From IMG/VR virus record IMGVR_UViG_3300017971_000508, positions 1-37,930 of that record: DNA of 37,930 nt. The stretch is one strand, 5' to 3'. A model generated the notes under the pieces. That model saw only the letters and a program-made list of their open reading frames with translations, was not told where the DNA came from and did not search any database. This document shows positions 1 through 37,930 of the stretch, in pieces (positions within the stretch are counted from its first letter, which is position 1; each line of letters starts with the position of its first letter). The DNA comes from a virus. The position numbers and the translations under genes were made by a program.

Positions 1-423
1 CCAGCGCTCGACGTCCTCCGGGGTGAACGCGCCGAAGATGCGGCCACGGGCTCCGTTGGGCCACTCGAGGATGCCGTCCATCTTGGCGAACTTGATGTCG
101 CGATCATGGGCAGCGAGCCCGGAGTCACCTAGTACGCACGTCTCACGAGCGTCACCCAGCGTCGGCGCTGCGATAGCGATGCGGTGGGGTACGGGGCCGG
201 GGATGCAGGGCGGACCCAGCGCATGGCGGTCCACGTAGTGCGCGCCGGCGTCGGTCTTGCCAGCGCCTCGCCCTGCCACCATGAGCCAGTAGACCCATTC
301 TCCGACGGGCGGGGTCTGGTGGGCTTCTGGGACCCATCCAAGACCGTCAAGCAGGTTCCTTAGCTTCTCGCTGCTGAAGCTCGCGAGTGATGGCGTCTCG
401 GAGGGCGCGACGTTCGTGGTCAT
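1..423 (-). CDS. terL: Terminase large subunit, N-terminal ATPase part (cut by window edge)
   Basis: This is the first about 141 residues of the DNA-packaging motor. The Walker A motif GRGAGKT lies about 48-54 residues in, followed by a typical 'IAIAAPTLGDARE' strand and the segment 'GRIFGAFTPEDVERW', which ends exactly at base 1. The remainder of the protein is at the other end of the window (37060-37930), so the map is circular or circularly permuted. I chose the ATG at 423, which overlaps the TerS gene by 77 bp. No good ribosome binding site precedes it, and the next ATG (282) would fall just before Walker A and is too late. The protein converts ATP hydrolysis into DNA translocation into the prohead. 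Function is sure; the exact start is less so. Confidence 0.93.
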   Translation of the reverse strand, partial: MTTNVAPSETPSLASFSSEKLRNLLDGLGWVPEAHQTPPVGEWVYWLMVAGRGAGKTDAGAHYVDRHALGPPCIPGPVPHRIAIAAPTLGDARETCVLGDSGLAAHDRDIKFAKMDGILEWPNGARGRIFGAFTPEDVERW

Positions 424-742
424 CGAGGTCTTCGGTAGCGTGTGTGATCGGGCCGCCATCAGGGCCGCTCACCTCGACCTTGTCGGTGGGCTTGCCGATG
501 CCGTAGTGCAGGCAGAGCTCGATAGCGCGGGTATCGCCCTTCATGGCCTTGACGATGAGAGCGTCCACGATGCCAGCCTTCTCGTCGTCTCCGAGCATGA
601 ACTCGCGGAGGTGTCCGGTAACGGTGTCACGCATCTTCGGGCGGCCAGGGCCACCGCGGCGCAGCTTGCCGCCGTTCCGGCCAGGCATCCACGATTTCCC
701 ATCGATATCAGTCGATTGCTCGGTACTGGTGGATGACGACAT
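347..742 (-). CDS. terS: Putative terminase small subunit
   Basis: 131 residues, directly upstream of and overlapping terL. A basic N-terminal segment (GRNGGKLRRGGPGRPK, about residues 21-36) is followed by a helical stretch with 'ALIVKAMKGDTRAIELCL' and 'YGIGKPTDKVEV'. This pattern occurs in small-terminase-like and DUF5681-type phage proteins that precede terL. The C-terminus is highly charged. It should bind the packaging site and recruit TerL. The call rests on position and on this pattern rather than on a clear helix-turn-helix. The ATG at 742 has no strong ribosome binding site, so expression may depend on coupling to the upstream reading frame. Confidence 0.72.
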   Translation of the reverse strand: MSSSTSTEQSTDIDGKSWMPGRNGGKLRRGGPGRPKMRDTVTGHLREFMLGDDEKAGIVDALIVKAMKGDTRAIELCLHYGIGKPTDKVEVSGPDGGPITHATEDLDDHERRALRDAITRELQQREAKEPA

Positions 743-830
743 GGATGACGGCCCAGGCTAGGTCGCCGCGACCCTTGCAGCCGTGGCAACGGTATTCATG
801 GTGGCGGAGGTTCACGGTGTGGCGGTTCAA
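708..830 (-). CDS. Possible 40-residue zinc-knuckle peptide
   Basis: A short frame beginning with TTG at 830, whose start overlaps the TGA of the preceding gene by four bases (TTGA). This is the same coupling used throughout the genome. The peptide has HHEYRCHGCKGRGDLAW, a cluster of histidines and a CxxC pair that could bind zinc. It overlaps the start of the TerS gene by 35 bp. A GTG at 815 is an alternative start. There is no convincing ribosome binding site, so the gene is plausible rather than certain. Confidence 0.4.
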   Translation of the reverse strand: MNRHTVNLRHHEYRCHGCKGRGDLAWAVIHVVIHQYRAID

Positions 831-970
831 TGGACGAGCCCACACTCTTCGCAGTCGTCGTGCATCATCGGCATCAGGACGTACTGGACACCGCTAGCCT
901 TGACGTGGCAGAAGATCGCTACGGGAGCGCAGTGGCGGACCCATAAGGCGATCCAGTCTGAGTCGTTCAT
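827..970 (-). CDS. Small cysteine-rich protein, unknown function
   Basis: 47 residues. The ATG at 970 was chosen because GGAG lies six bases upstream; an in-frame ATG at 1033 is further up. The protein contains HCAPVAIFCH and a terminal HDDCEECG, a possible zinc ribbon of two cysteine/histidine pairs. Nothing identifies a function. It lies between the HTH protein and terS, with an unassigned gap of 107 bp upstream (971-1077). Confidence 0.55.
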   Translation of the reverse strand: MNDSDWIALWVRHCAPVAIFCHVKASGVQYVLMPMMHDDCEECGLVH

Positions 971-1077
971 CGCGGACTCCATAGCAAAGCCGACAGGCTG
1001 TCTGGGCCTGCCGGCCGGAGCGCCATGGGTCACCTGGCGCGGGTGCGGTATAGGTCGTAGCCCTTACGCTACCACAG

Positions 1078-1587
1078 TCACGCAAGCGTCCGATCGTAGG
1101 TCGTACGCCAGAGCCGACGTAGCGCAGCCTCGGCGTACGTCTCGACGAACTCATGCGGGAAGCCCAGCGCGTCGGCTACGCTGCGCCAGTCTCCCTCGCA
1201 CATCGCAAGGCGGACGAGGAACTGCGCCATGAAGGGCTTGCGGCGAGAGAGGCGGGAGAGCGCGGCGCGGATGGGATAGCGGTAGTAGCCATCCTCATCG
1301 ATCTGCGAAGCGGAGCCCTCGAGGACGCGGCGGAAGCCATCGGCGAGGGCGGGCGAGCCTAGATGCGAACCGCCCTTGGCCTGTACGCCTTCGTCCATCT
1401 CGCTGACGGTGACGTGGTCGCGCCACACCTCGCCCTTGTGGAGTCGTTCGGGAGTCTCGGTGTCGAACGCATGGACATACCAGCGCAGCAGGCCCTTGAG
1501 GGTCTGCGGCATCTTGCCCTGGTCAGCCTTGCGCTCGACGCTGCGACGGTGCTCGTGCTGGTGTGGAGCTCGCAGGGCGGTCGTCAA
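1078..1587 (-). CDS. HTH-type protein upstream of terminase
   Basis: 169 residues from a TTG start whose codon overlaps the TGA of the holin-like gene (TTGA). An ATG at 1512 (protein begins MPQTLKGLLRWYVHAF) is an alternative. The C-terminal third, 'GDWRSVADALGFPHEFVETY', reads as a helix-turn-helix and is followed by the basic helix 'ALRRLWRTTYDRTL', much like region-4 or RinA/ArpU-type DNA-binding ends. Genes of this sort just before terS often regulate late transcription or assist packaging. I infer DNA binding; the exact role is not visible. Confidence 0.62.
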   Translation of the reverse strand: MTTALRAPHQHEHRRSVERKADQGKMPQTLKGLLRWYVHAFDTETPERLHKGEVWRDHVTVSEMDEGVQAKGGSHLGSPALADGFRRVLEGSASQIDEDGYYRYPIRAALSRLSRRKPFMAQFLVRLAMCEGDWRSVADALGFPHEFVETYAEAALRRLWRTTYDRTLA

Positions 1588-1841
1588 TCGACGTCGCCCC
1601 GGATGGGCAGCTCGTTGGGATCATCGCCAAGGTCGACGAGAACGTCACGCTGCACGCTGTTCTTCTGGCCGAGGTAGTAGCCCAACGCCAGCCCGATGAA
1701 GCCGACGACGGCGGTGATGATGACAGGGTCCGGCTCTGCGGCCCAGAAGTAGGCCACGTAGAGGAACGCCAGCCCGCTGACGACGGTGATGAGGGCGAGC
1801 CAGGCGCGGACGCTGACTCCGAAGATGGTTGACTCGTTCAC
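1584..1841 (-). CDS. Two-TM membrane protein, holin candidate
   Basis: 85 residues starting GTG at 1841, with AGGAG seven bases upstream. Two hydrophobic segments (about residues 12-34 and 39-58, the second ending GFIGLALGYYLGQ) are followed by a charged, acidic C-terminal tail. Size, two membrane spans and charged tail fit class II holins or phage membrane accessory proteins. It sits just downstream of the tailspike gene and upstream of the terminase. Holin function is an inference from topology; several other tiny membrane proteins nearby compete for the role. Confidence 0.6.
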   Translation of the reverse strand: MNESTIFGVSVRAWLALITVVSGLAFLYVAYFWAAEPDPVIITAVVGFIGLALGYYLGQKNSVQRDVLVDLGDDPNELPIRGDVD

Positions 1842-1857
1842 GGTGTCGCTCCTGTTG

Positions 1858-3282
1858 CTACGTGCTGTAGGTACTCGTGCCGTTGTCGCTGAACGTGATG
1901 TCGGAACAATCGCGGAACCGACAGTCGAGGCCCTGCATGTCGTTGCCGGTCATGGTGATGCCGTGCCAGTTGCGTAGGTAGACCGCGAGGCCGTTCTGCT
2001 GGTTTGACTGAAGCGTGAACGTGTTGTTGGTGAACGTCAGGTTGGTGCTGTATCGGCAGTCAGACAGCCCATACCACGGCGCCGGCGACGCCATGACGTG
2101 GACGCCGCCGTTACCAGCGCCACCATTCTGGACGCTGCCGTAGACCTCGACCTCAGCGTCGGGATTGCCCCACCCGAGGTGGCCGACGTCGAACGAACAA
2201 GAGTCGATGGTCACGTCGTCGACGACGTCGATCTCAGACGTACGCGAGACGAACATGAGCGGCCAGTTATGCAGCGAGCCGTTGGGCACATCCTTGATAC
2301 CGCACGACCACGTCGCAAACTCACAGTTCTCGATGCGCACGTCCCGCAAGTACCGCTGCGTGCCGTAGACCTGGTCCTCGTTGTTCCACGTCGCGAGGCC
2401 CGAATGCTCGAGCCGGGTGTGGTGGACCCGGATGGTCGAGCCCTGCTGGATGGCCAGCGTCTGCCGAGCGGTGCCGTCAACGTGGCACCAGCCGACCTCC
2501 ATGTCGCGCGGATGGGAGCCATGTGACCATGAGCCGTAATGACGCGAGGCAAAGCTGTCCCATCCAGGCACGTAGATGGCGTCGCCGTAAAGGTCGTGGA
2601 AGTAGCAGTCGAGGATGTCCACGCCGTTGAAGGCCACGATGTTGATGCCCGGGCCTTCCTCGTCAGCGAGGTCGGCGGTCCGGCAGTCGTAGGTGCCGGC
2701 ATTGGTATTTGGCCCCATGAGGTCGAAGCCGAGGATGCTCCAGTCCTCGAAGCCACCGCCGTCGAACCACAGGAGGTCCGAACTGCGAGTGCCTGACTGG
2801 CGCGTCATCGTGGTCTGGCGGATGCGCGTGTTGTAGCCCCATAGGGTCACGCCGGTCTTAAGCACGCTGTAGCCGTTGTTGATGCGGATGCGGTTGTCGA
2901 TGACGATCTCGGTGCCAGCACCGTAGTCGGTGCCGCCACCAGACGAGTCGAACACGATGGTCGTGCCGCTGCTCTGGCTGTTGATGAACGACTCGACCGC
3001 CGACCAACCTGCCGCTGCGGTGGCTGCCGGCAGCAGGACCGTCGAGCCGCCGATGGTTGGGAACGTCGGGAAGTCGCCCGAAGCGCCGGCACCATAGAGG
3101 TCGTACCGCGGACCGATCACACTCTTGGGCGGCGCAGCAGACTCCAACGCAGCGACGCGTGCCGCAAGGGACACCATGTCGGCATCGAGAAGACCGAGGT
3201 GCTGAACGTTGACGTTTACCGCGTCCTGCACCGGCGCCAACTTCGCGTCGATGAGGGCGTTGATCTCTGACTCGATGCTCAC
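1858..3282 (-). CDS. Right-handed beta-helix tailspike / receptor-binding protein
   Basis: 474 residues from GTG at 3282, which overlaps the stop of the upstream gene (GTGA) and has GGAGGAG eight bases upstream. The N-terminal about 50 residues form a helical stalk or coiled coil (ESEINALIDAKLAPVQ, VAALESA). From about residue 130 onward short strands repeat with I/V-D-N/C-x-F patterns ('VRIENCEFATW', 'VTIDSCSFDVG', 'LTFTNNTFTL', 'ITMTGNDMQG'), typical of pectate-lyase-like parallel beta-helices. Such proteins bind or cleave surface polysaccharide. It lies far from the other tail genes, near the terminase. Confidence 0.8.
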   Translation of the reverse strand: MSIESEINALIDAKLAPVQDAVNVNVQHLGLLDADMVSLAARVAALESAAPPKSVIGPRYDLYGAGASGDFPTFPTIGGSTVLLPAATAAAGWSAVESFINSQSSGTTIVFDSSGGGTDYGAGTEIVIDNRIRINNGYSVLKTGVTLWGYNTRIRQTTMTRQSGTRSSDLLWFDGGGFEDWSILGFDLMGPNTNAGTYDCRTADLADEEGPGINIVAFNGVDILDCYFHDLYGDAIYVPGWDSFASRHYGSWSHGSHPRDMEVGWCHVDGTARQTLAIQQGSTIRVHHTRLEHSGLATWNNEDQVYGTQRYLRDVRIENCEFATWSCGIKDVPNGSLHNWPLMFVSRTSEIDVVDDVTIDSCSFDVGHLGWGNPDAEVEVYGSVQNGGAGNGGVHVMASPAPWYGLSDCRYSTNLTFTNNTFTLQSNQQNGLAVYLRNWHGITMTGNDMQGLDCRFRDCSDITFSDNGTSTYST

Positions 3283-4139
3283 GGGCGCTGCTCCTCCAAC
3301 CATTCGATGGCTTGGTCGATGTGATCGTTGAGGATGTCTTCAGGCTGGCCTTCCTGACACTCGGTCAGGTCGATCTGGAGCCGCGCGATCTCGATGTCAC
3401 GCTGCACGACCTCGTCGCGGGCTTTATCGCGAGCCTCGCGGACGCGGCTGATCGTGCGCTCGTTCTCGACGATGGCTTCGCGCTGCTGGCGGATCACGGT
3501 GTTCTTGCGCTGGCGGACGAGGTTGGCCTCGGTCCAGTCGCCGATGGGGTAGAGCACGACGAACGCCTGGCCGGCGCTGCCCTTGATGGCCTTGGCGCAC
3601 TTCGCTGCATCCTGCCACTTCACCCAGTGCCCGCTATAGGCGCGCTTGCCGGGTGGGTGCATCGGGCAGTAGTGCTTGACCATCTTGGTGCCCTTCACCA
3701 CGCGCTTCGCCCACCAGACGACCTGGTGCGGCACCGCGCCCACCCATCTGCGGATGGGATGACCAGCGCCGACGGCTCCGGTGTCGATAGCGGCGCTGAC
3801 GGCGTAGTCGCCGATGGCCTCCCAGACCTCATCGAGCGGGATGCGACCGATGAACGGCTGCTCGCAGTCCTGCCCCCACATGGCGCGGCGGATGAGCTGG
3901 ATGTCGCCCTGGTCGACCCAGCCGTTGGAGTCTGGCGGGATCTGCTGCTCGAAGCGGTCCCAACCACGCTGTAGCGTTCGCCGCTTCGCTCCGGTGCCCA
4001 TCTCTCGCTGCCACTTGTTGCGGCCAGCCTCGTTCGACGTAGCGAGCATCTGACACAGGAAGTCGGCGGACAGGCCACATCCGAAGTACGGCGGGCCGGC
4101 CAGCAGCTTCTCCGAGGCGTTAAGCGGGCGGATAGTCAT
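3279..4139 (-). CDS. Putative papain-fold (C39-like) peptidase or cell-wall protein with coiled-coil tail
   Basis: 286 residues. The ATG at 4139 is fixed by AGGAGG seven bases upstream and by the ATGA overlap with the gene before it. The N-terminus has FGCGLSADFLCQMLA, cysteines that could be nucleophilic. A later block 'GAVPHQVVWWAKRV ... CPMHPP ... GHWVKWQDAAK' has the spacing of the His and 'Dx(L/M)xPxG...G.WV' elements of papain-like proteins common in actinophages. The last about 85 residues are a long charged coiled coil (RQQREAIVENERTISRVREA). It could be an endolysin or a structural peptidase. The fold assignment is by eye and uncertain. Confidence 0.45.
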   Translation of the reverse strand: MTIRPLNASEKLLAGPPYFGCGLSADFLCQMLATSNEAGRNKWQREMGTGAKRRTLQRGWDRFEQQIPPDSNGWVDQGDIQLIRRAMWGQDCEQPFIGRIPLDEVWEAIGDYAVSAAIDTGAVGAGHPIRRWVGAVPHQVVWWAKRVVKGTKMVKHYCPMHPPGKRAYSGHWVKWQDAAKCAKAIKGSAGQAFVVLYPIGDWTEANLVRQRKNTVIRQQREAIVENERTISRVREARDKARDEVVQRDIEIARLQIDLTECQEGQPEDILNDHIDQAIEWLEEQRP

Positions 4140-4321
4140 TGCGTCACCTCCTGGCCGCAGCAGTCGCAGTCGTTCGCGTCGTCTTCGCAGCGTGGCGCGT
4201 AGTCGTGGCGCTCCACGTTCCACGCGCTATCGGGGTAATCCTGCTCTACCGCCAGGTGCTCGAGGCACCCTACGACCCCGCATGTCTTGCACGGTCGTGC
4301 CCCGAATGGTACAGCCCTCAT
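4136..4321 (-). CDS. Small zinc-finger-like protein
   Basis: 61 residues, start ATG at 4321 with GGAG eight bases upstream. Its stop overlaps the next ATG (ATGA). It carries CKTCGVVGCLEH in the first half and CEDDANDCDCCGQ near the end, giving two cysteine/histidine clusters that could each bind a zinc ion. No known family is recognised. Tight overlaps on both sides place it in the same translation-coupled string as the metallophosphoesterase. Confidence 0.6.
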   Translation of the reverse strand: MRAVPFGARPCKTCGVVGCLEHLAVEQDYPDSAWNVERHDYAPRCEDDANDCDCCGQEVTQ

Positions 4322-4410
4322 GACGCTCGCTCCAACGCCATCGCGAACAAGACGAACGCCAGCAGGACGGCGAGGCTGGGAGCGATGAGGGTGCGGGCAA
4401 AGCGGGTCAT
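4318..4410 (-). CDS. 30-residue single-TM peptide
   Basis: A very short gene supported by ATGA overlaps at both ends: its ATG (4410) overlaps the metallophosphoesterase stop, and its stop overlaps the next gene's ATG. The peptide is a basic N-terminus (MTRFARTL) followed by one hydrophobic helix 'APSLAVLLAFVLFAMAL'. It should insert in the membrane with its N-terminus inside. A lysis or membrane-stress role is possible but is only inference. Confidence 0.5.
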   Translation of the reverse strand: MTRFARTLIAPSLAVLLAFVLFAMALERAS

Positions 4411-5420
4411 AGCCGGATCGGATGCTCTGATGTCAGGCCGTCGGCGTTCTGGAAGAGCAGCCACTGGCTGCCCTGCTGCCCGCCGCCAGCGAGGAACTCC
4501 TGCGCGTAGGTGTTGGCGCTCTCGGTGGAGCCGGCACCGAAGTGGATGATGCCGTTGATGTCCTCGCGAACGGTCTGATGCCAGTGCCCGGTAGCGACGT
4601 AGTCGAACGGACCGAGCGTCATGTACCAGCCCTGCACCTTCTTGCCGAAGCCGTACCACGGGATCCCGAACGATGCGCCCTTGACCTGGTCACCGTGAGC
4701 CATGAACCACTTCTTGCCCATGACCTCGTGGACAGCGTGCCAGTGGCGCTCGTTGTCGGTGACCGGCTCTGGGAACTCGACGCCTGACCCCTCGAGCGCG
4801 AGGCGGGCGATGTTCATCGCCATCGCGTCGGAGTTGGACTCTGGGTGCATCTCGCGGCGAGCACGACCGCCGATGGCACCGTGATTGCCGATGACACCTT
4901 CGACCTTGACGGTGTCGACGTAAGACTTGATGCGGCGGGCCTGCTGCGCGATGATCTCGCCCACCTCGAAGACCTGTCGATACAGGCTTGCGTCGATGCG
5001 ATGCGCTTGGCCGGGGAAGATAAGCTCGCCCTCGACGAGGTCACCCAACAGAAGCCAGTGAGCCTCGGGCACCGGGTGATGCTGGCGAACGTAGTCGATG
5101 ATGCGCAACGACTTGTCGATGTGGCGCTCGATGCGCTGGCGCGCGATGTCGCTGTCGTACTCGACCGTGGTCTTGGAGTATTGCCAGTCTGCGCCGAGCA
5201 GGACGGCGGCCTCGGGGTCGCTGGTGCGCTTGTCCTTGCGGCACTTGGGCACCTTCGGGATGACCATCGCCGACGCGGCATCGCGGGCGGCATCGTAGAC
5301 GGCACGGTAGAGCTCGGCGTTCTTGTTGCGCTCGTTGTCGAGCGCTCGGAGCGCCTTGCGCAACGCGGCCTTCGTCTGGTCATCCTCGGCCATCGCCCGG
5401 ATGTCGTCGAGGTCACTCAC
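4407..5420 (-). CDS. Calcineurin-like metallophosphoesterase
   Basis: 337 residues, start GTG at 5420 overlapping the upstream stop by eight bases. An acidic helical N-terminus (about 1-60) precedes the phosphoesterase core: GADWQ (76-80), LGDLVEGEL (about 125-133), GVIGNHGA (about 172), MAHGDQ (about 245) and GHWHQ (about 280). These match the GDxx(D/E), GNH and GHxH metal-binding motifs. The fold is that of Mre11/SbcD and related phosphodiesterases with two metal ions. In phages such proteins may process DNA ends or nucleotides. It follows a HTH gene with which it often pairs in actinophages. Confidence 0.85.
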   Translation of the reverse strand: MSDLDDIRAMAEDDQTKAALRKALRALDNERNKNAELYRAVYDAARDAASAMVIPKVPKCRKDKRTSDPEAAVLLGADWQYSKTTVEYDSDIARQRIERHIDKSLRIIDYVRQHHPVPEAHWLLLGDLVEGELIFPGQAHRIDASLYRQVFEVGEIIAQQARRIKSYVDTVKVEGVIGNHGAIGGRARREMHPESNSDAMAMNIARLALEGSGVEFPEPVTDNERHWHAVHEVMGKKWFMAHGDQVKGASFGIPWYGFGKKVQGWYMTLGPFDYVATGHWHQTVREDINGIIHFGAGSTESANTYAQEFLAGGGQQGSQWLLFQNADGLTSEHPIRL

Positions 5421-5646
5421 AGCCGCAGTCCCCGCGACGGTGCCGGTTGATGGTGTAGTGGCCGAGCTTGATGTTGTGCTCCCTGGCGAGCCAGCGCGAG
5501 ATGGCCTTGCCCTGGATGGTCGGGTCGTCCATCGCCTTCTCGACCGTCTCGGCGAGGTCCGGGTTCTGTCGCAGGAACATGCCGGCCTCACAGGTCCCGC
5601 CTGAAGTCGTGTTATGCGCTCGGATCGCATCAAGCGCGTCAGTCAT
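5413..5646 (-). CDS. Small HTH DNA-binding protein
   Basis: 77 residues, start ATG at 5646 preceded by GGGAGG. The segment 'KAISRWLAREHNIKLGHYT' followed by INRHRRGDCGC reads as a helix-turn-helix with a basic recognition region and a cysteine pair at the end. Similar short proteins with a 'I-S-R-x-L...HTIxRHRRG.C' ending accompany metallophosphoesterase genes in actinophages. It probably binds DNA; target unknown. Confidence 0.6.
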   Translation of the reverse strand: MTDALDAIRAHNTTSGGTCEAGMFLRQNPDLAETVEKAMDDPTIQGKAISRWLAREHNIKLGHYTINRHRRGDCGCE

Positions 5647-5655
5647 GCAGCCTCC

Positions 5656-5805
5656 CTATTCGTGCCAGCGGTGCCAGGCGTAGCCAGCCACGAGCACGAT
5701 GGCTGTGCCACGGAAGAAAGCCATCCAGAAGCGGACGGCGTCGAGGTCGCCCCGCAGGGCAGGCACCAACGGCGGGACAGAGCTAAGGACATTGACGGGT
5801 GGCAA
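5656..5805 (-). CDS. Possible single-TM protein of about 49 residues
   Basis: An open frame ending TAG at 5656, just before the GGGAGG of the next gene. The C-terminal half (WMAFFRGTAIVLVAGYAWHRW) is a clear membrane helix with basic/aromatic flanks. The start is unclear: TTG at 5805, or GTG at 5766 giving 36 residues. No strong ribosome binding site is present. It is supported by its position in a run of tiny membrane proteins. Confidence 0.4.
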   Translation of the reverse strand: MPPVNVLSSVPPLVPALRGDLDAVRFWMAFFRGTAIVLVAGYAWHRWHE

Positions 5806-5935
5806 GGCTCAGGAACGCCAGCCATACGATGAGTATCGGCGTAGGCAACGCGCCCCGACGCTGCGTCACCCAGCCAGCCAGGAGCACGAGCAACCACAGT
5901 AGGACGGCTAGGACCGCGTTCAGCTCAGCGGCCAT
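5783..5935 (-). CDS. 50-residue two-TM protein
   Basis: Start ATG at 5935, with AGGCGG a few bases upstream; ATG at 5941 is an alternative. Two hydrophobic stretches (LNAVLAVLLWLLVLLAGWV and LPTPILIVWLAFLSLA) are separated by the basic turn TQRRGA, which suggests a hairpin with both ends outside or both ends inside. The N-terminus overlaps the preceding membrane gene by 11 bp. Small two-span proteins of this size can be holins or antiholins. Confidence 0.52.
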   Translation of the reverse strand: MAAELNAVLAVLLWLLVLLAGWVTQRRGALPTPILIVWLAFLSLATRQCP

Positions 5936-6125
5936 TGCCATTCCGCCTGATGTAGTCGGCGCTGACAAGGCCGAGCAGGACGAAGAGTGCCCCTGCAACC
6001 ATGCCTACCGTCGTAGGCTCACGGTCGGCGAGGACTACGATGACGAATAGCGCGACGGTGACGACTGATGCTGCGATCCGCACTCGGTATAGGAGGCGTT
6101 CGTCCTGCGGGTCGTAGCCACTCAC
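5925..6125 (-). CDS. 66-residue two-TM protein
   Basis: GTG start at 6125, overlapping the stop of the gene before (GTGA). After the charged N-terminus SGYDPQDERLLYRVR come two hydrophobic segments (IAASVVTVALFVIVVLA and VGMVAGALFVLLGLVSA) and the basic C-terminus DYIRRNGNGR. The charge pattern predicts both ends in the cytoplasm. This is a holin-like topology, and it competes with the neighbouring membrane genes for that role. Confidence 0.58.
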   Translation of the reverse strand: MSGYDPQDERLLYRVRIAASVVTVALFVIVVLADREPTTVGMVAGALFVLLGLVSADYIRRNGNGR

Positions 6126-6208
6126 CGCGCCCCCGTACTGAGAATGAGGAGCGCGATCCGGTCAAGGACGACGACGATCAGAGCCCCGGCGATGATGGCT
6201 TCAGCCAT
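6122..6208 (-). CDS. 28-residue membrane peptide
   Basis: A micro-gene from ATG 6208 to a TGA that overlaps the following GTG (GTGA). The peptide MAEAIIAGALIVVVLDRIAL... is one hydrophobic helix interrupted by the pair DR. No ribosome binding site is evident upstream. Upstream bases 6209-6320 hold no gene that I can support. The call rests mainly on the coupled overlap. Confidence 0.42.
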   Translation of the reverse strand: MAEAIIAGALIVVVLDRIALLILSTGAR

Positions 6209-6320
6209 GTAAACAACTTTCCGGCAGGCAAAGGTAGCGCCCTGGCCGGCGGGAGGGAGAACCGACCAAGGCGCGGGTAATGAAGTAGCGACGGGCTAGC
6301 CCTCTCATGCTCAAGTTATA

Positions 6321-6452
6321 TCACACGAGCGCAACAGGTAGTCCCACCGACGGCTGCAACGTGGACCAGCCGAGCTGCAAGCCGAGGACCAGCGCAACGA
6401 CGACGAGGGCGACGATTGCGGACATCGCAAGGAGGAACTTGCGAACGCTCAC
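6321..6452 (-). CDS. 43-residue single-TM peptide
   Basis: Starts GTG at 6452, four bases after the stop of the zinc-protein gene upstream. The basic start SVRKFLLAM is followed by a membrane helix (SAIVALVVVALVLGLQLGW) and a short neutral tail. A GAGGA lies 11 bases upstream, somewhat far, so translation may be coupled. It could serve as a pinholin, a spanin-like piece or an unrelated membrane peptide. Confidence 0.48.
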   Translation of the reverse strand: MSVRKFLLAMSAIVALVVVALVLGLQLGWSTLQPSVGLPVALV

Positions 6453-6456
6453 GGGG

Positions 6457-6681
6457 TCATGCGTCCTCTGGCCCCATCACGGCGACCCAGCAGCTCGGGC
6501 AGATGCCGCTGATCCAGTACTCGTCGCGGTCGCGGTCGGCCCAGTTGCCGATGTGGTCGCCGTCGGGCGGGTGCGACGCAGGGTGGACGGGACGCCCGCA
6601 GCGAGCGCAGGCGAAGCGGTCCCACGCCTGCTCGCGGGTGTACTTCCAACTGTTTGGTTTCTTGGGGTTAGCGAGAGTCAC
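6457..6681 (-). CDS. Small zinc-binding protein
   Basis: 74 residues, start GTG at 6681 with AAGGAG seven bases upstream. It contains FACARCGRPVHP (about residues 23-34) and SGICPSCW (about 58-65), two CxxC knuckles about 30 residues apart. With the intervening HPPDGDHIGNW this resembles a compact HNH-like or treble-clef arrangement. No catalytic assignment is safe. It is the left-hand end of a run of zinc-finger mini-proteins. Confidence 0.62.
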   Translation of the reverse strand: MTLANPKKPNSWKYTREQAWDRFACARCGRPVHPASHPPDGDHIGNWADRDRDEYWISGICPSCWVAVMGPEDA

Positions 6682-6857
6682 GGTCGCGCTCCTTGCGTCC
6701 TCGCGTAGTACGCCGTCGGCTTCGTCGAGGTCCGCGCTCGGACCTTGCCGGGGGTCGCCTTGACGGCGGCGTTGTAGCAGGCCCAGCAGACGTTCTCTCG
6801 CTCGTCAAGCACGACGTTCGAGCGACGGCTCGGGCACCGCTGGCACTGGATCATCAT
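6678..6857 (-). CDS. 59-residue zinc-finger protein
   Basis: Start ATG at 6857, overlapping the regulator's stop (ATGA), with GGAGG eight bases upstream. The N-terminal half has CQRCPSRRSN and ENVCWACYN, two CxxC pairs that would form one zinc ribbon. The rest is a basic tail ending in ARTQGARP. Its stop overlaps the GTG of the following gene. Unknown function, probably nucleic-acid or protein binding. Confidence 0.6.
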   Translation of the reverse strand: MMIQCQRCPSRRSNVVLDERENVCWACYNAAVKATPGKVRARTSTKPTAYYARTQGARP

Positions 6858-7405
6858 GCGACACGCCTCCGCACCGGGACGATGTCGATGTGGCTGTCGA
6901 ACAGCGCGAACGGGCTGACGCTACGCAATGGGCAGTCGGCAGTGACGCAACGCCGGTCCGGTTCGCAGGCCAGGCAGTATGCCTCGACGGCATCGCGATG
7001 GTCCTTCAGTCGGCGCTCGGCCACTGCTGCGCGCTTGCGTACTGGCACGCCGGTCCGCATCTTCTCGGCGACCTTGCGGCAGCCGTCGGAGCAGAAGCGC
7101 CGGTTGTAGCCACCAGTCTCATCGAGGAACGGCTCCGAGCAGACGTCGCAAGTCTTCGTGCGCACCTCGCGGATGATCTCCACCAGCTTCGGCGTGTCGA
7201 GTGCGGCGGCGAGCTTCCGCGCTGTCTCGGTATGCGGCAGCGTCTGGCCGCGTCGCCAGTTGGTAACACTGTTGCGGGAAGCGCCGACGGCCTCGGCTAC
7301 CGTGCGTGAGCCGACGCCACGACGGCGCATCGCCGTGTTGAGATGGCGGGCGAACCGCTGCGCCAGCGGACGCTTCGGTGAGTCGTCAGCCAGGATGACG
7401 CTCAC
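6854..7405 (-). CDS. XRE-type regulator with C-terminal zinc clusters
   Basis: 183 residues from GTG 7405 (GTGA overlap with the preceding stop). Residues about 15-70 form a helix-turn-helix domain of the XRE/Cro type: 'RTVAEAVGASRNSVTNWRRG' is the two-helix motif and recognition region. A zinc knuckle follows (CDVCSEPF ... RFCSDGC, about 86-108), and a second cluster, CLACEPDRRCVTADCPLR, lies near the C-terminus. The architecture suggests a sequence-specific DNA-binding regulator of early or middle genes. The long in-frame extension further upstream has no protein-like composition and is excluded. Confidence 0.75.
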   Translation of the reverse strand: MSVILADDSPKRPLAQRFARHLNTAMRRRGVGSRTVAEAVGASRNSVTNWRRGQTLPHTETARKLAAALDTPKLVEIIREVRTKTCDVCSEPFLDETGGYNRRFCSDGCRKVAEKMRTGVPVRKRAAVAERRLKDHRDAVEAYCLACEPDRRCVTADCPLRSVSPFALFDSHIDIVPVRRRVA

Positions 7406-7587
7406 GCCACGCTCCGCTCGAACAGCGAGTACCAGAGTTCGTCGAGGTAGCAGTCGACTTGTACTTCGGCCGGCGGCTCGTAGGGACAGTCGCCGACCCA
7501 GCCGCCGAGGTCCGGGCTGCGGCGGCAGCGATCCAGCAGCAGGGCAAGGATGGTGACGGCAGCCAGGGCCGCGATGGCGGTTCTCAC
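7402..7587 (-). CDS. Small membrane-anchored or exported protein
   Basis: 61 residues, GTG start at 7587 with GAGGAGG seven bases upstream and GTGA coupling. The N-terminus RTAIAALAAVTILALLLDRC is a hydrophobic signal or anchor. The remainder is acidic and contains CPYEPPAEVQVDCYLDELW, with two cysteines that could form a disulphide outside the membrane. No family recognised. Confidence 0.52.
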   Translation of the reverse strand: MRTAIAALAAVTILALLLDRCRRSPDLGGWVGDCPYEPPAEVQVDCYLDELWYSLFERSVA

Positions 7588-7871
7588 TTGCGGGCCTCCT
7601 CGTACTGGCGCAGGGCTTCGCGGGCGTCTTGCTCGTCGGCGTGGAAGCCCTCGCGGTAGAGTGCGTTGGCTGCATCTTCCAGCGCCTCGGCCAGCTGGTC
7701 AGCGAGGGCCTTTTCCTTGCGGTAGTCCTCGTGCCATGTGTCGCGATCGTCCACGATGACCATGTGGTCGGGCAAGGCCGCGATGATGGCCGGTATACGC
7801 GAGTCGTTGATGAGCGCGGGGCCATACCCGGCACCTCGTATCGCCCGCTTCAGTGCTTCCTGCGGCGTCAT
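7584..7871 (-). CDS. Hypothetical protein, 95 residues
   Basis: Start ATG at 7871, with GGAGG seven bases upstream and ATGA overlap. The protein begins TPQEALKRAIRGAGYG. After a short strand (HMVIVDDRDTW) it becomes a long charged helix (KALADQLAEALEDAANALYR and EALRQYEEARK). Likely a helical cytoplasmic protein. I do not recognise it. Confidence 0.6.
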   Translation of the reverse strand: MTPQEALKRAIRGAGYGPALINDSRIPAIIAALPDHMVIVDDRDTWHEDYRKEKALADQLAEALEDAANALYREGFHADEQDAREALRQYEEARK

Positions 7872-8149
7872 CGGTCGGCCTCCGGGTCTGCGAGGAGCCG
7901 CATCAAGGTGGTGAACGACATCACCCACTGCTCGGTGTCTTCGTGCCACAGCACTTCCGCACCGTTGGCCGCTTCCCGTAGCCGCTCACGCTCTGCTGCT
8001 GCGGCCTCCTGCTCGATGGCGAGGAGGTCGTCGTACTCCACTAGGTAGCGCCGGGTGTGTGTCCATTCGCCGTTCTCGTGGCGTTCGCTGCTGTCGATGG
8101 CTTCGCCACCAAGCAGCCGCTTTGCGGTCGGGGTCCTTGGTTCACTCAT
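7868..8149 (-). CDS. Hypothetical protein, 93 residues
   Basis: Start ATG at 8149, overlapping the preceding stop by eight bases, with GGAGG nine bases upstream. It is mostly charged, with 'ENGEWTHTRRYLVEYDDLL' leading into the helix 'AIEQEAAAAERERLREAANG'. The C-terminal sequence EQWVMSFTTLMRLLADPEAD looks like an amphipathic helix. No family recognised. Confidence 0.58.
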   Translation of the reverse strand: MSEPRTPTAKRLLGGEAIDSSERHENGEWTHTRRYLVEYDDLLAIEQEAAAAERERLREAANGAEVLWHEDTEQWVMSFTTLMRLLADPEADR

Positions 8150-8450
8150 CGGTCGGTGCCTCCGGGTCGAGCGTTCTGAATGCCGCGTCACGCATCTGGG
8201 CGTCCTTGATGTGCATCTCGGGGCCGTGGTCATGCCACTTGCATCTGGGTGGCTGATGCTCTTGCACGGCTCGGTCCCACACGACATAGCCGATGGCCGC
8301 GTACAGGGCGATGGCCTGCATGGGTTCGGTGGCGAGGATGGCGGCAGCAGCATCTCGATGTGTGCCGCGCAGGATGAGGTCGTTCGTTTCGTAGTCGTAG
8401 TGGCTGAGCATTCCCAGCGCCTCGGCCAGCGCCTGCTGGATGTCAGTCAT
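8142..8450 (-). CDS. Hypothetical protein, paralogue of its upstream neighbour
   Basis: 102 residues, ATG 8450 overlapping the neighbour's stop (ATGA). The N-terminal half shares TDIQQALAEAL and a central AAAILATEPMQAIALYAAIG with the protein encoded at 8447-8830, so the two arose by tandem duplication. The C-terminal half differs and holds CKWHDHGPEMHIKDAQ, a possible metal-binding stretch. Function unknown. Confidence 0.6.
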   Translation of the reverse strand: MTDIQQALAEALGMLSHYDYETNDLILRGTHRDAAAAILATEPMQAIALYAAIGYVVWDRAVQEHQPPRCKWHDHGPEMHIKDAQMRDAAFRTLDPEAPTDE

Positions 8451-8830
8451 CGGTCGAACTCGTACCAATGTGCGGGCCTAGTTGCGTAAGGTGCCTCCAG
8501 CGCGGCTGCGATGGCTTCGGGGATGGTGGAACCATCGCCCTCGCGTAGCGGGTCGTCGTCCTCGTCTGCTCCCTGCTCGAAGACGACGCATCGGAACCCG
8601 CTCGAGTCATAGGGGTAGGCCGGGGTCAGGTATACGGACTGCTCCTGCGCCGTCCACCGCTCCACCGCTGCCCCGATGGCAGCCTGTCTGGCGATGGTCT
8701 GCATCGGCTCGGTGGCGAGGATGGCGGCAGCGTGCGCGCGGTACAGCGGCACAAGGTCGCTGCGGTCGTCGCCTGGTTCCACGTCAGCGAGTCTCAGCGC
8801 CTCGGCCAGCGCCTGCTCGATGTCACTCAT
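8447..8830 (-). CDS. Hypothetical protein, paralogue of its downstream neighbour
   Basis: 127 residues from ATG 8830, chosen for the ATGA overlap with the upstream stop; ATG 8845 is possible. It has SDIEQALAEALRLADVEP and AAAILATEPMQTIARQAAIG, closely matching the next gene. Its middle part, SGFRCVVFEQGADEDDDP, and the rest of the C-terminal half are unrelated to that protein. No known domain. Confidence 0.6.
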   Translation of the reverse strand: MSDIEQALAEALRLADVEPGDDRSDLVPLYRAHAAAILATEPMQTIARQAAIGAAVERWTAQEQSVYLTPAYPYDSSGFRCVVFEQGADEDDDPLREGDGSTIPEAIAAALEAPYATRPAHWYEFDR

Positions 8831-9036
8831 CGGGTAACCGCCCATTCCTCGCGAGCCGGGATACGTCCGCAGTCGCGGCAGTACGCGATCCCGAAGACGC
8901 GTACCCAGCGGTGTCGACAGGTGCTGCGCTCTAACCGTTCATTCTTCGGCTGGCTTTGAACGGTTAGCAGGCCGGTGCCGGCGCAGTCGCCGCAGCCCAG
9001 GCCGGAACATGCGTAACAGAGCGTGGGTGTCGTCAC
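8827..9036 (-). CDS. Double zinc-ribbon mini-protein
   Basis: 69 residues, GTG start at 9036 with GGGAGGG five bases upstream and GTGA overlap. It opens with CYACSGLGCGDCAGTG, close to the CxxCxGxG knuckle of DnaJ-type zinc domains. A second cluster, CRHRWVRVFGIAYCRDCG, follows. Two zinc ions could be held. A protein- or nucleic-acid-binding adaptor is likely, but the role is unknown. Confidence 0.65.
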   Translation of the reverse strand: MTTPTLCYACSGLGCGDCAGTGLLTVQSQPKNERLERSTCRHRWVRVFGIAYCRDCGRIPAREEWAVTR

Positions 9037-9446
9037 TCGTTCCCTCCCATCAGGTCGATGAAGTCGTCGAGGTCGAGCACGATCACGGCGCGGCGCTTGC
9101 GGCCCGAGCCGGGGCGGTCGCCGATGACCGCGACCGGGCAGCGACCGTCGGCGGGCAGCGCCTGGAGCCACTCCCACATCCGCTCGGGGAAGTACGACGG
9201 GCCGACCTTGCATTGCACGTTGAACTGCTCGGAGCGCACGTCGGACTTGCCGCCGAACTGGCCGATGCGCAGACCGTTGAGTCGGCGGGCCGTCTCGCGC
9301 TCCCAGTCCTTGCCGGCGCGGATGCTGGAGCGGGCACGCTTGGCCTTCGGGCACGTCTTGGCGTGTGGTGTCTTCGGCCAGGCACCGCAGTGCTCGCAGG
9401 GCTGCTGGCGGCGATGGGCACCGAGGTTGGCGCGGGTGTCGGTCAT
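9033..9446 (-). CDS. PD-(D/E)XK nuclease / resolvase-like protein with zinc finger
   Basis: 137 residues, ATG 9446 with ATGA overlap. The N-terminus has a zinc finger (C17, C20, H28, C32 in CEHCGAWPKTPHAKTC). The core holds E51 in KDWERETARRL, then GGKSDV (D69) and FNVQCKVG (Q78, K80). The D...QxK spacing is that of Hjc-like or RecB-like nucleases. The likely role is resolving recombination or packaging intermediates. The Q in place of E in the ExK position occurs in some families. Assignment is by motif only. Confidence 0.6.
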   Translation of the reverse strand: MTDTRANLGAHRRQQPCEHCGAWPKTPHAKTCPKAKRARSSIRAGKDWERETARRLNGLRIGQFGGKSDVRSEQFNVQCKVGPSYFPERMWEWLQALPADGRCPVAVIGDRPGSGRKRRAVIVLDLDDFIDLMGGNE

Positions 9447-10219
9447 GCCGTCGCGCCCTTCAGGAACTCGCTGATGCCGCCCTTGATCTTCTCGGCGCGC
9501 TCGCGCTCCTCGGGCGTGGCGTTGTCGACCTTCTCTTGCAGCTTGCGCTGGTACTCGCGCTCGGCAGCGGCGCGCTTCTCTTCGGCCTCGCGAACACGGG
9601 CACGCTTGGCGACGAGCAGATCCTTGTCGACGCGGCCCATGAAGGTGGCGATATCCGGGTCGGCTGACCACGCGCGGGCCATCGCCTGGCTGACGGCTTC
9701 CTCGCCATGCTCGGATGCGAGCCGGTCAAGCCATGCGACGACGGTCGGCTTGGGTGTCCGCACCGTTAGGTAATAATACGTATCTACCAAATCCGACTCG
9801 CCGGTCGGTTCTGCTGGTTCTTTGCTCTTCTTGTCTTGTCTCGTCTCGTCTCGTCTAGGCATTCCATGTCCGAATGCACCAGTATTGCTGCGAGCATTGC
9901 TGTCAGCATTGCTGCGAGCATTCCAACGGGCATTGCTCGCTCTGGATGCCTGCGCACTCCTGCGAGCACGCTCCTTGATGAGGCCGCGGATGGTGTAGGT
10001 CGGCTCTTCGACAGACACCAGGTCGAGTGCGACCAGGCGGGCCAACACGGTGTCCTTGACGTGGCGCGGGATGAACGGCCGGGACTCCTTGCCGTCCCAT
10101 GCCATGTCCGCGCCGATGAGCAACAGCGAGTACGTGCCCATCAGCTCCGGGTCGCTCGCCACGTCGGGGAACTCGGACAGCAGTTCCCAGTACAGACGGC
10201 TGTAGGGACGATCACTCAT
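9443..10219 (-). CDS. DnaD-like replication initiator / helicase loader
   Basis: 258 residues from ATG 10219. The N-terminal about 85 residues look like a winged-helix domain (PYSRLYWELLSEFPDVASD, then LGLVS-type turns and YTIRGLIKERARRS), followed by a low-complexity linker with NARS/NADS repeats and RRDETRQDKKS. The C-terminal part has WLDRLASEHGEEAVSQAM and a long charged helix. This arrangement is common in phage replisome organisers that load the host helicase. No helicase, primase or polymerase gene is present, so replication must use host machinery. Confidence 0.62.
   Translation of the reverse strand: MSDRPYSRLYWELLSEFPDVASDPELMGTYSLLLIGADMAWDGKESRPFIPRHVKDTVLARLVALDLVSVEEPTYTIRGLIKERARRSAQASRASNARWNARSNADSNARSNTGAFGHGMPRRDETRQDKKSKEPAEPTGESDLVDTYYYLTVRTPKPTVVAWLDRLASEHGEEAVSQAMARAWSADPDIATFMGRVDKDLLVAKRARVREAEEKRAAAEREYQRKLQEKVDNATPEERERAEKIKGGISEFLKGATA
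9832..9856. repeat. Pentanucleotide tandem repeat
   Basis: Five copies of YGTCT in a row (TGTCT twice, then CGTCT three times) inside the initiator gene. They encode the charged linker RRDETRQDKK. A 5-bp unit is not a multiple of three, so any gain or loss of one unit would shift the reading frame. Confidence 0.8.
9884..9922. repeat. 12-bp tandem repeat in the initiator linker
   Basis: Three units of ATTGCTGYSAGC (plus strand) in tandem, the middle one with two changes. In the gene they encode NARS-NADS-NARS in a flexible linker between the winged-helix N-terminus and the C-terminal domain. Length change by whole units would keep the frame. Confidence 0.8.
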
Positions 10220-10650
10220 GGGAATACCTCGCCTGGCTCAACTACGCCACGCTTGACGCGTTTCGCCCACGCTACCGTCTGTTCGATATCTTCAAGCCCG
10301 AAGCAATAGCGCCACGGCAGACCGGTGAGGTCATACTTAAGGGCCTGAGTGACCGCTATGTGTGTGTCGTCATGCAAGCTGCGGTTAACTACACGCCCCA
10401 TAACGCTGTCGCTATAGGAATCTTGCTTGACCTCCACGAGTCCACCAAGATCGGTAAAGTTGTTCAGGATGGCAACGTCGGCGCGCAAGTACTTGTTTGG
10501 ATAGTCGCTCGGTAGGTAGACGGTGACTTCGGCATAGGCAAGCACCCCGCTACCCCACAGTTGTTGTAGAAGCAATGCTTGCACCATCGCTTCTGAACAT
10601 CCCCCATCGACTACCACAGGTTCACCACTTGTGATGTTGACGGCTCTCAT
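10216..10650 (-). CDS. PD-(D/E)XK nuclease-like protein
   Basis: 144 residues, ATG 10650 overlapping the zinc-ribbon gene's stop. A central block '[10 protein letters not shown] ... GLVEVKQDS' places D58, E73 and K75 in the D-Xn-ExK arrangement of restriction-type nucleases. The upstream helix [14 protein letters not shown] could supply the N-terminal core. The gene appears less GC-rich than its neighbours (for example TGTGTGTCGTCATGCAAG), which hints at separate acquisition. It could also be a nuclease-fold protein without activity. Confidence 0.55.
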
Positions 10651-10787
10651 GCCCGCGCCCGCTCTTCGGTCGTGAACCGATGCTTGCATTCCCAGCAGCG
10701 TCGGCGCCGCCAGATGTACCAGCCGTGCTTCGCGTCAGGACGGCTGTCGATGACTTGCGTGTCACCGCCGCACTTGGGGCACCTCAT
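10647..10787 (-). CDS. NrdR-type zinc ribbon as a stand-alone mini-protein
   Basis: 46 residues with ATGA overlaps on both sides. [17 protein letters not shown] followed by [16 protein letters not shown] matches the N-terminal zinc ribbon of the ribonucleotide-reductase repressor NrdR (two CxxC pairs, the D-S-R motif and F-T-T-x-E). The ATP-cone domain that NrdR needs for nucleotide sensing is absent. It may bind DNA alone or interfere with host NrdR. Similarity is by eye but specific. Confidence 0.65.
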
Positions 10788-11068
10788 GCGACAGCCCTGC
10801 GTCGACGCTGGCTCAGCAGCATGTTGTAGCGGCGGTGCTCGGCGCGCGTCATGTCACGCCATGCGCCAGGCACGCCGTTGCAGCGATCCTGCGCCTGCAT
10901 CTCAGCGGCGAACGCCCGCGTGCAGTCGTGGCAGGGCCGAACGCGAAGCGTCTTGTAGTTCCGGCTGCGGTTGGCGTTCGCCTGGTAGTTGCGTGCAGCC
11001 TCCAGCCACTCCTCCCACTCTTCCTTGGTCATGCAGTCCATCTTCTCGACGCGAGCGAGCTGGCTCAT
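10784..11068 (-). CDS. Hypothetical zinc-binding protein, 94 residues
   Basis: Start ATG 11068, overlapping the stop of the membrane peptide upstream. A helical N-terminus ([20 protein letters not shown]) is followed by [19 protein letters not shown] and a later single cysteine ([10 protein letters not shown]), so one metal site is possible. The C-terminus ends in a basic run (SQRRRRAVA). Similar short proteins occur in actinophage early regions. Function unknown. Confidence 0.58.
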
Positions 11069-11190
11069 TCGTCCCATCCCATCAGCCAGGCGATGACGTT
11101 GACCAGCCCGTTGATGACGCCGACGAAGACGATGGCGGCAGCGAGGAGGCCGAGAACGGCCACCCCGCTGATGAGCACGGTGTCGGCCAT
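11065..11190 (-). CDS. 41-residue membrane peptide
   Basis: ATG 11190 overlaps the HNH gene's stop (TGATG). The peptide is almost wholly hydrophobic: MADTVLISGVAVLGLLAAAI then [20 protein letters not shown], with one or two membrane spans. It stands alone among early DNA-metabolism genes. Confidence 0.5.
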   Translation of the reverse strand: MADTVLISGVAVLGLLAAAIVFVGVINGLVNVIAWLMGWDE

Positions 11191-11624
11191 CACGCGGCCC
11201 TCAGGTGGCCGTGGACGGCCTTGTGGTGGATGACGCACAACCACTGCACGTCGAGCTGATGTTCTTTGTCGTAGCCGTTGTGGTGATGCGCCTGAACGAG
11301 CCACGTTCCGCACACCTCGCACGGCTGCTTGATGAGCTTGCCGGTCTTGACGGCATACGCCACTGCGGACATGGCGCGCGTCCTGCCACTCTTGAGGTTC
11401 TTCGGATAGCGGCGGGCGCTGGCGGCACGAAGGCTCGCGCGCCTCTTCGGCGTTCCCCATCGCTTCCGCTCGTTTCGCTTGATGGCCTCGCGGTCACGGG
11501 CTGCAACGATCGCGAGCTTCTTCTCTGGAGACTGACTCCGATACCACTCGCGCATGTAGTCGCGGTGCTTGCACTTCTGGCAGTCTCCACAGTCACAAGA
11601 CCGCGGCCTGCCGATGGCTACCAC
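11190..11624 (-). CDS. HNH-like endonuclease
   Basis: 144 residues, GTG at 11624. A basic N-terminus with CDCGDCQKCKHRDYMREWY (zinc cluster) leads to a lysine/arginine-rich linker. The C-terminus holds CEVCGTWLVQAHHHNGYDKE and WLCVIHHKAVHGHL, the paired cysteines and histidines of the beta-beta-alpha-metal HNH fold found in many small phage proteins. Role may be homing, packaging or recombination. It is not next to terL, so a homing-type or accessory nuclease is as likely as a packaging partner. Confidence 0.72.
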   Translation of the reverse strand: MVAIGRPRSCDCGDCQKCKHRDYMREWYRSQSPEKKLAIVAARDREAIKRNERKRWGTPKRRASLRAASARRYPKNLKSGRTRAMSAVAYAVKTGKLIKQPCEVCGTWLVQAHHHNGYDKEHQLDVQWLCVIHHKAVHGHLRAA

Positions 11625-12016
11625 GGCAAGTCGTCGAACTCGCTGCTGCTCTGCGCTGGCGCAGCGGTCGGCTCCGACGCCTTCTGGCTGAAGTCGTCAT
11701 CAGCTCGGTCGGGCGGATGCGTCTCGACCCAATCGCGACTGGGCTTGTTGGTGCAGCGTTCCTCGCCCTGCTCCTGGTCGCAGGCCCAGAAGGCGGGGTA
11801 CGGCTTGCCGGTGGACTTCGACGTGCCGGCAGGTACCGCGCGCCACGGCCCGTGCGTCGGGCACTCGTCGGCGTTGATGTAGGTGTAGCGACCGCCGCCA
11901 CCACCTCCGCCGTTTAGGCCGAGCGTCTTTATAAGCGTGATCATGTCCTCGGCGCGGAACTTCTCCTGCGTGCCGTCGTCGTAGTGGGCCGTCCAGCCCA
12001 ACAGCTTCTTGCTCAT
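11618..12016 (-). CDS. Zinc-ribbon protein with SSB-like acidic C-terminal tip
   Basis: 132 residues, ATG 12016 with ATGA overlap. After a short N-terminal domain and a seven-glycine run comes a zinc site (C52, H55, C79, C88; CPTHGPW ... FWACDQEQGEERC). A disordered Ser/Ala/Pro linker then ends in EFDDLPW. That ending imitates the DDxPF tip with which bacterial SSB recruits repair and replication proteins. I infer a single-strand DNA or SSB-interactome role next to the Cas4/RecB-like nuclease. No OB-fold is evident. Confidence 0.55.
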   Translation of the reverse strand: MSKKLLGWTAHYDDGTQEKFRAEDMITLIKTLGLNGGGGGGGRYTYINADECPTHGPWRAVPAGTSKSTGKPYPAFWACDQEQGEERCTNKPSRDWVETHPPDRADDDFSQKASEPTAAPAQSSSEFDDLPW

Positions 12017-12807
12017 GCAGCCTCCCTGATGGCCTTCTTGACTTCGGCGAAGTACTCGCCGTGGATGACGCCCCACAGCGCGCGGCAGGCAAGGAACGCC
12101 TCCCACGCAGCGGGCTTCATGGGGTACTCGGCCAGGTACGCCCCTTCTGGCCGGATGTGGACGACGCCGAACCGCGTAGCGGGCGGGATCTTGTACTTCT
12201 TCGGGTCGTCTGGCTTGCCGACGAACTGCGCGTAGTGGCCCGCAGCGAGCTGCAACGACGTCTCGGCGTAGATGCCCTTCGACGTCTTGTAGTCGATGAG
12301 CCAGACGTCGTCGCCGATGCGGCACGCGACGTCCATCGTTCCGCCGTAGCGGTGCTCCTCGCTGTAGACCATGTACTCGATATAATCGCGATGGAATTGC
12401 GGCTTGTGCTTCTCGACGAAGCCGCGGATGAACGCTTCGACGTAGGGCGCTTCCTCGTCGGTCGGCGTGTACTTCTCGTTGCGCGCGTGCGCCTCGGCGA
12501 GCCGATGGATCGCGCTGCCGATGTTCGCCGCCTTGTCGCGCTCCCATCCTGGCATCGCCTTGAGGTAGCCGACGGCTGGGTGGCTGTCGAGCTCAGGCTC
12601 TGGCACACCCGCCGAGACGTCCTTGGCGTCGAGCATGGACATGACGGTGCTGAAGTTGCGTACCGCGGCCTTCGCCGTCTCACGCTTCGCCCAGCCCACC
12701 AGCGCGGGCTTGTCGATGACGCCCTGGACGGTGGTGATGCCGGGTACGCCGGGGTCACCGTTCCAGAAGTAGAAGTGTTTGGCGTCGCGGTGCAGACCGA
12801 CGCTCAT
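12013..12807 (-). CDS. Cas4/RecB-like PD-(D/E)XK exonuclease
   Basis: 264 residues, ATG 12807 with AGGAGGG close upstream. Motif 'GGTMDVACRIGDDVWLIDYK' (about residues 155-176) supplies the D and the D-x-K core of RecB-family nucleases, and SLQLAAGHYA follows as the QxxxY-type motif IV. The upstream helix AANIGSAIHRLAEAH carries the conserved G...H motif I. Cas4/RecB-like exonucleases resect DNA ends. Together with the SSB-tip protein just downstream it could form a small recombination module, although no annealing protein was recognised. Confidence 0.8.
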   Translation of the reverse strand: MSVGLHRDAKHFYFWNGDPGVPGITTVQGVIDKPALVGWAKRETAKAAVRNFSTVMSMLDAKDVSAGVPEPELDSHPAVGYLKAMPGWERDKAANIGSAIHRLAEAHARNEKYTPTDEEAPYVEAFIRGFVEKHKPQFHRDYIEYMVYSEEHRYGGTMDVACRIGDDVWLIDYKTSKGIYAETSLQLAAGHYAQFVGKPDDPKKYKIPPATRFGVVHIRPEGAYLAEYPMKPAAWEAFLACRALWGVIHGEYFAEVKKAIREAA

Positions 12808-13010
12808 GCTGCCCTCCTTGTCGTGTTGTGGTACGAGCCGCACGCCTTGCACTGGTACTGGCGGAAGCGGCGCACGTCTCCCCACACGCGGCGCCCGTAG
12901 TCGCGGGCTTCCTTACGTGATGCGTGGGCCTTCTTCGGCGTGCCGTCTTCGCAGCGGCACCAGCGCGGAAGGTCGAGCTGGCGCAGCGGTGGTCGCGCGT
13001 TCGCGATCAC
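12804..13010 (-). CDS. Small zinc-finger protein
   Basis: 68 residues, GTG 13010 with GTGA overlap. WCRCEDGTPKKAHASRKEAR is followed by RFRQYQCKACGSYHNTTR, so a C-x-C and a C-x-x-C pair flank a basic helix. Resembles minimal zinc ribbons of phage early operons. Probably nucleic-acid binding; function unknown. Confidence 0.6.
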   Translation of the reverse strand: MIANARPPLRQLDLPRWCRCEDGTPKKAHASRKEARDYGRRVWGDVRRFRQYQCKACGSYHNTTRRAA

Positions 13011-13297
13011 GCTGCGTCCCTCGCTGGCGCGGACAGCCAGCCGCCGGTCTTGATGGCGGTGTCCGCGACGTCCTCGAAGGTGTAGCGAAGGTCCGCGATG
13101 AAGCGGCGGGCCGTGGCGGCCTGCGCGTCGCAGATGTGAGCCGATTGCAGGCGTGAGATGGCCGTCCTGCCGTCGCCGACCTCATGCGCGTCCTGCGCTT
13201 CGCGGCGGAAGTGCTCCGCGCGGCTGTGGTACTCGGCTTCCCACTCCTCGAACTCCGCGATCTTGCGTTGCGCGTCAAGGTTGACCTCGTCGTTCAT
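13007..13297 (-). CDS. Hypothetical helical protein, 96 residues
   Basis: ATG 13297 with GGGAGG upstream. The sequence is mostly helix: DAQRKIAEFEEWEAEYHSRA then REAQDAHEVGDGRTAISRLQ, with the later ARRFIADLRYTFEDVADTA. A coiled coil or helical bundle is likely. No domain recognised. Confidence 0.6.
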   Translation of the reverse strand: MNDEVNLDAQRKIAEFEEWEAEYHSRAEHFRREAQDAHEVGDGRTAISRLQSAHICDAQAATARRFIADLRYTFEDVADTAIKTGGWLSAPARDAA

Positions 13298-13392
13298 GCT
13301 GCCTCCCAGCACCGGCTCATATGCCGGTTGCACTCCATCGCGATGACGGTGCCGTCGGGTCGTGGTCCGCACCAACGGCACCAATAGGTCAC
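13294..13392 (-). CDS. 32-residue zinc-finger peptide
   Basis: GTG 13392, overlapping the previous stop (GTGA), and its own stop overlaps the next ATG. The peptide is YWCRWCGPRPDGTVIAMECN followed by RHMSRCWEAA, with two cysteine pairs spaced as a single zinc finger. Supported by couplings on both sides; too short for family assignment. Confidence 0.52.
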   Translation of the reverse strand: MTYWCRWCGPRPDGTVIAMECNRHMSRCWEAA

Positions 13393-13625
13393 GGGGCTCG
13401 CTTCAGGAACCCCAGCAGGGCCGAGTAGATATCGCCCTCCAGCGCGGAGCGCTGCGAAGGCGTCAGCGAGTCGGTCGCCAGTCGGTGCACCATCGGTGCC
13501 ACCGAGATCGCCATCCTCTTCGCTTCGCCCTTCCATGCGTGAACGTCCATACGAAGGTCGGACAGTGTTGTCGTATCCTTCGTCGGGCGCCCCTTCTTCA
13601 CGGACAGGGCAGGCGCCGTGAACAT
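13389..13625 (-). CDS. Hypothetical protein, 78 residues
   Basis: ATG 13625, with GGGAG six bases upstream. Begins FTAPALSVKKGRPTKDTTTL and ends in the helix SALEGDIYSALLGFLKRAP. The KKGRPTK segment resembles an AT-hook-like basic motif. It is the second gene of the leftward early operon, after the XRE regulator. Function unknown. Confidence 0.58.
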   Translation of the reverse strand: MFTAPALSVKKGRPTKDTTTLSDLRMDVHAWKGEAKRMAISVAPMVHRLATDSLTPSQRSALEGDIYSALLGFLKRAP

Positions 13626-13639
13626 GAGTCACTCCCATC

Positions 13640-13843
13640 TCAGGCCACCTCCTCGTGTCGCGTCGTTGCGCAACTTGCAAGGGCCTTGATGTACCGCGTG
13701 GCCTGGGCTGCGGGCACCGATGGCTTGGACTCGATGCGCGACACCCACTCCCGTCGTCGTCCAGCCGCACGAGCAAGCTGGATCTGGGTAACGGCGAGGA
13801 TGGTTCTTGCTGCCGCGAGTTCGCGTCCTGATGGCTCTTGCAT
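13640..13843 (-). CDS. Small XRE-type repressor/Cro-like regulator
   Basis: 67 residues from ATG 13843. 'RTILAVTQIQLARAAGRRRE' and WVSRIESKPSVPAAQ form a compact helix-turn-helix of the XRE family. It is the first gene of the leftward operon. The promoter's -10 box ends only six bases before the ATG and there is no ribosome binding site, so the mRNA is probably leaderless. It diverges from a second XRE gene (13934), and the pair with its shared palindromes resembles a phage immunity switch. No integrase is present, so true lysogeny is unproven. Confidence 0.72.
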   Translation of the reverse strand: MQEPSGRELAAARTILAVTQIQLARAAGRRREWVSRIESKPSVPAAQATRYIKALASCATTRHEEVA

Positions 13844-13849
13844 GCCAAG

Positions 13850-13879
13850 ACTATCGCACGTTGTTGCGCACGTTGTCAA
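13850..13879 (-). promoter_or_regulatory. Leftward early promoter (sigma-70 type)
   Basis: On the minus strand, TTGACA (13879-13874) is followed after 18 bases by GATAGT (13855-13850). The -35 is perfect and the -10 matches TATAAT at four of six positions. Transcription would start at or within a few bases of the ATG at 13843. The spacer carries a 12-bp-period direct repeat, so a bound regulator would block polymerase. Confidence 0.7.
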
Positions 13880-13912
13880 TACCCGCAACAAGAATAATGT
13901 CACGAACGTGAC
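13856..13912. promoter_or_regulatory. Operator cluster between divergent XRE genes
   Basis: Three symmetric elements are visible: the direct repeat GCACGTTGT at 13856-13864 and 13868-13876; the inverted repeat TTGTTGCG (13861-13868) / CGCAACAA (13884-13891); and the perfect palindrome GTCACG-AA-CGTGAC (13899-13912). They overlap the leftward promoter and lie upstream of the rightward gene. They are likely binding sites for one or both XRE proteins. Confidence 0.6.
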
Positions 13913-13933
13913 GTAATCCTTTAGGGTGGCGCG

Positions 13934-14311
13934 GTGAGACCCCTAGCGCAGTGGCTGAAGCAGCAGCGACGGACCAAGGGCTGGACCGTGGCCGAACTGG
14001 CGCATTACCTGACCGTGGCGGGCTACGAGACGAAGGAAGGCACCGTGCGCGTCTGGGAGGCACCGTCAGGGCGCGACCCACGGCCAGAGACGTTGGAGGC
14101 GCTGGAACGCATCTTCGGGGCGTCAGCGCCCGTTCAGCGCGCTCCCAGCGAAGAGGCGCTAGACCGGATCGCCCTCGTCCTCGAGCGACTCGCTGCGCTC
14201 GATGAGCTGACCGCGGAGGTAGCGCGCATCGCTGGCGACCTCGAAACGCTCAGGCACGAGGTACGCCGTCACGAGTCCGTCAGCGGGAACCATGAGCACG
14301 GCGCCTCGTGA
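13934..14311 (+). CDS. XRE-family regulator with coiled-coil C-terminus
   Basis: 125 residues, GTG start at 13934. The N-terminus (LAQWLKQQRRTKGWTVAELA ... GTVRVWEAPSGRDPRPET) is an XRE helix-turn-helix followed by the 'LEALERIFG' helix typical of that fold. The C-terminal part (ALDRIALVLERLAALDELTA and on) is a probable leucine-rich coiled coil for dimerisation. Divergent from the regulator at 13640-13843 and therefore a partner in the switch. Its last 153 bp overlap the convergent minus-strand gene 14159-14557. The rightward promoter is not obvious. Confidence 0.75.
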   Translation: MRPLAQWLKQQRRTKGWTVAELAHYLTVAGYETKEGTVRVWEAPSGRDPRPETLEALERIFGASAPVQRAPSEEALDRIALVLERLAALDELTAEVARIAGDLETLRHEVRRHESVSGNHEHGAS

Positions 14312-14557
14312 GGACGTGTACGTCTCGCAGCCGCCGGCATCAGGGACCATCAGCACGGAGCCGAGGGCTAGGTCGACGGCCTGGGCGCCGCCGGTACACA
14401 TCGCTCGTTGCGCTGCGCGCCCGAACGCTACGAGTCCAGCCGTGTCGGTCAGGCCCGCTTCGCCGACACGGGCCCCGACCCGCAGGCGGCCCATCGCCTT
14501 CTCGTCATCCGACAACCAGGTGATCCGTAGTTCTTCGTCCAGGCGCACAGCCAGCAT
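14159..14557 (-). CDS. PAS-like or unknown protein, convergent with the XRE gene
   Basis: 132 residues. ATG 14557 is chosen because GGAGGAG lies just upstream; in-frame extensions to 14656 have no ribosome binding site. Sequence such as LRITWLSDDEKAMGRLRVG with a later GGAQAVDLALGSVLMVP looks like a compact alpha/beta domain and is reminiscent of PAS. The C-terminal 51 codons lie antisense to the XRE coiled coil. It follows the structural-operon terminator, so it needs its own promoter, which I could not identify. One of the two overlapping genes could be spurious, but both have protein-like composition. Confidence 0.5.
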   Translation of the reverse strand: MLAVRLDEELRITWLSDDEKAMGRLRVGARVGEAGLTDTAGLVAFGRAAQRAMCTGGAQAVDLALGSVLMVPDAGGCETYTSSRGAVLMVPADGLVTAYLVPERFEVASDARYLRGQLIERSESLEDEGDPV

Positions 14558-14686
14558 CGACTCCTCCGACCCGGGGCGGTATCTCGTCGTCCGCCCCCCC
14601 TCGACTCTGTGCGTCCACTGTGCCACGTTGCGTGACATCGTGGTGCGTTCTGGCACCTAAGTAGTTCTACGTACGACACAGCAAAG

Positions 14687-14710
14687 CCCCTCCCGCCGAA
14701 GCGAGAGGGG
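14687..14710 (-). terminator. Terminator of the structural operon
   Basis: On the minus strand CCCCTCTCGC-TTCG-GCGGGAGGGG forms a 10-bp stem (one U-G pair) closed by a UUCG tetraloop, followed by CTTTGCTGT. It lies 48 bp beyond the stop of the last tail gene. The U-tract is weak, but the stem is very stable. It separates late genes from the control region. Confidence 0.72.
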
Positions 14711-14757
14711 AAAGAGGGGCTACGGTTTCAGCGAGGGCCAGGCAGAGGCTGCGCCGT

Positions 14758-15783
14758 CTACGACGGAAGGCTTGTGAACGTCCCTGACGTGGTCCCACTG
14801 TTGCGGTTGTGATTGTTGATGAGCACCACGTTGCTGCTCGCAGCATCGACACGCAGCACGTTATCGCTCCATAGGTCGCAGCCCATGATGGTGACGTAGT
14901 GGCCCTCCTTGACGTCGATGTTCCAGTGATCGGCCGTACTATCCACGAACAGGCAGCCGGTGATGTTGACCGCGTAGACCGGCTCGGTCTGCCCGATGAG
15001 GATGTCTGCCTCCACGGCGTTGCCCACTTGCTCGAAGTAGACGCCCTGGAATGTCATCGCTGCACCGCCACCGGAGTGGTCGCCATCGACCACGACCCCG
15101 TACTGCGTGTTGCCCTCGATCTCACCACCGTAGACGCCGACCGAGAAGTGCCCGCCGATGAACAGCCCGATGGGTGCCTTGTCCATCTTGCACCCGTAGA
15201 AGTCGTGGCTCGTCCCGCCCGCGGCGAGATAGACAGCGGCGCTGGCCGCATAGAGGAAGTGCGACGCGAAGACCCTGGTGTGGTACGTGGTGGAGCCGGT
15301 GCGGAGGCCGTAGTAGAAGCCATCCGTGCGGACATTGTTGATGTGGACCTCGCCGTCCGGGTCATCCTGGAGGTAGATGGCTGCACCGGCTGATGAGTCA
15401 CGTGGACCGACGATGGCTACGCCATCGAAGACGGTGTACTCGGAGCCGTCCCCGAGGAGGAAGCCGCTTTCACCATCAGAGGTCTGCTTGATGACTGATG
15501 CTGTTGCGATGCTCCCGACGACGGCCCCGGCCCCGACGCCACTGTCACCAAGGATGCGGATGGCTGCTCCAGAGATGGTGAGCGCCGACGTGATGATGTA
15601 GGAGTCTTGCGTCGATGCGAAGTAGACGGTGCCACCGTTGACGCACGCAGCATCGATAGCGTCCTGGATGGCCTCCGTGTCGTCGGTGACGCCGTCTCCG
15701 GTAGCACCGTAGTCGCGAACGTCGAAGATGTGTCTAGTCATCGGTATGGGTCCAAATGCTCCGGTGAAGTAGAAGTGGAACAT
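14758..15783 (-). CDS. Pectate-lyase-fold tailspike
   Basis: 341 residues, ATG 15783 one base after the preceding stop. After a short leader comes FDVRDYGATGDGVTDDTEAI, the hallmark start of the pectate-lyase-3 domain found in tailspikes. Then a series of beta-helix rungs follows ('VHINNVRTDGFYYGL', 'HDFYGCKMDKAPIGLFIG', 'NITGCLFVD'). The catalytic residues cannot be assigned by eye. It probably binds or degrades a host surface polysaccharide. It is last in the structural operon, after the tail fibres. The alternative start at MTRHIFDVRDYG would remove about 14 residues. Confidence 0.82.
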   Translation of the reverse strand: MFHFYFTGAFGPIPMTRHIFDVRDYGATGDGVTDDTEAIQDAIDAACVNGGTVYFASTQDSYIITSALTISGAAIRILGDSGVGAGAVVGSIATASVIKQTSDGESGFLLGDGSEYTVFDGVAIVGPRDSSAGAAIYLQDDPDGEVHINNVRTDGFYYGLRTGSTTYHTRVFASHFLYAASAAVYLAAGGTSHDFYGCKMDKAPIGLFIGGHFSVGVYGGEIEGNTQYGVVVDGDHSGGGAAMTFQGVYFEQVGNAVEADILIGQTEPVYAVNITGCLFVDSTADHWNIDVKEGHYVTIMGCDLWSDNVLRVDAASSNVVLINNHNRNSGTTSGTFTSLPS

Positions 15784-15784
15784 A

Positions 15785-16732
15785 TCAAGTGGCGATGTAG
15801 CGCCAAGTGACCTGTCCGTTGACAAGGACGCTGCCGGGGGAGCCGGTCTTCACATGGCCGACGATGAGTTCCGGGTCGGCAGAGACGTCCAGCACATAGT
15901 CCAGCGCGATGGTGTGCCCGGCGTAGACATCGGCCGTATCCCCGCTGGTGTCGACCGAACCGATGTTCGTGCTGGATGGCGCCGCCACCACGTTGAACGT
16001 CCAGTAGTGGGAGCCGTTGTTCGTGCTACTGATTCGGCTGGTCAATAGGGCATCCACGAGGTAGACATCAGTCTCCCCCCAGCCTGAGCGACCGGCGGCG
16101 TTGATGGTAATCGTTTCGCCGCTCACGTTGATGGCCCACGACGATTGCAGGCTCTCCGACAGCCACCGCGTGCCGTCGTAGAAGAACACGAGGTAGTCGA
16201 GGTCCGAGCGTCGGTAACGGTCGCCGGTCGAGGGGGAGCCGGGGAAGGAGGAGCCGGTGGAGAGGGATGATCCGCCGCCCGACCCTACCTGCTTCCACAC
16301 CGCCGCGCCGTCGGTGTTGTCGATGCAGAAGTAGACCTCGTCGTTTGTCGTGTCGAACCACGCCGAGCCGACGGTGTAGCCCTCGTCCACGTCGTTGTCT
16401 GCGTCAGGCGCGGCGGTGGCTGCGAGGTTGTTCTTCTGCCATTCGACCGCAGATGCACCCGCGCGCAGGGACGAGCCCTGCGATCCGAGAGCGAGCCTGG
16501 CCGGCGTGCCCGAGCCATCCGACGACTGGATGATGTCGCCGGCCGTGGTCATGGGGTTCGACAGGCTGGCGCCCGACGAAATGAGCGTCTCGGTGCCGGC
16601 GTCGTCCTTGAGGTAGAGCTTCTTGTCCGAGGACTTGACGTAGGTGACGGCCTTGCCCGAGGCCGGTGTCGCGGGAGCTGTGGCCTCGTTGAAGTACCTC
16701 GTGTCCAGCGCGATGGTTTCGATGTCAGCCAT
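15785..16732 (-). CDS. Tail fibre-type structural protein
   Basis: 315 residues, ATG 16732 with GGGAGG seven bases upstream. The N-terminus 'LDTRYFNEATAPATPASGKA' and LYLKDDAGTETL is a common start of phage fibre proteins. An NPMTTAGDIIQSS element is shared with the upstream gene. A Ser/Gly-rich hinge (GSGGGSSLSTGSSFPGS) leads to a C-terminal beta-rich domain (YWTFNVVAAPSSTNIGS). Likely part of the receptor-binding fibre or its adaptor to the tailspike gene that follows. Confidence 0.7.
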   Translation of the reverse strand: MADIETIALDTRYFNEATAPATPASGKAVTYVKSSDKKLYLKDDAGTETLISSGASLSNPMTTAGDIIQSSDGSGTPARLALGSQGSSLRAGASAVEWQKNNLAATAAPDADNDVDEGYTVGSAWFDTTNDEVYFCIDNTDGAAVWKQVGSGGGSSLSTGSSFPGSPSTGDRYRRSDLDYLVFFYDGTRWLSESLQSSWAINVSGETITINAAGRSGWGETDVYLVDALLTSRISSTNNGSHYWTFNVVAAPSSTNIGSVDTSGDTADVYAGHTIALDYVLDVSADPELIVGHVKTGSPGSVLVNGQVTWRYIAT

Positions 16733-16745
16733 GTCGTGGCCTCCC

Positions 16746-17660
16746 TTACGGTGTCTCGATGAAGGCGACGACGATCTCGTCGTCGTGGTAGACGAACGGC
16801 CACGGTGACGAGCCGTCGTCGAACTGGACCGGCTCCCAGCGCCCGACGGCCTTGACCGCTGCCGCGGTGACGGGGTTCGTCGGTGTGCCGTGCGTGTGGT
16901 CCTGGCGGGCGTACTCGGTGTCGGTGCCCACCGCTGCGCTGATGCCGAACGTCGTCTCCGCCTCGACGGTGGACGCGGCTGTCAGGCTCGTGCCGGTCTG
17001 GTCGTAATAGCCGAGCCACGTCGTGCCGTCGTCGACCGACAGCAGGCCGATGGTGTCGACTGCGTCGGCTGCGGCCTGCAACGTCGGCGCGGAGCCGCCC
17101 GCCCATGTGATGGAGCCGGGCCACGTAACCGTACGCGAGCCGGTGCCGTCCTGGCGCAGCACGATGCGGAGGTCGGTGCTCTGGCCGGTCACCGCGCCCG
17201 ACAGCGTAAAGGTGGCGTTGCCGGTCAGCGTCAGGTCGTGCGTCGCTGCGAGCCCGTAGTCGATGTCGTGGCTGCCGGACACCGAGAGGTCCGTTGCGAG
17301 TGGCGCATCGTCGCGCCACGCGATGGACGTGTTCGACGTGGCGAGGTACTGGCGGTCGGTACCGATGGCGTGGCGTGTCGCAGTGCCGCCCGACGTAGCC
17401 TTGATGAGGTCGCCGGCGGTGGTCATCGGGTTGGCGAAGCCACCGCCACCACCAGAGCCGTCGATGGCCGTCCACACCGCGGAGCCCGTAGTCGGGTCGG
17501 TGCAGACCCAGATGTTGGACGTGTAGATCCACACCGAGCCTTCGTCGTATCCGAAAGACGTGCCGTGCCCACTGTTGGGCGTATTAGACGCGACGAAGTT
17601 GTGTTTCAGCCGTGTCGGGACCGTCTCGCCGGAGTTGAAGAGGACCGCGTAGCTTGTCAT
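16746..17660 (-). CDS. Tail fibre/receptor-binding protein
   Basis: 304 residues; ATG 17660 overlaps the preceding stop (TGATG). The N-terminus SYAVLFNSGETVPTRLKHNF and a glycine-rich joint (GSGGGGGFANPMTTAGDLI) precede a beta domain with 'TFTLSGAVTGQSTDLRIVLR' and a 'YARQDHTHGTP' motif. D-H-T-H-G repeats bind metal in trimeric fibres of siphophages. The NPMTTAGD element is shared with the following gene. The C-terminus ends in FVYHDDEIVVAFIETP. Confidence 0.72.
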   Translation of the reverse strand: MTSYAVLFNSGETVPTRLKHNFVASNTPNSGHGTSFGYDEGSVWIYTSNIWVCTDPTTGSAVWTAIDGSGGGGGFANPMTTAGDLIKATSGGTATRHAIGTDRQYLATSNTSIAWRDDAPLATDLSVSGSHDIDYGLAATHDLTLTGNATFTLSGAVTGQSTDLRIVLRQDGTGSRTVTWPGSITWAGGSAPTLQAAADAVDTIGLLSVDDGTTWLGYYDQTGTSLTAASTVEAETTFGISAAVGTDTEYARQDHTHGTPTNPVTAAAVKAVGRWEPVQFDDGSSPWPFVYHDDEIVVAFIETP

Positions 17661-20600
17661 CAGGCAGCCGTCCACGATGCTTCGATGACCGCCGAGCCAT
17701 CAGAGTCAGAAGGGTCGCCATATGGTGCGCTGCTGAAGGTGAACGTACCAGCAGCGGAGTCGAACGAGGCAGGGAGCACGGGCTGGTTGTCGACCCATAC
17801 CGACAGCGTGCCGCCAGCGAACGACTGGCCGTCCGTCGAGAAGGTCACCGTCGAGCCGTCACCGTAGCCGATGACGTGGCGACCGACCGCTGAGCCAGGC
17901 AGCACGCCGAGCGATGCGTCGATGTACTTGAACTCGTGGGTGACGGTGCCGCCAGTGATGTTGCCCGCCGCTGCGATGTACAGGCTGGCACCGACGGGGT
18001 CGATGGTGCGCGCGTCATCGATGGCCCACGCCGTGGGCTCGGTGGTCGAGGCGTCCCAGAGCTTCGCGCGCACGCGGTCAGCGAGCACGGAGAAGCGAAT
18101 GAGGTAGTCAGTCGAAGCGGAGATGGTCTTGGCGACCAGGCCTGACAGGACGCCACCCTGCGACACGTCGATGCCACGCGTAGTGTTGGCGGCGTCGCCG
18201 AGACGGACGATGAGTACCGCAGCGTCGATGCCGCCGTCAGCGGAGATCACGCCGAGCTGTAGGTTGTTCGGGTCGGTGTCGCCCGTGTCGCCGAGCACAT
18301 CCACGTTCCAGCGGACGAGGAACTCAGCACCTTGCACCCATGGGCCATCCGGTTCGTCGGACGTGCCCGAGCCATCGTCTGACTCGAGGCGCTGTTCGAT
18401 CAACGTGTCATCGGCTTCGATGACGATGTAGCCGGAACCGCCCGACACCGACGCGTAGCCGGTGCCATCGACGGTCGTGGAGTACTCGTTGCCGCCTTCC
18501 CAGGGGGCCTCGGTGTCGACGCCGAAGCCTTTGGGGATGGAACCCCATCCCGACTCGGCTGACTCGGCGATCGCAATGGTGAACGTCGCATCGTTGCCGC
18601 CGCCACCACCGAACGTCGCGGGGTTTTCCGATGCTCCGGTGCCACCGACCTTCGTGGCCTCGCGGAAGTAGATGCCCGATGCGCCATAGCCGTACAGTTC
18701 ATATCCGCTCGGCGTGCCAGTGGGCGCTCCGGTATCGGAGAAGGCATAGACCCAGTAGTCGGTCGCTACATCGGAGTTCCACGACGGGTCGAGCGCGGGC
18801 GGGTCGACCGACGCGGCGTAACTCACCTCGACCGACGCCGAAGCGGAGTAGACCCACATCGCACAGCGATACGAGCCGGAGCCCGTGGTCGTCCAAGTGA
18901 GCGTCGAGCCGTCGGTCCAGCCTTCCGAGCCAGTCATTGTATAACTCAGGACCGCGATGACGTTGGTCCCGATGAACTCCTGACGCAGGATGGTGAAGCC
19001 CTGCGCGCTGAGTGCAGAGGCGAGGTCGTCCACGAGCCCGGTGTTCTGGACGACCGCGACAATGGTGTCGCCTGCCGTCAGGCTGTCGGGGAGGTCGATG
19101 GCCTCGCTGCCCGCCGAGAACGAGCCGCTGCTGATGCCTGACGCCCCGGTGTCCCTGAGCCCCGGCCCTTCGAGGAGGATCGCAGCGGTCATCGTCGAGG
19201 CGGTGCCACCTGCGGCGTAGGCGCTTGGGTCTTCCGCCGCGGACGTGTCGGTCTTGGCGTGCGCGTCGAAGTAGTTGCCGCTCGTGCTGGCGTCCATGAC
19301 CTCGGTGTAGCCGCTGGGGCCGGTCGCCCGGTTCGTGTCGCCTGCGCAGAGGGTGTAGAAGCGCGCGGAATGCGCCGTGTCCCAGCCCGGGGTGAGCGAG
19401 GGCGGATCGACGGTGTTGATGACCGACGACACCGCCTTGCCCGCTGCGCCGGTCAGCAGCTCCGCGTAGGAGTGGACCGTGGCTCCGCCGCTGGTCGACA
19501 GCGTGATGGTATCGCTCGTTCCTGACCAGCCTTCGCTGCCGTCGATGCGCTTGTACCAGATATTCATCGTGGCGTTGCCGGGGTCGCTGATACCACCGAC
19601 GTGGTCGAAGCCGAGCGCTTCCATCTCGGTGTCGAAGTGCGGCACGCCAACGTCTGACCAGGTGTCGCCAAGGATGACGACGAGCCCGCGGCCACGGACG
19701 TCGCAGCCATCGGGCAGCGTGATGCTGTGGGACGTGCCGCTGTTCGCGTAGCTGGACCCGGTGCCGACGGTTCCCGGCGTGGTCGTGGTCCGCGAGAAGT
19801 CGTCGAGCTTATACGCCTGCGCGTCTACACCGCCACCGCCACCGCTGCCGCCACCGGAGTCCACGTCCGTAGGCGGGCGTGTCGCCCCGGTACCAGCATT
19901 GCCCGACGAGTCGCCGCCAGCGTAGTTGTCGTCGAGGTTCACCGGACGCAGCTTGTCGAACATCTTGAGACGCACGTCGTACTCGACGTCGGACGAGCCA
20001 CGGCGCCCACGGCGAGGCTGGATGGTCGTCTGCGCGATGCGGAAGTACGTGAAGCCGGTGATGCCCTGCTTGGGCAGCTTGACCTCGATACGCATCCCTG
20101 CGCGGAGCTCACCGAGCGCCGACTCCGGTACGGATACGGTGCATTCGAGCCGTTTCGTCGGCTCGTTCAGCTTGGCGAGTTGCCGCTGCGCCCAGGCACG
20201 GGCACGGCTGGCTTTCTTGATGTTCTCCTTGACGACGGTCTTCTGGAGGTTGCGATAGGTCGTGGACGTCGTGGTATTGCGCTCGTAGATCCAGCCGTTG
20301 GCCCACTTCACGTTGAGCACGGCGTAGATGCGCTCGGGGTCCACCTCGTAGTCGATGTCGGACATGCCGAACACGCTGGAACTGTCCACGTCGGAGTTGT
20401 CACCCGACAGTTGGAGCGACGACGTGAAGGCTGCCTCGGTGCTGCCGGTCTTGTCGTAGTACAGCTTCCAGCCAGAGTCGTAGTAGATGTAGAAGTTCTT
20501 CCCTGCTGACTCTGCGCAGTCATCGAGGACGTCGAGTGGCGTCTTGCCACGGTAGTTCGTCGGGTCCATCGTGACGGTGTTGGTGTTCGGCACCTGGCCG

Positions 20601-21010
20601 GCACCGTCGAGCTGACCGAGCACGGCTTGGCCGAGCAACCACGAGATGCGCTGGTAGTCCGTCTCCTCTGGGCGGTTCGCTACCTGACCCTTGAGCACAC
20701 GGTCGGTCAGCGTGGCGTTCCAGTCCTCGAGGACGGGACCGAACTGGCGCTGCGTGCCGGCAACGAGCGGGCCACGATCGATGCCTTGCTCGCCGATGAA
20801 GCCGCCGCCGATGGTCGTGGGCGTAGCGCCCGACGCGGTGATGCTCCACTCGGTGGCCGTCGGCGCGAGGTCTGCGGTTCCGGTCGTGTCGTCGATGACG
20901 AGTCGGCCAGTGCCGACCTGGCCCTGGTTGGCTGCCATCTCGACGCGCCAACCGTCGAGGCGTACCTTGTCGGTGATGTTCGTTCCGTCGACCGTGATGG
21001 TGACCGCCAC
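17660..21010 (-). CDS. Large tail tip/baseplate protein with duplicated beta domain
   Basis: 1116 residues, GTG 21010 with GGGAG eight bases upstream, directly after the tape measure. Residues 1-360 read as the conserved baseplate hub/Tal-like part (a 'VTITVDGTNITDKVRLDGW' start, later RRGRRGSSDVEYDVRLKMFD). A glycine-rich joint lies near residue 390. Then two copies of a about 170-residue beta domain follow (about 445-613 and 643-815), sharing GSEGW, a VDPPxLxPxW element, and 'GPSGYTEV'/'TPSGYELY'. A further jelly-roll-like domain occupies 830-1060, and a short C-terminal 'GYGDGSTVTFSTDG' module ends the protein. Likely binds carbohydrate on the host. Confidence 0.8.
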   Translation of the reverse strand: MAVTITVDGTNITDKVRLDGWRVEMAANQGQVGTGRLVIDDTTGTADLAPTATEWSITASGATPTTIGGGFIGEQGIDRGPLVAGTQRQFGPVLEDWNATLTDRVLKGQVANRPEETDYQRISWLLGQAVLGQLDGAGQVPNTNTVTMDPTNYRGKTPLDVLDDCAESAGKNFYIYYDSGWKLYYDKTGSTEAAFTSSLQLSGDNSDVDSSSVFGMSDIDYEVDPERIYAVLNVKWANGWIYERNTTTSTTYRNLQKTVVKENIKKASRARAWAQRQLAKLNEPTKRLECTVSVPESALGELRAGMRIEVKLPKQGITGFTYFRIAQTTIQPRRGRRGSSDVEYDVRLKMFDKLRPVNLDDNYAGGDSSGNAGTGATRPPTDVDSGGGSGGGGGVDAQAYKLDDFSRTTTTPGTVGTGSSYANSGTSHSITLPDGCDVRGRGLVVILGDTWSDVGVPHFDTEMEALGFDHVGGISDPGNATMNIWYKRIDGSEGWSGTSDTITLSTSGGATVHSYAELLTGAAGKAVSSVINTVDPPSLTPGWDTAHSARFYTLCAGDTNRATGPSGYTEVMDASTSGNYFDAHAKTDTSAAEDPSAYAAGGTASTMTAAILLEGPGLRDTGASGISSGSFSAGSEAIDLPDSLTAGDTIVAVVQNTGLVDDLASALSAQGFTILRQEFIGTNVIAVLSYTMTGSEGWTDGSTLTWTTTGSGSYRCAMWVYSASASVEVSYAASVDPPALDPSWNSDVATDYWVYAFSDTGAPTGTPSGYELYGYGASGIYFREATKVGGTGASENPATFGGGGGNDATFTIAIAESAESGWGSIPKGFGVDTEAPWEGGNEYSTTVDGTGYASVSGGSGYIVIEADDTLIEQRLESDDGSGTSDEPDGPWVQGAEFLVRWNVDVLGDTGDTDPNNLQLGVISADGGIDAAVLIVRLGDAANTTRGIDVSQGGVLSGLVAKTISASTDYLIRFSVLADRVRAKLWDASTTEPTAWAIDDARTIDPVGASLYIAAAGNITGGTVTHEFKYIDASLGVLPGSAVGRHVIGYGDGSTVTFSTDGQSFAGGTLSVWVDNQPVLPASFDSAAGTFTFSSAPYGDPSDSDGSAVIEASWTAA
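18560..19675 (-). repeat. Tandem duplicated protein domain inside the tail-tip gene
   Basis: Bases about 19170-19675 and 18560-19085 encode two related domains. Shared landmarks in order are GDT at the start, GF followed by a strand, GSEGW, a run of Ser/Thr strand, VDPP then W, SGY, and EDPSAY/ENPATF with GG near the end. Identity is scattered, so the duplication is old. Boundaries are approximate. Confidence 0.65.
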
Positions 21011-23028
21011 TAGTTCTTCTCCCTGAAGCGCTGGGTGCGGACGGCCTTGGTGGTCTGGTCCTCGACCTGTGCGGCAGCCACGACCAGCGACGGCGTGACG
21101 TAGACGGAGATGTCACCGCCACCCTGCGGCACGTTAGGCATGATGCGCCCATTCTGGTTGGGCACGAAGAGCTCGGGCCGCTGCTCGCCGACGACGTAGG
21201 CGCGGCCAGCCTGCACTGGGCCACCGGATTGGCGGCCAGGCGCTGACGTCCGTACTTGTCCGGTCAGCGGATCGTAGGTCACACCAGCTTCTGCGCGCAG
21301 CGCGGCCAGCGTATTCCGTAGCGTCGTCAGTTGCGCCTGCGCAGCCTTGATGCCGACGAGCGTGACGCGCGGGTTGGCGGTCGTGTTGCCGAGCACCTTG
21401 AGACGGTTCGTCGTTCGAGTGATGCCCTGCGACACGCGGTTCTGCGCCTGTCGCTGTTCCTTGGTATTGGACTTGTATTCCTTGAGCGCCTGCCGCCCCT
21501 GCTTGCGTAGCGCCTTCTCCTGCTTCAACTGCTCGATGGCAGCCTGCGCCGCAGCGAACTTGCGGACGTTGCCAGCCTCGGCAGCCTGGCGCAGGGCCTT
21601 GCGCTGCTCGCGGAGTTCCGCGTTGATCTTGCCCAGCGAGCGCGTCTCGGCGATCTCGTCAGCAGCATCGGCGAACGCCTGCTGCCGTTCACGCGCAGCG
21701 TCGTAGGCACGCTCCAGCCGACGCAGCGCGTCGCTATGCTCGATGGTCGCCTTCGACAGCCCAAGGATGGACGGACGCGCCTCCATCGAGGCGTCGGCGA
21801 TGCCCGCGGTAACGTCGTTGTACCGACTACCCTGCTGCGCCCCTGTGGCGAAGGACTCAGCGAGGTCGTCGTTCGCACCGGCGAGGTCTTCGACGCCTTG
21901 CGCGAGGTCGTCCCAGATGCCGCCGATGAGCGTCGCTTCACCGACGAACCTTTCGAGATGGTCGGCGTTATCTCCGACTGCCTCCAGGCCCTTGCCGACG
22001 GCGTTAAGGACCGGCCCGGCTCCGCCGAACGTGTCGTCCCAGAAGTCGCGCAGTTCCGGTGGCACGGCGTCGATGACACCGTCGATGCCTTCCTTCATCC
22101 CGCCGAGCAGTTCGACCGTTGGGCCGATGGACTCGCCAATCTGATAGATGGCCGGGATAACCTCGTCGGTGGCGACGGTGGCAAGCTCCGTCATCACCGG
22201 CAGCAGCGCGGTACCGATCTGAGTCTGGAGTTCCCCGAGCTGCTTGTCGAGCACGCGCTGGCGGCCAGCGAGCGAGTCGGTCGTGCGGGCAGCGTCGCCC
22301 TGCGCCTTCTCGGTGTCCTCCATGATGGCGAGGTAGCGACCGAGCGTCTTCTGGCTCTGGGTGAACTCACCGTTCACCTTCTCGATGCCCTGCGCCAGCA
22401 GCAGCGCCTCGACGCGTGCGACGCTGATGTCGATACCGAGGCGGCGCACCGGCTCCGCTTCGCCAGCGAGGCCAGCCTGGAGCGCAACGAGCACATCCTC
22501 GGAGGCGACGTTATTGAAGCTACTAAGATCGCCTGCCAACTCAGTAACGGCGATAGCCATATCGGCGGCGGACTGCTCGGTTTGCCCGAGCGCGACAAGG
22601 AAGTTGCCGAGCGTGCCGGCAGACTTCAGCGCTGCTCGCTGCGTGATGCCGAACGAGTCGTCGATGGTCGCAGCCCAGCGGCGCACCGTCGGCGCGCTGT
22701 CCTCGAAGACCTCGTCCACCTTGGACTGCGCCTCGGTGAGGTCGGACGCTGCGGTGACGGCGTCGCCCATGTAGCTGATCGCGCCGCTGACGGCGGTACC
22801 GAGCAACTGGAAGCCGATGAGGCCACCGGAGAGCCCGACACCTTGCAGCAGTCCCTGGCGCAGTTCCGGGCTCTTGAGCTTGCCCTGCAAGCGCGTCAGT
22901 CGCCCGGTCGTCTGGTTCGCCTGCGTCGTGAAGCCACGGAGGTCACGGGCAGCGCCCTTCATGCCCTTCCTGAAGTCACCCTTCAGGTTCATGTTGACGA
23001 CGAGGTTCGCAGTCTCGGAGAGGGGCAT
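21010..23028 (-). CDS. Tape measure protein
   Basis: 672 residues. Starts ATG 23028, two bases after the frameshifted chaperone. Long helical stretches, a hydrophobic segment near residues 66-90 (GLSGGLIGFQLLGTAVSGAI), 'SKVDEVFEDSAPTVRRWAAT' and VALQAGLAGEAEPVRRLGI are typical of phage tape measures. The C-terminal region (TSAPGRQSGGPVQAGRAYVV followed by GEQRPELFVP) is the classic GG(P)V..G..Y.VGE.GPE.F. motif. Length predicts a tail of about 100 nm (0.15 nm per residue rule). It sets tail length during assembly. Confidence 0.93.
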   Translation of the reverse strand: MPLSETANLVVNMNLKGDFRKGMKGAARDLRGFTTQANQTTGRLTRLQGKLKSPELRQGLLQGVGLSGGLIGFQLLGTAVSGAISYMGDAVTAASDLTEAQSKVDEVFEDSAPTVRRWAATIDDSFGITQRAALKSAGTLGNFLVALGQTEQSAADMAIAVTELAGDLSSFNNVASEDVLVALQAGLAGEAEPVRRLGIDISVARVEALLLAQGIEKVNGEFTQSQKTLGRYLAIMEDTEKAQGDAARTTDSLAGRQRVLDKQLGELQTQIGTALLPVMTELATVATDEVIPAIYQIGESIGPTVELLGGMKEGIDGVIDAVPPELRDFWDDTFGGAGPVLNAVGKGLEAVGDNADHLERFVGEATLIGGIWDDLAQGVEDLAGANDDLAESFATGAQQGSRYNDVTAGIADASMEARPSILGLSKATIEHSDALRRLERAYDAARERQQAFADAADEIAETRSLGKINAELREQRKALRQAAEAGNVRKFAAAQAAIEQLKQEKALRKQGRQALKEYKSNTKEQRQAQNRVSQGITRTTNRLKVLGNTTANPRVTLVGIKAAQAQLTTLRNTLAALRAEAGVTYDPLTGQVRTSAPGRQSGGPVQAGRAYVVGEQRPELFVPNQNGRIMPNVPQGGGDISVYVTPSLVVAAAQVEDQTTKAVRTQRFREKN

Positions 23029-23030
23029 GG

Positions 23031-23641
23031 TCAGACCTTGTTCTTGGCCTTCTCGAAGGCGGCGTCTTCGGCTGCTCGCTCTGCGCGGAGACGCGATCCG
23101 ACGCGCTCCTCGGCGAGCAGTTGCAGGCGATGGGTCAGCGACGGCCAGTCAGGAGGCCGTGAGGCGAAGTAGCGGTCGTGGATGGCCCAGACGGCGTCAG
23201 GTGCCATCTTGAGGAACCACGGCTCGCTGATGTCGATGCGCCCGTCTACGAAGTGGGCGAGGGTGTCTGCTTCTTCGCCTTGAGGAAAGGGCGTAGCACC
23301 GACTCGGCGTAGAGCTCGTCGGCCTTGTCTGCGATGGGCAGCAGCGTATCGGTCCAGTCGACCGCGCCGTCGATGGCTGCGCGGACGTCGATGGGCTTGC
23401 CGTCATCATCGAGCGGGTCCCACTTGACGATGCCGTCGAGCAGGAAGATGCGGCCCAGCGTGCCGGCGAGGGCTTCGCTGTCGCCGTTGTTGAAGAGGAC
23501 AGCCTGATATGCCGCAGCCCCGCCCTCGGCAGTGAGCCGAGGACGGAGGTAGGCATGGTCGCCGTCGGAGTGCGGCGTATCGGGACATTCGCAGTCGCCG
23601 ATACGCACCTTGACCGGTTCGGTGGGCAGAAGCCGAGACAT
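23031..23641 (-). CDS. Tail assembly chaperone, -1 frameshift fusion (gpGT type)
   Basis: The first 119 codons are the frame of 23246-23641. At CCCTTTC (23291-23285) a -1 slip leads to an open frame of 84 codons ending TGA at 23031, giving about 203 residues. The extension starts FPQGEEADTLAHFVDGRIDI and goes on to APDAVWAIHDRYFASRPPDW and the charged coil RLRAERAAEDAAFEKAKNKV. The extended protein bridges the tail tube subunit and the tape measure, as in lambda gpGT. The pair of chaperone frames directly precedes the tape measure as expected. Confidence 0.85.
23246..23641 (-). CDS. Tail assembly chaperone, short form (gpG type)
   Basis: 131 residues, ATG 23641. GGGAGA lies about 12 bases upstream, a little far. 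The protein (SRLLPTEPVKVRIGDCECPD ... AAAYQAVLFNNGDSEALAGT ... DKADELYAESVLRPFL) has the length and helical pattern of the unshifted chaperone. It ends TAG at 23246. Expression of both forms from one gene is the common arrangement in long-tailed phages. Confidence 0.85.
   Translation of the reverse strand: MSRLLPTEPVKVRIGDCECPDTPHSDGDHAYLRPRLTAEGGAAAYQAVLFNNGDSEALAGTLGRIFLLDGIVKWDPLDDDGKPIDVRAAIDGAVDWTDTLLPIADKADELYAESVLRPFLKAKKQTPSPTS
23285..23291 (-). promoter_or_regulatory. Slippery heptamer CCCTTTC for -1 frameshifting
   Basis: In the zero frame the codons are C-CCT-TTC, the exact X-XXY-YYZ pattern. After a one-base backward slip the tRNAs would re-pair on CCC and TTT. The -1 frame then stays open to 23031. 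Nothing else in the overlap offers a better heptamer; the nearby AAG-AAG pair would re-pair poorly. Confidence 0.8.
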
Positions 23642-23660
23642 AGTACGAAAGTTCTCCCGC

Positions 23661-23709
23661 TAGGGCTTGACACCGTACACGCTAGGGTGTATGATGGATA
23701 CATCAGATA
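23661..23709 (+). repeat. 49-bp promoter repeat, copy 1
   Basis: Matches 26815-26863 at 48 of 49 positions. The only difference is C instead of T two bases after the -35 box. It includes the whole core promoter and about 14 bp downstream of the -10 box. Such conservation over non-coding bases implies a recent duplication or a strong functional constraint. Confidence 0.9.
23667..23695 (+). promoter_or_regulatory. Strong rightward promoter, copy 1
   Basis: TTGACA (23667-23672), 17-base spacer, TATGAT (23690-23695): near-ideal sigma-70/SigA promoter. Expected start about 23702. Two dyads overlap it: TACAC-N6-GTGTA (23676-23691) and TGTAT-N5-ATACA (23688-23702), giving three alternating half-sites where a repressor could bind. 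It drives the gene at 23770. Confidence 0.85.
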
Positions 23710-23769
23710 CGGAAAGGGCACCACCCCGGAAGCCCGCCAATCGCCCGGAAGGGCAGAAAGGAGGTCCTG

Positions 23770-23946
23770 ATGCAGGACTTCACCAACACCCCCCACGGCC
23801 TCCTCGAGGTCGGGACCGAGACTCCTCTCGGAACCATCGAGCGGGTGAGCTTCACGGCTTACCTGATCGAGGGGACCTGGGTCCCCTTCGAGAAGGTCCA
23901 CGGGCCTTACAAGCCCGTCGAGCGGCTCGTCACCCTTATCGGGTAA
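23770..23946 (+). CDS. Orphan plus-strand protein (moron 1), 58 residues
   Basis: Complete single-gene cassette: promoter, AAAGGAGGT four bases before ATG 23770, 58 codons and a terminator. The protein (QDFTNTPHGLLEVGTETPLG, then RVSFTAYLIEGTWVPFEKVH) is rich in short strands and has no membrane span or cysteine. It is transcribed against the surrounding late operon between the major tail protein and the chaperones. No family recognised. Position and autonomous control fit a phage moron, perhaps acting on host defence or superinfection. Confidence 0.75.
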   Translation: MQDFTNTPHGLLEVGTETPLGTIERVSFTAYLIEGTWVPFEKVHGPYKPVERLVTLIG

Positions 23947-23952
23947 GCCGCC

Positions 23953-23985
23953 AGAGCCCCGCCGAACAGCGGGGCTCTTCTTCTG
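23953..23985 (+). terminator. Terminator of moron cassette 1
   Basis: Perfect 10-bp stem AGAGCCCCGC / GCGGGGCTCT around the loop CGAACA (23963-23968), followed by TCTTCTGTC. It starts six bases after the cassette's TAA. On the minus strand the hairpin follows the major tail protein stop but lacks a U-tract, so late transcription may pass through partly. Confidence 0.85.
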
Positions 23986-23986
23986 T

Positions 23987-25021
23987 CTAGGGAAGAGCGT
24001 CGAGGGTGTTGACCACGGTGCCCTTGTAGGCGAAGCCGAGGCCACCGTCGTAGCGACCGGTCAGCTCGAGCGTGACGACCGTATTGCCGCCCTGTTCGCC
24101 GTCGCTGCGGGTACGCCAGGTACCGCTGAAGTCCTGCGTCCACTTGTACGGGTTGCCGGACTCCGCGTTCTGCGTCGAGGTCGTCTCGACTCGGAGGTAG
24201 CGGTTGACCGGGTCGGCGCTGAGCCAGTCGGCCACCTCGCTGTCAAGGGCACCGACGATGTCGTCGCTCTTGGCGAAGGTGAACGATGCGGAGATGGTGC
24301 GCCCAGCGAGGCCGTAGCCGTCCACGCCGAAGCGGGAGTTCGAGCCATTCGCGAAGCGCTTGACGTCGATCTCGTTCTCGATGGTGATGGTAGCCGCGTG
24401 CAGAGCGTCGCTGATCTGCGTGCTGCCGATGCCGCCTGAGGTGTCGTCGATGTATAGCACCGTATCGGCACCGAAGACGAGCGGGAGGTTGGACGAGACG
24501 GACAGACCAGCCGTCGGCGTGACGCCGTGGTCCACCGAGCCGAAGCGCCAGGTGGTGCTGACGGTCCACGGGCCGAGCTCCGGGTCGAAGCTGAACTTCA
24601 TGCTCTCGACGACGCCGTCGATGGCTTCCATGCCGTCGGTATCGACGTCATCTGCCCAGTCGGCGGTGAAGTAGTCGAGCGTGGTCGCGGTCGTGCTGAC
24701 GCTCTGGAACGTCCACGTATAGCCGCCACCACCGATGGCCGAGGCGGACTGGCCGCCACGCAGGCCCGCAGCATAGAGCAGCGGGAGATGGTGGAAGTCC
24801 AGCGTCGCGGTCAGCGGCGCGGTGATGTCGGTGGCAGTGCGGAAGGGATCGAGCGTGGGGTCGATGGACCCGGTGTCGACGTCTTCCTGGTCCTGCCAGT
24901 TGGGGTTGATGTCGAGGACTCCGCGGAAGGGCACCCGGCGAGTCGCAGCCACACCCGTACCGAGTGCTGACTGCTTTCCGAACTGCCACTTGCGGAACCT
25001 GCTGAAGCCCTTGATTGGCAC
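23987..25021 (-). CDS. Major tail protein
   Basis: 344 residues, GTG 25021 with AGGAG five bases upstream. Sequence features of the tube subunit include the N-terminal RKWQFGKQSALGTGVAATRR, LRGVLD-type strands, TATLDFHHLPLLYAAGLRGG, and a C-terminal 'VTLELTGRYDGGLGFAY'. Its place between the neck genes and the chaperone/tape measure genes is the canonical one for long-tailed phages. It polymerises into the tail tube. Confidence 0.87.
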   Translation of the reverse strand: MPIKGFSRFRKWQFGKQSALGTGVAATRRVPFRGVLDINPNWQDQEDVDTGSIDPTLDPFRTATDITAPLTATLDFHHLPLLYAAGLRGGQSASAIGGGGYTWTFQSVSTTATTLDYFTADWADDVDTDGMEAIDGVVESMKFSFDPELGPWTVSTTWRFGSVDHGVTPTAGLSVSSNLPLVFGADTVLYIDDTSGGIGSTQISDALHAATITIENEIDVKRFANGSNSRFGVDGYGLAGRTISASFTFAKSDDIVGALDSEVADWLSADPVNRYLRVETTSTQNAESGNPYKWTQDFSGTWRTRSDGEQGGNTVVTLELTGRYDGGLGFAYKGTVVNTLDALP

Positions 25022-25058
25022 TTCGGCTCCTATGCCCTAGCGGGCTTCAGGCGGGGGC

Positions 25059-25469
25059 CTACCGGCCCTCCATGAACACGAACCGGCCAAGCGTCACGGT
25101 GACGGCTGGTCGCGGCACTCCTTGCCCGTCGTCCACGCTGGTCAGGCGTGCGCGGACGGGCTCGACGACGGTGTTCGCACCCATGAGGTGCGGGTTGTCG
25201 CTGACGTAGTCGATGAGCTGGCTCGTCGCGGTGTCGAGCGCAGTCATCTCTTCTTCGTTGTCGAACGATGAGACGGCCATGATGGCGTCGATCTCGGCGT
25301 TCCATTGACGGGTTCCAGCGTCGTGCGTCAGGTCGGTGCGCACGTCACCCACCCAGCCGGCGGGGTACGAACCCACGGCAGCAGGCTGCGCGCTGTGACG
25401 CTCGACGAGCGAGGCGGTGTTGTCGAGCGCGGTCTTCGCGCCCGTTCGCATATCGGCGATGACGGTCAT
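25059..25469 (-). CDS. Tail terminator / neck protein
   Basis: 136 residues, ATG 25469 overlapping the stop of the gene before it (ATGA). Contains SYPAGWVGDVRTDLTHDAGT and FDNEEEMTALDTATSQLIDY, then VEPVRARLTSVDDGQGV and a VTVTLGRF strand. The order connector - gp10-like - this protein - tail tube places it as the tail terminator or a tail-to-head joining protein. Sequence alone is not diagnostic. Confidence 0.68.
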   Translation of the reverse strand: MTVIADMRTGAKTALDNTASLVERHSAQPAAVGSYPAGWVGDVRTDLTHDAGTRQWNAEIDAIMAVSSFDNEEEMTALDTATSQLIDYVSDNPHLMGANTVVEPVRARLTSVDDGQGVPRPAVTVTLGRFVFMEGR

Positions 25470-25945
25470 GCTGCCCTATTCCATGCTTCGATGACGGCTC
25501 GGGACTTGTCGACCTCGGCCAGCGCTTTCTTGGCACCGGGCACGAGATACGGCTTCGGTCGCGTTCCGGGATGGTGGACGATGGTGGCGAAGTTGGTCGC
25601 ACGGGCTCCGCTGCGTAGCGTGCCGCTCAGGCGTCGTGCGCCGCCCCACGCGAGCACCTTACGGCGACGTGGACGGATGGTGTGGGCGCGGGTACCGAAC
25701 TCCACCCAGCCCGCATAGCCGACGTTGCGGCTACCACCAGCGAGGATCTGCACCGACTGGCGGCGCGGGTCTACCGAGGCGACGCGGATGGTACGTCCGA
25801 GATTGCCCGTCTTGCGCGGTACGTCGTCCTTGGCGAACTGCACCGCGAGCTGGCCGAACTCTGTGAGGATGCGGCGGTCGGCTACGCCATCCTCGAGGGC
25901 CTTGAGCCGACGCAGCAGGTCCTTGTCGCCAGTGAGCAGCGGCAT
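25466..25945 (-). CDS. HK97 gp10-like neck protein
   Basis: 159 residues, ATG 25945 overlapping the previous stop (TGATG). 'DDVPRKTGNLGRTIRV' and 'VGYAGWVEFGTRAHTIRPRR' are the recognisable elements of the HK97 gp10 / minor tail family. A basic C-terminal half (KVLAWGGARRLSGTLRSGAR, HHPGTRPKPYLVPGAKKAL) follows the family pattern, including the R-P-K-P-Y-L motif. It forms part of the head-tail joint. Confidence 0.82.
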   Translation of the reverse strand: MPLLTGDKDLLRRLKALEDGVADRRILTEFGQLAVQFAKDDVPRKTGNLGRTIRVASVDPRRQSVQILAGGSRNVGYAGWVEFGTRAHTIRPRRRKVLAWGGARRLSGTLRSGARATNFATIVHHPGTRPKPYLVPGAKKALAEVDKSRAVIEAWNRAA

Positions 25946-26148
25946 CAGCTTGAAACCTTTTCATGTTCGTTCCAGCCACAGAAAGCGCAATCGCGTATCC
26001 CGCTGACTGCATGACAGGCGCATTCACAACGGCTTACATCATGCACGGTCAATACATAGGCCAATGGATACCAGATAGAGGCAAGGCTCCAAAGCCATCG
26101 GGGTACCCATCTACGGGGTACACGAGTCAACACGTAGTCTTCGGCCAT
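25945..26148 (-). CDS. Small cysteine-rich neck-region protein
   Basis: 67 residues, ATG 26148 with TGATG overlap. N-terminal part rich in W/R (RVPRRWVPRWLWSLASIWYP), then RCECACHAVSGIRDCAFCGW, a compact zinc knuckle. The local DNA looks less GC-rich than its neighbours. A small inserted protein in the neck gene block; no function visible. Confidence 0.58.
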   Translation of the reverse strand: MAEDYVLTRVPRRWVPRWLWSLASIWYPLAYVLTVHDVSRCECACHAVSGIRDCAFCGWNEHEKVSS

Positions 26149-26789
26149 CAGACCGAACCGATCTGCTCGCGAAGCGAGTACGCGCGGATAACGCCGGTGA
26201 CTTCGGTGGGAAGCTGCGTGTAGTCGAACACGGTGCCGGTCGCAGGATCGGCCACCGCGCCGGCGAGCACCGCATCGCCGCGCTTGATGAGCCAGGCGGC
26301 CATCGCCTTGACGGCGTGGAGCAGGTCATACGGCAGCGGGTCCCAGCCCCAGTCTCCGAGGATGGTCAGGTCGTTGGTATCGGAGCCGACGGTGCGGCGC
26401 GGCCAGTCGAGGCCACGGTCCCACCAGTCGGGGTTGCCGTAGTACCACTTGCCGCCACGATCCACGGGACGGAGCTGGATGGCGACGTATACGCCGGACT
26501 GTCGCGCATCGGGGATGAGGTCGTATGTCTCGCCCTCGGTCAACGTCGCGCCGTCCCACGTCACCGTGGTGGCGGTGCGCAGATCGGGGATGGCGAAGCC
26601 TGCCCGTCCGTCTGTCGTGAACGTCAGCGTCACCGCGTCGCGCTTGGCGAACTGGCGATGAGCTTCGCGGCTGATGAAGTCCTGGGCGACGAGGACGTTG
26701 GACGAGATGTTGGCGTCGGAGTAGCGGCCCGTCGTCCCCGAGATGTTGGCGAAGGTCCGCACGTCTGCTGCTGTCACGAACTGGTTCAT
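26148..26789 (-). CDS. Head-tail connector / adaptor protein
   Basis: 213 residues, ATG 26789 with AAGGGG five bases upstream. The N-terminal segment FVTAADVRTFANISGTTGRY and the helix ISSNVLVAQDFISREAHRQF match the start of gp6/gp15-type connector proteins, which dock on the portal. A beta-rich middle (LTFTTDGRAGFAIPDLRTAT) and the helix YDLLHAVKAMAAWLIKRGDA complete it. First gene of the neck block. Confidence 0.75.
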   Translation of the reverse strand: MNQFVTAADVRTFANISGTTGRYSDANISSNVLVAQDFISREAHRQFAKRDAVTLTFTTDGRAGFAIPDLRTATTVTWDGATLTEGETYDLIPDARQSGVYVAIQLRPVDRGGKWYYGNPDWWDRGLDWPRRTVGSDTNDLTILGDWGWDPLPYDLLHAVKAMAAWLIKRGDAVLAGAVADPATGTVFDYTQLPTEVTGVIRAYSLREQIGSV

Positions 26790-26814
26790 CAGTACCCCTT
26801 GGGGTTAGTACGAT

Positions 26815-26863
26815 TAGGGCTTGACACTGTACACGCTAGGGTGTATGATGGATACATCAGATA
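26815..26863 (+). repeat. 49-bp promoter repeat, copy 2
   Basis: Second copy of the element at 23661-23709, with one substitution. The copies lie 3,154 bp apart in the same orientation. Homologous recombination between them would delete the chaperone-distal neck and major-tail genes, so both must be maintained by selection. Confidence 0.9.
26821..26849 (+). promoter_or_regulatory. Strong rightward promoter, copy 2
   Basis: TTGACA (26821-26826), 17 bases, TATGAT (26844-26849), with the same nested half-sites TACAC / GTGTAT / ATACA as copy 1. It drives the two plus-strand genes at 26899 and 27138. The two cassettes should therefore respond together to one regulator. Confidence 0.85.
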
Positions 26864-26898
26864 AACGAGACGGGCAAAGCCCGAAGGGAGCAAACGAG

Positions 26899-27138
26899 AT
26901 GACGAAGACCACCATCCGATACCTCATCACTGACGAGAGCATCTGGGATGCCACGGACGGGATGCAGAAGGACCGCGCTTCAGCGGTCGCCGTGGCCGAG
27001 TCGTTGCTGTACGCGGAGAAAGGCGATATCAGCGTCGTGGACGTGAAGGTCGCGCGGGTCCGCTCCACCGGCTACACCGTGGAGTTCATCATCACGGCTT
27101 CCGACTTGGGCGAGGTCTACAGCGAGCCGGTCGCTTGA
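26899..27138 (+). CDS. Orphan plus-strand protein (moron 2a), 79 residues
   Basis: ATG 26899 with GAAGGGAG eight bases upstream. The start agrees with the promoter at 26821; in-frame sequence upstream lies within the promoter. The protein TKTTIRYLITDESIWDATDG ... RASAVAVAESLLYAEKGDIS ... DVKVARVRSTGYTVEFIITA alternates strands and helices and looks like a small alpha/beta domain. No family recognised. It overlaps the next ATG (TGATG), forming a two-gene operon. Confidence 0.75.
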   Translation: MTKTTIRYLITDESIWDATDGMQKDRASAVAVAESLLYAEKGDISVVDVKVARVRSTGYTVEFIITASDLGEVYSEPVA

Positions 27139-27293
27139 TGACCACGCAGCAGGCCGCGACGGCGCTGAACCTTGAGGTCAGCGTCGTCCGCCGTCAGGCC
27201 GGTCGGATCCCGTGGTTCGGAACGAAGCGCGGACGGGACTGGTGGTTCACGAAGAGCCAGGTAGAGCGCTACCGGAACACACGTCAGCGATGA
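27138..27293 (+). CDS. Excisionase/MerR-type HTH mini-protein (moron 2b)
   Basis: 51 residues. ATG 27138 overlaps the previous stop (TGATG). 'TQQAATALNLEVSVVRRQAG', 'RIPWFGTKRGRDWWFTKSQV' and ERYR give the helix-turn-helix plus wing plus helix pattern of excisionase-like (HTH_17) proteins. Without an integrase, a regulatory role is more likely: it may control the twin promoters. Its last 47 bp overlap the convergent glycosyltransferase end (27247). Confidence 0.72.
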   Translation: MTTQQAATALNLEVSVVRRQAGRIPWFGTKRGRDWWFTKSQVERYRNTRQR

Positions 27294-28512
27294 CGCGGGC
27301 AGCGTTGGCCCACGAGAAGTTGTCGCGGACGTGCGCCGGCCCGAGCGCGCCAAGCTCGCGGCGCTTCTTCGGGTGGCTCACGAGGTAGTCGACCTTCTCT
27401 GCGAAGGCATCTTCGTCGGGCCACGCCCACTTGTGGTCGTACTCGTTGTCGTATTCGCTGTGGACGGGTACAACCGCCCCTGCGGGGCCGATGACCTCCG
27501 GTACCGCGGAGTAGTCCATTCCCACCGCAGGCACGCCACACATCAGACTCTCGGCGATGCACAATCCGAAGCCTTCGGCTGACGTCGTGGCGTAGAGGTC
27601 CGATGCTGCATAGAGCGCATTGAGCACCGGGCGGGGAACCGGGCCGAGCTGCGTGAAGATGACCTTCTGGCGCAGGGCCGGCGGGTACTTGCTTACCGAG
27701 TCGGGCAGGTAGCCGCCCTGGTCGAAGATGTTGCAATGGATGACAAGCCGAACCTCGTCATGCGCCTCGAGCACCGGCTGCATCGCGCGGAGCAGCGAGC
27801 CGTAGCGCTTGCGCGGCATGTTGCGATCCGTTCGCAGCACCCACGTATGGCCGGGGTCGCCACCGAAGAACCGGCGACATGCGTCACGGCTCGTGAGGTG
27901 AACCTCGGGTGCGTCCTTCTCGGTACCGCGCGGAACGATGATGGGCTCCGATGGCGACACCGGGTGGAAGCCGTTCGGGTCGACGCCGTGGTACGCCAGC
28001 GGTGGACGCTGGCCGGTCACGCGCTCGATCTGATCCTGCCCGAACACCGACATGGCGATGGGCTTCACCGTCCGCCACAGGTCGCCCCAGAGCGGCGGAA
28101 GGTCGGTGCCCTCGATGGGTACGTAGTGGAACGTCGGGATGCGCGCGAAGGCATCGGTGAACGACGAGATGAGCATCCGCGCAGCAACGAAGTCACCGAG
28201 CAGCACTGCCACGTCGGGCTTCCAGTCGCCCCACTCCTCGCCGCTGGCAAGGTGGGCCGGCGTGGTGCCGTCGATGATGTCGCCGACGACGTCGTTGACA
28301 CCCTTGACGTGCATTCCGGTGCGGCCCATCTCGCTGGCGAACGTCGCCAGGTCGAGCGTGCGGCTACCGAATGGCTCCGGTGGGACGGTGCCGAGGTCGT
28401 TCTGGCTGATGAAGCGAACGTCGACGCCGAGGTTCAGCAGCTCGCGACCGATGTCGGTGGTCACCGAGCCGAAGCCGGTGGCCGCCATGTCGCCGAACCA
28501 CAGCATCCTCAC
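27247..28512 (-). CDS. Glycosyltransferase, GT-B fold (GT4-like)
   Basis: 421 residues from GTG 28512 (GTGA overlap); ATG 28506 is possible. N-terminal Rossmann start 'RMLWFGDMAATGFGSVTTD', acceptor-side glycine-rich turn included. The C-terminal domain has 'LRTDRNMPRKRYGSLLRAM', a VIFTQLGPVPRPVLNALYAA element and EGFGLCIAESLMCGVPAVG (about residues 315-333), the E-x7-E nucleotide-sugar motif of GT4 enzymes. It should transfer a sugar from an NDP/GDP donor. The gene sits between capsid and neck genes with two more glycosyltransferases upstream. Confidence 0.85.
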   Translation of the reverse strand: MRMLWFGDMAATGFGSVTTDIGRELLNLGVDVRFISQNDLGTVPPEPFGSRTLDLATFASEMGRTGMHVKGVNDVVGDIIDGTTPAHLASGEEWGDWKPDVAVLLGDFVAARMLISSFTDAFARIPTFHYVPIEGTDLPPLWGDLWRTVKPIAMSVFGQDQIERVTGQRPPLAYHGVDPNGFHPVSPSEPIIVPRGTEKDAPEVHLTSRDACRRFFGGDPGHTWVLRTDRNMPRKRYGSLLRAMQPVLEAHDEVRLVIHCNIFDQGGYLPDSVSKYPPALRQKVIFTQLGPVPRPVLNALYAASDLYATTSAEGFGLCIAESLMCGVPAVGMDYSAVPEVIGPAGAVVPVHSEYDNEYDHKWAWPDEDAFAEKVDYLVSHPKKRRELGALGPAHVRDNFSWANAARVIADVCSGSALPGSS

Positions 28513-29582
28513 GACAGCATCATCCTGATGGCCTCAGCCTCGCCGTCGAAGTCCACGATCTCTCGGAAGCGGGCCGCGCTGGCGGTGCAGATGCGCTCGT
28601 GGTACTCGTCGTCTTCGCAGAGCCGTCGCAGCAGCGCAGCCAGGTCGGCCTCGGACAGGCCCTCGATGTCAAACGACGTCTCGCCTTCGACCCACAGCGG
28701 GCCGGCGAGCTTGTCGGCGTAGTAGCGGGCGTAGCCCACGACCGGCCTGCCGATGGCGAACCAGTTGTGGATCGTGTGCCCGAAGCCGTCCGACCAATGC
28801 TTCGAGTGCCAGCCGACACGCGCTGCGCGCATCAGGTCAGCGACGTCTGGGACGAACGACACGTCAGCGCCGGCATCGGTGAACTCGTCAGCCTTGGCGC
28901 TTCCGAGGGCACCGTAGACCTTGAAGTCGAACTCGTCGGCGTACTGGCGGGCGAACTTCAGGAAGTCGGGATACGACGGCCCTTCGCCGAAGCAGTTCAC
29001 CCACGACGCGATCTCGCGGCGGTTCGCTGGCGGGTACTCGAAGCGGAAGGTATCGAGGCTGAACTCCTGGTGGTAGACCACCGTGGGGATGCCCCTGTAC
29101 GTCGACACCTTGCCAGCCGCCTCGAGGCCGAGCCCCGGCAGCGTGGACGATGAGAGGATGAACTCAGCGCGGGTCCAGTCCGAGTCCTGGAGGTTGTTGC
29201 CGACCTGGACGCCGAACTTCGCACCGTGCTCCTTGGCGAAGCCGTGTAGCCCGACGTCGTTGTGCGGCAGCGACGAGATGACGTAGTCCCAGTCCATCTC
29301 GCGGGCAGCAGCGAGCGTCACGCCGTGCTGCGTGCGCCACGGGTGGCGTGGGTCCTTGCGAATGTAGATGCCGTTCTTCAGCTCGGCGTCGTCCCACCAG
29401 CCCTCGAGATACTGGCGAGCGACCTTGTCGCCGTGCCACGCCTTCTCGAACTGCCAGATGTCCTCGTCGAACCATTCCATGCCGGCAGGGAAGTAGGTGA
29501 ACCAGCCGAAGCGGTCCTCGAAGAGCATCAGCTCCGACTCGGCGAGGGCGTGGTGGTGGAGGTCGGTAAGCACGCGGGTCAT
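28509..29582 (-). CDS. Glycosyltransferase-like protein, second of three
   Basis: 357 residues; ATG 29582 overlaps the neighbouring stop (ATGA). The N-terminus opens TRVLTDLHHHALAESELMLF. A middle 'VGNNLQDSDWTRAEFILSSS' and a C-terminal element around residues 262-283 (SDGFGHTIHNWFAIGRPVVG) correspond to the donor-binding half of GT-B enzymes. The motif is more diverged than in its neighbour; the conserved acidic residue after the glycine is replaced. Sugar and acceptor unknown. Co-translation suggests it works in the same pathway. Confidence 0.72.
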   Translation of the reverse strand: MTRVLTDLHHHALAESELMLFEDRFGWFTYFPAGMEWFDEDIWQFEKAWHGDKVARQYLEGWWDDAELKNGIYIRKDPRHPWRTQHGVTLAAAREMDWDYVISSLPHNDVGLHGFAKEHGAKFGVQVGNNLQDSDWTRAEFILSSSTLPGLGLEAAGKVSTYRGIPTVVYHQEFSLDTFRFEYPPANRREIASWVNCFGEGPSYPDFLKFARQYADEFDFKVYGALGSAKADEFTDAGADVSFVPDVADLMRAARVGWHSKHWSDGFGHTIHNWFAIGRPVVGYARYYADKLAGPLWVEGETSFDIEGLSEADLAALLRRLCEDDEYHERICTASAARFREIVDFDGEAEAIRMMLS

Positions 29583-30604
29583 CCGAGGAACTCCTTCCAC
29601 GCTGCCCCGACGACGTCCTTGCCGAATGTCTCCTTCGCGCGCTGGCGCGTCCACGCGCTGGCGTCGGCAGCCTCTTCGGTGTCACCGAGCAGTCGGTTCA
29701 GCCGTTCTCTTGCGATGGCCGGGTCATCGGACCAGTCCCAGGCGAACTCGTGCGCCTCGAAGAGATCGCGGACGTAGGGCAGATGCGTCTGTCCGCCGAA
29801 GGCTTCAGGCCCGATGCTGATGACGGGGATGCCGGTCATCGACGCCTCGATGAAGCCGAGCGTATACGACGCCGGGATGGTGCCCGTGTAGAGGTACGCG
29901 CGACAGTGACGGAGCGCGGTCTGCATCGTCTCTAGCGATACCTCACCGAGCCCACCGGGCAACTGCTCCGAGCCCATGCCGCCAGGCATCGTCGGGAGGT
30001 CGCTCGTGGCATCGAGGAAGAAGCGAGCGTTGCAGAAGCCCGCGCGCTCCAGCAGTGACTGCGTGAAGTTGGTGACGTAGTCGACCTCGCCGGTCCAGCC
30101 CGTCCACTCGTCGGGGTCCTTCCAGAACCGGATGAGCGCGTCCTCGCCGATGTAGTTCGGCAGGTTCTGCTCTTTCGGCGAGTAGCGAACGACCTGGAGC
30201 CCGTCGTCGCGGTAGCGCTTCATCCGCGCTTCGTTCTCGTGGCTCGACTGGCCTACCGTGCGCCAGATGACGCGCTTGTCGCGGAGCTTGTCCCAGTTGT
30301 TGACGATCCAGCGCCACTCGACGTGGTGGACGATGACGGTGTCCGCCCATTCCACGATGGCGTCGGGCAGGTCGTCCTTCGCGTTCCAGAGCCGATCAGG
30401 AGCGTCCTCAGTCGCTGGTACCGCCTGGACTGCGTCCCAGACCGTATCGACCTTGTCGATGTCAAGGGCGGGCCTCTTGGGGTCGTGTGGGTGGCGTGGG
30501 TCGATGTAGCCGCCGATGCTTGCCACGGTGTAGCCGAGCTCGGTCAGCAGCTTGAGTTGGTCGTGTTCCTCGATGGAGTGCGCGAGGAGCAGCAGGGCGT
30601 TCAT
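29579..30604 (-). CDS. Glycosyltransferase-like protein, third of three
   Basis: 341 residues, ATG 30604 overlapping the small gene's stop (ATGA). The N-terminus NALLLLAHSIEEHDQLKLLT and the segment 'DTVIVHHVEWRWIVNNWDKL' look like the acceptor domain. 'YTLGFIEASMTGIPVISIG' (about residues 245-263) is the GT-B donor-site region with the catalytic-type glutamate. The C-terminal helix ends GAAWKEFLG. Forms a run of three consecutive glycosyltransferases. Confidence 0.75.
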   Translation of the reverse strand: MNALLLLAHSIEEHDQLKLLTELGYTVASIGGYIDPRHPHDPKRPALDIDKVDTVWDAVQAVPATEDAPDRLWNAKDDLPDAIVEWADTVIVHHVEWRWIVNNWDKLRDKRVIWRTVGQSSHENEARMKRYRDDGLQVVRYSPKEQNLPNYIGEDALIRFWKDPDEWTGWTGEVDYVTNFTQSLLERAGFCNARFFLDATSDLPTMPGGMGSEQLPGGLGEVSLETMQTALRHCRAYLYTGTIPASYTLGFIEASMTGIPVISIGPEAFGGQTHLPYVRDLFEAHEFAWDWSDDPAIARERLNRLLGDTEEAADASAWTRQRAKETFGKDVVGAAWKEFLG

Positions 30605-30774
30605 CGCTCGCCCTCAGCCTTGGCCTTCGCCATTTCGGCGTCTAACGCGTCGACCGCTAGGCGTAGCCTGACTTCGTTGTCAACAGACTGGTCGTCACGC
30701 CACGCCTTGGCCGCCTCCGCTACGCGATAGAGGGCCAGCATGAGCGGCGACTCAAAGATCGCATCGCCAATCAT
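30601..30774 (-). CDS. Small helical protein, 57 residues
   Basis: ATG 30774 overlaps the methyltransferase stop and its own stop overlaps the next ATG. Sequence IGDAIFESPLMLALYRVAEA continues into a charged helix (DNEVRLRLAVDALDAEMAKA). It may be a chaperone or subunit for the surrounding enzymes. Unrecognised. Confidence 0.58.
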   Translation of the reverse strand: MIGDAIFESPLMLALYRVAEAAKAWRDDQSVDNEVRLRLAVDALDAEMAKAKAEGER

Positions 30775-31466
30775 CGCGTCACCGCCATAAACAGGCCGAT
30801 GCCGGCGTCGTGCTCTTCGGCAGCGGGCCAGGTGGTCACCTCGTGCGTCGCGTGCAGCGTCTCGTAGAGGTCGTTCTCGGTACGGTCGTGATATTCGCCG
30901 ACGATGTACCGCAGGCGGTCCACCGCGGGGTCCTCGAGCAGCGCCCACTCGCCGCCTTCGCAGTCGGTCTTGGTGAACGCCACCTCGGTGATGCCGTAGC
31001 CATCGAGCAGCGTCGAGAGCGTGATCGACTCGACCTCTTCGGTGTGGTACTCGGCTTCGGGGTGCTTGCCTGGCTTGTTGTAGATGTTTCCGATGAAGCG
31101 GTTGTCGTAGAGGTACGGGTCCGCCACGCCTTCGATGTTCTTGAAGCGCGACCATACGCTGGTCGGGCCGTCGAAGTCGCCGATGGCGCGGTGCAGGACG
31201 AGCACGCGGCCCTCGAGGCCGTTGTCCGTGACGTTCTTCTCCAGCATCTCGACGTTGTCCGCCAGCGCTTCGATGGCGAGGACGGTCAGGCTCGGATGGT
31301 CGAGAGCGAGTGGGATGCAGACCGAGCCGATGTGGGCTCCGACGTCCAGCGCCCAGCCGTCGAGCGGCGGCAGCTCATGGAGGTCGTACTCGTCGTGGAT
31401 GGCGGTGCTGTTGATGACCGAGAGGTCGGATGAGTCCTCGCGGTAGTTCCAGCGGATGTCAGGCAT
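30771..31466 (-). CDS. FkbM-family methyltransferase
   Basis: 231 residues. ATG 31466 is chosen; in-frame extension to 31571 lacks a ribosome binding site. Residues 41-48 DVGAHIGS are the SAM-binding glycine loop, E66 (VLAIEAL) is the ribose-binding acid, and K165-x-D167-x-E169-G-G-E172 (KTDCEGGEW) is the signature motif of FkbM enzymes (K-x-D-x-E-G-x-E). These O-methylate sugars in exopolysaccharides and antibiotics. Adjacent to three glycosyltransferases, it probably methylates the glycan they build. Confidence 0.88.
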   Translation of the reverse strand: MPDIRWNYREDSSDLSVINSTAIHDEYDLHELPPLDGWALDVGAHIGSVCIPLALDHPSLTVLAIEALADNVEMLEKNVTDNGLEGRVLVLHRAIGDFDGPTSVWSRFKNIEGVADPYLYDNRFIGNIYNKPGKHPEAEYHTEEVESITLSTLLDGYGITEVAFTKTDCEGGEWALLEDPAVDRLRYIVGEYHDRTENDLYETLHATHEVTTWPAAEEHDAGIGLFMAVTR

Positions 31467-31544
31467 CGAGGGGGCAGCCTCTTGCGGGTTTGTGTGGCCG
31501 CTTACGGCGGCCAGTCGGTCCATCGTATCGCACATGGACAAGCG

Positions 31545-31570
31545 TGCCGGAGTTCTGCCCCACTCCGGCA
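31545..31570 (-). terminator. Stem-loop after the capsid gene
   Basis: TGCCGGAGT and ACTCCGGCA form a perfect 9-bp stem around an eight-base loop, 23 bp beyond the capsid stop. On the minus strand the next bases are CACGCTTGTCC, which lack a U-tract. It is more likely an attenuator or mRNA-stabilising hairpin that keeps capsid mRNA abundant relative to the glycan genes than a full terminator. Confidence 0.6.
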
Positions 31571-31592
31571 AGCGGGGCGTGGCGTCGTGCGC

Positions 31593-32981
31593 TTACGCGA
31601 CGACGTCGGCCACGAACTGGAGAGCACCGCTGTAGACAGCGGGTCGGGCGTCGAACGCCATCTCCAGCTCACCGCGGAAGCCGATGAGGTTGTAATCCCA
31701 ACGGTTCTGCGCGATGTCGCTGGAGTCGTAGCGAGGACCGTCGCCGAAGTAAACCTTCAGCGCACTGAACTCGCCGACGATGAGGTCGTCGGAACCCGTG
31801 AGGTACTCAGGCTCACGATAGATGGGGATGCCCCACACCGAGATCATGCCGCCAGCGGCATTGGTCCCGGCTGCACCGATGGACGGACTCACCACGAAGC
31901 CGGCCTCGTTGGCACCGTAGGTCACGGTAGTCCAGAAGGCGGTCGAGGAGAGTAGCGCCGCTTCGGCGCGACGGTTGCGAGACTCGAGCGCGCCCGCAGC
32001 CGTAGCGATCGCAGCAGCGATGCTGCCGGCGTTCGTGGTGGCTGAAGCCGTGTGGCTCGAAGTCGTGGTCGGGGTGAAGGGCGGGCTGGTGACCAGCGCG
32101 GCGTTCAGGCCGAACGGCATGCTGGAACCGGTGCCCTGGAAGATATAGTAGCTGATACCACGGGCAAGCCCGTCGTTCAGCTCCTGCATCACATCCTGCT
32201 CGGCAGCACCCTGCGACTTGCGGGCGAACTGCTGGCTGATGTCGTAGATCTGGGCCAGGGTGTACATGGTGGCCGTGTAGCCGTTGTACGCCATGTCCTT
32301 CTTGGTCTTCTGGTCGCCCCACGCGATGATGGTCGCGCGGTCCGGCTCAGCGCCACGCCACGGAACGTCCACGCCAGCGACGTTCAAGCCGCGAACGACC
32401 GTAGCGAGCTGGAGGATGGGCGAAGTGTGGCGACCCGGCTTCATCAGGTCATCGACCGGGTTGTTCGGGATGATGTACCCGCCGGTCGCGTCGGTCGAGC
32501 CGAGCGTGGCCTTGCGGGGATCAGCATCGCTGCGGCGAGCATTCTCGTCGAGCCATGCCTTGGCAGCGGCGCGAGCCTCGAGGTCGTCGACGGACTTGCT
32601 GTCCATCAGGGCCTTGAGGAAGTCACCACGCTGCGGGGTGGGGACGTCGGACGGGCCGGAACCGATGAGCGCAGCCTTGCTGGGCTCGCGGATGTCGGCG
32701 AGGCGGGCCTTCCACTCGTCGGCGGCAGCCTTGACCTCAGCGAACTCCGACTCGCGGACCTCGGCGTCGTGCTTCTGCTTCAGGGACTCGAGCGTCTCGG
32801 CCTGGGCCTTCTGCTCTGCCTTCAGCGCGTCGAAGCGCGCGGTGTCCTCGGTCTTGGCCTTGGACATCTCTTCGGCGATGTCCTCGAGACGCTTGGCAGC
32901 GGTCCCGATCTGGTCCACGGTCGTCGACTGGAGCGGCTTGCCCTCAGCGATGACATCCTGGACCAACTGGTTGGCACTCAT
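31593..32981 (-). CDS. Major capsid protein, HK97 fold with delta domain
   Basis: 462 residues, ATG 32981 with AGGAGGT six bases upstream. Residues 1-110 are a coiled-coil delta domain (KRLEDIAEEMSKAKTEDTAR ... EQKAQAETLESLKQKHDAEV) that scaffolds assembly and is normally cleaved by the adjacent protease. The mature part begins near STDATGGYIIPNNPVDDLM and continues with the E-loop and P-domain pattern (RNRRAEAALLSSTAFWTTV; GMISVWGIPIYREPEYL). Ends in SGALQFVADVVA. Confidence 0.93.
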   Translation of the reverse strand: MSANQLVQDVIAEGKPLQSTTVDQIGTAAKRLEDIAEEMSKAKTEDTARFDALKAEQKAQAETLESLKQKHDAEVRESEFAEVKAAADEWKARLADIREPSKAALIGSGPSDVPTPQRGDFLKALMDSKSVDDLEARAAAKAWLDENARRSDADPRKATLGSTDATGGYIIPNNPVDDLMKPGRHTSPILQLATVVRGLNVAGVDVPWRGAEPDRATIIAWGDQKTKKDMAYNGYTATMYTLAQIYDISQQFARKSQGAAEQDVMQELNDGLARGISYYIFQGTGSSMPFGLNAALVTSPPFTPTTTSSHTASATTNAGSIAAAIATAAGALESRNRRAEAALLSSTAFWTTVTYGANEAGFVVSPSIGAAGTNAAGGMISVWGIPIYREPEYLTGSDDLIVGEFSALKVYFGDGPRYDSSDIAQNRWDYNLIGFRGELEMAFDARPAVYSGALQFVADVVA

Positions 32982-33007
32982 GGGAGCACCTCCTGCGTTG
33001 GAGCCCG

Positions 33008-33625
33008 TTAGCGGGCTAGCTGTTTGATGGCTGCCTCAGCAGCCTCTAGGTCAGCCAGCACTCGCCGAGCCTTCGCCTCGTCGTCGCCACTCTCGTAGGT
33101 CGAACGAAGGTCAGACGCCAGGTCGCGCATCTTGGCTTCGATGGGAGCGCCCGTAGCCGCCTTCATCGGACGGAGGACGCTGTAGGTGTTCTGCGGTGAT
33201 GTGGAGAGCGCCTGCGCCACGTAGGGCCAGCGGTCGATGTGGCCGGTCTTGGCCTTCGCCACGCCGGCAGGGTCAGCCTGCGAGGAGCCGAACAGCGTCG
33301 CTCCCGCCTCGGCGAGCTTCTTGATGAGGCCCATGCGGCGGGCGCCGTGGTCGAGCCACACGGTAACCCACCAGCCGTCTTCGTCCATCTCGGGGTCCAC
33401 GGCCTTGCCGATGGTGGCGGCCTTCACGGTGGTGTCCATGCCGTGGTGCCAGTCCACCGGGCGGGCTTTGAGGCGCTGCGGCTCGATGTCGGTGTCCTCG
33501 TCGAACCACTCGCCGTCGAGGTCTACGCCACGCGGTGAACGAGGCGACGGGATGGGACCGCCGAAGGGGATGGCGAGGAGCCGGAAGGCGTCGTCGTCGA
33601 GGATGGTTGCTTTGAGGTAAGGCAT
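33008..33625 (-). CDS. Prohead protease
   Basis: 205 residues, ATG 33625. PYLKATILDDDAFRLLAIPF matches the N-terminus of capsid maturation proteases. The candidate catalytic histidine is in VDWHHG (60/61) and the serine in FGSSQ (114/115). The protein ends in a charged helix. It lies directly upstream of the capsid gene, as usual, and should remove the delta domain. The first 103 bp overlap the end of the sulfotransferase gene in another frame. Confidence 0.82.
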   Translation of the reverse strand: MPYLKATILDDDAFRLLAIPFGGPIPSPRSPRGVDLDGEWFDEDTDIEPQRLKARPVDWHHGMDTTVKAATIGKAVDPEMDEDGWWVTVWLDHGARRMGLIKKLAEAGATLFGSSQADPAGVAKAKTGHIDRWPYVAQALSTSPQNTYSVLRPMKAATGAPIEAKMRDLASDLRSTYESGDDEAKARRVLADLEAAEAAIKQLAR

Positions 33626-34128
33626 CGGATCAACTCGTAGTCGTCGGCGTAGTGCCGCGCGATGGTCTTGGCGTGGTCCGGCGTCAGGGCCGATGGCTGC
33701 CACCACGCTGGACGTGGCAGCGACCACTTGGGCCGTGACTCGTTGCGGTAGATGGAGCCGACACCTGGCAGCGTGTCGCCGTAGAGGTCATCGAGCCACT
33801 CGGTGCGCAGTACCACCAGGTCGCGGTCGGTGTCGTCGATCCACCATGACTGCGGGCGGAACCCGAAGCCTGGCCACTGGCGGTCGATGACCTCGTCGAG
33901 ATGGTCGACGAACTCGTCGATGTCGGTGAGATGCACGATGTGACGTTGGGCCACGTACATGTCGAAGGCGCTACGGAAGCGCTCGACGGGGTCACGCAGG
34001 ACCACGATGGCGGGGTCCGGGACCATCGAGAGCCGCACCGAGTGGTCCCGCGGCTTGATGACGTTCGGCAACCGCGCGACGGCGGTGCCGCCGGTCTTGG
34101 GGATATGGACTAGGTGAATGGGCTCCAT
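33523..34128 (-). CDS. Sulfotransferase-like protein
   Basis: 201 residues from ATG 34128. The PAPS 5'-phosphosulfate loop is IPKTGGT (residues 9-15) and the 3'-phosphate motif is LRDPVERFRSAF (44-55), both diagnostic of the Sulfotransfer_2-like family, followed by FVDHLDEVIDRQWPGFGFRP. The natural end of the domain is near YADDYELIRCL; the last about 34 residues (SKQPSSTTTPSGSSPSPSAV ...) overprint the protease start and look non-domain. It may sulfate the phage glycan or a host surface molecule. Confidence 0.82.
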   Translation of the reverse strand: MEPIHLVHIPKTGGTAVARLPNVIKPRDHSVRLSMVPDPAIVVLRDPVERFRSAFDMYVAQRHIVHLTDIDEFVDHLDEVIDRQWPGFGFRPQSWWIDDTDRDLVVLRTEWLDDLYGDTLPGVGSIYRNESRPKWSLPRPAWWQPSALTPDHAKTIARHYADDYELIRCLTSKQPSSTTTPSGSSPSPSAVPSRRLVHRVA

Positions 34129-34406
34129 GACGCCAGCGCGGCGGCGATCGCAGCCACGCCGTCCTCGTCCTCCGGTAGCTCTGGTCGGTACTGGATGGCA
34201 CCGGCTGGCGGCGCGGTGCGGGTGGCTGGGCACTGCTCGGCAAGGAACGCGTCACCGCAGAACGGTGGCGACTGGAAGGCCAGCCCGCCGATGCCGACCT
34301 GGAAGGCGTCGCGCTCGAACGCTGCGCCGAGGAACGCTGGTAGCGGGTCGGTCTGGAACGCGCTGCCCTGGAACGAGCCGGCCTGGAACGCCTGCGAGGC
34401 GGACAT
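34110..34406 (-). CDS. Small structural protein with AFQ repeats
   Basis: 98 residues; ATG 34406 overlaps the previous stop (TGATG). The first half is a run of AFQ/SFQ units (SASQAFQAGSFQGSAFQTDP and FLGAAFERDAFQVGIGGLAF) with repeats of CTGGAACGC in the DNA (plus strand). The second half has PELPEDEDGVAAIAAALASW. Phage minor virion proteins contain comparable xAFQ repeats. Probably a decoration or scaffold-like protein, with no enzymatic motif. Confidence 0.55.
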   Translation of the reverse strand: MSASQAFQAGSFQGSAFQTDPLPAFLGAAFERDAFQVGIGGLAFQSPPFCGDAFLAEQCPATRTAPPAGAIQYRPELPEDEDGVAAIAAALASWSPFT

Positions 34407-34678
34407 CAGTCAGACCAGATGAACTCGACCCATCCGGTGTCGCCAGAGCCGGTGGTCTTGAGGTAGACCACGCCGGTCGAGCGCAGGTACAGGCTGCCCG
34501 GTTCTGCGGTGACGGAACTCTCGGGATCGCCGCTGCCCGCCGAGATGGACGGGCCACCCGTACCGATGGTGATGCCGTCGCTGTCGATGGCGTGGCTGGC
34601 GTTCCAGTCGGACGGCTGGACGAGGTCGGTGTTGCCCGAGTCGGCGATGGCACTGACCTTGGTGTGGGTTACTGCCAT
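34406..34678 (-). CDS. Small structural protein with fibre-type N-terminus
   Basis: 90 residues, ATG 34678 with AGGAG six bases upstream. 'VTHTKVSAIADSGNTDLVQP' followed by SDWNASHAI is a common start of phage fibre or decoration proteins. A glycine/serine-rich middle leads to beta strands (GSLYLRSTGVVYLKTTGSGD) ending in WVEFIWSD. Its place next to the portal suggests a head decoration or attachment role. Confidence 0.6.
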   Translation of the reverse strand: MAVTHTKVSAIADSGNTDLVQPSDWNASHAIDSDGITIGTGGPSISAGSGDPESSVTAEPGSLYLRSTGVVYLKTTGSGDTGWVEFIWSD

Positions 34679-34681
34679 GCC

Positions 34682-37063
34682 CTACTCCTGGTGTGCGCCG
34701 GTCACGCGCCCGTCCGGGCCACGGTCCACCTTCACCTTCGACGGCTCAGGCATGTTGACCACGTAGACTAGGTCCGGCGTGTCGGCCTTCTCGGTGCGGT
34801 TCTCGACGGTGACGCTCGGTGCTTCGACGGTCACGTCAGGCTGGCTCACGTTCACCGTGGGCGCAGCGACGCTGACGTTCGGCGTGGCGACGAGGTTCTC
34901 CACCGTCGGCCCTTCGACCGTGATCGGCGTCGGCTCGACGATGTTCTGAACGTCGACCTTGGGTGGCTCGATGAACGTGGGACCGACCTCGACGCCTGGC
35001 GGGTGGTTGTGGATTATGACGCTGGGCATAATAGGCGCGGCCTTGGCTGTCGGCGTCTCCTTGGCATCGAAGCCGAAGGCCAGCGGTACCCAGTCAAGCG
35101 TACCGTTGGGATGGTCGTGGATGAGCTCGGCCTCCTGGACCGATACCACCATGCCGTCGCGCGCAGCGCACTCCTCGTCTTCGTCGCCGTCGATGGCGCG
35201 AACCTCGGCGATGCCGATGCCCTTGTACGTCTCGAGCTGCGAAGCGTTCAGCAGCCGGTTCGTCTCAGTGCGAGCGATGAGCTCCGAGCGGTACTCGCCG
35301 AAGCCGGAGGACTCCTGCACCTTGCGACCGAGGTCGGCTGCGCCGAGCCCGTCGGCGATGCCGTCGATGATGGCCTTGCTGATCTTGTCGCGAGTGGTGG
35401 CATTGATGCCGCCGATGCGTTCGCCGATACCCGTGAGCAGGCGCGGAAGGACGAGGTCGTTGACCAGGCCGCTGTCGATACGCTTGCGGATGGAGTCGGC
35501 ACCGAGCATGTCCGCGGTGGACTTCGCGGTAGCCTCCGCAGCGAGCGCAGCGGACGGGCGGATGATGGACTCCATCTCCGCTGCCCACTTCGCCTCGTTC
35601 CACCAGGAAGCGGTGTCAGTGGGCTTGCGGCTGATGTGATCGTAGTTGCGCACCACCTTCTCGCTCACCTCGGCCTTCATCGCTTCGAGCACGGCAGCGA
35701 GGCCCTTGGAGATGGACGAGGTCATGGTGCGGCGGATACGATCGACGCCGGGGATGGTGCGGCCAGCCTCGTTGTCGGCGCGGGCCTTCGCCTCCATCGG
35801 CGCGACGGTGACCGGCTGGAGGCTGATGGGCAGCCACACTTCGTCATCAAGCGGAGAGCCCAGCGGTTTCAAGCCGATGATGGCGCGCCGCTCCGCGTTG
35901 GTCATCGGTGCGTTGATGGCGCGGGACAGCAGATCGTAGGCCGGCGCTTCGTCATCGTAGGTCGGCTCTTCGATGACGAGCTGCGGGTTCGGGTCGATGC
36001 GGTCGAGGAGCTGGTATTGCAGCGTCTCGGTGAACGCTCGAACGCGGGGCAGGACGGCGTTCTGCATCAGCGAGGCTTCGTCGTACTTGCGCGTCTCGCC
36101 GCTGTTCATACCACCAGGGCCGGCACCGTTGAGCTGCGACTCAGGCACACCCCACAGCGAGAGGATGCCGTCCTTGCCGAGACTCGCGATGGACTCGAGG
36201 TTCAGCTCCGTCGGCGTGGCGGTCGTCTTGGTGTACTCGATGGGTCCCTTGAGCACCAGCGCGCGGCGGGCGGCGTTGGGGTCTTCGCTGATGTTGCGCA
36301 GGTCACGCTTGAGCTGCTCGTACTGGTCCTCTGGGATAGAACCGGCAGACTGCGCGGACGGCGCGAAGATGCCAGCCAGGCGGCCACCAGCAGCGAGCGT
36401 GTCGTTGGCGTGGCGGTCGGCGAGCTTCACCATCTCGATGCGCGAGAAGGCAGACTCCACGAGGCCGATGCCGTAGTGGCCGGTATCGGCGGGCTCGAGG
36501 CGGAAGTGGAGCACGGCGTTGCGCTCCAGCGGGACGCCGGAACCGGGGAGGTCGGCGTCGAGCACCCAGCCGAGCAGGTTCCCGGCCTTGTCTTCGGCGG
36601 GCGTCATGCGGGACGGGTTGATGTAGATGACGTCAGCGGGCCAGCCAGCGAGCGCGTCGACCTGGTCGAGATACCAGAAGGCGTTGCCGCAGAGCCCGAG
36701 GTGGCGGCTGGTCAGTCGCCAGAGCGCGCTGCGAGTCTGCGGCGTGGAGTTCACCGGGTCATCGGGCTGCGGCATGTAGGGCCGCTCGATGATGCGCTGG
36801 ACGGCGTCGTTCTCGTAGTCCTCGCCCGCTTCGTCAGAGAGGTGCCACGGGATCGTGGAGAACCGTTCACCGATGACGCGCTCGGCGGCGCGGACGTAGA
36901 GGTTGGCGATGCCGACCTCCTGCGCCTGCTTCATGGCCTTGCGGGGGTCCCTGGCGAACGCTGAGAGCTGCGGCCCGTAGGTCATCATCTGCACGCCGAT
37001 GCCGGTCGCAGCCTTGTCTTCTGGAGGCGCGAGCCATTGTGCGAGTCGTTCTCGGACGGTCAT
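34682..37063 (-). CDS. Portal protein fused to MuF-like domain
   Basis: 793 residues, ATG 37063 overlapping the TerL stop (ATGA). Residues 1-420 are a HK97-type portal (GVQMMTYGPQLSAFARDPRK; HLGLCGNAFWYLD; SLWGVPESQLNGAGPGGMNS). From about 430 the sequence is a MuF-type minor capsid domain with LIARTETNRLLNAS (about residue 598) and the DEDEECAARDG ... PLAF end. The last about 100 residues are a Pro/Val-rich repeat (VDVQNIVEPTPITVEGPTV). The portal forms the DNA entry vertex and the MuF domain is thought to enter the head with DNA. Confidence 0.87.
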   Translation of the reverse strand: MTVRERLAQWLAPPEDKAATGIGVQMMTYGPQLSAFARDPRKAMKQAQEVGIANLYVRAAERVIGERFSTIPWHLSDEAGEDYENDAVQRIIERPYMPQPDDPVNSTPQTRSALWRLTSRHLGLCGNAFWYLDQVDALAGWPADVIYINPSRMTPAEDKAGNLLGWVLDADLPGSGVPLERNAVLHFRLEPADTGHYGIGLVESAFSRIEMVKLADRHANDTLAAGGRLAGIFAPSAQSAGSIPEDQYEQLKRDLRNISEDPNAARRALVLKGPIEYTKTTATPTELNLESIASLGKDGILSLWGVPESQLNGAGPGGMNSGETRKYDEASLMQNAVLPRVRAFTETLQYQLLDRIDPNPQLVIEEPTYDDEAPAYDLLSRAINAPMTNAERRAIIGLKPLGSPLDDEVWLPISLQPVTVAPMEAKARADNEAGRTIPGVDRIRRTMTSSISKGLAAVLEAMKAEVSEKVVRNYDHISRKPTDTASWWNEAKWAAEMESIIRPSAALAAEATAKSTADMLGADSIRKRIDSGLVNDLVLPRLLTGIGERIGGINATTRDKISKAIIDGIADGLGAADLGRKVQESSGFGEYRSELIARTETNRLLNASQLETYKGIGIAEVRAIDGDEDEECAARDGMVVSVQEAELIHDHPNGTLDWVPLAFGFDAKETPTAKAAPIMPSVIIHNHPPGVEVGPTFIEPPKVDVQNIVEPTPITVEGPTVENLVATPNVSVAAPTVNVSQPDVTVEAPSVTVENRTEKADTPDLVYVVNMPEPSKVKVDRGPDGRVTGAHQE

Positions 37064-37930
37064 GCGATAGAACTCAATGGGCCGCTACCCCACGGCGAGC
37101 CGAGCATGAGCTCGGTGATCGCCCACACAAGGGCATCAAGGCGGTCTGGGCTATCCTCGCCGTCGCTCGCTGACCATTGGCACATCTGGTCTTCGAGGAG
37201 GCCGAGTTCAGCGCCCATTGCGTGATGGACGCGGTCTTTGACATAGAGCGCAGAGACGGGCTCGGCGCGGGTACGCTTGCCACGGCTGGCGTGGACGAGC
37301 GTGATGGGAACGTTAGCGTCGATGGTGCGGATGGTGTGCTCGACCATCTCGCCGCCCTGGTTGGACTCCGCCACGATACGGTCCGCTTCGTGCTCGTGGT
37401 AGGCGCGGACGGCAGCGGACGCCCACTCTGCGGGGTGGCCCTTCAGCGAGTAGTCAGCGAGCACGTAGCCTTCGCCGTTCACACCGAGGCCGGCTACCAC
37501 GATACCCGTCTCGTCGCTGTCGTCCTTCTTGGTCGTGGCGGGGTCGATGGCGACGACGACGCGGGTCAGACGCGGCGGGTTGGCGCGGGTCTTCTCGATG
37601 CCTTCGCGGGTCCAGAGCGCGCCTTCGACGGCGTCGACGATCTCGCCTTCGAGTTCCTGCCGTCCCAGCGCGGTGCCGGCGTAGAGGTCGTAGAGCGCAG
37701 CGCGGACGTCGGAGACGAGGTGCGGGTTGTCGTTGGTCGCTGCGCGGGTGACGACGGCGTCGGAGCGCAGCAGCAGCTCCTTCACCAGCGGGCGCGGCTT
37801 GGGCGTCGTGGTGACGATGGCGCGCGGGTGCTCGCCGAGGCGTAGGCCAAGGCGCATGTGCGTCCAGCAGTCGTTCAGTTGCCGCCAGGCGGCGAACTCG
37901 TCGGCCCAGACGAGGCAGTGCTGCGGGCCG
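37060..37930 (-). CDS. terL: Terminase large subunit, C-terminal part (cut by window edge)
   Basis: 289 residues reading in from the right end, beginning GPQHCLVWADEF. VWADE is the Walker B, TTTPKPRPLVKELL the coupling motif, VAIDPATTKKDDSDET holds the first nuclease aspartate, ADRIVAESNQGGEM the second acidic site, and DRLDALVWAITELM the third. Frame continuity to the fragment at 1-423 needs two bases (an Arg codon would give the usual ERxRGPQH motif), for a total of about 431 residues. The stop overlaps the portal ATG. Confidence 0.94.
   Translation of the reverse strand, partial: GPQHCLVWADEFAAWRQLNDCWTHMRLGLRLGEHPRAIVTTTPKPRPLVKELLLRSDAVVTRAATNDNPHLVSDVRAALYDLYAGTALGRQELEGEIVDAVEGALWTREGIEKTRANPPRLTRVVVAIDPATTKKDDSDETGIVVAGLGVNGEGYVLADYSLKGHPAEWASAAVRAYHEHEADRIVAESNQGGEMVEHTIRTIDANVPITLVHASRGKRTRAEPVSALYVKDRVHHAMGAELGLLEDQMCQWSASDGEDSPDRLDALVWAITELMLGSPWGSGPLSSIA

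Follow-up and report, generated by a model that had tools for sequence, protein, structure and literature searches.

Two insertions sharing a promoter/operator in a viral late operon probably work like an acr-aca operon with a small HTH_17 protein

The window analysed here, a 37,930-base uncultivated virus record, raises the question of why two nearly identical promoters point rightward inside a leftward operon of late genes. The two copies of this 49-bp repeat, located at 23661-23709 and 26815-26863 on the plus strand, are 98% identical (48/49). In copy 1, the -35 hexamer TTGACA (23667-23672) and the -10 hexamer TATGAT (23690-23695) precede a predicted start at about 23702; the corresponding positions in copy 2 are 26821-26826, 26844-26849 and about 26856. 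The window contains exactly two TTGACA-N17-TATGAT elements, against 0.01 expected even with one mismatch, and no further such promoter was found in the window when two mismatches were allowed. The repeats are sigma70-type promoters and not a product of chance, which bears out the two rightward elements described in an earlier note on this DNA. The 49-bp element is predicted to drive transcription.

Copy 1 lies upstream of orf58 (23770-23946, +), which encodes a 58-aa protein with a pI of ~5.1. As had been noticed before, this first cassette has its own strong ribosome site, AGGAGG, and its own intrinsic terminator (23953-23978, +), a 10-bp hairpin followed by a T-rich tail. It has no HTH gene of its own. 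The earlier note had paired the two elements with 23770-23946 and 26899-27293; the promoters are indeed upstream of these regions, but the second region consists of two genes, orf79 (26899-27138, +), encoding a 79-aa protein with a pI of ~4.5, and orf51 (27138-27293, +), the start of which overlaps the orf79 stop by 1 nt (TGATG). No intrinsic terminator was found 3' of cassette 2. The earlier impression that the 58- and 79-residue proteins resemble no family held in all the searches: neither had a match in Pfam, PHROGs, NCBIfam, PADLOC or PDB sequences. Structure prediction, a check proposed at the same time, gave weak models for both (pLDDT 67.6 for orf58, which is beta-rich, and 62.1 for orf79), and no fold match was found for the orf58 model. 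Direct searches of viral contigs returned no match for orf79, for which no relative was found, and nothing for orf58 at the first attempt; a relative of orf58 was found in locus L065, with 66% identity over 50 residues, in an operon containing an HTH_17 gene.

The product of orf51 is a 51-aa HTH_17 (MerR/excisionase-like) DNA-binding protein and the candidate repressor of both promoters. It matches Pfam PF12728 (HTH_17) with 28.9 bits (cut-off 27; 1.4e-6) and is the most divergent HTH within the close family; a tblastn search of 50,697 public phage records gave no relative of it at the thresholds applied. Its best PHROG match is an excisionase (1.4e-4), and its relative in L067 exceeds the cut-off of the NCBI excisionase domain TIGR01764 (35.5 bits vs 28.8), as would suit a recombination directionality factor or an architectural protein, with the shared promoter just a mobile part that brings the genes along and no shared regulation. 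That role is very improbable, given that orf51 itself scores 18 bits, under the curated cut-off of 28.8, that the window ORFs scanned include no integrase, and that in ten contigs the HTH follows a palindromic promoter at a fixed short distance and covaries with its operator. Elsewhere in the window lie two divergent weak HTH proteins (13640-13903, -, and 13934-14311, +) that might constitute a genetic switch and lack a copy of the cassette operator.

Comparison with syntenic relatives shows that both cassettes are insertions. Cassette 1 (23642-23986, +) occupies 345 bp between the late genes 23246-23641 and 23987-25021, a junction that is closed in L218, L219 and L220. Cassette 2 (approximately 26790-27280, +, its right edge set where homology to L003 resumes) lies between the connector gene (26148-26789, -) and a glycosyltransferase gene (27247-28512, -). 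In L003, whose capsid and connector proteins are 69% and 62% identical to those of the window, this site is closed, as the stop of the glycosyltransferase gene overlaps the start of the connector gene; it is also closed in the L220 contig (L251). Because the sites are closed in relatives, the accessory status of the cassettes is supported. Exactly at the cassette 2 junction, L219 carries the same promoter type with an HTH_17 gene and another cargo, of 65 aa, and L220 bears its own cassette at a third junction. Together with the closed sites, these loci indicate that cassettes are gained and lost at several junctions between late genes. In L218, the promoter adjoins the connector gene, and then the contig ends.

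The glycosyltransferase gene beside cassette 2 (Pfam Glyco_trans_1_4) belongs to a cluster at 27247-31571 that also includes more likely glycosyltransferases and an FkbM-type methyltransferase (30771-31571). The cluster sits between the capsid and connector genes, has similar proteins in L003, and suggests virion glycan modification. In addition, a 67-aa Cys-containing ORF on the late strand (25945-26148), flanked by the connector gene and the next head gene, has 52% GC vs 65% for the window and looks like a further insertion.

The search for more copies of the 49-mer that the earlier note had proposed did lead to further cassettes, in a relaxed form. The strict promoter, searched directly in viral contigs, found nothing. 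An HTH_17 profile including the window protein was searched against proteins and gave five matches (L063-L067), two of which (L063 and L064) repeat contigs already in the profile, those of L008 and L013, and three of which (L065, L066 and L067) were new. In L067, a homologous promoter, TTGACAATCTCTACGCTAGGGTAGATGATACATACATCA, is followed by a small ORF and then by the HTH gene; in L065, the promoter is directly followed by the orf58 homologue, and the HTH_17 gene lies further down the same operon. When viral contigs were scanned for the promoter alone, the relaxed pattern TTGACANNNTNNACGCTAGNGTNNA returned 16 stretches. Two of these, L225 and L228, are the contigs of L066 and L067, from whose promoters the pattern was derived. 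Searched with the window HTH alone, 10 of the 16 stretches have an HTH_17 gene, on the promoter's strand and 220-597 bp downstream, and no HTH_17 match was found elsewhere in their 135,785 bp. The stretches lacking it are L218, which ends at the promoter, L227, with none within its 883 bp, and four of lower GC (L221, L223, L230 and L231). An earlier TACAC-type scan adds L048, L008 and L013, the last with two promoters, like the window. By the operon criteria applied (same strand, gaps <250 bp, proteins <200 aa, HTH protein <150 aa), orf79 and orf51 form an operon with an HTH_17 match at 1.4e-6.

The cargo genes between promoter and HTH are mutually unrelated, with no detectable similarity, except for orf58 and its homologue in L065. 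Most cassettes oppose their neighbours, often amid head genes (judged to be portal, protease, capsid and connector genes); those of L222, L233, L008 and L013 are codirectional with their neighbours, and antisense placement is therefore not universal. In 8 of the 18 listed promoters, whose loci are not all independent, an ATG coincides exactly with the expected transcription start, 35-36 nt after the -35 hexamer begins. This suggests a leaderless mRNA layout, would otherwise be an odd coincidence, and speaks for functional promoters. Both window cassettes have ordinary leaders, unlike the leaderless members. A second dyad over the start site (TGATG-N4-CATCA) was rejected, as relatives do not keep it; the CAT at the start-site position is kept in relatives and matches the start codon of the leaderless members. 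As far as the open-access literature was searched, the promoter/operator plus HTH_17 cassettes constitute a real, ordered and undescribed family.

The looser promoter TACAC-N6-GTGTA was found in 58 stretches of viral contigs, mostly of lower-GC phages, with other gene types downstream, and that pattern alone is therefore not the family. Several small genes each with their own TACAC-N6-GTGTA promoter were observed in the lower-GC phage contigs L019, L022/L033, L035 and L042, and promoters of this kind precede HicA-like genes in L018, L025, L028, L030, L034 and L060.

The spacer between the -35 and -10 hexamers holds a near-palindrome, TACACGCTAGGGTGTA, which is the same in both window copies (23676-23691 and 26830-26845, both +) and is palindromic except for one mismatched arm pair (G/G). 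It is the candidate operator, and its position would be a natural place for a repressor to block RNA polymerase. Across 11 operators, the arms covary: 87.9% of cells were paired vs 78.9% in shuffles, and the covariation score was 0.297 vs 0.091, with none of 500 shuffles scoring as high. Moreover, the residue at HTH column 14, in the recognition helix, tracks the arm class without exception in the 28 pairwise comparisons among eight lineages, which are few, were collapsed by hand and include the L065 operator shifted by 2 bp. The residues are Ala for CT, Ser for AC, Gly for GG, Asp for GC and Thr for AA, and the fit has P=0.005 corrected over 45 columns (permutations of the column maximum, 0.5%). 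It lends indirect support to an HTH protein that would repress its own promoter. In an alignment made by eye through an Asp-x-x-Thr stretch (D-P-S-T in L008), column 14 corresponds to Lys26 of BldC, one of the two residues for which base contacts in the major groove are reported (PMC5859096). If this operator code is true, orf51 should prefer TACACGCTAGGGTGTA and the L067 protein its own site, with TCTACGCTAGGGTAGA as the comparison operator, and the operator-tracking residue would be a clean case of repressor-operator coevolution.

The same palindrome bears on a possible host regulon, in which a host XRE repressor of Chloroflexota type would bind a TACACG-N4-CGTGTA dyad and gate the phage genes. 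The window site is one base off this dyad, and Chloroflexota genomes commonly have promoters of the same register in which the dyad is perfect, many of them next to a short XRE gene; however, none of 301 Chloroflexota genomes contains the family promoter TNNACGCTAGNGTNNA, no homologue of the short XRE was found in the window, and the phage arms vary with the phage's own HTH_17. A host regulon is hardly credible on these grounds and was dropped. Assignment of a host to the phage failed, and phage records contained no match to the portal or the capsid; the window capsid is 42% identical to a protein in one Chloroflexota genome, and the exonuclease is ~32% identical in actinobacteriophages.

A separate promoter class, TTGACA-N3-TACACG-N4-CGTGTA-N2-AT, was observed in Chloroflexota (Dehalococcoidia and Anaerolineae; L068-L185). 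It precedes mutL, macrodomain, DUF72, DUF2851 and DNA methyltransferase genes (named by eye), a short XRE gene abuts it in about one third of these loci, and the combination suggests an undescribed regulon.

Our preferred reading, with a rough probability of 0.62, is that cassettes 1 and 2 are autorepressed accessory insertions ('morons') that work like an acr-aca operon. After DNA entry, the unrepressed sigma70 promoters would give a burst of orf58, orf79 and orf51. The orf51 protein would bind the palindromes of cassette 2 (in cis) and of cassette 1 (in trans) and would shut both promoters off after the early pulse, which would keep antisense transcripts from colliding with late capsid/tail transcription. 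The comparison of loci revealed that the promoter, its palindromic operator and HTH_17 stay constant while the cargo varies, and that two separate insertions share one operator; repression of both promoters by orf51 is what we infer from this arrangement. Counting against it are the divergence of orf51 within its family, the mismatched arm pair of its operator, the absence of HTH_17 from the domains listed for Aca1-10, the direct repeats bound by BldC, and the codirectional cassettes of some relatives. Co-regulation of the two cassettes, as expected from their shared promoter, is well supported by the identical promoter/operator and by the L065 operon, which joins an orf58 homologue to an HTH_17 gene. 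The least certain step is that the cargo might be early anti-defence or host-takeover proteins. An anti-defence function for orf58 and orf79 would be a guess drawn from the acr-aca-like layout, and no cargo matched any known anti-defence protein in NCBIfam or PADLOC.

The same layout might instead serve lysogeny, with the promoters on in the prophage, the cargo giving host exclusion or fitness, and HTH_17 only tuning the level. The cassettes are inserted against the late genes, each has its own promoter, and cassette 1 also has a terminator. In lysogens, high expression is frequent for moron loci (PMC7067206), and integrase-like genes were seen by eye near the cassette in L226 and L232. However, the operator inside the promoter fits a self-limiting pulse at least as well as steady expression, and no integrase was found among the window ORFs scanned, so that a prophage-state role has no direct support. 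We consider the lysogenic account unlikely. The earlier proposal of a co-regulated set of early or prophage-state genes is partly supported, well in its co-regulation and not directly in its prophage-state part.

For the autorepressed insertions, the cassette layout would offer a logic by which early genes can lie head-on in a late operon and still avoid collision. Sequence alone does not reveal anti-defence genes, which are tiny, and they are located via their neighbours. A promoter and an HTH_17 gene that mark changing cargo across phages would be a new bait for them. We tentatively extend this to a broader picture, which we hold with less conviction than the reading of the two cassettes: uncultivated high-GC phages may carry a new lineage of autorepressed anti-defence cassettes with HTH_17 in place of the known Aca folds, spreading through late-gene junctions, with the promoter/operator as bait for new anti-defence proteins and with separate operator specificities set by one recognition-helix residue.

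Among known systems, the cassettes are closest in layout to acr-aca operons, which have constitutive promoters with a predicted inverted repeat within the core promoter, and in which members of all tested Aca families repress their own promoters (PMC9410906); the same aca also recombines with different acr genes (PMC9765179). Likewise, the window cassettes have a constitutive-type promoter with an inverted repeat, TACACGCTAGGGTGTA, inside the core promoter, its arms covarying in relatives, and across relatives small variable orphan genes are followed in the same operon by a small conserved HTH gene that has recombined with different cargo. They differ in that no cargo is a known anti-CRISPR, that cassette 1 has no HTH and would be controlled in trans, and that HTH_17 is absent from the Pfam families listed for Aca1-10. 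Working like an acr-aca operon is the best reading, and membership in that class is not claimed. Similar to phage morons, both cassettes are extra genes inserted between genes adjacent in relatives and opposing the late genes, each with its own promoter; a terminator was found for cassette 1 and none for cassette 2. Unlike morons, the two have a promoter/operator in common, and an HTH regulator comes with the family. The single-domain BldC-like/HTH_17 regulators (PMC5859096) are also very small MerR-like winged HTH proteins without an effector domain, and the operator-tracking column falls, in the alignment by eye, on a BldC residue that contacts bases; BldC itself recognises direct repeats arranged head to tail, whereas the window site is a palindrome with covarying arms. 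Finally, anti-defence genes of archaeal viruses (PMC11065993) belong to another domain of life and another promoter type, but there too one conserved regulatory sequence precedes many unrelated small viral genes, and a similar promoter-based logic led to their discovery.
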